From: Rhodospirillales bacterium Ga0074136
GTDB lineage: Bacteria > Pseudomonadota > Alphaproteobacteria > Acetobacterales > Acetobacteraceae
Direction: 5' to 3'
NCBI GenBank assembly: GCA_001464375.1
Contig: LNEW01000057.1
Coordinates: 1-35,318 of the forward strand
DNA: 35,318 nt
Of this stretch, positions 1 to 35,318 are shown piece by piece; position 1 is the first letter of the stretch, and the number at the start of each line of letters is the position of its first letter. The notes beneath the pieces were generated by a model. That model had not been told where the DNA came from, did not search any database, and saw only the letters and a program-made list of their open reading frames with translations. Position numbers and translations under genes: made by a program.

Positions 1-590
1 CCCCCCCCGGCCATGGCCCGCCACCCCAGCAGCGGAGTCGCCGCCACCGCCACCGTCAGCAGCGACAGCCCGTGCACCCCGACCCAGGCGGCGCCTTGCA
101 CCGGCAAGGCATCGAACGCCCAGACCGTGCCCAGCAGGTTCCACGGGAAACCCGTGAAGACCCACCCTCGCAGCAATTCGAACAGCACGAAGGCGCCGGA
201 AAACACCAGGACCCGAGGCCACCCCGCCCGCACCTGCACCGCCAGCGCCGCCGGCACCGCCACGAATACCGCCAGCGGCAGCGCCAGCGCCGGCACCGCC
301 ACCGGCACCAGCCACCAGAAACGCTCCACCTCGGTCAGGATGGCATGGGTGATCCAGTACAGTCCTGCCGCAAAGAACCCCCACCCCCAGGCCAACCCGA
401 CCCAGAAGCCACGCCGCCACCCGCCCTGGACCCCGCACATCGCCAGCAACCCAGGTATCGCCACCAGCAGCGCCGGCACCGCATGCACCGGCGGCAAGGC
501 CAACGCCGCCAAGGCCCCCAACCCGACAGCCGTGACCCCCATCCGCCATCCCCGCCGCGCGGCGAGATGACCCAGGAAACGATCCCACAT
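1..590 (-). CDS. lnt: apolipoprotein N-acyltransferase, N-terminal part (cut by window edge)
   Basis: Lnt transfers the third acyl chain from phospholipid to the N-terminal cysteine of lipoproteins at the periplasmic face of the inner membrane. Read on the minus strand from ATG 588-590, the frame stays open to base 1 and gives about 196 residues. It begins MWDRFLGHLAARRGW and continues as a chain of hydrophobic segments rich in Trp, Leu, Ala and Val. It contains the family signature RGWVFTGFPWNLLG followed by VQGAAWVGVHGLSLL. This is the multi-membrane N-terminal domain; the nitrilase domain with the catalytic Glu-Lys-Cys triad would lie outside the window. An AGGA sits about 10 nt upstream of the ATG. 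The position after corC matches the usual alphaproteobacterial order. The family call is firm; completeness of the gene cannot be judged. Confidence 0.9.
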   Translation of the reverse strand, partial: MWDRFLGHLAARRGWRMGVTAVGLGALAALALPPVHAVPALLVAIPGLLAMCGVQGGWRRGFWVGLAWGWGFFAAGLYWITHAILTEVERFWWLVPVAVPALALPLAVFVAVPAALAVQVRAGWPRVLVFSGAFVLFELLRGWVFTGFPWNLLGTVWAFDALPVQGAAWVGVHGLSLLTVAVAATPLLGWRAMAGG

Positions 591-641
591 GCGCGACGGT
601 CCTAGGGGGCGGGGGGTGGTGCTGGGCGGGCAAAGGGGGAA

Positions 642-849
642 CCGGGAGGGCTCTGCCCTCCCGGACCCACCCGCCGGGGGCATACGTGCCCCCGGACCCG
701 CGGAAACATGAGGGCCGGTTTGGAGGAGGGGCTCATCAGCGGTACCGTCTCGACGGGCACGCCATGCCCCTCCTCCAAACCGGCCCTTTGACCCAGGGTC
801 TGGGAGGCGGTTGCCTCCCAGCGGGGGCGCCGGGGGGCTGGCCCCCCGG
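642..849. repeat. run of five consecutive palindromes between corC and lnt
   Basis: This gene-free stretch holds five back-to-back inverted repeats. They are 642-651/655-664 (10 bp, loop TCT), 674-682/687-695 (9 bp, loop TACG), 711-732/766-787 (22 bp), 801-808/813-820 (8 bp, loop GGTT) and 830-838/841-849 (9 bp, two-base centre). All arms match perfectly. The sequences are not copies of one another, and none is followed by a T tract. They could attenuate transcription between corC and lnt, act as an RNA processing or stability element, or be a composite of extragenic palindromic repeats. I see no gene here. Confidence 0.8.
711..787. repeat. 22-bp perfect inverted repeat with 33-nt loop
   Basis: The left arm at 711-732 and the right arm at 766-787 are exact reverse complements over 22 bases. 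The arms begin AGGGCCGGTTTGG and end GGAGGGGC. The loop (733-765) contains its own small hairpin, CCGT-CTCG-ACGG. One arm carries a purine-rich GGAGGAGGGG, so folding could sequester or expose a ribosome-binding-like tract. A small insertion-element remnant is possible, but no flanking duplication was identified. Confidence 0.8.
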
Positions 850-881
850 TCACCCTACGCCACACCAGCACCACCCAGCGC

Positions 882-1781
882 CTACTCGGCCGCCGCGCGG
901 GTGGGTTGTGTCCCTGGCCGTCGCACGCGCAGGCGGCGGATGCGGCGGGGGTCGGCGTCCAGGATGCGGAATTCGAGGCCCGAGGGGTGGGAGACCAGTT
1001 CGCCCTTCGCCGGCACGCGGCCTGCGAGCGTGAAGACCAGGCCGCCCACGGTGTCGATGTCGGCCGCGCGTTCCTCGTCGGTCAGGATCTGGCCGAGTTT
1101 CGCCTCGAAGGTTTCGACCGGCATGCGGGCGTCCAGTTCGATTGTCCCGTCCGGTCGTTCCAGCATGTGCGGCGTGGCGTCTTCGTCGTGTTCGTCGGAG
1201 ATGTCGCCGACGATGGTCTCGACCAGGTCCTCGATGGTCACCAGCCCGTCGATGCCGCCGTACTCGTCGACCACCAGCGCCATGTGGGTGCGGGCCTGGC
1301 GCATCTGCAGCAGCAGGTCGAGCACGGGGATCGACGGCACCACGAACAGCGGCTTGCGCTCGATGGCTTTCAGGGTGAAGGGCCCGGAGGTCCCGACCGC
1401 GGCGAAGACGTCCTTGATGTGGACCATGCCCGCGATGTCATCGAGGCTCTCGCGGTACACCGGGTAGCGGCTGTGCCCGTCGCGCTGGATCAGGGCGATC
1501 GCCTGGTCGAGGCTGTAGTCCTCCGGCATGGCCATGATGTCGGCGCGCGGCACCATGACGTCGTAGGCGGTGGTGCCGCGCAGGCGCAGCACGTTGGACA
1601 GCAGCGCGCGTTCGTGGGTGTCGAGGTCGGAGGCGTCGATCTCCATGCCGGCGGCGTCGCGGCTGTCCTCGCCACGCTCGATCAATTCGCCGACGCGGTC
1701 GCGGACGGATTCCGCTTCCTTGCGGCGGAGCAGCGCCTGGAGTTTCCAGAACAGGCCGGGGCGCGACGAGAGGTCGCTCAC
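882..1781 (-). CDS. corC: CorC/HlyC-family CBS-domain protein
   Basis: 299 residues; cytosolic CBS-pair protein of the CorC/TlyC hemolysin-like family, linked to magnesium/cobalt efflux or membrane integrity. The order is a charged N-terminus, a lead-in VLRLRGTTAYDVMVPRADI, two CBS motifs (about residues 75-190; LDQAIALIQRDGHSRYPVY, then MALVVDEYGGIDGLVTIED), and a C-terminal CorC_HlyC domain (about 205-285; DTVGGLVFTLAGRVPAKGE). It lacks the DUF21 membrane domain, so it is the short soluble form. The start is GTG 1779-1781 with GAGGG about 9 nt upstream. It lies between ybeY and lnt on the same strand, the usual alphaproteobacterial position. The ion-transport role is family-level and uncertain. 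Confidence 0.93.
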   Translation of the reverse strand: MSDLSSRPGLFWKLQALLRRKEAESVRDRVGELIERGEDSRDAAGMEIDASDLDTHERALLSNVLRLRGTTAYDVMVPRADIMAMPEDYSLDQAIALIQRDGHSRYPVYRESLDDIAGMVHIKDVFAAVGTSGPFTLKAIERKPLFVVPSIPVLDLLLQMRQARTHMALVVDEYGGIDGLVTIEDLVETIVGDISDEHDEDATPHMLERPDGTIELDARMPVETFEAKLGQILTDEERAADIDTVGGLVFTLAGRVPAKGELVSHPSGLEFRILDADPRRIRRLRVRRPGTQPTRAAAE

Positions 1782-1944
1782 TTTTTTCTGCCCTCAGGCG
1801 CCGGGCGCCGGCATCCGCCGGCTGGGCTTTCGCGCCCTGCCCTGGCGTAACGGCCGCGGCAGGCGGGTTGGGCGCGGTCGCGCTGTGCGCTCGCGGATCG
1901 CGCGGGGCGCGATCCGGAAGTGGGGGGGTGTGCCATGCTGCTTG

Positions 1945-2394
1945 TCATGACACCCCTCGCCAGGGGTTGGGCAGGCCCAGGCGGCGCATCACGCGGGCCT
2001 CGGCCTGTTGCATCCGGCGGGCGTCGCCGGCCTCGATGTGGTCGTGGCCGGCCAGGTGCAGCGCGCCATGCGCGACCAGGTGGGCCAGGTGCGCCCCGGC
2101 GTGGCGGCCGGCCTCGCGCGCCTCGCGCCGCACGACGCCCAGCGCCAGCGCGACATCGCCAAGCTGCCCGGGCGCGTCGGCCGGGAAGGACAGCACGTTG
2201 GTCGGCTTGGACTTCCCGCGATGGGTCCCGTTCAGGCGCTTGACCGCGGCATCGTCGGTCAGCAGCACGGTGATGGCCCCGGCCGCGCCGGCTTCGCGCA
2301 GCGCGGCACAGGCGGCCCGGCGCACCAGCGCCTCGGGCCGCTTCACGGCGGCGCGCCACCCTGGCGCCGCCAGGACCACGGAGATGTCAGCCAT
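1945..2394 (-). CDS. ybeY: endoribonuclease YbeY (rRNA maturation factor)
   Basis: About 149 residues; zinc-dependent single-strand endoribonuclease needed for 16S rRNA 3' maturation and ribosome quality control. The metal-binding motif HGALHLAGHDH near the C-terminus matches the family H-x3-H-x5-H pattern, and GTHRGKSKPTNVLSFP is the family's conserved central strand. I chose ATG 2392-2394 because family proteins begin just before the first strand (here DISVVLAAPGW) and the codons upstream look non-coding. An ATG at 2470-2472, inside the end of phoH, has a stronger ribosome site (AAGGAG, 4 nt spacing) and would add 26 residues, so the start is uncertain. It follows phoH in the miaB-phoH-ybeY-corC-lnt series. 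Confidence 0.92.
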   Translation of the reverse strand: MADISVVLAAPGWRAAVKRPEALVRRAACAALREAGAAGAITVLLTDDAAVKRLNGTHRGKSKPTNVLSFPADAPGQLGDVALALGVVRREAREAGRHAGAHLAHLVAHGALHLAGHDHIEAGDARRMQQAEARVMRRLGLPNPWRGVS

Positions 2395-2455
2395 CTCCTG
2401 CGATCCGATCCGAAGCCCGGCCTCGTCGCCTGAAGCGCGACGGCGGCCGGGACGG

Positions 2456-3505
2456 CTACTTCCCGGTTCCATACCTCTCCTTCTTCGCCCGAGTCTGGTC
2501 GTCTGCCACGCCGTAGGCGGCAACGATCCGGGCGACCAGGGGATGCCTTACCACATCCCGTTCGGCGAATCTCGCGACTCCGATTCCGTCGACCCCTTCG
2601 AGGATGCGCAGCGCCTCCCCCAGGCCGGAGGGCTGGCCGGACGGCAGATCCACCTGGGTCGGGTCGCCGGTGATGACCATGCGCGACCCCTCTCCCATCC
2701 GCGTCAGGAACATCTTGATCTGTGCCGGCGTGGTGTTCTGGGCTTCGTCCAGGATGCAGTAGGCGTGCGCCAGGGTGCGGCCGCGCATGAAGGCCAGCGG
2801 CGCGATCTCGATCTCGCCGGCGGCGATTCGCCGGGCCACCTGTTCGCCGGGCAGCATGTCGTGCAGGGCGTCGTAGAGCGGGCGGAGATAGGGATCGACC
2901 TTCTCCTTCATGTCGCCGGGCAGGAAGCCCAGGCGTTCCCCGGCCTCGACCGCCGGGCGGGACAGCACGATCCGGTCGACCCGGCCGGTCTGCAGCAGGG
3001 CCACGCCCTGCGCCACGGCAAGGTAGGTCTTGCCGGTGCCCGCCGGACCCACGCCGAACACCATTTCGCGGCGCGCCAGCATCTCGATATAGGCGGCCTG
3101 GGCCGGGGATCGCGGGGCGATCGCGCCCTTGCGGGTGCGGATGGCGGGCAAATCGGCCAGCGGCAGGCGGGGTTCGCCCTGTTCGGCGCCGCCCTCGGCC
3201 AGGCGCATGGCGGCCTCGACCTCCGCGGTGCCCACGTGCTGGCCCTGTTCCAGGCGTTTCCACAGTGCCAGCAGCGCGGCCTCCGCCACTTCGGTCCGCC
3301 CTGCCCCGCCCGAGATGGCAATGCGGTTGCCGCGGGACGCGAGCCGCACGCCGAGCACCTGTTCGATGCGGGCCAGGTGCCGGTCGTGTTCCCCATGCAG
3401 GGCGGCCAGCAGGACGTTGTCGTCGAATTGCAGCGTGACCGATCTCTGTTCGGTCTGGCTGCGGGTCTGGGTGGCGCGGAGGGCGAGGCTGTGGGTGGCG
3501 GTCAA
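2456..3505 (-). CDS. phoH: PhoH-like ATPase
   Basis: 349 residues; cytosolic P-loop ATPase of the PhoH/YbeZ family, a partner of YbeY in RNA metabolism in many bacteria. Walker A is GPAGTGKT (about 153-160) and Walker B is ILDEAQN (about 251-257), followed by the sensor-like [13 protein letters not shown]. The N-terminal region ([16 protein letters not shown] and GNRIAISG) is the small KH-like/PIN-linked lead-in typical of YbeZ proteins. The start is TTG 3503-3505, which overlaps the miaB stop as TTGA and has GGGAG about 10 nt upstream, indicating translational coupling. Function beyond ATP binding is inferred from the family and the neighbouring ybeY. Confidence 0.94.
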
Positions 3506-4881
3506 GCGGCTGGTCTCTCCCTGGTTGTCGCGAGGACGGACGTCGGAAGAACGCCCGAGAGTGAATTGGGATGCCCGGCGGTGATCGTCACCGGCACGAC
3601 CTGCCCGGCGAGTTCCATGGGCCCGGCGAAATGCACCGGGTTCAACCAGGGCGTGCGGCCGGCCATCTGGCCGGGGTGGCGGCCGGGGCCGGTGACCAGC
3701 ACATCCGCCACCATGCCGGTGCGGGACCGGTTGAACTCGGCCTGCTGGTCGCGCAGCAGGGCCTGGATCTCGGCCAGGCGCGCATCCTTCACGGCTTCGC
3801 CGACCGGCCCGGCCATGGTCGCGGCCGGTGTGCCCGGCCGGGCGGAATACTTGAAAGAGAAGGACTGGGCGAAGCCGATGTCGCGGATCAGCGCCAGGGT
3901 GGCGGCATGGTCGGCATCGCTCTCGCCGGGATGGCCGGCGATGATGTCGGTGGACAGCGCGAGGTCCGGGCGCGCCGCGCGCAGCCGGTCGACCAGCCGG
4001 CGGTAGTCATCCGCCGTGTGGCCGCGATTCATTGCCTTCAGGATACGGTCGGACCCCGACTGCACCGGCAGATGCAGGAAGGGCATCAGCGCCGGCGTAT
4101 CGCCATGGGCGGCGACCAGGTCGTCATCCATGTCGCGCGGGTGGGAGGTGGTGTAGCGGATGCGCGCCAGGCGCGGGATCTCGGCCAGCCGCCGCGCCAG
4201 CCGCCCGAGTGTCCAGGCGTGGCCGTCCGGCCCTTCGCCATGCCAGGCATTCACGTTCTGGCCGAGCAGCGTGACCTCCCGCGCCCCGAGCGCGACCAGG
4301 CGTTCGGCCTCCGCCACCACGGCCGCGACGGGGCGGGAATATTCCGACCCGCGCGTATAGGGCACCACGCAGAAGGAACAGAACTTGTCGCAACCCTCCT
4401 GCACCGTGAGGAAGGCCGTGACCCCCTGCGGCGCGGTGGTCTCGGGCAGGTGGTCGAACTTGTCCTCGGCGGGGAAGTCGGTCTCGATCACTGCGCCGGC
4501 GGCACGCGACGCGCGCGCCACCATCTCCGGCAGCCGGTGGTAGGATTGCGGGCCGAGCACGATGTCCACCCAGGGCGCGCGGGCGGTGATCTCAGCCCCT
4601 TCGGCCTGCGCCACGCAGCCGGCCACCGCGATCACCATGTCCCCGCCGCGGGACCGCTTGGCGTCGCGCAGGCGGCCCAGGTCGGAGAACACCTTCTCGG
4701 TCGCCTTCTCCCGGATGTGGCAGGTGTTGAGGATGACCATGTCGGCCTCCTCCACCGCCTCGGTCGGCGCGTAGCCGAGCGGCGCCAGCACATCCGCCAT
4801 GCGGGCGCTGTCATAGACATTCATCTGGCACCCCCAGGTGCGGATCAGCAGGCGCTTCCGGGGGGCGGCGGTCTCGGTCAT
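3502..4881 (-). CDS. miaB: tRNA-2-methylthio-N6-dimethylallyladenosine synthase
   Basis: 459 residues; radical-SAM methylthiotransferase that converts i6A37 to ms2i6A37 in tRNAs reading UNN codons. The N-terminal UPF0004 domain supplies three cluster cysteines (C18 in WGCQMN, C54 in CHIR, C89 in AGCVAQ). The radical-SAM motif is C164-x3-C168-x2-C171 in [12 protein letters not shown]-terminal TRAM-like region (about 385-450; [12 protein letters not shown]) completes the normal architecture. Length is normal. The start ATG 4879-4881 has GGAG about 11 nt upstream. It heads the miaB-phoH-ybeY-corC-lnt series; 199 bp upstream of it carry no gene I can support. Confidence 0.96.
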
Positions 4882-5080
4882 CCGGGGTCAGGCTCCGCGT
4901 ACCCCGCCGCGTGGCGTGCGGCGAGGATCGGCGGGGGACATGCGCACCAGGGCGGTGCGGGTCAAGCGACCTTCGGTCCGAAGCGGATCGACATGGCAGG
5001 GAGCGTGGCGGGCCGCGTCGCGTCGGGTCAAGCGTCGTCTCGATGGGACGGCGCCGGTATGGCCCGCGCGCGGCGCCCCA

Positions 5081-6004
5081 TCAGCCGGCCGGGCTGCGCA
5101 GGCGCAACGGCACCACCGGGCGGTTCTGGCGCAGCAGGGCGGCACCCTCGGCCACCACCTCGCTGGTCGCCGCGGTCAGCGCCTTGCGGTCGGGGAAGAT
5201 CGCAGGGTCGGCCGGTTCGTGCAGCAGCACCGTGGCACGCGCGCCGGACCGCCGGGCGATGCGCCAGAAATGCGTGGCGATGTCCATGTCGCCATACCAG
5301 GCAAAGAAGGGCCGGTCGCGCCGGCAGGCCGGCAGGCCACCCAGGCGGTCATAGACCAGCGAAACCGGCTGCACCTGCCTGGCGTCCTGCGCGACCGACA
5401 GGAAGGAGGACCGGAACGGCAGCACCCGCGTCCCGTCGTTCGACGTGCCCTCGGGGAACAGGATGATGCTGTCGCCGGCGGCCAGGCGCTGCTGGATGTC
5501 GCCGGCCTCCTTGCCGGTGCCGGTCCGGGTGCGGCTGACGAAGACCGTGCGGCCGAGCCGCGCCACCGTGCCCACCACCGGCCAGGTGCCGACCTCCGCC
5601 TTCGAGACGAAGCCCGCCTCGATCACCGCGCCGAGCACCAGGATATCGAGCCAGGAGGAATGGTTCGACACGTACAGCACCGAGGGCGAAGCGCTGGGCG
5701 CACCCACCACCTGCACCTTGATGCCGATCAGCCGGCACAGCATGGCGTGGTAGGTCCGGGCAAAGCGCTTCGCGCCGCGCTGCGAAACCTGCAGCAGCAC
5801 CGCCTGGACCGGGATGCACAGCAGCGTCCAGAGCGCCGCGCCGGTCATGCGCCGGATCGCGCGGAAACGGCCGCCGATCGGCCGGGGCTCCATCACGTCG
5901 CCCCAGGCATCCCCGGGCAGCCAGGGGCTGAAGCGCAGCGGCTTGCGCCGGCGCAACCGGCGCGGCTTCAGCGCTTCCTCGGGCGATCGGGCGACGGCTT
6001 CCAT
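5081..6004 (-). CDS. lysophospholipid acyltransferase, PlsC family
   Basis: About 307 residues; 1-acyl-sn-glycerol-3-phosphate acyltransferase superfamily, membrane associated. Motif I NHSSWLD lies at about residues 114-120 and motif III FPEGTSNDG at about 183-191. A hydrophobic stretch (MTGAALWTLLCIPVQAVLL) near residue 60 is the likely membrane anchor. It could make phosphatidic acid, or it could be OlsA, since olsB lies about 3.2 kb upstream on the same strand and has no other acyltransferase partner beside it. I used ATG 6004; a GTG two codons upstream (6010) is an alternative, and neither has a clear ribosome site. It precedes miaB, as in many alphaproteobacteria. Confidence 0.88.
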   Translation of the reverse strand: MEAVARSPEEALKPRRLRRRKPLRFSPWLPGDAWGDVMEPRPIGGRFRAIRRMTGAALWTLLCIPVQAVLLQVSQRGAKRFARTYHAMLCRLIGIKVQVVGAPSASPSVLYVSNHSSWLDILVLGAVIEAGFVSKAEVGTWPVVGTVARLGRTVFVSRTRTGTGKEAGDIQQRLAAGDSIILFPEGTSNDGTRVLPFRSSFLSVAQDARQVQPVSLVYDRLGGLPACRRDRPFFAWYGDMDIATHFWRIARRSGARATVLLHEPADPAIFPDRKALTAATSEVVAEGAALLRQNRPVVPLRLRSPAG

Positions 6005-6075
6005 CCGCACGGGGTAGCCCGCCGATCATGGCGGGGCAATGAAGCCCCGGAGTCAAAGCCGTGAAGGCTGCGCGA

Positions 6076-7110
6076 TCAGGCCCGGCCAAGCATGGCCGGC
6101 AGGTCCGCGAGGTCGAGCCCGTCCAGCAGCGGATTCTCGCGCAGCCCCAGGCCCCACAGCGTCTCGATCACCGTCACGGCGGCCGCGGTCACCGGCATGG
6201 GTTGGCCGATCGCCGCAGCCAGGGCGAGGTAGAAGGCCAGTCCATAGGGCACGTCCTCGGTCACGTAGCGCGTGCCCATGTCGGTCGGGCCGGCGATGAC
6301 GCCCGCGCCCCGTTCGATGGCCTGGGTCATGTCGTGCAGGGGCCCGCGCGGGACGCCGTTGGTGCGGTGCAGCGCCTCGACCAGGCTGGGCGGGTGGTGG
6401 CCGAAGCGCGCGGCCAGTGCGTCGCGTTCGGCGCACAGCGATTCCATCAGCCGGCAGACGGCGGGCGTCATCAGCCCGTACTGGCCCCAGGTCTCCCGCC
6501 GTTCGATGCGGGTGACATTGGCAAGCACCAGGGCGGCATGGGCGATCGGGTTGGTGTTGATGAAGGCGGCCGCCAGCGCGTCCGCCACCACCGGCCAGCG
6601 GTTGCCGAACAGCGATTCGGCCAGCGCGGCCATCTCCGGCGCGGCGGGGCCGGGCAGCGCGCCCATCTCGGCCCAGGCGCGGATGGCGGCGATGCGCACG
6701 CGGTCGGGCGCTGTCCGCCGGCCGGTGACGGGCGTGGTCGCCATGGCACCGATCGGCGCCCCCGCCCCGCGCAGCCGCGCGAAGGCGAGCGGCGCCAGCG
6801 AGGCGGCCGGCGCGATCAGCAGCGGCAGGTGCTTCGGCATGGCGGCGGCGATCGGCGGCAGCAGCACCGGCAGCGCATAGGCCGGCACCGTCAGCAACGC
6901 GACGTCGGCGCCGGCGAAGGCTTGGTCCAGCGTGGCGGCGATGCTCACGGGGAAGGCGCCTTCGACCTGTCCCTCGGCGTGCAGCACGCCCGTGATGCCG
7001 GCGGTGCCGGCGCCCGATGGCGACCACAGCACGGCATCGTGCCCACGGCTCGCCGCCAGCACCGCGCAGCCCGGGCCGATGGCGCCGGCGCCGAGTATCG
7101 CAAGCCGCAT
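6076..7110 (-). CDS. NAD(P)-dependent opine (octopine/nopaline-type) dehydrogenase family protein
   Basis: About 344 residues; cytosolic oxidoreductase. The N-terminal Rossmann fold begins at once with RLAILGAGAIGPGCA. The C-terminal domain shows octopine/nopaline dehydrogenase signatures: NTNPIAHAALVLANVTRIE, then LMESLCAERDALAARFG, and TRYVTEDVPYGL near the end. Such enzymes reductively couple an amino acid to a keto acid or run the reverse oxidation; the substrate cannot be told here. ATG 7110 has AGGGGG with 6 nt spacing; ATG 7116, two codons earlier, abuts that site. It is divergent from a TctC receptor across a 27-bp repeat array, with an EamA transporter beyond. A 2-dehydropantoate reductase-like role is less likely given the C-terminal motifs. 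Confidence 0.8.
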   Translation of the reverse strand: MRLAILGAGAIGPGCAVLAASRGHDAVLWSPSGAGTAGITGVLHAEGQVEGAFPVSIAATLDQAFAGADVALLTVPAYALPVLLPPIAAAMPKHLPLLIAPAASLAPLAFARLRGAGAPIGAMATTPVTGRRTAPDRVRIAAIRAWAEMGALPGPAAPEMAALAESLFGNRWPVVADALAAAFINTNPIAHAALVLANVTRIERRETWGQYGLMTPAVCRLMESLCAERDALAARFGHHPPSLVEALHRTNGVPRGPLHDMTQAIERGAGVIAGPTDMGTRYVTEDVPYGLAFYLALAAAIGQPMPVTAAAVTVIETLWGLGLRENPLLDGLDLADLPAMLGRA

Positions 7111-7163
7111 CGTCATCCCCCTGGCCAGGTGGCCCGGACCCTGCGGCGCGGCGGCGCCTGGCG

Positions 7164-7271
7164 CAAGCGGGCGACGGTTCCAAGCGCCCGCAAGCGGGCG
7201 ACGGTTCCAAGCGCCCGCAAGCGGGCGACGGTTCCAAGCGCCCGCAAGCGGGCGACGGTTCCAAGCGCCCG
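7164..7271. repeat. four perfect 27-bp tandem repeats in a divergent promoter region
   Basis: Copies occupy 7164-7190, 7191-7217, 7218-7244 and 7245-7271 with no mismatch. The unit starts CAAGCGGGCGACGG and ends TTCCAAGCGCCCG. Each of the three junctions forms a palindrome, CGCCCGC-AA-GCGGGCG, at 7185-7200, 7212-7227 and 7239-7254. The array fills most of the gap between the opine-dehydrogenase-like gene (start 7110, minus) and the TctC gene (start 7316, plus). Because 27 is a multiple of three, several frames stay open, but nothing suggests it is translated. It could be a multi-site operator, a structured leader or a minisatellite. Confidence 0.95.
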
Positions 7272-7315
7272 GCGGCTGGACTAGGCTCGCGAGGCTTCAG
7301 CAGGATGCCGCCGCC

Positions 7316-8290
7316 ATGATGAACCGCCGCGCCGTGCTCGCCGCCCCCCTCGCCCTTTCGCCGATCGCCGCCGGCGCGCAGGCGCCTGCCTGGCCCGACA
7401 AGCCGGTGCGGCTGATCGTGCCGACGCTGGGTGGCGCGGGCACCGCGGATACGGTCGCGCGCATCCTGAGCCAGGAACTCGACAAGCGCCTGCCGCAGCG
7501 CGTGGTGGTGGAGAACCGCGCCGGCGCCAACGGCAATGTCGGCGCCGCGCTGGCGGCCCGCAGCGCGCCCGACGGCTACACCTTCCTGTGGGGCTGGGCC
7601 GGCACGCTGGCGACCAACCCCGCGCTGTACCGCGAACTGCCCTTCGACCCGGCGCGCGACTTCGACCCGGTGGTGCTGGTGGGCAACGTGCCGAACATCC
7701 TGGTGGTGAACCGTGCGCTCGGGCCGCGCACGCTGGCGGAATTCACCGCCTATGCGCGGGCCAATCCGGGGAAGATCAATTTCGGATCGACCGGCAATGG
7801 GTCGTCGATGCACCTGGCGGGTGAGCTGTACCGCCAGATGACCCGGACCGACATGCAGCACGTGCCCTATTCCGGCCCGGCGCCGGCCGTGACCGACCTG
7901 CTGTCGAACCGCATCCAGGCGATGTTCAACCTGGTGACCGGCGCGCTGCCGCAGATCCGCGGCGGCGAGGTCGTGCCGCTGGCCATCCTGGACGATGCGC
8001 GATCCCCGCAGCTGCCCGATGTGCCGACCACGGCGGAACTCGGCATGGCGGGGCTGACCTTCGGCACCTGGTTCATGGTGATGGCGCCGAAGGGCACGCC
8101 GGGGCCGGTCATCGACCGGCTGAACGCGCTGGTGAACCAGGTGATCGCCGACCCCGAGGGCAGGCAGCGGCTGGAGGGCGCGGGGCTGGTGCTGCTGGGC
8201 GGTACGCGGGCACGCGCGGCGGAATTCCTGGCGGTCGAGATCCGCCGTCACGCGGAGATCGTGCGGGCGAGCGGCGCGCGAATCGACTGA
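7316..8290 (+). CDS. TctC/Bug-type periplasmic substrate-binding receptor (copy 1)
   Basis: 324 residues; extracytoplasmic solute receptor of the tripartite tricarboxylate transporter (TTT) family, binding small carboxylates. The signal peptide MMNRRAVLAAPLALSPIAAG ends near AQA and has a twin arginine. The mature part shows the family pattern WPDKPVRLIVPTLGGAGTAD, ENRAGANGNVG, DGYTFLWG, then QHVPYSGPAPAVTDLLSNRI and LPQIRGGEVVPLA. Length is normal. ATG 7316 or 7319 can serve; AGGA lies 10 nt before the first. No membrane subunits (tctA/tctB) are nearby. The adjacent divergent opine-dehydrogenase-like gene suggests, without proof, an amino-acid or keto-acid derived ligand. Confidence 0.92.
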   Translation: MMNRRAVLAAPLALSPIAAGAQAPAWPDKPVRLIVPTLGGAGTADTVARILSQELDKRLPQRVVVENRAGANGNVGAALAARSAPDGYTFLWGWAGTLATNPALYRELPFDPARDFDPVVLVGNVPNILVVNRALGPRTLAEFTAYARANPGKINFGSTGNGSSMHLAGELYRQMTRTDMQHVPYSGPAPAVTDLLSNRIQAMFNLVTGALPQIRGGEVVPLAILDDARSPQLPDVPTTAELGMAGLTFGTWFMVMAPKGTPGPVIDRLNALVNQVIADPEGRQRLEGAGLVLLGGTRARAAEFLAVEIRRHAEIVRASGARID

Positions 8291-8355
8291 CCTGCGCAAC
8301 CGCGCCAGCGCAATCGGCGGGAGGCGCCGTGCATCCGCGTGCGCCATGAAGCCCC

Positions 8356-9261
8356 ATGAGCCCGCGCACCTGGTCCCTGCTGATCGCCCTGTCCGTCCTG
8401 TGGGGCGGATCCTTCTTCTTCGTCGGCGTGGCGGTGGCCGAGGTCCCGCCGCTGAGCCTGGTCACGCTGCGCGTGGCGATCGCCGCCGGGATCCTGTGGG
8501 CGGCGCTGCCGCTGTTCGGCGTCGCGGCGCCGCGCGGCGCGCGCGCCTGGGGCGCGATCGCGGCCATGGCGTTGCTCAACAATGCCATCCCCTTCTCGCT
8601 GATCGTGTGGGCGCAGCAGACGCTGCCTTCCGGGCTCGCCGCTATCCTGAACGCGACCACGCCGCTGTGGACCGTGCTGGTCGCGCATGCGCTGACGCAG
8701 GAGGAGAAGGCGACGCGTGCCAAGCTGGCAGGCGCGGGGCTGGGCTTCGCCGGGGTCGCGGCGATGATGGGGCCGGACATCGTGGCGGGCGCGGTCGCGG
8801 CCGGCTGGGCCACCGCGGCGGTCCTGGCCGCGACGCTGTCCTATGCCTTTGCTGGCGTGTTCGGGCGGCGGTTCCGTGCGCTGGGCGTCGCGCCGATGCA
8901 GGCGGCAGTCGGCCAGGTCACGGCGTCGGCAGCGATGATGCTGCCGCTGGCGCTGCTGGTGGACCAGCCCTGGACGCTGCCCTTGCCCTCCGCAGCCGCG
9001 GCGGGTGCGGTGCTCGGCCTGGCGGCACTGTCCACCGCGCTCGCCTATGTCTTGTATTTCCGCATCCTGGCGCTGGCCGGGGCGGTGAACCTGCTGTTGG
9101 TGACCTTCCTGATCCCGGTCAGCGCCATCCTCCTCGGCACGCTGGTGTTGGGGGAGGCGCTGGCGCCGCGACACCTGGCCGGCATGCTGCTGATCGGCCT
9201 GGGCTTGGCCGCGATCGACGGCCGGCCACTGGCCTACGCCTCGCGCAGCCTGCGCTCGTAG
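8356..9261 (+). CDS. EamA-family (DMT) transporter
   Basis: 301 residues; ten-helix drug/metabolite transporter of the inner membrane with two EamA repeats. The first repeat opens SLLIALSVLWGGSFFFVGVA and continues with RVAIAAGILWA and FSLIVWAQQTLPSGLAAIL. The second contains AATLSYAFAGVFGRRFRAL and LGTLVLGEALAPRHLAGMLL. Some members export amino acids or opine metallophores, so the neighbouring opine-dehydrogenase-like gene is notable, but the substrate is unknown. It follows the TctC gene by 65 bp on the same strand. Its last 28 bp overlap the end of the convergent olsB. No strong ribosome site is seen before ATG 8356; ATG 8346 is out of frame. Confidence 0.93.
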   Translation: MSPRTWSLLIALSVLWGGSFFFVGVAVAEVPPLSLVTLRVAIAAGILWAALPLFGVAAPRGARAWGAIAAMALLNNAIPFSLIVWAQQTLPSGLAAILNATTPLWTVLVAHALTQEEKATRAKLAGAGLGFAGVAAMMGPDIVAGAVAAGWATAAVLAATLSYAFAGVFGRRFRALGVAPMQAAVGQVTASAAMMLPLALLVDQPWTLPLPSAAAAGAVLGLAALSTALAYVLYFRILALAGAVNLLLVTFLIPVSAILLGTLVLGEALAPRHLAGMLLIGLGLAAIDGRPLAYASRSLRS

Positions 9262-10037
9262 TGGCGGTAGTACTTGTCCGTCACCAGGTCCGTCTTCACC
9301 ACCACCGCCACGTCGGTGGTGTTGAACTGGTGGTCCAGCACTGCCCCGTCGCCGACGAAGCCGCCCAGGCGCAGGTAGCCCTTCACCAGCGGCGGCAGCG
9401 AGACCAGGGTGCGCTTCACGTCGATGCCCGCCGGGTCGCGGCGCAGCATCGGCACGTAGCGGTCGGGCAGCGCGACCGGGCGGATCGCCTCGGGCGCCAT
9501 GTGGTTGGCCGCGAGGTAGGTGAGCTCGTCGGCCAGCACATCGAGGTCGGTGCCCGGCAGCGAGGCGCAGCCGAACATCAGCGCGACCTCGTGCTTGAAC
9601 ACATAGGCCGCGATGCCGCCCCACAGCAGTTGCAGGGTGCCGCGCGTGCGATACGCGGCATCCACGCAGGACCGGCCCAGTTCCAGCACCTGGCCGTCGA
9701 AGCCGGTGATGCGGGAGATGTCGTATTCGCCGGCGGAATACCAGCGACCCAGCCTGGCCGCCGCCGGCCGGCGGATCAGCCGATAGGTGCCGACGACGGA
9801 TTGCGCACCCTCCCCGCGGTCATGGTCCACCACCAGCAGGTGGTCGGCCACCGCGTCGAAATCGTCGCGATCGCGCTGCGTGGCCGCGGTCGGCGCATCG
9901 GGATGCGCGCCCATCTCGGTATAGAAGACGCGGTAGCGCAGCGCCTGCACCGCATCGATCTCGTCCGCATCGACCGCGAGGCGTACGCCCAGATTGCCCG
10001 ATCGCAGTTCCCCGAAGCCGGGATCCGCCTGGTTCAC
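9234..10037 (-). CDS. olsB: L-ornithine N-alpha-acyltransferase, OlsB-like (GNAT)
   Basis: 267 residues; acyl-ACP-dependent N-acyltransferase that makes lyso-ornithine lipid from ornithine. It matches the hemolysin-like GNAT group: RYRVFYTEMGAHPDAP near residue 35, DHLLVVDHD, VVGTYRLIRR, then LELGRSCVDAAYRTRGTLQL and LWGGIAAYVFKHEVALMFGC with PGTDLD. The conserved end includes VKGYLRLGGFVGDGAVLDH. The start is GTG 10035-10037, overlapping the fur stop as GTGA, so it appears translationally coupled to fur. OlsA normally completes ornithine lipid; the PlsC-family gene further along the strand is a candidate. The 3' end overlaps the convergent EamA gene by 28 bp. Confidence 0.85.
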   Translation of the reverse strand: MNQADPGFGELRSGNLGVRLAVDADEIDAVQALRYRVFYTEMGAHPDAPTAATQRDRDDFDAVADHLLVVDHDRGEGAQSVVGTYRLIRRPAAARLGRWYSAGEYDISRITGFDGQVLELGRSCVDAAYRTRGTLQLLWGGIAAYVFKHEVALMFGCASLPGTDLDVLADELTYLAANHMAPEAIRPVALPDRYVPMLRRDPAGIDVKRTLVSLPPLVKGYLRLGGFVGDGAVLDHQFNTTDVAVVVKTDLVTDKYYRHYERRLREA

Positions 10038-10567
10038 GGATCCGTCCCGGCCGGGGGTCGGCGCGGCGCGGCGCGGGAGGATTCCGGTGCCGGCTTGCGG
10101 CCGAACAATTCGAGCCGCTGGCCCACCAGGTCGAAGCCGAGCCGCGCCGCCAGCCGCTTCGCCAGCGTGTCGAATTCCGCGTCGGCGAATTCGATGACGC
10201 GGCCGCTGTCGACGTCGATCAAGTGATGGTGGTGGCCGCGATCGGCCAGGTCGTAGCGCGCGCGCCCGCCGCCGAAGTCGCGCTTCTCGAGGATGCCGTT
10301 CTCCTCGAGCAGTCGCACCGTCCGGTAGACCGTCGCGATCGACACCTTGCTGTCGAGCGCGAGCGCGCGCCGATAGACGTCCTCGACATCCGGGTGGTCC
10401 TCGGCGTCGCTGAGGACGCGCGCGATCAGCCGCCGCTGCCCGGTCATCTTGAGGCCGCGCTCGATGCACAGCCTTTCGATCCGCGAGGGCGCCTCGGTCG
10501 CTGCCAGGCTCGGTCGGGTCCGGGTCTCGATCACGTGGTCAGCATCCGGCAGATGGGTGCGCCCCAT
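10034..10567 (-). CDS. fur: Fur-family metal-responsive transcriptional repressor
   Basis: About 177 residues; dimeric DNA-binding repressor responding to iron or a related metal. The N-terminal winged helix runs from RIERLCIERGLKMTGQRR, with DAEDHPDVEDVYRRA and the recognition region SIATVYRTVRLLEENG (about 76-91). The metal/dimer domain has GRARYDLADRGHHHHLIDV and RVIEFADAEFD. The C-x2-C structural zinc motifs of E. coli Fur are absent, as is common in alphaproteobacterial Fur/Mur proteins, so the metal is uncertain. ATG 10567 is my choice; TTG 10612 upstream and GTG 10534 downstream are possible. It overlaps olsB by 4 nt and follows mucR. Confidence 0.88.
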   Translation of the reverse strand: MGRTHLPDADHVIETRTRPSLAATEAPSRIERLCIERGLKMTGQRRLIARVLSDAEDHPDVEDVYRRALALDSKVSIATVYRTVRLLEENGILEKRDFGGGRARYDLADRGHHHHLIDVDSGRVIEFADAEFDTLAKRLAARLGFDLVGQRLELFGRKPAPESSRAAPRRPPAGTDP

Positions 10568-10631
10568 GCGGCGCGGGCCGGGACCATAGTCCGCCACGCG
10601 CCGCCGGGCCAATCCTGCCGTCGTCGGGCTG

Positions 10632-11060
10632 TCAGCCGCCCTTCGCCTTGGCGCGCGACCGCGGCGTGGTGCCGAGGCCGATCTTCTTGGCCAGCGAGGA
10701 ACGGTGCTTCGCGTAGTCCGGCGCCACCATGGGGTAGTCGTTCGGCAGGCCCCACCGCTCGCGATACTGTTCCGGCGAAAGGTTGTAGGAGGTCTTGAGA
10801 TGCCGCTTCAGCATCTTCAGCTTCTTCCCATCCTCGAGGCAGACGAGGTAGCCCGGTGTGATCGACTTCTTGATCGGCACGGCCGGCTGCGGGCGCTCGG
10901 GCTCCGGCGGCGGCGCGCTTCCAACACCCGACAGCGTGCGAAACACTTCCTGGATCAGGTTCGGAAGTTCCTGCGCCGGCACCGGGTTGTGCGACACATG
11001 CGCCGAGACGATCTGCGCCGTCAGGCCAAGAAGTTCGCTGCTGGGATTGGAGTCGGCCAC
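10632..11060 (-). CDS. mucR: MucR/Ros-family transcriptional regulator
   Basis: 142 residues; alphaproteobacterial prokaryotic zinc-finger-like DNA-binding protein, known in the family to control exopolysaccharide, motility and cell-surface genes. The N-terminal oligomerisation region is MADSNPSSELLGLTAQIVSA; the DNA-binding core is GYLVCLEDGKKLKMLKRHL followed by LSPEQYRERWGLPNDYPMVA. The metal positions read C74, D77, H87, with Ser91/Tyr92 where the second His should be, so classical zinc binding looks lost. I chose GTG 11060, which has AAAGGGG 8 nt upstream; an ATG at 11084 would add eight residues that include that ribosome site. It lies upstream of fur and is divergent from the TusA-like gene. 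Confidence 0.93.
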   Translation of the reverse strand: MADSNPSSELLGLTAQIVSAHVSHNPVPAQELPNLIQEVFRTLSGVGSAPPPEPERPQPAVPIKKSITPGYLVCLEDGKKLKMLKRHLKTSYNLSPEQYRERWGLPNDYPMVAPDYAKHRSSLAKKIGLGTTPRSRAKAKGG

Positions 11061-11121
11061 GATGAAGCCCCTTTGTGTTTTCAAGCCGAGCCGCTTCTAG
11101 ACCCCGGTCGCTCACGCGGCA

Positions 11122-11412
11122 ATGTTCGAAAGGATAAATTTCTTGCCATCCTTGCCTTTTCCACCAGCAAGCGAAGAACTGTCGGCGGCTTCCACCCTCG
11201 ACATCACCGCCGAGACTTGCCCGATGACCTTCGTACGGGTCCGCCTTGCGCTGGATCGATTGCCGCCGGGGGCTATTCTCGCGGTGCTGCTGAAGGGTGA
11301 TGAACCCAGGCGCAATGTGCCGCGCACCGCCGTCGAACAGGGTCACCAGGTTGTGGATCAGGCGGACCTGCCCGATGGCGTCATGCGGCTGGTGCTGCGC
11401 CGCAAGGGCTGA
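11122..11412 (+). CDS. TusA/SirA-family sulfur carrier-like protein
   Basis: 96 residues; small cytosolic protein of the TusA/SirA/YedF fold, which relays sulfur through a conserved cysteine. The motif LDITAETCPMTFVRVRLAL is family-typical, with C33 as candidate active cysteine; the usual CPxP is CPMT here. It continues with a strand-helix pattern and RNVPRTAVEQGHQVV. The first 20 residues before the fold (MFERINFLPSLPF) have a different, AT-richer character, and ATG 11122 lacks a clear ribosome site, so the true start could be later. Its 3' end overlaps the convergent rimI by 32 bp, and it is divergent from mucR with a 61-bp gap. Confidence 0.75.
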   Translation: MFERINFLPSLPFPPASEELSAASTLDITAETCPMTFVRVRLALDRLPPGAILAVLLKGDEPRRNVPRTAVEQGHQVVDQADLPDGVMRLVLRRKG

Positions 11413-11854
11413 GCGGCAGCCGCAGCACCAGCGCATCCGACCCATCGGGGTAGTAGCGCCGCCGCCGCCCGGCCTCGGTCGCGCCAAGCCCGGCATAGAG
11501 CGCGCGCGCCGCCCGGTTCTCCGACGAGACTTCGAGGAACAGGTCCCGCGCGCCGCGGCCTGCCGCCTGTGCCATCAGCGCGCGCATCAGCGCCGCGCCG
11601 TGCCCGGCCCGCTGCGCGTCGGGGCGGATGGCGAGCGTCAGCACCTCCGCCTCCTCCGCCGCCACGCGACCCATCGCGAAGCCCACCGGCTCGGCGCCGG
11701 CGGTGCCGAGCAATGCGAAATGGCCTGGCAGCAGCAACAGCAGGCCGATCGCATGGGCGGTCCAGCGATCCGCCGGCGGGAAGGCCGCGGCGTGCAGCGC
11801 GCCGAGCAGCGCCGCCGCCTCCGGCCCGATCGGCGCGACGGCCGGCGCGTTCAT
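11381..11854 (-). CDS. rimI: ribosomal-protein-alanine N-acetyltransferase (RimI-like GNAT)
   Basis: 157 residues; GNAT acetyltransferase, classically acetylating the N-terminal alanine of ribosomal protein S18. The order is an N-terminal helix region with FPPADRWTAHAIGLLL, the strand EEAEVLTLAIRPDAQRAGHG carrying the acetyl-CoA loop (QRAGHGAAL), then LFLEVSSENRAARALYAGLG and RRRYYPDGSDALVLRLPL, the canonical RimI ending. ATG 11852-11854 overlaps the tsaB stop as ATGA, so the two are coupled; the tsaB-rimI pair is widely conserved. The 3' end overlaps the convergent TusA-like gene. Confidence 0.9.
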   Translation of the reverse strand: MNAPAVAPIGPEAAALLGALHAAAFPPADRWTAHAIGLLLLLPGHFALLGTAGAEPVGFAMGRVAAEEAEVLTLAIRPDAQRAGHGAALMRALMAQAAGRGARDLFLEVSSENRAARALYAGLGATEAGRRRRYYPDGSDALVLRLPLSPCGAAPAA

Positions 11855-12516
11855 CCCGGCATCGCCGGCGCGGTCACGGCCGGTGGTTCCGCATAGAGCG
11901 GCGCGGCGCCGCGCATCGCGACGCCGGCGCCCAGGCGCCGCGCGACCAAGCGTGCAAGGTCGGCGGCCGCAGGCAGGCCGGGGCATGCCTGCGCCGCGTC
12001 TCCGCGGGCGCGCAGCACGGCGGCGACCACTTCCGCCGCATCGCCCAGCACCAGCACCGGCCTTTCGGCGACGGGCAGCGCATCGATCGGCGCGACCAGC
12101 GGGACCATCACCGCCTCGCTGCCGGGCGCGAAGCGTTCCAACACCACCCGCCCGCGCCGGTTGTCGATGGCAGCCCAGACTGTGCGGTCCTGGCGCAGGC
12201 CATCGGGCAGCGCAGCGAGCAGCGCCTCGCCTGTCGTGACGCCCACGAGCGGGCGGCCGGCCCCGCGCGCGATGCCCTCGGCCAGCGCGATGGCGGCGCG
12301 CAGCCCGGTGAAGCCGCCCGGACCCACGCCCACGGCCACCGCATCCAGCGCGGCGGCAGCCAGCCCGGCACGGACCAGGACATCGCGCGCCATCGGCGGC
12401 AGCAGTGCCGGCTGGCCGCGCGGCGCCTCGGCGACCGCCGCGACCACCACCGCGCCATCCACCAGCACGGCGGCCGAACAGCGGGCAAGCGCGCCCTCGA
12501 TGGCGAGGATCCTCAT
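11851..12516 (-). CDS. tsaB: tRNA t6A threonylcarbamoyl transfer protein TsaB
   Basis: 221 residues; ASKHA-fold partner of TsaD in the complex that installs threonylcarbamoyl adenosine at A37 of tRNAs reading ANN codons. The N-terminus MRILAIEGALARCSAAVL and the signature VAVGVGPGGFTGLRAAIALA are diagnostic. The C-terminal half (VLVLGDAAEVVAAVLRARG, then PLYAEPPAVTAP) fits the usual end, where the PxYLR-like motif is PLYAEPP. Start ATG 12514-12516 has no obvious ribosome site. It is divergent from a TctC gene across 112 bp, which must hold both promoters. It is translationally coupled to rimI. Confidence 0.92.
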   Translation of the reverse strand: MRILAIEGALARCSAAVLVDGAVVVAAVAEAPRGQPALLPPMARDVLVRAGLAAAALDAVAVGVGPGGFTGLRAAIALAEGIARGAGRPLVGVTTGEALLAALPDGLRQDRTVWAAIDNRRGRVVLERFAPGSEAVMVPLVAPIDALPVAERPVLVLGDAAEVVAAVLRARGDAAQACPGLPAAADLARLVARRLGAGVAMRGAAPLYAEPPAVTAPAMPG

Positions 12517-12628
12517 GCGTGCGGCTTTACGGCACTTCCCCGGGCGGCGGAATGGATGGCTTCCACCGCCCGCGCTTCATCGCCAGGATGCCTCGCCGGG
12601 CCGCCGAGCCCGAAGGGAAGGAAACACC

Positions 12629-13597
12629 ATGACCATCACCCGCCGCGCCCTCGGCGCCGCAGCCCTGGCCGCACCCACCCTGCTCGCCGCGCGCGGCGCG
12701 GCCGCGCAGGCCGCCTTCCCGTCGCGCGCCGTGCGCATCATCGTGCCGTACACACCGGGCGGGGTCTCCGACATCACGGCGCGCCTGCTCTCCGAACCCC
12801 TCTCCGGCACCTGGGGACAGCCCGTCCCGGTCGAGAACCGCGCGGGTGCGGACGGTGTGATCGGCACCGAGGTGGTGGCGCGCGCGCCGGCGGATGGCTA
12901 CACGCTCGGCCTCGTCTCGGTCGGCCATCCGGTCAACGCCGCCTTCTACCGCCTGCCCTTCGACACCATGCGCGACTTCACCTTCGTCACGCAGACCACG
13001 GCGACGCCGCTGGTGCTGTGCGCGCCGCGCGCCTTCGCACCGAACACGCCGGCGGAGCTGGTGGACTACGCCAAGCGCAACCCGGGCGTGACCTTCGCCG
13101 GCACCGGCGGCGTGGTGCGCCTGGCCCCCGTGCTGTTCGCGCAGCGCACCGGCATCCAGCTGGAATACGTGCCTTATCGCGGTAGCACCCAGGCGCATCC
13201 GGACCTGATGGCGAACCGCGTGAACATCATGTTCGACACGGTCCCGGCGGCGCTGCCGCATATCCAGTCGGGCGCGCTGAAGGCGCTGGCCACCACGGGC
13301 GCGCGCCGCAGCCCGCAATTGCCCGACGTGCCGACCATGGCCGAAGCGCTGCTGCCGGGCTTCGAGGCAGCGACCTGGGGCATGATCATCGCCCCGGCCA
13401 ACCTGCCGCCGGCGGTGCTGGCGAAGCTCAACACCGACATCCGCGCGGCGCTGCGCAACCCGACCGTGGTGGACCGGCACAAGACGCTGGGGGCGGAGAT
13501 CGTGTCGAACACGCCCGACGAGATGCGCGCCTTCGTGCAGAGCGAGATGGAGAAGTGGGTGGCGGCGGCGCGCGCGGCGGGGATTCAGCCGCAATAG
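12629..13597 (+). CDS. TctC/Bug-type periplasmic substrate-binding receptor (copy 2)
   Basis: 322 residues; TTT-family solute receptor. The signal peptide MTITRRALGAAALAAPTLLA, ending near AAAQA, carries a twin arginine. Family landmarks are SRAVRIIVPYTPGGVSDITA, VENRAGADGVIG, ADGYTLGLVSVGHP, FAGTGGVVRLAPVLF and LEYVPYRGSTQAHPDLMANR. It ends with the two-lobe closing helices near NTPDEMRAFVQSEMEKW. ATG 12629 is preceded by GAAGGGAAGGAAACACC. It stands alone on the plus strand; the convergent amidase gene ends 103 bp later across two hairpins. Ligand unknown; pairing with the amidase is only positional. Confidence 0.93.
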   Translation: MTITRRALGAAALAAPTLLAARGAAAQAAFPSRAVRIIVPYTPGGVSDITARLLSEPLSGTWGQPVPVENRAGADGVIGTEVVARAPADGYTLGLVSVGHPVNAAFYRLPFDTMRDFTFVTQTTATPLVLCAPRAFAPNTPAELVDYAKRNPGVTFAGTGGVVRLAPVLFAQRTGIQLEYVPYRGSTQAHPDLMANRVNIMFDTVPAALPHIQSGALKALATTGARRSPQLPDVPTMAEALLPGFEAATWGMIIAPANLPPAVLAKLNTDIRAALRNPTVVDRHKTLGAEIVSNTPDEMRAFVQSEMEKWVAAARAAGIQPQ

Positions 13598-13603
13598 GCA
13601 AGG

Positions 13604-13641
13604 TTGGGGGAGGGCACTCCCCCAAGCCCCCTCCTTTTTTT
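13604..13641 (+). terminator. intrinsic terminator after TctC copy 2
   Basis: A 9-bp hairpin TTGGGGGAG-GGCA-CTCCCCCAA (13604-13625) begins 6 nt after the stop codon. An alternative stem GGAGGG (13609-13614) with CCCTCC (13629-13634) ends directly against a run of seven T (13635-13641). Either fold gives a GC stem plus U tract in the plus direction. Confidence 0.75.
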
Positions 13642-13647
13642 GGCACT

Positions 13648-13678
13648 TGGGAACTGACGGCGGCGGAGGCAGTTCCCA
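13648..13678. terminator. second hairpin between convergent genes
   Basis: TGGGAACTG (13648-13656) and CAGTTCCCA (13670-13678) form a perfect 9-bp stem with a 13-nt loop, 22 nt beyond the amidase stop on the minus strand. On the minus strand the upstream A run of the first hairpin follows it, so the pair could end transcription from both sides. Confidence 0.55.
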
Positions 13679-13699
13679 CAGCCGGGAGGAGGATGGGGG

Positions 13700-15154
13700 T
13701 TATTCGTAGGGCGGCACCACCCCCGGCCTCGGGTCGATCGGCAGCATCCGATCCAGCCCGCTCATCCGTTCGAACAACGCCGCCACCTGCAGCGCCCGTG
13801 CATCCTGCCGCGGCGGCGCCACCACCTGCAGCCCGACCGGCCGCCCATGCTGGTCGAAGCCGCAGGGCACGGCCACCGCGGGGCAGCCGGCCAGCGTGGC
13901 GAAGGCGTTGATCAGCGACCCGCCCATGTAGTTCTCCAGCACCTTCCCCGCGATGCGCTCGGGCGCGCGCAGCATCACGTCGAAGGCCGGCGTCGAGGAA
14001 CAGGGCGTGACCAGCACGTCGCAGCGTTCGAAGATGTCGCGCAGCGACCGGAAGAAGCGCGTGCGCTCATGTTCCGCCCAGGCCAGGCGGGATGGTGTCT
14101 CGGCCAGGCCGCGCTCGGTCTGCCAGATGATGTCGGGCTTCACCTTGTCGCGGTGGCTGGCGAGCAGCGCCTCGCGGTCCACCACGAAATGCTGGCTGCG
14201 CAGCACCAGGAAGGCCTCCATCAGCGCGCCGACCTCGGGGTGCGCTTCCTCGACGACGCAGCCGAGCGATTCGAATCGCCGGACCTCCCGCGCGCAGATC
14301 GCCGCCGTCTCGCGGTCCATCGCCATGGTGCCGCCGAAATCGGTGGTGAAGGCGATGCGCGCCGGGCGCTCGGCCTCGGCCGCCGCGACGGCATCGGCAT
14401 AGCAGCGCGCCGGCGCGTCGTAGGTCAACGGGTCATGCAGGTCCCACCCCGCCATGGTGTCGAGGAACAGCGCCAGGTCCGGGACATTGCGAGCCATCGG
14501 CCCCTGCACGGACAGGGTGGACCACAGGTCTTCCTCCGTGCCGCGCGTGACGCGCCCGGGCGAAGGCCGCATGCCCACCACCGAATTGTAGGATGCCGGC
14601 CGGCGCAGCGAACCGCCATGGTCCGACCCATGCGCCAACCATACCTCGCCGGTGGCCAGCGCGACCGCGCCGCCGCCGGTCGAACCGCCACAGGTGAGCG
14701 ACGTGTTCCACGGGTTGCGCGTGCGCCCGAACACCTCGTTGAAGGTCGACCCGCCGGCGCCGAATTCCGGGGTGTTGGACTTGGCGATGACGATGCCGCC
14801 ACGGCGTTCGATGCGCCGCACGATGGGCGAGCTGGTGGCTGGCACATGGTTGGCGAAGATCGGGCTGCCGTAGGTCGTGCGCACGCCCGCCACGTCGGAC
14901 AGGTCCTTGATCGCGACCGGCAAGCCGGCGAGCCAGCCCGGTTCGTGCTCCGCCTCGCGCCGTTCGCCGCGCATCAGGGCCTTGGCGTGGTCCCGCGCGC
15001 GCTCAAGGCAGAGCGTGGGCAGCGCGTTCACCGCCGGTTCGACCGCGGCGATGCGTGCGGCCGCGGCATCGATGAGGTCGAGCGGCGTGATCTCCCGCGC
15101 GCGGAGCTTCGCCACCGCCTCGGTGGCGGTCAGGCGAATCAGGTCCTGGGTCAT
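13700..15154 (-). CDS. amidase (amidase-signature family)
   Basis: 484 residues; amidase-signature hydrolase that cleaves amide bonds, cytosolic. The catalytic Ser-cisSer-Lys set is visible: K83 in LPVAIKDLSDVAG, cis-Ser S158 in CGGSTGG and nucleophile S182 in GSDHGGSLRRPA; the 24-residue spacing of the two serines is the family value. The usual GGSSGGSA is GGSTGGGA here. The C-terminal part has GCPAVAVPCGFDQHGRPVGL and QVVAPPRQDARALQVAALFE. I chose ATG 15154 (MTQDLIRLTATEAV) over an upstream start at 15211 that overlaps the DUF6494 gene. GatA is unlikely, with no gatB/C beside it. The substrate is not predictable. Confidence 0.92.
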   Translation of the reverse strand: MTQDLIRLTATEAVAKLRAREITPLDLIDAAAARIAAVEPAVNALPTLCLERARDHAKALMRGERREAEHEPGWLAGLPVAIKDLSDVAGVRTTYGSPIFANHVPATSSPIVRRIERRGGIVIAKSNTPEFGAGGSTFNEVFGRTRNPWNTSLTCGGSTGGGAVALATGEVWLAHGSDHGGSLRRPASYNSVVGMRPSPGRVTRGTEEDLWSTLSVQGPMARNVPDLALFLDTMAGWDLHDPLTYDAPARCYADAVAAAEAERPARIAFTTDFGGTMAMDRETAAICAREVRRFESLGCVVEEAHPEVGALMEAFLVLRSQHFVVDREALLASHRDKVKPDIIWQTERGLAETPSRLAWAEHERTRFFRSLRDIFERCDVLVTPCSSTPAFDVMLRAPERIAGKVLENYMGGSLINAFATLAGCPAVAVPCGFDQHGRPVGLQVVAPPRQDARALQVAALFERMSGLDRMLPIDPRPGVVPPYE

Positions 15155-15161
15155 GCGGCGT

Positions 15162-15356
15162 TCAATCCAGCGGAAGTTCGGCTTCGACGACGTGGTCCAG
15201 CCCCGCCGCATCGGGCGAGGTCAGCGCCATGCGCAGGCGCAGCACGCGCGCGCCGCCCGCGCGCTCGCGCGCGACCTTCTCGATCTCCCGCTGCGACGTC
15301 ACGCCCACCTGCTTGAGGAACTTCCGCAGTTCCATGTTGAAGCGGTCCTCGTCCAT
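15162..15356 (-). CDS. DUF6494-family small protein
   Basis: 64 residues, soluble, no signal peptide. The N-terminal half MDEDRFNMELRKFLKQVGV continues as TSQREIEKVARE, a helical pattern I recall for the DUF6494 family. The C-terminal half is a strand-rich VLRLRMALTSPDAAGLDHV ending in AELPLD. ATG 15356 has GGGAG with 7 nt spacing. It lies 7 bp upstream of the amidase start on the same strand, so the two are probably cotranscribed. No biochemical role is known to me; the family name is from memory and should be confirmed. Confidence 0.75.
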   Translation of the reverse strand: MDEDRFNMELRKFLKQVGVTSQREIEKVARERAGGARVLRLRMALTSPDAAGLDHVVEAELPLD

Positions 15357-15437
15357 GGCATGTCTCCCGTGCGGCGCGTGGCGGTTCCCGGCTGGGGCCG
15401 CGCTGCGATAGCCTGCACCGGCAAGGAGCATCGCGCC

Positions 15438-16082
15438 ATGTACAACCCGCCCGCCTTCCGCGAGGACCGCCCGGAGGTTCTGCACGCGGTGATGCGCGCC
15501 GCGCGCCTGGCGCTGTTGGTCAGCGCCGCCCCCGATGGCGGCGCCCCGGAGGCCACGCACCTGCCGCTGCTGCTGGAGGCCGGCGAAGGCCCGCATGGCA
15601 CGCTCTACGGCCATGTCGCAAAGGCCAACCCGCAATGGCGGTCGCTGGCCGGCGCACAGGCGCGCGCCATCTTCCCGGGACCGGAGGCCTATGTCTCGCC
15701 CTCGCTCTATGCCAGCAAGGCCGAGCACGGGAAGGTCGTGCCGACCTGGAACTACGTGGCCGTCCACGCCATCGGCCCGGTCGAACTGGTCGAGGACGCC
15801 GCGCGCCTGCACGCCCTGGTCAGCCGCCTGACCGACCACCACGAGGCACCGCGCGATGCGCGCTGGGCCGTGACCGACGCGCCGGAGCCTTTCGTGGCGG
15901 GGCAGTTGAAGGGAATCGTCGGCATCGTGCTGCGCATCGAGACACTGATCGGCAAGCGCAAGCTCAGCCAGAACCGGAGCGAGGCCGATCGCCTCGGCGT
16001 GGTCGGCGGCCTGGCCGCCAGCACCGACCCCGCCGACCGCGCCGTGGCCGCCGCGATGCAGCGGGACACCGGCGGGGCCTGA
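15438..16082 (+). CDS. FMN-binding negative transcriptional regulator, PaiB family
   Basis: 214 residues; split-barrel flavin-reductase-like fold of the PaiB family, linked in Bacillus to repression of protease and sporulation genes and likely an FMN-binding protein elsewhere. The N-terminus MYNPPAFREDRPEVLHAVM is diagnostic. It continues with ATHLPLLLEAGEGPHGTLYG, HVAKANPQW, GPEAYVSPSLYASKAEHG and VPTWNYVAVHAIG, and ends with LKGIVGIVLRIETLIGKRKL and SQNRSEADR. Length is normal. ATG 15438 has a perfect AAGGAG 9 nt upstream. It is convergent with the folD operon, 4 bp away. The physiological role in this organism is unknown. Confidence 0.92.
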   Translation: MYNPPAFREDRPEVLHAVMRAARLALLVSAAPDGGAPEATHLPLLLEAGEGPHGTLYGHVAKANPQWRSLAGAQARAIFPGPEAYVSPSLYASKAEHGKVVPTWNYVAVHAIGPVELVEDAARLHALVSRLTDHHEAPRDARWAVTDAPEPFVAGQLKGIVGIVLRIETLIGKRKLSQNRSEADRLGVVGGLAASTDPADRAVAAAMQRDTGGA

Positions 16083-16086
16083 GGCG

Positions 16087-16323
16087 TCAATTGCCCAGGC
16101 GTTTTTCAATCCGCGCCAGCGCCGCGCGCAGGCGGAGCACGGTGCGCCCGATCTCCCCGATCGCGATCAGCGCGAGCCCCGGCAGGGCGCCCGCCGCGCC
16201 ATAGAGCACCCGCGCCCGGTTCCATTCGGTGCCCAGCAGCGGCGTGCCTTGCAGCACCAGCACGAGGCAGGCGATCACACCGGCCACGCCCACCACCTGC
16301 AGCGCGCGATAGAAGGTCATCAT
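16087..16323 (-). CDS. small two-helix membrane protein
   Basis: 78 residues. Two hydrophobic segments, about 8-26 ([19 protein letters not shown]) and 40-58 ([19 protein letters not shown]), are followed by a basic helical tail ([18 protein letters not shown]) probably in the cytosol. ATG 16323 overlaps the folD stop as ATGA, giving strong support for translation. I do not recognise a named family. It is the last gene of the YggT-DUF167-folD run. Confidence 0.75.
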
Positions 16324-17168
16324 GGGCTCGCGCGGCGCAGCAGCGCCGCCTCCAGCGTGTTCTCGATCAGGCACGCGATGGTCATGGGACCGACGCCGCC
16401 CGGCACCGGCGTGATGGCCCCGGCCACCGGCACCGCTTCGGCGAAGGCGACATCGCCCACCAGGCGGCCGTCGGCGAGGCGGTTGATGCCGACATCCACC
16501 ACCACCGCCCCAGGGGCGATCCAGTCGCCGCGGACCATCTCCGGCCGGCCCACGGCGGCGACCAGCACATCGGCGCGGCGGCATTCGGCGGCGATGTCGC
16601 GGGTGCGGGAATGCGCGACCGTCACCGTGCAATCGGCCGAGAGCAGCAGCTGCGCCATCGGCCGGCCGACGATCTGCGACCGCCCGAGCACCACGGCGCG
16701 TGCCCCGCGCAGCGTCACGCCCGCTTCCGCCAGGATATGCATGACCCCGCGTGGCGTGCAGGGCACCAGGCCCGGCTGCCCGGCCGCGAGCCGCCCGGCA
16801 TTCAGCGGATGGAAGCCGTCCACGTCCTTCGCCGGGTCGACGGCTGCGATGGCGGCCTCCGGCCTGATCTGCGGCGGCAGGGGCAGTTGCACCAGGATCC
16901 CGTCCACCGCCGGGTCGGCATTGAGCGCGGCGATGACGGCGAGCAGCGCGGCCTCGGTGGTGTCGGCCGGCAGGTGCAGGGTGGCGCTGTCGAAGCCGAC
17001 CTCCTGCGCGGCGCGGTCCTTGTTGCGCACATAGACGCCCGAGGCCGGGTCATCGCCCACGCGCATCACGCGCAGGCCGGGGCGGAAGGGCAGCGCGGCG
17101 ACGCGTTCGGCCAGGCGCGCGCGCAGCCGCGCGGCGATCGCCTTGCCATCGAGAATCCGCGCGGTCAT
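16320..17168 (-). CDS. folD: bifunctional methylenetetrahydrofolate dehydrogenase/cyclohydrolase
   Basis: 282 residues; cytosolic enzyme interconverting 5,10-methylene-THF and 10-formyl-THF with NADP. The N-terminus [19 protein letters not shown], catalytic [13 protein letters not shown] (lysine near residue 50), [19 protein letters not shown], the Rossmann segment [19 protein letters not shown], and [20 protein letters not shown] are all present. Length is normal. ATG 17168 overlaps the stop of the DUF167 gene as ATGA; an upstream open frame to 17303 lies inside that gene and is not used. It is part of a tightly coupled four-gene operon. Confidence 0.97.
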
Positions 17169-17473
17169 GCCAGCGCCTCCAGCCGTTGCGCCAGCGCGGC
17201 CGGTTCGCCCGCCACGCGCACCAGTTTCTCGCGCGAGGTCATGCCCTGCGCCACCTCGACGGCAGACGGCGCGACGCCGAGCGCGCCGGCCAGTGCCTCG
17301 CACACGGCGCGGTTGGCGCGGCCAGCCTCCGGCGCCGCGGCAACGGCGACGCGCAGGCGGGGGCCATCGGCGCCGGCGACAACGCCCAGCACCCCGTTGC
17401 GCCGTGCGCGCGGCTGGACCCGGATCCGTACGGTCACGCCGGCATCACCTGCGCGCCACCAGCCATCGGTCAA
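17165..17473 (-). CDS. DUF167 (YggU) family protein
   Basis: About 102 residues; small cytosolic alpha/beta protein of the DUF167/UPF0235 family, function unknown. Family features are [36 protein letters not shown] and [17 protein letters not shown] chose TTG 17471-17473, which overlaps the yggT stop as TTGA and includes the family-typical Trp-Arg lead-in [13 protein letters not shown] 17437 is an alternative that would drop that lead-in. It sits between yggT and folD; the yggT-DUF167 pairing is common in proteobacteria. Confidence 0.9.
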
Positions 17474-17781
17474 AGATACAGGCCGGCGCGCAGCATATAG
17501 TTGCGCAGCGCGCCGAGCAGCATTTGCGCCGCGGTGATCAGCAGCAGGATCGCCAGCGGCGCGAGGTCGACCGCGCCGAAATTTGGCAGTACGCGCCGCA
17601 CGCGGCGGAACAGCGGCTCCGTCACCCGGTACAGGAAATCCGCGATGCCCCAGACGATGCGGTTGCGCGTATCCAGCACGTTGAACTGTACCAGCAGTTG
17701 CACGATCACCGCGAGCAGCACCGCCCACCACAGCAGGTCCAGCACCGCGCCAGCGAGAAAGAACACCGCATCCAGGAACAT
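17470..17781 (-). CDS. YggT family membrane protein
   Basis: 103 residues; small inner-membrane protein of the YggT family. Segment one (about 3-35, FFLAGAVLDLLWWAVLLAVI continuing VQLLVQF) and segment two (about 70-92, LAPLAILLLITAAQMLLGAL) flank a cytosolic loop with the family motif FLYRVTEPLFRRVRRVLP. ATG 17781 starts MFLDAVFF; an open extension upstream is Ala/Arg-rich and not credible. It is the first gene of the overlapping run to DUF167, folD and the 78-residue protein, and is divergent from tRNA-Ala. Confidence 0.92.
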   Translation of the reverse strand: MFLDAVFFLAGAVLDLLWWAVLLAVIVQLLVQFNVLDTRNRIVWGIADFLYRVTEPLFRRVRRVLPNFGAVDLAPLAILLLITAAQMLLGALRNYMLRAGLYL

Positions 17782-17885
17782 GTGGCCCGAACCCCGACAA
17801 ACGCGGCCGGAACCTAGTGAAGCGGGCAGGCCCCGGCAAGGCGCCGCCGCCGCCGCCGCCCGAAGCACGGCCGGGGCAAGGCGCC

Positions 17886-17914
17886 TTGACTTCGCCCGGA
17901 GCCTGGGGCACTCA
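17886..17914 (+). promoter_or_regulatory. possible tRNA-Ala promoter
   Basis: TTGACT at 17886-17891 matches five of six bases of the sigma-70 -35 box and lies 42 nt before the tRNA 5' end. Seventeen bases later CACTCA is a poor -10 box. The placement is right for a tRNA promoter but the -10 is weak. Confidence 0.35.
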
Positions 17915-17932
17915 GCGCGCCTCGCGACGGTC

Positions 17933-18008
<76 letters not shown>

Positions 18009-18030
18009 CCGCCCGCGCCAAACGCATTCT

Positions 18031-18495
18031 CTAAGGCAGCAGTGACGCCGCCGGCGCCGTCGCGACAAGCAATGCCGCCCCGGCTAGGTGCAGCACCGAC
18101 ATCCCCCAGGACAGCGGCCGCCGCAGGGACATCCACCAACCCGGCGCCACGCCGTCCGCCACGAGCCGCCGGTCGGTCGGCAACAAGGCCGCGAACACCA
18201 CCGCCAGCACCAGCAGTCCCGTCGCGGGCGGTGCCAGCAGCGCCGGCCAGGCGGTGAGCGAGGGCACCACCGACAGCGCCAGCAGCCGCGGATCCACCGT
18301 CTCGGCCCGCGCCGCGAGCCCCCACCAGGCGCCGCCCACGAAGCTCGCGATCACCGCGCCATAAGCGAGGCCGGCCGTCGCCGCCCAGTCGCGCCAGCCC
18401 GGCAGAAGGGCGATCGCGGCCACCATCGCCAGCGTCGGGATCAGGCCGGCCAGGCCAAGCAGGCGCGCGGCGCGCGGAAGGGACGAATCGGTCAT
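18031..18495 (-). CDS. DUF3429 domain membrane protein
   Basis: 154 residues; inner-membrane protein with about five helices (for example LLGLAGLIPTLAMVAAIALL, LAYGAVIASFVGGAWWGLAA and ATGLLVLAVVFAALL). The segment YGAVIASFVGGAWWGLA and the ending WGMSVLHLAGAALLVA match the DUF3429 family, whose function is unknown. ATG 18495 is chosen because translation upstream is Arg/Pro-rich and lacks similarity; the site before it is weak. It ends 22 bp after the tRNA on the other strand and is preceded by the 199-residue hypothetical gene. Confidence 0.85.
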   Translation of the reverse strand: MTDSSLPRAARLLGLAGLIPTLAMVAAIALLPGWRDWAATAGLAYGAVIASFVGGAWWGLAARAETVDPRLLALSVVPSLTAWPALLAPPATGLLVLAVVFAALLPTDRRLVADGVAPGWWMSLRRPLSWGMSVLHLAGAALLVATAPAASLLP

Positions 18496-18544
18496 GCTGC
18501 CTCCGCGCCCTTTTTGCGCGGGCGCGCGCCGGTCTGCCAAGCGC

Positions 18545-19144
18545 TCAGGCGCGGATCCACGTCTCCGAGAAGGCCAGCATGGCGGTCGAGATGGACTGCC
18601 CCGCGATCTCACGCGGGATCGGCGCGCCCGGGCGCACCTTGCCGTTCACCGTGACGCTGGCGCTGGCGCAGCCCACGAACAGCGAGGGCATGTGGTGCTT
18701 GCCGGTGGCGGAGGTGCCGGGCGTGAGCGCGAAGCAGAAGGGCGTGCCCAGGCCCGACCAGGTCAGCGCCACGGTCAGGTCGGCGCCGCGCACGGTTTCG
18801 GAATAGCTCGTGATGGCGTCGCCGCTGGTGCGCACGCTGTCCATCTTGGCGTAGCGCAGCCCAGCCAACCCCGGCAGGTTCCGCCAGGCGCCGAAATGGC
18901 TGACGTATTCGGCCACCAGCCAGCGGGCCATGGGTTCGTTGTCGGTCAGGCAGATGTTCTGCCCGTCCGCCGCCTGGGGGTCGAGCATCAGCACCAGCGC
19001 ATGCCCGCGGCCATGCGGGGAGAGCATGACGCGAAAGAAGGACGCCAGCGTGGTGAAGGGGCCGGACGGGTCCTCCTTCAGGGAAATGCCCGGGTTCTCG
19101 CCGGACCATTCGACGGTGCCGGGGAACAGGACGGTGTCGGCCAT
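18545..19144 (-). CDS. hypothetical protein, 199 residues
   Basis: I do not recognise this family. The protein is soluble-looking, with no signal peptide or membrane segment. It begins MADTVLFPGTVEWSGENPGI, then has TTLASFFRVMLSPHGRGHAL, a strand VLMLDP, LTDNEPMARWLVAEYVSHFG, and a strand-rich second half with TPGTSATGKHHMPSLFVGCA and SASVTVNGKVRPG. Composition is ordinary for the genome, and ATG 19144 has CAGGAG 8 nt upstream, so it is very probably real. It lies 53 bp downstream of the SGNH-like gene on the same strand and may belong to its operon, which would give a hint of an envelope or catabolic role, but this is inference. Confidence 0.75.
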   Translation of the reverse strand: MADTVLFPGTVEWSGENPGISLKEDPSGPFTTLASFFRVMLSPHGRGHALVLMLDPQAADGQNICLTDNEPMARWLVAEYVSHFGAWRNLPGLAGLRYAKMDSVRTSGDAITSYSETVRGADLTVALTWSGLGTPFCFALTPGTSATGKHHMPSLFVGCASASVTVNGKVRPGAPIPREIAGQSISTAMLAFSETWIRA

Positions 19145-19197
19145 GGGGAGTGCTCCTGGAAAAAGGTGGCGCAGGGTGGGCCGCGCGGCGCGCGGGA

Positions 19198-20241
19198 TCA
19201 ACGGGTCGGCGGGACAATCAGGCGGAGATCCGGCGAATCCCGTCCTGCCGCGGCTTCCGCCAGGTCGCGCACCAGGCGGTCGGCGATGCCGATGCGGTAG
19301 TGCTGCGGGTCCCAATAGTGGGTGTCCTCGCGCGTGATGCTGCTCGGGATCATGAAGTCCGCCAGGATCGTGCCGGGGCGGGCGCGCGCGATGGCGGCGA
19401 TGGACTCGCGGCAGGCGGCCCAGCGCAGCGCGTCCAGCGTGCCCGGCTGCGGCTGCAACGAGACATGGTAGGGCACCAGGAACAGCAGCGCGCGCGTGGA
19501 GCCCGGCAGGGCGGCGAGGCGTTGCGCCAGCAGCGCGTGCTGTGGGAAGTCGAAGGCCGGCGGGACAGCGGGGGCCGGTTCGGATGCCGGCGGCACCAGG
19601 CCGGCCGCGGCGCGCGGCGCGTCGTAGCGCGCATCGTCGGGCAGGAAATCCGCCCAGCCGTCCCGCCCGTAGCGCGGGCGCGCGAGGCCCAGCATGGCCA
19701 GCGCCTGCTTGCCGGCTTCCTCGGCGGCGAAGGGATTGAGGATCTCGGCATAGCCGCGCCACAGGTTCGCGCCATACATCCAGTCCGGGAAGGGCCGCGG
19801 TGTCAGGCGCCGCAGCGGGCCGCTTTCGCACCACACCATGTCGAGGCCCACCAGCACGTTGCGCGGCGCCGGATGGCTGCGCGTGAACAGCGACAGCAGT
19901 TGCGACTGCTCCCACGCCGTGCCGCTGTTCATCGACAGGTTGGCGAAGCGCCCGCCAAAGGCCTGATCGAGCAGCGGCGGGCGCAGCAGGCGCGACGCCG
20001 ATGTACCGATCACCACCGAATCGAAGCGGCCGTCGCGCGCCAGCATCGGGTAGGAAAAGCGCTGGTTCGTCGTGACCGTCTCGCGCGGCAGCGGCAGCGC
20101 CAGCGGCAGCATCCCCCAGGGATCGACCAGCGCGATGAAGGCATAGGCGACGACCAGCAGCGTGCCGGCGGTGCCCAGCAGCCGCCTGCCGAAGCGCGCC
20201 CAACGCGCCGGGTCCTCAGAACTGGAAGTAGATGAACTCAT
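19198..20241 (-). CDS. membrane-anchored SGNH-like (AlgJ/AlgX/DltD-type) protein
   Basis: 347 residues. One membrane segment (about 20-40, LLGTAGTLLVVAYAFIALVD) is followed by a periplasmic domain. The domain opens with VVIGTSASRLLRPPLLDQAF, where GTSASR stands at the place of the GDS nucleophile motif. It ends with THYWDPQHYRIGIADRLV, where D-x-x-H is the SGNH catalytic pattern. This makes it the expected partner of the adjacent MBOAT gene, as AlgJ/AlgX partner AlgI in alginate acetylation. ATG 20241 lies 26 nt inside the end of the MBOAT gene, so the two are coupled. Catalytic identity is inferred from motifs; the substrate is unknown. Confidence 0.75.
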   Translation of the reverse strand: MSSSTSSSEDPARWARFGRRLLGTAGTLLVVAYAFIALVDPWGMLPLALPLPRETVTTNQRFSYPMLARDGRFDSVVIGTSASRLLRPPLLDQAFGGRFANLSMNSGTAWEQSQLLSLFTRSHPAPRNVLVGLDMVWCESGPLRRLTPRPFPDWMYGANLWRGYAEILNPFAAEEAGKQALAMLGLARPRYGRDGWADFLPDDARYDAPRAAAGLVPPASEPAPAVPPAFDFPQHALLAQRLAALPGSTRALLFLVPYHVSLQPQPGTLDALRWAACRESIAAIARARPGTILADFMIPSSITREDTHYWDPQHYRIGIADRLVRDLAEAAAGRDSPDLRLIVPPTR

Positions 20242-21598
20242 TCGGGATCCGACCGCCGATCAGCAGCAGCATCAGGAACAGCACGACGCCCGCCGCGGCC
20301 CCGACCCAGGGGATGGGCCGCAGGCGTTCCAGCGCGAAGCCTTGCGAGGTCGGCCCCAGCAGCGCCGCCAGACAGCCGGCGATCATCACGACCGTTTGGG
20401 TCGTGTCCATCACCACAGCGCCACGCACCAGCGGCAGCCCGGCCAGCGCCTCGAACATCCGCGCGGCACTCGGGAAGTCGGGCGCACGGAACAGCACCCA
20501 GCCCGCCATCACGAACAGCAGCGTCAGCACCCAGCCCGCCACCCAGGGCAGGCGCAGCCCAGTGCGGCCCCAGGCCGCGTTCAGTGCGAGCGCGACGCCG
20601 TGCATCCCGCCCCAGACCACGAAGGTCCAGGCCGCGCCATGCCACAGCCCGGCCAGCAGCATCGTGACCACCACGTTGACCGCCTGGCGCGCCGCACCCG
20701 ACCGGTTGCCGCCCAGCGGCACGTACAGGTAGTCGCGCAGGAAGCGCGACAGCGTCATGTGCCAACGCCGCCAGAACTCGCGGATCGATGCCGCGCGATA
20801 GGGCGCATCGAAATTCACCGGCAGCCGCAGCCCGAACATCAGCGCGAGCCCCAACGCCATGTCGGAATAGCCCGAGAAGTCGAAATAGATCTGCAGCGTG
20901 TAGGCCAGCGTGCCGAGCCACGCGTCGGACGCGTTGAGCGCCTGCCCCGCCGCCGCGCGCGCGAAGGCGGCATCCGCCACCGGCGCCAGCGTATCGGCGA
21001 TGCCCACCTTCTTCACCAGGCCGATGGTGAACAGCACGAAGCCGCGCGCCAGGTTCTCCGCCATCTCGGGCCGGCGCGGGTCGAGCGCGAATTGCCAGAT
21101 CACCTCGTTGTGGCGCACCAACGGACCAGCGACCAGCTGCGGGAAGAAGCAGACGAACAGGAAGAAATCCGACAGCGAATAGGTCTTGGCCTGCCCGCGC
21201 TTGAGGTCGACCAGGTAGGACACCTTCTGGAACACGTAGAAGGACACGCCGAGCGGCAGGATGATGTTCCAGGCCTCGTGCCGCCCACCCAGCGCCCAGG
21301 CGACGTTGTCGGCGATGAAGTTGGCGTATTTCACCCAGGCCAGCACGCCCAGGTTCAGCACGATGCCGAGATCAGCCCACCAGCCGCCGGGCTTCGCCGC
21401 ATGCGCGCGCGCCACCAGCCAATTGACCAGCGTGAGCCCCACCAGCACCGGCACGAAGCGCACATCCCAGAAGGCGTAGAAGGCGAGCGACGCCACCACC
21501 ACCCACGCCTGGCGCAGCCCGCGCGACGGCGCGTAGTACCAGCCCGCCAGGGCAAGCGGCAGCAGGCCGAGGATCAGCGCCTGGGAATTGAACAGCAT
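20216..21598 (-). CDS. MBOAT-family membrane O-acyltransferase (AlgI-like)
   Basis: 460 residues, about eleven membrane helices; transfers acetyl or other acyl groups across the inner membrane to an exported sugar or polymer. The hallmark cytosolic segment REFWRRWHMTLSRFLRDY, continuing LYVPLGGNR, spans about 273-299, and the catalytic histidine is H320 in LLAGLWHGAAWTF. Others are LPLGVSFYVFQKVSYLVD, FFPQLVAGPLVRH and QIYFDFSGYSDMALGLA. The length and motif order match AlgI and DltB relatives. It ends overlapping the SGNH-like gene and starts 6 bp after the AsmA-like stop. No alginate or cellulose genes are in view, so the acceptor is open. Confidence 0.95.
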   Translation of the reverse strand: MLFNSQALILGLLPLALAGWYYAPSRGLRQAWVVVASLAFYAFWDVRFVPVLVGLTLVNWLVARAHAAKPGGWWADLGIVLNLGVLAWVKYANFIADNVAWALGGRHEAWNIILPLGVSFYVFQKVSYLVDLKRGQAKTYSLSDFFLFVCFFPQLVAGPLVRHNEVIWQFALDPRRPEMAENLARGFVLFTIGLVKKVGIADTLAPVADAAFARAAAGQALNASDAWLGTLAYTLQIYFDFSGYSDMALGLALMFGLRLPVNFDAPYRAASIREFWRRWHMTLSRFLRDYLYVPLGGNRSGAARQAVNVVVTMLLAGLWHGAAWTFVVWGGMHGVALALNAAWGRTGLRLPWVAGWVLTLLFVMAGWVLFRAPDFPSAARMFEALAGLPLVRGAVVMDTTQTVVMIAGCLAALLGPTSQGFALERLRPIPWVGAAAGVVLFLMLLLIGGRIPNEFIYFQF

Positions 21599-21604
21599 CG
21601 ATCG

Positions 21605-23455
21605 TCAGCCCGGGCCCTGCCCCCGGAAGCAGGCATTGCGCTGCGCGACGGCGCGCAGGCTGGCCGGCAGCGGCGCCATCGCGTTGCGCGCCATGCGCTC
21701 GCGCGCCGCCCGCGACCACTCCGCCGGCGCGATCGACGGGTTGTCGAAGGACCCATGGACCTGCACGGGGATATCCAGGGCAAAGAAATCCGTCGTGTCG
21801 CTCTGGCTGCCGATGATGAGATCCAGCGTCTCACGGTTCAGGTCGAAGGTCGCGATGCCGCTGATGGTGCCGGTGCCCGCGCGGATGCGCAGCGGCGCCG
21901 CGCGCCCCACACCGGCATTGATGTCCACCGCCGCGAGCAGGCAGGTGATCGGCGTGGTCCCGCGCGAGGTGCGGAACAGCGCGCGCACGTCGGTCGAGGC
22001 CATCTCGATCACGTCCCGGTCGATGGTCCCGCCGGTCATGCCGACCACGGCCGAGATGCGCGCCTGGCTGGTCGCCGCATTCACGCTCGCCGCCTCGCCG
22101 CCGGCGACGATATCGCCGGAAATCCGCCCGGTCACCGGCACAGCGCGCAGGCCGAAGGCGCGGCGGAGTTGATCGATGTCGCCCTCGCGCAGCGCGATCT
22201 CCGCGGCCACGCGCGCGCCGCGCGGCGCGGGCAGCAATTCGGCGGACCCGGTCATGTGTGCGCCGAAGGCCGTCACCGCCGCCTCGTGCAGCGTGATGCG
22301 CCCTGGTGCCACCTCCAGCCGCGCCCGCGCATCGGTGGCGCGCAGCCGGGCGTAGGTCAGCGCGCGCGTGGAGGCCTCGATGTCCATCAGCGGGTCGGGC
22401 AGCGCCGGCACCACCAGCGGGATGTCGGCATCGCCACGGCCCTGCGCGCCGTTATCGGGGCCGAGCAGGCGGTTCACGTCGAGACGCGCGACATCGAGCC
22501 GTGCGACGATGCGGTCGGGTTGTCCTGCCGCGCCCTCGTTGAGTTCGAGCAGCGCCGCGGTCAGCGCCGCACCGTCGAGCGTGCCGGTCGCATCCCGCAG
22601 TCGCCACAGGTCGCCCTGCCGCACGAAATGCCCGGAGAGGTCCACCGGCACCTCCGGCCCCGCACCCTGCCCCGCCCCGGCCATCTCGAGGATGGCGCGC
22701 GGCGTGGAGGCCGCGATGGTGAGCGTCCCGTCCAGCCCATCGACATTCAGCGGATCCGTGCCCGTGCCCTCGAACAGCATGGCGGTGTCCTGCGCCGTGG
22801 CGCGCAGCCGCATCGGGAAGGGCGTGCCGGCCTCGCGCAGCTGCGCGAAGCTGCCAAGCCCGCCTTCCAGCACCGCCGGCACCGCGTTGTAGCTGCCCTC
22901 GACGCGCAGGGCGGCGGGTGCGGCGGCATCGGCGGCGGTCAGTGTCGCGGTATCGAGCCGCGTGGTCAGCCGCGCCCCGCTGGTGGTGCGGAACACGACT
23001 TCGCTGCCGGTGATGCGCAGGTCGTTCACGATCGGCAGGCCGCTGCGATCCGCCGGCGTGGCCGGGCGCGGCCCGAAATGCCAGTTGGCGCGTCGGTCCG
23101 CCGCGCGCTCCAGCAGCAACGCGAAGCCCTCCACCTCCAGGCGCCGCACGACGATGCCGCCGCCGAGCAGCGAGAACAGGTCGATTTGTGCCTCGGCGCG
23201 CGCCAGTTCCATCATGGCCGGCGCGCTGCCGCCCTCGATGTTGTCAAGGCGCGCGCCGTTCAGCACGACGCCGACCACGCGCCCTGGCGTGACGCGCAGG
23301 CTCTCGATGGTCACGCTGCGCCCGAGCGATGCGCTGGCGCGCGCCGCGACCAGCGGCGCCAGGTCGAAGCGCGGCAGCACCACCAAAACGAGCCCCACCG
23401 CCAGCACCGCAAGCGCCAGTATCACGCCGATGATCAGCTTGCCGCGACGGCCCAT
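21605..23455 (-). CDS. AsmA-family protein
   Basis: 616 residues; inner-membrane anchored periplasmic protein of the AsmA/TamB group, implicated in phospholipid transport and outer-membrane biogenesis. One N-terminal helix (about 6-27, KLIIGVILALAVLAVGLVLV) is followed by the AsmA start VAARASASLGRSVTIESLRV and VVLNGARLDN, then many beta-strand repeats. The C-terminal half has DGLDGTLTIAASTPRAILEM and later LNRETLDLIIGSQSDTTDFF with IPVQVHGSFDNPSI, the usual AsmA end. ATG 23455 has GGGAG 9 nt upstream; an upstream in-frame start to 23551 is Arg-rich and unlikely. It heads the AsmA-MBOAT-SGNH run. Confidence 0.92.
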   Translation of the reverse strand: MGRRGKLIIGVILALAVLAVGLVLVVLPRFDLAPLVAARASASLGRSVTIESLRVTPGRVVGVVLNGARLDNIEGGSAPAMMELARAEAQIDLFSLLGGGIVVRRLEVEGFALLLERAADRRANWHFGPRPATPADRSGLPIVNDLRITGSEVVFRTTSGARLTTRLDTATLTAADAAAPAALRVEGSYNAVPAVLEGGLGSFAQLREAGTPFPMRLRATAQDTAMLFEGTGTDPLNVDGLDGTLTIAASTPRAILEMAGAGQGAGPEVPVDLSGHFVRQGDLWRLRDATGTLDGAALTAALLELNEGAAGQPDRIVARLDVARLDVNRLLGPDNGAQGRGDADIPLVVPALPDPLMDIEASTRALTYARLRATDARARLEVAPGRITLHEAAVTAFGAHMTGSAELLPAPRGARVAAEIALREGDIDQLRRAFGLRAVPVTGRISGDIVAGGEAASVNAATSQARISAVVGMTGGTIDRDVIEMASTDVRALFRTSRGTTPITCLLAAVDINAGVGRAAPLRIRAGTGTISGIATFDLNRETLDLIIGSQSDTTDFFALDIPVQVHGSFDNPSIAPAEWSRAARERMARNAMAPLPASLRAVAQRNACFRGQGPG

Positions 23456-23572
23456 CCGCCTGTGCTCCCGCGAGGCCCCTGCCCTCGAACGCGCGGCGCG
23501 CCGTCGCGTTGCCCGGTTCGGGCGCGGCAGCGTCCGCGCCGCGCCGCCCATACACCAGCCGGGTGCCCGGGG

Positions 23573-24565
23573 CTATTCCGCCACCAGGTTCAGCCGGCGG
23601 ATCAGCGGCGCCCAGCGTTCCCCGTCGCGCACCGCGCGGGCGGCGAAGACCTCGGGCGGGTGCGGGTCGGCCGGGTCGGCGCCGACGCGGGCATAGGCGG
23701 CGCGCACGCGTTCATCCCCCAGCGCTTCCTGCAGGGCGGCGTTGAGCCGCGCGACGATCTCGGGCGGCGTGCGCGCCGGCACGGCCAGGCCGAAATAGGT
23801 CGAGGCTTCGAAATTCGGGATGGTGGCGCTCATGGGCGGCACGCCGGGCCATTCGGCGCGTGGGCCGGGCGTGGTCACGGCCACCGCGCGCACGCTCTCG
23901 GTCCGGCGCAGCGCCTCGCCTTCCGGCAGGCCGAGGCAACGCGCCTGCACCCGCCCGGCGATCAGGTCGGTCATGGCGTTCGTGGTCTGGCGATAAGGCA
24001 CGTGCACCATGTCGAGGTTCAGCCGCGCGCCGACATCCTCCATGATGAGGTGCGTGATCGCCCCCACGCCGGCCGAGGCATAGTTGAACCTTCCCGGATT
24101 GGCGCGGATCCATGCCACCACCTCGGTGAAGTCGCGCCCGGGGATCGAGTTGTGCACGATCAGCAGGTTCGAGGTGGTGCAGAACATGCCGACAGGGGTG
24201 AAGTCGCGCGCCGACTCATAGCTGAGGTTGCGATACAGCAGCGCGTTCAGCCCGCTGTTCGTGCCCATGGTCGCGACCAGCACGGTGTAGCCATCGGCGG
24301 GCGCCCGCGCGACAGCCTCGGCCGCCATGTTGCCCGCACCGCCGGGCCGATTGTCCGAGAGCACCGGCTGGCCAAGTCGCTGTGACAACGCCTCGGCCGT
24401 GACGCGGGAGACGATGTCGGTCTGCCCCCCGCCGCCAAAGGGAATCACCAGGCGGATCGGCCGTTCCGGCCAGGCGGCGTGTGCGCTGCGCGGCGCGGCC
24501 AGCAGCGCGGCCGTGCCGCCGAACATGAGGCTGCGGCGCGACGCGCCGATGCGGGCAATGGTCAT
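23573..24565 (-). CDS. TctC/Bug-type periplasmic substrate-binding receptor (copy 3)
   Basis: 330 residues; TTT-family receptor. The signal peptide MTIARIGASRRSLMFGGTAA ends near AHA; SRRSLMF resembles a twin-arginine motif. Family landmarks are WPERPIRLVIPFGGGGQTDI, SDNRPGGAGNMAAEA, ADGYTVLVATMGTNSGLN, FNYASAGVGAITHLIMEDVG and DMVHVPYRQTTNAMTDLIAG. Length is normal. It lies 76 bp downstream of the AMP-ligase fusion gene on the same strand, with the AsmA-like gene following. No transporter membrane subunits are nearby. Ligand unknown. Confidence 0.93.
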   Translation of the reverse strand: MTIARIGASRRSLMFGGTAALLAAPRSAHAAWPERPIRLVIPFGGGGQTDIVSRVTAEALSQRLGQPVLSDNRPGGAGNMAAEAVARAPADGYTVLVATMGTNSGLNALLYRNLSYESARDFTPVGMFCTTSNLLIVHNSIPGRDFTEVVAWIRANPGRFNYASAGVGAITHLIMEDVGARLNLDMVHVPYRQTTNAMTDLIAGRVQARCLGLPEGEALRRTESVRAVAVTTPGPRAEWPGVPPMSATIPNFEASTYFGLAVPARTPPEIVARLNAALQEALGDERVRAAYARVGADPADPHPPEVFAARAVRDGERWAPLIRRLNLVAE

Positions 24566-24641
24566 GGTGTTCCTCCGCTGCGTTTCTCTGTTGGGCGGAA
24601 GGCTAGAGATATTGTGCGCCCGTGGGGAGAGGCCGCGACGG

Positions 24642-27296
24642 TCAGTCCGCTGCCGCAGGCGCCTGCGCGGTCGCGACGACCCGCCCGCGCAGGGCCTCCG
24701 CCATGTGCTCCGCCCGCTGCCGAGGGTCCGCCGCGTCGCTGGCCAGCGCCGCGACCTTCACCGGCGCGCCGAAGGCGATCCGCAACGGATGCCGGCGCGG
24801 CAGGCGGGCATCGCGCGGCATCGCCTCGAAGGCGCCGGCGATGTGCGCGGGGATCACGGTGACCTCGTTCATCCCGTCCAGCGCCAGGCCTATGCCAGGC
24901 AGGAAGCGCTGCAACTGCCCATCCGGCGATCGCCAGGATTCGGGGAACCACACCAGCCCATCGCCGCGCGCCAGGACCGCGCGCGCCATGGCAATCGCCT
25001 GGCCCGGCGCGCGCTCCTCCACCGGGAATACCTGGAAGGTGCGACTGAAGGCGCGTGCCGCACGGTTGGCGAACAGCCGCTCCGCCGCGCCGGACCACCA
25101 CAGCCGCCGCGCCGCATGGAACGGCAGCGCCGCGGCAATCAGGCCAGGGTCGAGGTCACTCACATGGTTGGCGACGATGATGAAGCCGCCTGTGCGCGGC
25201 ACCGCATCGGCGCCGGTGGCGCCGAGGTCGAACATCGCCCGCCCGATGCCGCGCGCCAGCGCCCAGCCGGCGACGCGCAGCGGGAAGACCAGCGGCGAGG
25301 GCGGCGCGGTGGCCGCCGCCACCTCGGCGGCCAGCACCGCCGGGTCGCGCGCGGGCGGCGCCGGCGCGCCATCGGTCGCGCGCAGCAGCAGCGCGCGCAG
25401 GCTCGCCATGTCGGCCATCTCGTCCTCGGTCAGGCGCAGGCCGATCCGCGCTTCGATCTCCATCGCCAGCGACATCCATTCCAGGCTGTCGATGCCGAGG
25501 TCGAGCGACGGGCTGGCATCCGGCGCCACCGGCTTGCCGGGATAGCGCGCCTTCAGGATCTCCCACACCTCGCGCGCGCCCGGCATGGCGACCAGCGCGG
25601 CATCGGTCTCGCTGAGCGGCGCCGCGGGCTGGGTCGTGCGGCCGGCCAGCAGGTCGTCGTACAGCGCGGGCAACAGGAAGCGCTGCACCTTGCCCAGCCG
25701 GGTGCGCGGCAGAGGCTCGCGCGCGAGAACATAGCCCGCGAGCCGCTGGTAGGATGGCAGGTCCTGCGCCGCGGCGGTCAGCGCGACGCGCAGCACATCC
25801 TCCGGCCGCGCATTGCCGGCACCGCGCAGCGCCGCGGCATCCGGCAGCACCACCGCGACCAGCGCGCCGGCGCGTTCCAGCACCGCGATCTCCTTCACGG
25901 CCGGATGCACGCCATAGGCGGCCTCGACCTCCTCCGGCATGACGTTCTTGCCGCCGCCCAGCACCAGCATTTCCTTGCTGCGCCCGGTCACGTGCAGGAA
26001 CCCGTCGGTGTCGAGCCGCCCCAGGTCGCCGCTGCGGAACCAGCCATCCGCCGTGAAGGCGGCGGCATTGGCCTCCGGGTTGTCGCGATAGCCGTCGAAC
26101 ACGTTCGGACCACGCAGTTCGATCTCGCCGATGCCCAACGCATCGGGTGACGCGATGCGCGCCTGCGTGCCGGCGGCGATCGGCCGGCCTTCCGACCCCA
26201 CGCGCTGCGCGGCCGGCGTGTTGCCGGTGAACAACGATGCGGTCTCCGCCAGGCCGTAGCCGCTGGCCACGCGCCAGCCCAGCGCCTCCAGCATCCAGGT
26301 GGACTCGGCATCCAGCTTGGCACCGCCCGAGACCATCAACCGCAGATCCGGCGCCATCTGCGCGTGCAGCGTGCCGAACAGCCGCCGCCCGATATCGAGC
26401 CCGCCCTTGCGCAGCGCGGTGGCCACTTCCAGCAGCCCGGCGAACACCAGCCGCGCCGCCCGCCCGCGCGACGCGACGCGCGCCTGCAAGCCGGCCAGCA
26501 GTGCCACATACAGCCGCGGCACGCCGACCATGATGGTGGCGCGCCCCGACTTCAGCGCCTGCACCAGCAATGGGCCGGTCACCGCCTCCGGCAGGATGAT
26601 GGTCGCCCCTGCGGCGATCGGCGTCATCAGCCCGACCAGGAACGGATAGACATGGTGCAGCGGCAGCGGCACCAGCATCCGGTCGCCGCTGCCGATCAGC
26701 CCCTTTGCCAGCACGCCCGCCAGGTTCGCGGTCAGGTTCGCGTGGGTCAGGGTGAACAGCTTCGGTGCGCCGGTGGTGCCGGATGTCGCGACGATCAGCG
26801 CGGGATCATCCGGCGATGGCACCGGCAGCGCGGTCGGCGCATCGGCGCGCAGCGCGCGCCACCCATCGGCGTCATCGGGGCGGTCCACCAGCACGATGCG
26901 CACACCCTCGCGCGCCTGGAGCTCCGCCGCATGGGCCGCGGAGGCGAAGACCCAGCGGCACCCGGCACCGGCGATGATCGCCTGCGCCGTCGCCGTCTCC
27001 GTCAGGTCGTCGATCGCCATGGGCAGCGCGCCAGTCGCGCCGAGGGCCAGGCGCACCACGATCCAGTCGGGCGAATTGGGCGCATGCAGCGCGACGGGCT
27101 CGCCCGGCGCCATCCCGGCCGCGGCAAGCCCGCAGGCCAGCAGCCGGGCCTGCTGTCCCAGCGCGGCCGCCGGCCATGGCGTGGCGGCCTCCCCGTGCAT
27201 CGCCAGGATGCCCGGTGCATCGCCGCGCGCCTCCAGCGCCGCGATCAGGCGCAGCGGCGTCCAACACCCGTCATCGCCGCGCGGCGTCGTGCCCAT
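24642..27296 (-). CDS. fused AMP-dependent ligase / acyl-carrier domain / PlsC acyltransferase
   Basis: 884 residues with three units. (1) An adenylate-forming ligase, about 1-540: LIVATSGTTGAPK (172-179 core), SGYGLAETASLF, DGWFRSGDLGRLDTDGFLHV and LPRTRLGKVQRF. (2) A carrier domain, about 570-640: LDLGIDSLEW with S604 as phosphopantetheine site. (3) A PlsC domain, about 660-870: NHVSDLD (710-716) and FPESWRSPDG, where the usual FPEG is FPES. It could activate a fatty acid, load it on its own carrier and transfer it to a lysolipid. Aas has ligase and acyltransferase but in the reverse order and without a carrier. ATG 27296 has GGGGAAG 6 nt upstream. It is divergent from the cold-shock gene. 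Confidence 0.9.
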   Translation of the reverse strand: MGTTPRGDDGCWTPLRLIAALEARGDAPGILAMHGEAATPWPAAALGQQARLLACGLAAAGMAPGEPVALHAPNSPDWIVVRLALGATGALPMAIDDLTETATAQAIIAGAGCRWVFASAAHAAELQAREGVRIVLVDRPDDADGWRALRADAPTALPVPSPDDPALIVATSGTTGAPKLFTLTHANLTANLAGVLAKGLIGSGDRMLVPLPLHHVYPFLVGLMTPIAAGATIILPEAVTGPLLVQALKSGRATIMVGVPRLYVALLAGLQARVASRGRAARLVFAGLLEVATALRKGGLDIGRRLFGTLHAQMAPDLRLMVSGGAKLDAESTWMLEALGWRVASGYGLAETASLFTGNTPAAQRVGSEGRPIAAGTQARIASPDALGIGEIELRGPNVFDGYRDNPEANAAAFTADGWFRSGDLGRLDTDGFLHVTGRSKEMLVLGGGKNVMPEEVEAAYGVHPAVKEIAVLERAGALVAVVLPDAAALRGAGNARPEDVLRVALTAAAQDLPSYQRLAGYVLAREPLPRTRLGKVQRFLLPALYDDLLAGRTTQPAAPLSETDAALVAMPGAREVWEILKARYPGKPVAPDASPSLDLGIDSLEWMSLAMEIEARIGLRLTEDEMADMASLRALLLRATDGAPAPPARDPAVLAAEVAAATAPPSPLVFPLRVAGWALARGIGRAMFDLGATGADAVPRTGGFIIVANHVSDLDPGLIAAALPFHAARRLWWSGAAERLFANRAARAFSRTFQVFPVEERAPGQAIAMARAVLARGDGLVWFPESWRSPDGQLQRFLPGIGLALDGMNEVTVIPAHIAGAFEAMPRDARLPRRHPLRIAFGAPVKVAALASDAADPRQRAEHMAEALRGRVVATAQAPAAAD

Positions 27297-27395
27297 CTGT
27301 CGCTTCCCCGGCGGAATCTGCCGCAGTTTCGGGCCGCAAGCCGCGGGAATCCAGTCATTCCCGATGAAACGCCAGGCGCCGTCACAAATGATTCC

Positions 27396-27424
27396 TTTCA
27401 AATCGGGCCCCGATGCCCTATCTA
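27396..27424 (+). promoter_or_regulatory. weak candidate promoter for the cold-shock gene
   Basis: TTTCAA (27396-27401) and TATCTA (27419-27424) are 17 bp apart in a locally AT-richer patch of the 268-bp divergent gap. Each matches only half of the sigma-70 consensus. If used, the mRNA would carry a leader of about 130 nt, the sort of long leader common for cold-shock genes. Confidence 0.25.
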
Positions 27425-27564
27425 GCCTCTGTCAGCTTTGTTTGGTCCCGCTGCGCTCTCCCTGCTCGTTCGCGAGCCTGAGCCCGCCGCCCGCTCCCTA
27501 CAGAAGATTGATCCGGCGCACGGTCACGTGCGGCGGCGGCAACACGTTCAGACGGAATACCTCC

Positions 27565-27771
27565 ATGTCCACCGGCACCATCAAGTGGTTCAACGCGACC
27601 AAGGGCTACGGCTTCATCCAGCCCGACGACGGCTCGAAGGACGTCTTCCTTCACATCTCCGACGTCGAGCGTTCGGGCATCGGCACGCCGCAGGAAGGCG
27701 ACAAGCTCGAGTTCGACCTCCAGAAGGGCCAGCAGGGCAAGACCTCGGCCACCAACCTCCGCCGGGCCTGA
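27565..27771 (+). CDS. CspA-family cold-shock protein
   Basis: 68 residues; single cold-shock domain, a cytosolic RNA-binding chaperone. It opens MSTGTIKWFNATKGYGFIQP with RNP1 in KGYGFI and RNP2 in DVFLHIS. It ends with EFDLQKGQQGKTSATNLRRA, complete for the family. ATG 27565 has only a GGA upstream. A long leader is likely because the divergent gene starts 268 bp away. Three small genes follow on the same strand. Whether it is cold-induced or constitutive cannot be told. Confidence 0.97.
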   Translation: MSTGTIKWFNATKGYGFIQPDDGSKDVFLHISDVERSGIGTPQEGDKLEFDLQKGQQGKTSATNLRRA

Positions 27772-27908
27772 GCGCCCCGCGACCCGGCCAGCGCCGGGCC
27801 GGCCCGCCGCTCAAGCGGCGCGTGCCAGCCCCGGATGCCGGCCGCCAGTTCACAGGAATGGTGCGCGCCGCCCCCACCGGGCGGCGCCACCCCATAAAAA
27901 AACGAGAC

Positions 27909-28052
27909 ATGACCATACCGACCCATGACCTGGCCGCCCGGCGCAAGCCGCACCCGGCCCCGACCACCCCGGCGCCCGTCGCCGGCGGCCCCCAGCAGGG
28001 TGGCCTCACCGCAGCGGAAATTCGCAGGATCGTCCTCGACATCCTCGGCTGA
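27909..28052 (+). CDS. possible 47-residue small protein
   Basis: 47 residues; begins MTIPTHDLAARRKPHPAP, has a Pro/Ala/Gly linker and ends with a short helix GGLTAAEIRRIVLDILG. A GAG-containing AACGAGAC and an AT-rich tract precede ATG 27909. I recognise no family. It is supported by lying in line between the cold-shock and DUF6481 genes with 137 and 48 bp gaps and by an amphipathic C-terminal helix, but the coding signal of so short a frame in GC-rich DNA is weak. Confidence 0.5.
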   Translation: MTIPTHDLAARRKPHPAPTTPAPVAGGPQQGGLTAAEIRRIVLDILG

Positions 28053-28100
28053 CCCGGCCACACAGACGGCCCCAACAACACAGGACAGCAGAAAGACACG

Positions 28101-28556
28101 ATGCAAGGCCTGAAGCGCGACGACCACAATTCCCGCCGCGAAGCCGCGGACAAGGCTCGCAAGGCGATGATGGAGCGCTTCCGCTCCCAGCCTGGCCCGG
28201 ACGACCCCGCCGTCCAGGAACGCCTGGCCGCGCAGCGTGCCGTCGCCGAAGCCCGCGAGGCTCGCCGCCTCGCACGCGAGGAGGAGCGCGCCGCCCAGGC
28301 CCGCGCCGAAGCCGAGGAAGCCGAGCGTCGCGCCATCGCCGAAGCCGCCCGCCAGGCCGAACTGGCCCGCGAGGCCGCCGAACAGGCCAAGCGGGACGCC
28401 GAGGCCGCCCGCGAAGCCGCCGCGGCAGCCATGGAGGCCGAGGAACGCGCCGTGCTGCTCGACGCCGAGAAGAAAGCCCGCGCCCTGGCGCTGGCCGCCG
28501 AACAGAAGGCGCTGCGCGACGCCCGCTACGCCGCCCGCAAGGCACGGCGCAAGTAA
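28101..28556 (+). CDS. DUF6481-like Ala/Arg/Glu-rich helical protein
   Basis: 151 residues. The first 45 (MQGLKRDDHNSRREAADKAR, then MMERFRSQPGPDDPAVQERL) resemble the DUF6481 family as I remember it. The rest (about 50-151) is one long charged helix rich in Ala, Glu and Arg with no proline, a single alpha-helix or coiled coil, ending in a basic ARKARRK. It is cytosolic, with no signal peptide. ATG 28101 has GAAAG about 7 nt upstream. In related genomes I recall such proteins near cold-shock genes, which fits here; a nucleic-acid or ribosome association is only a guess. Confidence 0.8.
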   Translation: MQGLKRDDHNSRREAADKARKAMMERFRSQPGPDDPAVQERLAAQRAVAEAREARRLAREEERAAQARAEAEEAERRAIAEAARQAELAREAAEQAKRDAEAAREAAAAAMEAEERAVLLDAEKKARALALAAEQKALRDARYAARKARRK

Positions 28557-28677
28557 TCGCCCGACCGGGCGCGCGCCGGGCCATCCCGGCGCCGCCCATC
28601 CCGTCCGCGGGAGGGGCCATCCGCCTTCACTCTCGCGGTCGCGCCCCCCGGGCCCGCCGCGCCACAGGAGCCCCACC

Positions 28678-28866
28678 ATGGCACTTCCCGACGCAGCCGC
28701 CGCCGCTGACCAGAAGCCGGCCCCGAGCATCGAGGACGACATCGCCTACCTGGCCAAGCGCCACCGCGTCTCGCCCGCCATCGTGCGCGAGATCATCCGG
28801 CGGTCCGGCGCGACCGAGCGGTCGTCGATCGAACGCGAGATCGAGAAGGGCAAGGCGCGGCGCTGA
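28678..28866 (+). CDS. DUF3606-like small protein
   Basis: 62 residues; the core EDDIAYLAKRHRVSPAIVRE followed by IIRRSG matches the DUF3606 helical pattern, with an acidic start and basic end (EREIEKGKARR). It looks like a small helix-turn-helix-like fold; no function is known to me. ATG 28678 has a strong CAGGAG with 7 nt spacing. It is the last of the cluster of small genes after the cold-shock gene. Confidence 0.8.
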   Translation: MALPDAAAAADQKPAPSIEDDIAYLAKRHRVSPAIVREIIRRSGATERSSIEREIEKGKARR

Positions 28867-29006
28867 ACCGCCTGCCCTGCCAGGCATGCGGCCTCGGCGC
28901 GTCGTGCTGCCGTAGGAACCACGCCGTGACGCCGCGCGGCCGCTGACGCAGCGCCTCGCCGCCTGACCCAGCCCATGGCATCCTCCGCACGACCCGGAGG
29001 ACCGTC

Positions 29007-30026
29007 ATGGCCGAAGCCAACCTGCAGATTCTTTTGAAGCGCCGCCCCGTGGGCGCGCCCGTGGCCGAGGATTTCGACATCGTCGAAACCCCCGTGCCCG
29101 AACCGGGCGACGGGCAGGTGCTGGTGCGCGCGCGGTTCCTGTCGCTGGATCCGTACATGCGCGGGCGGATGGCGGACGTGAAATCCTATGCCAAGCCGGT
29201 GGCGCTCGGCGCCGTGATGGAGGGGCAGACGGCCGGCGAGGTCGTCGCCTCCCGCCATCCCGGCTTCCAGCCCGGCGACAGCGTGCTCGGCGGCTTCGGC
29301 TGGCAGCGCTTCTCGGTCGTTGGTGCCGAACGGCTGTTCAAGGTGCCGGCTGCTGACCCGCCGCTGTCGGCCAGCCTCGGCGTGCTGGGGATGCCCGGGC
29401 TGACGGCCTGGACGGGGCTCGAGGATATCGGCCAGCCCAAGGCGGGCGAGACGGTGGTGGTCTCGGCCGCCTCCGGCGCGGTCGGCCAGGTCGTCGGGCA
29501 GATCGCCAAGATCCGCGGCTGCAAGGTGGTGGGTGTGGCCGGCGGCGCGAAGAAATGCGACTTCGTGGTCAAGGAACTGGGCTTCGATGCCTGCCTCGAC
29601 CACCATGGCGACCTCGACGCGCAGCTCGATGCCGCCGCACCCGAGGGCATAGATGTCTATTGGGAGAATGTCGGCGGCAAGACGCAGGCCGCGGTATTCC
29701 CGCGCTTCCGCGACTTCGGCCGCATGGTGATGTGCGGCATGATCGCGCAATACAATGAAGCACCGGGCGCGGATGCCGCCGGCGCGCCCGCCGGGCCCAA
29801 CCTCGGCCCGGTGGTGCGCAAGCGGCTGCGCATCCAGGGCTTCATCGTCTCCGACACCGGCTGGTCGCGCTACGGCACCTTCCGCGCCGAGATGGAAGGC
29901 TGGATCCGCGCCGGGCGCCTGCGCTGGCGCGAGGATGTGGTGGACGGCCTGGCCCAGGCGCCACGCGCCTTCATCGGCCTGCTCAAGGGCGAGAATTTCG
30001 GCAAGCTGGTGGTACGGGTGGACTGA
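29007..30026 (+). CDS. NADP-dependent oxidoreductase, CurA/leukotriene-B4-dehydrogenase type (MDR)
   Basis: 339 residues; cytosolic zinc-free medium-chain reductase acting on activated double bonds of enones or enals. The GroES-like N-domain has FLSLDPYMRGRMADVKSY, the family signature. The Rossmann domain has VVVSAASGAVGQVVGQIAKI and VVGVAGGAKKCDFVVKELGF. IDVYWENVGGKTQAAVFPRF and GRMVMCGMIAQYNE are also typical of CurA/YncB-like enzymes. It ends LLKGENFGKLVVRV as expected. ATG 29007 has a clear GGAGG 6 nt upstream. It stands before the kinase gene with a 25-bp gap; the link may be only positional. Substrate unknown. Confidence 0.95.
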   Translation: MAEANLQILLKRRPVGAPVAEDFDIVETPVPEPGDGQVLVRARFLSLDPYMRGRMADVKSYAKPVALGAVMEGQTAGEVVASRHPGFQPGDSVLGGFGWQRFSVVGAERLFKVPAADPPLSASLGVLGMPGLTAWTGLEDIGQPKAGETVVVSAASGAVGQVVGQIAKIRGCKVVGVAGGAKKCDFVVKELGFDACLDHHGDLDAQLDAAAPEGIDVYWENVGGKTQAAVFPRFRDFGRMVMCGMIAQYNEAPGADAAGAPAGPNLGPVVRKRLRIQGFIVSDTGWSRYGTFRAEMEGWIRAGRLRWREDVVDGLAQAPRAFIGLLKGENFGKLVVRVD

Positions 30027-30051
30027 CGCGCCCGGGAGACGCCGCACGCCC

Positions 30052-32091
30052 ATGGACCAGATGCCAGCCGCCATCGCCCCCGCCGTGGCGCCGCCCGTGG
30101 CGGCGCCGCAGCGGCCCGGGCGGCTGGGCCCGGCGGCGCTGGTGGCCGTCGCGCTGCTGGTGCCGGCCGCGATCTTCGGCGCCGGCGCCTGGGCAGCCTG
30201 GCGCTCGGCCTGGTCGGATGCCGACCGCGAGCTCACCGTGGCTGTCGAACAGGCGGCGGATTTCTACCAGCGCATGGTCGAGAACCATGCGCGCCTGGCG
30301 GCACGGATCGCAGAGGCCATCGAGGGCGCCGACGACGACGCGATCCGCGCCAGCGAGGCGCCGCTGCAGGACCGCCTGGCGCGCCTGCTGGCCGACGCGC
30401 CACTGGTGGTCGATGCCCTTGTGGTGGGCGCATCGGGCGAGCTGCTGGTGCGCGCCGCCGCGGCCCCCGCCGCCATCGGCGCCGACTACGGGCGCCCTTT
30501 CATCGCTGCGCTGCAAGCGGCCGGCGCGTCGGCGGTGGTGGTCGGGCCAGCGCGCCGCGATGCCGCCACCGCCGACCAGGCCTTCAGCATCGCGAGGCAG
30601 CGCGAGGGCAGCGCCGGCGCCATCATCCTGCTGCTGCCGGCCGACCGGATGGGCGCGCGGATGGCCCGGATGCTGCCGGGAACGGGCGGCGCGGTGACGC
30701 TGCTGGTCACGGATGGGCAGGTGGTCGCGCAGCATCCCGCCATCCGCGACGGCGCGCCGCGCCTGGACCCCCAGGACCCGCTCATGGTCGCCCTGGTCGC
30801 CGGGCGCGACCGCGGGGTGGTGGATGGCGCGGCGCCGCGCACCGGGATTCCGCAACGCATCGCCTTCCGCCGCATCGAGGGCCGGGCGAACCTCGCGGTC
30901 GCCGTGGCGCAGCCGCGGGCGAGCATCATCGAGCGCTGGCGCGACTCGCTGACGCCGCTGCTGCTGGTCGCGCTGCCGGCGGCCATCGCGCTATGGGCCT
31001 TCGCGTGGCTCGCCTATCGGCAGCAGCGCGCATTGCAGGCGACGCTGGCGGGGCTGGAGCAGCGCGTCGCGGAGCGCACCGCGTCGCTGCGCGAGGGCGA
31101 GGAGCGGCTGCGCCTGGCGATCGAGGCCGGGCGCATCGGCACCTGGGAGACCGACCTCGCGACCGGCCTCACGACGCGGTCGGACCGCACGCTCGACATC
31201 CTCGGCCTGTCGCCGGACGGCGTGGCGCTGCCCTTTGCGGCATGGGAGGCGCGCATCCACCCGGCCGATCGCGCCGGCATGCGCAGCGCGTGGGACCGGG
31301 CGGCGACCGGCCTGGTGCCTGGCTACCGCGTGGAATACCGCTTCCAGCGGCCCGACGGCGGGTGGCGATGGATCGAAAGCACCGCGGCGGTGGTGCGGAC
31401 CGACTCCGCCACCGGCCTGCCGCTGCGCCTGGCCGGCACCAACAGCGACATCACCGACCGGCGGGAGGCCGAGGACCGCCGCGACCTGCTGACCAAGGAG
31501 GTGAACCACCGCGCGCGCAACACGCTGGCCATCGTGCAGGCCATCCTGCGCCTGACGCGTGCCGAGGATGCCGCGGGCTATGCGCGGCTCATCGAAGGCC
31601 GCATCGCGGCCCTGGCGCGCGCGCAATCCCTGCTGGCGGCCGAACGCTGGACCGGCGCGCCGCTGGGGACGCTGCTGGTGGAGGAACTCGCCCCGTTCGG
31701 CGGCAGCGAGGAAGCGCGCGCGGCGGCCGGCGCCCGCTTCGCGCTGGACGGCCCGCCGCTACGCCTGCGCGCCGAGGTGGTGCAGCCGCTCGGGATGGTG
31801 GTCCATGAGCTCGCCACCAACGCGGCGAAGCACGGCGCGCTGTCGACGCCGGCCGGGCGCGTGGCAGTGACCTGGCATGCGGACGAGCAGTCCGGCCTGC
31901 TGCACATGCGCTGGGCCGAGACCGGCGGCCCGCCGCCAAGCTTCCCGATGACGCGCGGGGTGGGGTCGCGGGTGATCGAAGCGACCATCACCGGTCAGCT
32001 CGGCGGCAGCGTGGAACGGCGTTGGCCCACGGAAGGGCTGGTCTGCGACATCGCCCTGCCGCTGGCACGCATGCGCGCCGGCCCGGTCTGA
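30052..32091 (+). CDS. HWE-family sensor histidine kinase with PAS domain
   Basis: 679 residues; inner-membrane sensor kinase. TM1 is about 34-55 (LVAVALLVPAAIFGAGAWAA), a periplasmic sensor domain runs about 56-300, and TM2 about 303-323 (LTPLLLVALPAAIALWAFAW). A coiled linker (QRVAERTASLREGEERL) leads to a PAS/PAC domain (about 345-475; GRIGTWETDLATG, RRPDGGWRWIES-like region). The kinase core has phospho-acceptor H486 in EVNHRARNTLAIVQ, the N-box HELATNAAKHGALS (H585, N590) and the RWAE motif (W621, E623) that defines HWE kinases. ATG 30052 has GGGAG 12 nt upstream. No response regulator is adjacent; it may act through a PhyR-type or single-domain partner elsewhere. The ligand is unknown. 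Confidence 0.93.
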   Translation: MDQMPAAIAPAVAPPVAAPQRPGRLGPAALVAVALLVPAAIFGAGAWAAWRSAWSDADRELTVAVEQAADFYQRMVENHARLAARIAEAIEGADDDAIRASEAPLQDRLARLLADAPLVVDALVVGASGELLVRAAAAPAAIGADYGRPFIAALQAAGASAVVVGPARRDAATADQAFSIARQREGSAGAIILLLPADRMGARMARMLPGTGGAVTLLVTDGQVVAQHPAIRDGAPRLDPQDPLMVALVAGRDRGVVDGAAPRTGIPQRIAFRRIEGRANLAVAVAQPRASIIERWRDSLTPLLLVALPAAIALWAFAWLAYRQQRALQATLAGLEQRVAERTASLREGEERLRLAIEAGRIGTWETDLATGLTTRSDRTLDILGLSPDGVALPFAAWEARIHPADRAGMRSAWDRAATGLVPGYRVEYRFQRPDGGWRWIESTAAVVRTDSATGLPLRLAGTNSDITDRREAEDRRDLLTKEVNHRARNTLAIVQAILRLTRAEDAAGYARLIEGRIAALARAQSLLAAERWTGAPLGTLLVEELAPFGGSEEARAAAGARFALDGPPLRLRAEVVQPLGMVVHELATNAAKHGALSTPAGRVAVTWHADEQSGLLHMRWAETGGPPPSFPMTRGVGSRVIEATITGQLGGSVERRWPTEGLVCDIALPLARMRAGPV

Positions 32092-32157
32092 GGCGGCCAT
32101 TCGAGGCTGCAGGCACCGGCCCGCCCGCCCATGGGGCCGGGAGCAGACCGGTGTCGG

Positions 32158-32193
32158 GCTTCGGCATGCGCCGAACGGCGCATGCCCAGAAGC
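32158..32193. terminator. long hairpin between convergent kinase and LLM genes
   Basis: GGCATGCGCC (32163-32172) and GGCGCATGCC (32177-32186) form a perfect 10-bp stem with loop GAAC. It is extended by GCTTC (32158-32162) pairing with GAAGC (32189-32193) after a two-base bulge. It begins 2 nt after the LLM stop on the minus strand and 66 nt after the kinase stop. There is no T tract, so efficiency as an intrinsic terminator is uncertain. Confidence 0.6.
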
Positions 32194-32195
32194 GC

Positions 32196-33263
32196 CTATT
32201 CAGCGGCGGCAGGCACCCGCTCGGCGGCAAAGCGCGGCGCGACCTGTTCCATGAACAGCCGGATCGATCGCGCGGCGACATCGGCCGGCATCGGACCCAG
32301 GCGGAAGGAGCAGATCACGCCGCCCACGCCCGCCTCCTCGATCTCGGCCATGCGCGCCGCGACGGTGGCGGGCGATCCGGCGATCAGCGCGAGGTCGGGA
32401 TTCACGCGCGCCGGCGGCACCACCTCCTTCTTCATGATGATGCCCTGCTCGGCGTAGATCTTCTCGCGCAGCTTCTTGCGGTGCTCCTGCATCGCCTCGA
32501 AGGCGGGGATGCCGATGCGGCGCGCTTCGTCGTCGGTCTCGGCCACCACGACGTTCCGCCAGACCCAGGATTCATCCATGCAGCGCGCGACGTGCGCGGC
32601 ATCGTAGCCGGCTTCGGTCATCGTCATGCGATAGGCCGCGAGGCGCTTCGCGGTGGTGTCGAGCGATTGCACGTTCATCAGGAAGGGCAGGCCGCGGCGC
32701 GCCAGGTGCAACGCGCCATCCTCGGATGACGCGGCCCGGATCAGATAGGGGTGCGGCTTCGTGAAGGGCGTGGGTCGCAGGCGCGGGACGTTCAGCGTCC
32801 AGAACCGGCCTTCGTGCCGGAAGCCCTGCGGGCTGGTCCAGGCCTTGAGCATGATGCCCTCGGCTTCCTCGTAGCGCTCCAGCGCTTCCTCGTGGTCGAT
32901 GCCGTAGCCCTGGTATTCGTAGACGTTGTAGGCGGTGCCGCGGCCCAGGCCGACGATGACGCGCCCGCGCCCGAGATTGTCGAGCAGCGACATCTGCTCC
33001 GCCAGGCGCATCGGGTGGTGCAGCGAGACCTGCGCCACCGCGAAGCCGACCTTGATGCGCTTGGTCGCCGCCAGGATGGCCGCGGCGAAGGTGACCGGGT
33101 CGACATAGGCGCAGTTGCCGTCGAAATGGTGTTCGGCGAGCCAGAGGACTTCAACGCCAAGCTCGTCGCACAGCTTCGCCTCGGCGATGCAGTCCGCGAT
33201 GACGTCGGCGTCGCGATCGGGGTCGCGGCTCTCGGGGAACAGGAAATTGCTGAAGCGCAGCAT
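32196..33263 (-). CDS. LLM-class flavin-dependent oxidoreductase
   Basis: 355 residues; luciferase-like TIM-barrel monooxygenase using FMNH2 supplied by a reductase. The N-terminus MLRFSNFLFPESRDPDRDAD, EVLWLAEHHFDGNCAYVDPV, ATKRIKVGFAVAQVSLHHPM, RLAEQMSLLDNLGRGRVIVG and LGRGTAYNVYEYQGYGIDHE are standard for the family. The C-terminal part has LIAGSPATVAARMAEIEEAG and GVGGVICSFRLGPMP. Length is normal. ATG 33263 starts it. It is divergent from a TctC gene across 120 bp, suggesting a joint catabolic role with the DUF1330 and SDR-like genes beyond, possibly on an aromatic or alkyl carboxylate. Substrate unknown. Confidence 0.94.
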   Translation of the reverse strand: MLRFSNFLFPESRDPDRDADVIADCIAEAKLCDELGVEVLWLAEHHFDGNCAYVDPVTFAAAILAATKRIKVGFAVAQVSLHHPMRLAEQMSLLDNLGRGRVIVGLGRGTAYNVYEYQGYGIDHEEALERYEEAEGIMLKAWTSPQGFRHEGRFWTLNVPRLRPTPFTKPHPYLIRAASSEDGALHLARRGLPFLMNVQSLDTTAKRLAAYRMTMTEAGYDAAHVARCMDESWVWRNVVVAETDDEARRIGIPAFEAMQEHRKKLREKIYAEQGIIMKKEVVPPARVNPDLALIAGSPATVAARMAEIEEAGVGGVICSFRLGPMPADVAARSIRLFMEQVAPRFAAERVPAAAE

Positions 33264-33383
33264 CCGGGCTTCTCCGCCGTGGCGGGAGCAAGCCTAGACG
33301 AACAGCGTCATCGCGCAACCTTCGCACTTGCACGCCGGCACGGGCCCATGCAGCCTTGGCGTCACGAAGCCGGGAGAGACCTG

Positions 33384-34337
33384 ATGATGGTGACGCGTCG
33401 CATCCTCCTGGCCGGCGGGCTCGCGATGCCCGCCATCGGCGCCCGCGCGCAGGACCGGCCGGTGCAGATCTATGTTGGCTTCGCACCGGGCGGAAACATC
33501 GACCTGGCCGCGCGCATGGCCGCGCCGTTCCTGGAGAAGCACCTGGGCGGGGGCACGCAGATCATCGTCGTGAACAAGCCGGGCGCGGGCGGGATGCTGA
33601 TGCTGAACGAGGTCGCGGCGGCCGCGCCCGACGGGCGGCATGTCGCATTGGTGTCCTTCCCCGCCCTGGTCACCGCGCTGTACGACAACACGCCGCGCTA
33701 CCGCGTCGACAGCTTCGCCTATGTCGGGTTGCTGACGGACGAGCCCTATACCGTCTTCGTCGGCACCGATACGCCGTACCGCAGCCTGCGCGACCTGGTC
33801 GAGGCGGCACGCGCCCGGCCCGAGGCGATCAACATCGCCGGCGCGGGCGTTGGCAGCGCGCCGCACCTGGCTCTGATGGCGATCGAACGCGCGGCCGGCG
33901 TGCGCTTCACCTGGGTGCCGACGCAGGGTGCGGGCCAGGCCATGCAACTGGTGCAGGGCGGGCACGTGGCGGGGTCGATCTCGACCGTCAGCCTGACGGT
34001 GCGCGCGCATATCCAGGGCACGCTGCGCGTGGTCGCGATCATGGAGCGCGCGCGCTGGGACAAGGCGCCCGACCTGCCCACCGGCGTCGAGCAGGGCGTC
34101 GATGTGCTGGTGGGTTCCGCCCGCGGCTTCGCGCTGCCGGCGGCGACGCCCGCGCCGATCCTGGCGCGCTGGGAGGACGCGGTGCGCCGCACGGCGAACG
34201 ACCCGGAATTCCGCGCGACCGCGGAGCGCGACTTCCTGATCGTGCGCCACATGGACCGGCCCACCATGACGCGCTTCGTGGAGGATCAGTCCCGCGCCTA
34301 TGGCGAGATCTGGCGCACGAGCCCCTGGCGGCGGTGA
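33384..34337 (+). CDS. TctC/Bug-type periplasmic substrate-binding receptor (copy 4)
   Basis: 317 residues; TTT-family receptor. The signal peptide MMVTRRILLAGGLAMPAIGA ends near ARAQ and has twin arginine. Landmarks are RPVQIYVGFAPGGNIDLAAR, NKPGAGGMLMLNEVAAAAPD, INIAGAGVGSAPHLALMAIE and TWVPTQGAGQAMQLVQGGHV. It is more divergent than the other three: the ENR motif is NKP and ADGYT is PDGRH. ATG 33384 or 33387 follows GGGAG with 7 nt to the first. No tctA/tctB is near. It lies divergent from the LLM gene and convergent with the DUF1330 gene 7 bp away, pointing to a small catabolic locus. Confidence 0.9.
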   Translation: MMVTRRILLAGGLAMPAIGARAQDRPVQIYVGFAPGGNIDLAARMAAPFLEKHLGGGTQIIVVNKPGAGGMLMLNEVAAAAPDGRHVALVSFPALVTALYDNTPRYRVDSFAYVGLLTDEPYTVFVGTDTPYRSLRDLVEAARARPEAINIAGAGVGSAPHLALMAIERAAGVRFTWVPTQGAGQAMQLVQGGHVAGSISTVSLTVRAHIQGTLRVVAIMERARWDKAPDLPTGVEQGVDVLVGSARGFALPAATPAPILARWEDAVRRTANDPEFRATAERDFLIVRHMDRPTMTRFVEDQSRAYGEIWRTSPWRR

Positions 34338-34344
34338 AGCCGCT

Positions 34345-34635
34345 TCAGGCCGGACCGTCGACGATCACGAGGCTGCCGGTCGAACTGCCGAGCCTGAGCC
34401 CGATCACCGCCTGGTAGGCCGGGGAGGCGTACCAGCCCTCCGCCGCCGCGCGGGAGTCGAACTCGATCACTGCCATGCGGCGGTGCGGCCATTCGCCTTC
34501 GACCACCGTCTGGCGCCCGCCGCGGATCACGAAGCGCGCGCCGAAGGCTTCGAGCGTGGGCAGGACCTGTTGCTTGTAGGCGTCGAACATCGCCTCGTCC
34601 TGGATGGTCTCGACGGCAATGACATAGGCCTTCAT
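34345..34635 (-). CDS. DUF1330 domain protein
   Basis: 96 residues; dimeric alpha+beta barrel fold, cytosolic. The N-terminus MKAYVIAVETIQDEAMFDAY is followed by KQQVLPTLEAFGARFVIRGG, and the later segment HRRMAVIEFDSRAAAEGWYA ends in SPAYQAVIGLR; together these are diagnostic of DUF1330. The enzymatic role of the family is not established; members often sit with catabolic or oxidoreductase genes. ATG 34635 has GGGAG about 9 nt upstream. It follows the SDR gene by 33 bp on the same strand and is probably cotranscribed with it. Confidence 0.93.
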   Translation of the reverse strand: MKAYVIAVETIQDEAMFDAYKQQVLPTLEAFGARFVIRGGRQTVVEGEWPHRRMAVIEFDSRAAAEGWYASPAYQAVIGLRLGSSTGSLVIVDGPA

Positions 34636-34668
34636 GGCGGGTCCCTCCCTGATTGTCCGGCCGCGGGA

Positions 34669-35318
34669 CTATGCGCGGAACATCCCCCCGCCATCCACAT
34701 CGACCACCGTACCGTTGACGTAATGCCCGCGCGGCGAGGCCAGGAACACCGCGAGGTCGGCGATCTCCGATGCCTCGATCGGCCGGCCGAAGGGCAGGCC
34801 GGTAAGGGTCTCGGCCCACCTTTCCTCGTCGCCGAACTTGACCCGCGCATTGGTGCGCGCCTGGCTGAGCATGCGGTCGGTCTTGGTGACCGCGGGGTTG
34901 ATGCCCACCACCTTCACGCCGCTGGCCTGCGCGGCCGCGCCGATCGCGCTGGTGAAGGCGATCAGCGCCGCATTGCCCGCGCCGCCGGCGATGTAGCCGG
35001 CACGCGGCGCGCGCCCCGCCATGCCGATGATGTTGACGATGGCGCCCGACCCGCGCGCCTCCATCGCCGGCAGGAACAGCTGGCACATGTGGATGTAGCC
35101 GATGACCTTGAGATCCCAGGCCTGCTTCCACCGCGCGATGGGGATGTCCTGCAGCCGTCCCGCGGGAATTGCGCCAGCGTTGTTCACCAGGATGTCGATG
35201 TCGGCGAAGGCGGCGTGCAGGCGCTCGCGCTCGCTGTCCTGCGAGAGGTCGGCGGCCAGCGTCTCGACGCGCACCTGGCGCTTGGCGCGCACCTTGTCGG
35301 CGGCGGCGGCCAGCGCGG
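34669..35318 (-). CDS. short-chain dehydrogenase/reductase-fold protein, N-terminus cut by window edge
   Basis: About 216 residues are visible, ending at 34669; the N-terminal Gly-rich cofactor loop lies beyond base 35318. The fold is clear from DIDILVNNAGAIPAGRLQDI, WDLKVIGYIHMCQLFLPAME, SGAIVNIIGMAGRAPRAGYI and VFLASPRGHYVNGTVVDVDG. The canonical catalytic residues are altered: the Ser position reads IIGMAG rather than ISS, and after the Tyr in GYIAGGAGNAALIAFT the YxxxK lysine is Gly. This suggests a different mechanism or a binding role. It is upstream of the DUF1330 gene. GTG 35292 is an in-frame start but too late for a full SDR, so the true start is outside. Confidence 0.85.
   Translation of the reverse strand, partial: ALAAAADKVRAKRQVRVETLAADLSQDSERERLHAAFADIDILVNNAGAIPAGRLQDIPIARWKQAWDLKVIGYIHMCQLFLPAMEARGSGAIVNIIGMAGRAPRAGYIAGGAGNAALIAFTSAIGAAAQASGVKVVGINPAVTKTDRMLSQARTNARVKFGDEERWAETLTGLPFGRPIEASEIADLAVFLASPRGHYVNGTVVDVDGGGMFRA

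Follow-up and report, generated by a model that had tools for sequence, protein, structure and literature searches.

A gene for an 884-amino-acid protein, in which an adenylate-forming ligase, an acyl carrier and a PlsC-type acyltransferase follow one another on a single polypeptide, was identified in Rhodospirillales bacterium Ga0074136 (contig LNEW01000057.1, positions 1 to 35,318; this whole stretch of 35,318 nucleotides is referred to as the window). Judged by its sequence, the protein belongs with the reductase-less ElbD-like proteins, and is neither a variant of Aas nor a new architecture. We consider it probable that the protein acts as a reductase-less ElbD-type enzyme, which would use its ligase, internal carrier and PlsC domain to attach a fatty acid to a lysoglycerolipid. 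The gene and its domains were located as follows:

24642..27296, minus strand: gene of the three-domain protein, 884 aa (open frame with ATG at 27296 and stop at 24642; homologues of equal extent)
26088..27164, minus strand: AMP-binding (adenylate-forming ligase) domain, residues 45-403 (Pfam PF00501, 200.9 bits, cut-off 29.9)
25689..25931, minus strand: ligase C-terminal subdomain AMP-binding_C, residues 456-536, including K536 (Pfam PF13193, 26.6 bits, cut-off 24.5)
25389..25541, minus strand: acyl carrier PP-binding (phosphopantetheine attachment) domain, residues 586-636 (Pfam PF00550, 28.2 bits, cut-off 20.8)
25485..25487, minus strand: codon of the carrier serine S604 in the DS motif (S in 42 of 42 homologue frames)
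24843..25217, minus strand: PlsC-type acyltransferase domain, residues 694-818 (Pfam PF01553, 44.2 bits, cut-off 23; match to the solved structure 5kym)
25149..25169, minus strand: NHX4D motif, here NHVSDLD, residues 710-716 (N, H and D in 42 of 42 frames)
24936..24947, minus strand: FPES motif, residues 784-787 (E in 42 of 42 frames; fourth position varies)

The minus-strand frame 27296..24642 was found by ORF translation to be unbroken, with no internal stop; the plus-strand translation of 24642..27296 is interrupted by an internal stop and is not the 884-aa protein. The initial annotation had placed the gene at the correct coordinates and left its strand unstated. It had also read a ligase, a GIDSLEW carrier site with S604 and a PlsC domain in that order, and this reading was confirmed by Pfam, as all four domains scored above cut-off in the order AMP-binding, AMP-binding_C, PP-binding and Acyltransferase. 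The carrier segment, which had been left for comparison with PP-binding profiles, was likewise matched (28.2 bits against a cut-off of 20.8), and its serine lies in the context LDLGIDSLEW. K536 is presumably the catalytic A10 lysine of the ligase. A NAD_binding_4 reductase domain was absent from the protein in the Pfam search at E-values up to 1.

The three-domain enzyme is real, intact and conserved. A same-genus relative is 75% identical across residues 7-878, and the ligase, carrier and acyltransferase were found in the same order in all 42 homologue frames, which come from 40 sources with the window included. This set was selected on a match to both ligase and acyltransferase; the carrier was not a criterion, yet it occurs in every frame (one frame, L150, is cut at its start by the contig). 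When the frames were aligned, S604, N710, H711, D716, E786 and K536 were identical in 42 of 42, while the residue after FPE was serine in 14, glycine in 23, alanine in 3 and glutamate in 2. The replacement of FPEG by FPES, to which the initial annotation had drawn attention, is present, but as a within-family variant that implies no special reaction; its candidacy as a functional novelty was ruled out because serine occupies this position in 14 of 42 frames. Ratios of dN/dS, obtained by a simple counting method from one pair (the window gene and the same-genus relative), were 0.27 (ligase), 0.26 (carrier) and 0.30 (acyltransferase), compared with 0.53 and 0.73 for the two linkers. By this one species pair, all three domains are under purifying selection, and the carrier, constrained as much as the catalytic domains, does not look like a relic.

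Fold searches were performed with a predicted model of mean pLDDT 79.6 and pTM 0.55; a single-sequence structure model was set aside at pLDDT 37.4. The top fold matches of the ligase included malonyl-CoA, feruloyl-CoA and aryl-acid adenylating ligases. By sequence, the acyltransferase part weakly matched a solved 1-acyl-sn-glycerol-3-phosphate acyltransferase (5kym, E 2.1e-6). The ligase and carrier together matched the adenylation-carrier fusions EntE-EntB (3rg2, 4iz6) and McyG A-PCP (4r0m) over more than 660 alignment columns; since the rmsd was 11-14, only the sequence of domains agrees and not their placement. These nonribosomal peptide synthetase (NRPS) modules have in common with the 884-aa protein an adenylation domain followed by its own carrier, but are without a PlsC domain. 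Their substrates are aryl or amino acids.

The order of the three domains is not unprecedented, as ElbD has it after a reductase. The available text of the review PMC9131029 describes Myxococcus ElbD as an N-terminal reductase-like domain followed by ligase, carrier and acyltransferase, a layout that also appears in the portions available of PMC11948995 and PMC9426513. According to the former source, (i) the ligase and carrier activities of ElbD were confirmed in vitro; (ii) acyltransferase activity was undetected with the purified protein; (iii) ElbD is required for most of the ether lipid in Myxococcus; and (iv) some bacteria in other phyla have homologues similar to ElbD, almost all of which are without the reductase (PMC9131029, citing Lorenzen 2014). 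The 884-aa protein thus has in common with ElbD and ElbD-type proteins a ligase, carrier and PlsC-type acyltransferase in the same order on one chain, and differs from M. xanthus ElbD, compared here through its description in the available part of PMC9131029, in that the latter has the extra N-terminal reductase and a link to ether lipids. With the reductase-less homologues it would share all three domains and their order, by inference from that description (PMC9131029), and no difference from them was found. The initial annotation had left room for the architecture being already characterised with a known product; this applies to ElbD, but with an extra domain, whereas no biochemical study of the reductase-less form was found among the titles and abstract beginnings listed in searches of the open-licence literature, or is mentioned in the available text of PMC9131029.

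Proteins of the ElbD layout were also recovered among the relatives. L022 and L023 carry an extra N-terminal NAD_binding_4 domain (173.2 and 147.5 bits, respectively). The L022 protein (1,614 residues) was matched at E <= 1e-100 by 29 of the 41 genomes in the family sample of G501, a MAG whose record bears the title Myxococcales bacterium; in 17 of these 29 a single match spans from residue 7-40 to 1609, and in G540 it covers the reductase part alone. All nine ElbD-type frames examined (L163-L171) have the ligase, the carrier with its serine and the acyltransferase, L171 being cut by the contig end before the reductase. In G501 itself the ElbD-type sequence is split between two contig ends, on C122 and C87 (L171, L162), with the reductase on one and the rest on the other; the two matches overlap by about 150 query residues, and both an assembly break and two genes are possible.

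Phylogenetic analysis of the ligase was performed with two sets of sequences. With 117 rows, 36 of the 40 reductase-less proteins and both reductase-bearing proteins formed a group (SH-aLRT 90) that excluded Aas and the 68 stand-alone ligases. With 77 rows, in which more ElbD-type proteins and Aas were included, 47 of the 51 fused proteins grouped at a support of 86, the 11 ElbD-type proteins were monophyletic at 100, and Aas, with three rows, stood apart on a long branch. Four deep rows (Uhrbacteria, Saccharibacteria and two Acidobacteria) fell outside the fused group, so the fusion may have a second origin. A single clade of 46 of the 51 rows, these 46 having been chosen after the tree was built, was neither rejected nor proven by the AU test (p 0.444). 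A phylogeny of the PlsC part had been proposed in the initial annotation; the acyltransferase-domain tree was built, but its branching was too poorly resolved to be informative. The ligase results, with moderate support, point to a likely kinship with the reductase-bearing ElbD-type proteins.

The distribution of the fused protein was examined in genome samples that include the window's genome: 9 of 120 genomes of the family matched at E <= 1e-100, and 20 of 385 genomes of the class at E <= 1e-70. Further relatives were found on a Rubrobacter plasmid and in Fusobacterium and Ilyobacter records. Among the best 80 of at least 595 confirmed relatives (one genome per species), nine encode all three domains within a single frame; the names of their records are Alphaproteobacteria, Bacteroidaceae, Bradymonadaceae, Proteobacteria, Saccharibacteria, Clostridiales, Uhrbacteria and Acidobacteria (two). 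For the remaining 71 of these 80, ligase and acyltransferase were not detected together in any one frame. One of the 71, L028, may be a broken copy of a fused gene, and five stretches (L024, L076, L092, L093 and L095) have a separate acyltransferase-like frame in the same stretch as a stand-alone ligase, perhaps as an unfused pair. Two copies of the three-domain gene occur in tandem on an Ilyobacter plasmid (L019, 9608-14772) and near each other in G302 (L142, 7828-14922), hinting at divided substrates. A sequence related to most of the protein (26% over 86%) was detected in an 8.5-kb record named "Bacteriophage sp." (MT836834.1), which may be a piece of bacterial DNA named as a phage, and the 2.1-Mb Fusobacterium record NZ_CP084075.1 (L018), listed as a plasmid, looks from its size like a mislabelled chromosome. 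The window's genome (93% complete) has no second frame joining ligase and acyltransferase, and one phosphopantetheinyl-transferase family match was found in it.

The neighbourhood of the gene was examined in the window and in its relatives. Two features of the window were considered:

19198-23551: block encoding a 347-aa protein with no Pfam match, an O-acyltransferase of the MBOAT family (20216-21598) and a protein of the AsmA family
12161-13597 and 23573-24565: two TctC-type solute receptor genes

In the same-genus relative L105, AsmA-family and MBOAT genes come immediately after the three-domain gene, in its orientation, together with a 354-codon frame that belongs to no known family. This AsmA-MBOAT block was kept near the gene in L105 alone and was absent from 38 of the 39 relatives' stretches compared. 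In the window, the second TctC gene (23573-24565) separates the three-domain gene from the AsmA gene; it is missing at this place in L105, and looks to have been inserted in the window or lost in L105. A scan of the 20 window frames revealed neither TctA nor TctB. AsmA proteins have a role in phospholipid transport, and the AsmA-MBOAT context weakly points to the envelope, as a genus-level hint. Some relatives have other neighbours in common among themselves. When 30 neighbour proteins of relatives were scanned, a partial set picked from the nearest or recurrent frames, they were mostly not lipid genes, several being related to thiamine, protein repair, RNA or transport, and none of the possibly lipid-related neighbours in this set recurs widely.

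The possibly lipid-related neighbours lie in individual relatives. An Atg22-type MFS transporter, possibly a lipid or fatty-acid transporter, lies on the same strand at about 1 kb or less from the gene in L017 (15062-16480), L141 (5323-6639) and L146 (11382-12749). An enoyl-CoA hydratase is encoded just upstream of the three-domain gene in L154 (9615-10451), and in L151 the end of the three-domain gene is overlapped by a VTT-domain protein, which we take to be DedA-like (10254-11267). In L106 (9727-10386) and L107 (6686-7510), a HAD-type hydrolase comes immediately after the gene or overlaps it; the elb operon of Myxococcus also includes a HAD-type protein, ElbB, by the available account in PMC9131029.

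Taken from the families to which the domains belong, the three reaction steps of the favored reductase-less ElbD-type enzyme would be as follows: (i) the ligase would use ATP to convert a free fatty acid into its acyl-adenylate; (ii) the acyl group would be loaded onto the phosphopantetheine carried by S604 in the same polypeptide; and (iii) the acyltransferase would transfer it to a free hydroxyl of a lysoglycerolipid. Against step (iii) speaks the undetected acyltransferase activity of purified ElbD, the best-studied relative. The acceptor, the weakest point of this scheme, would most likely be a lysophospholipid or lysophosphatidate at the inner membrane, and the reaction would serve salvage or remodelling, as that of Aas does, with the difference that the carrier is built in. 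Activation, tethering and transfer would then most likely be independent of the cell's ACP, as the initial annotation had suggested; no support was found for its idea of an unusual acyl chain. Five acyltransferase-family matches were found in the window's genome, including a separate one in the window at 5081-6025. Because the genome has these matches, general phosphatidate synthesis need not depend on the three-domain gene, which fits a task in salvage or remodelling. The separate PlsC-family acyltransferase at 5081-6025 may be the ordinary PlsC of the genome; it adjoins a UPF0004/radical SAM/TRAM protein, probably MiaB (3502-6025 for both).

The 884-aa protein resembles Aas (with LplT) in uniting the activation of fatty acids and a PlsC-type acyl transfer on one chain. 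The initial annotation was right to contrast the two: in Aas, the transferase comes first and the synthetase second, and soluble holo-ACP is used (available text of PMC11416262; E. coli aas), so that Aas has the opposite domain order and no internal carrier. Its ligase domain is also the one on the long separate branch of the 77-row tree. Replacement of Aas by the three-domain protein would predict mutual exclusion of the two. In the class sample, an Aas-model match was found in 2 of the 20 carriers of the three-domain gene compared with about 4 expected (76 of 385 genomes); 18 of 20 carriers and 291 of 365 non-carriers were without such a match, and no mutual exclusion beyond chance was seen in these 385 genomes. 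Six of the 76 Aas-model matches cover the ligase part alone, and just 36 genomes pass the model cut-off. The E. coli LplT query had no match in the window's genome, in a search without a positive control.

It is conceivable, though rather unlikely, that the protein works as Aas does, its ligase and acyltransferase mainly using soluble ACP or CoA while the internal carrier is accessory or concentrates acyl groups. PlsC enzymes in general accept acyl-ACP or acyl-CoA. The best NCBIfam ligase matches were acyl-CoA ligases, and two Aas models were among the 25 matches listed, both far below cut-off (PRK08633 with 149.3 of 1221 bits and PRK06814 with 137.4 of 1349). An accessory carrier is at odds with the serine kept in 42 of 42 frames and with a carrier dN/dS as low as that of the catalytic domains, and a likeness to Aas is at odds with the distance of the ligase from Aas in the trees and with the reversed domain order.

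Acylation of a specialised, non-glycerolipid acceptor, such as a carotenoid, hopanoid, amino acid or sugar, appears improbable: no biosynthetic cluster was found in the 20 window frames or the 30 scanned neighbour proteins of relatives, and the sole solved acyltransferase matched is an acylglycerol-phosphate enzyme (5kym). Such a role would agree with the variable motif III (S, G, A or E), with the weakness of the sequence match to a known PlsC (E 2.1e-6) and with the term NRPS-like given to ElbD homologues in cluster mining (available portion of PMC9426513).

Slightly less probable still is a role in which the protein, like ElbD, would take part in the synthesis of alkyl or vinyl ether lipids, while another gene provides the reductase. 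The kinship with ElbD-type proteins and the need for ElbD in forming most Myxococcus ether lipid (as described in PMC9131029) would favor it, but the 884-aa protein has no reductase domain, and the six NAD_binding_4 matches in the window's genome reach 21-48 bits in a family that matches 14 of 14 control genomes, so that they speak neither for nor against a separate reductase. No CarF-type desaturase match was obtained in the genome, in a search without a positive control. In addition, the available text of PMC11868695, in which ElbD is used as a marker, reports ElbD homologues in Pontiella with no ether lipids detected. Finally, the joining of separate genes by frameshift or misassembly, a concern of the initial annotation, has a negligible probability and is ruled out by the unbroken frame without internal stop and by 41 other frames of the same order in other assemblies, nothing having been found in favor of an artefact.

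The reading of the protein as a reductase-less ElbD-type enzyme may extend to the family. We tentatively propose, as an idea that may well prove too broad, that ElbD-like proteins without a reductase form a widespread, self-contained system for the salvage of fatty acids and lysolipids, a functional counterpart of Aas-LplT that has a common ancestry with the ether-lipid enzyme ElbD and occurs in bacteria that are mostly without Aas. If the mechanism holds, fatty-acid activation would be coupled to lipid acylation without a shared ACP pool in the taxa in which the family was found here, namely Alphaproteobacteria, Actinomycetota, Fusobacteriota, Bacteroidota, Bacillota and Acidobacteriota. The role of many ElbD-like genes would then be explained, and ElbD matches in metagenomes would not always be evidence of ether lipids.
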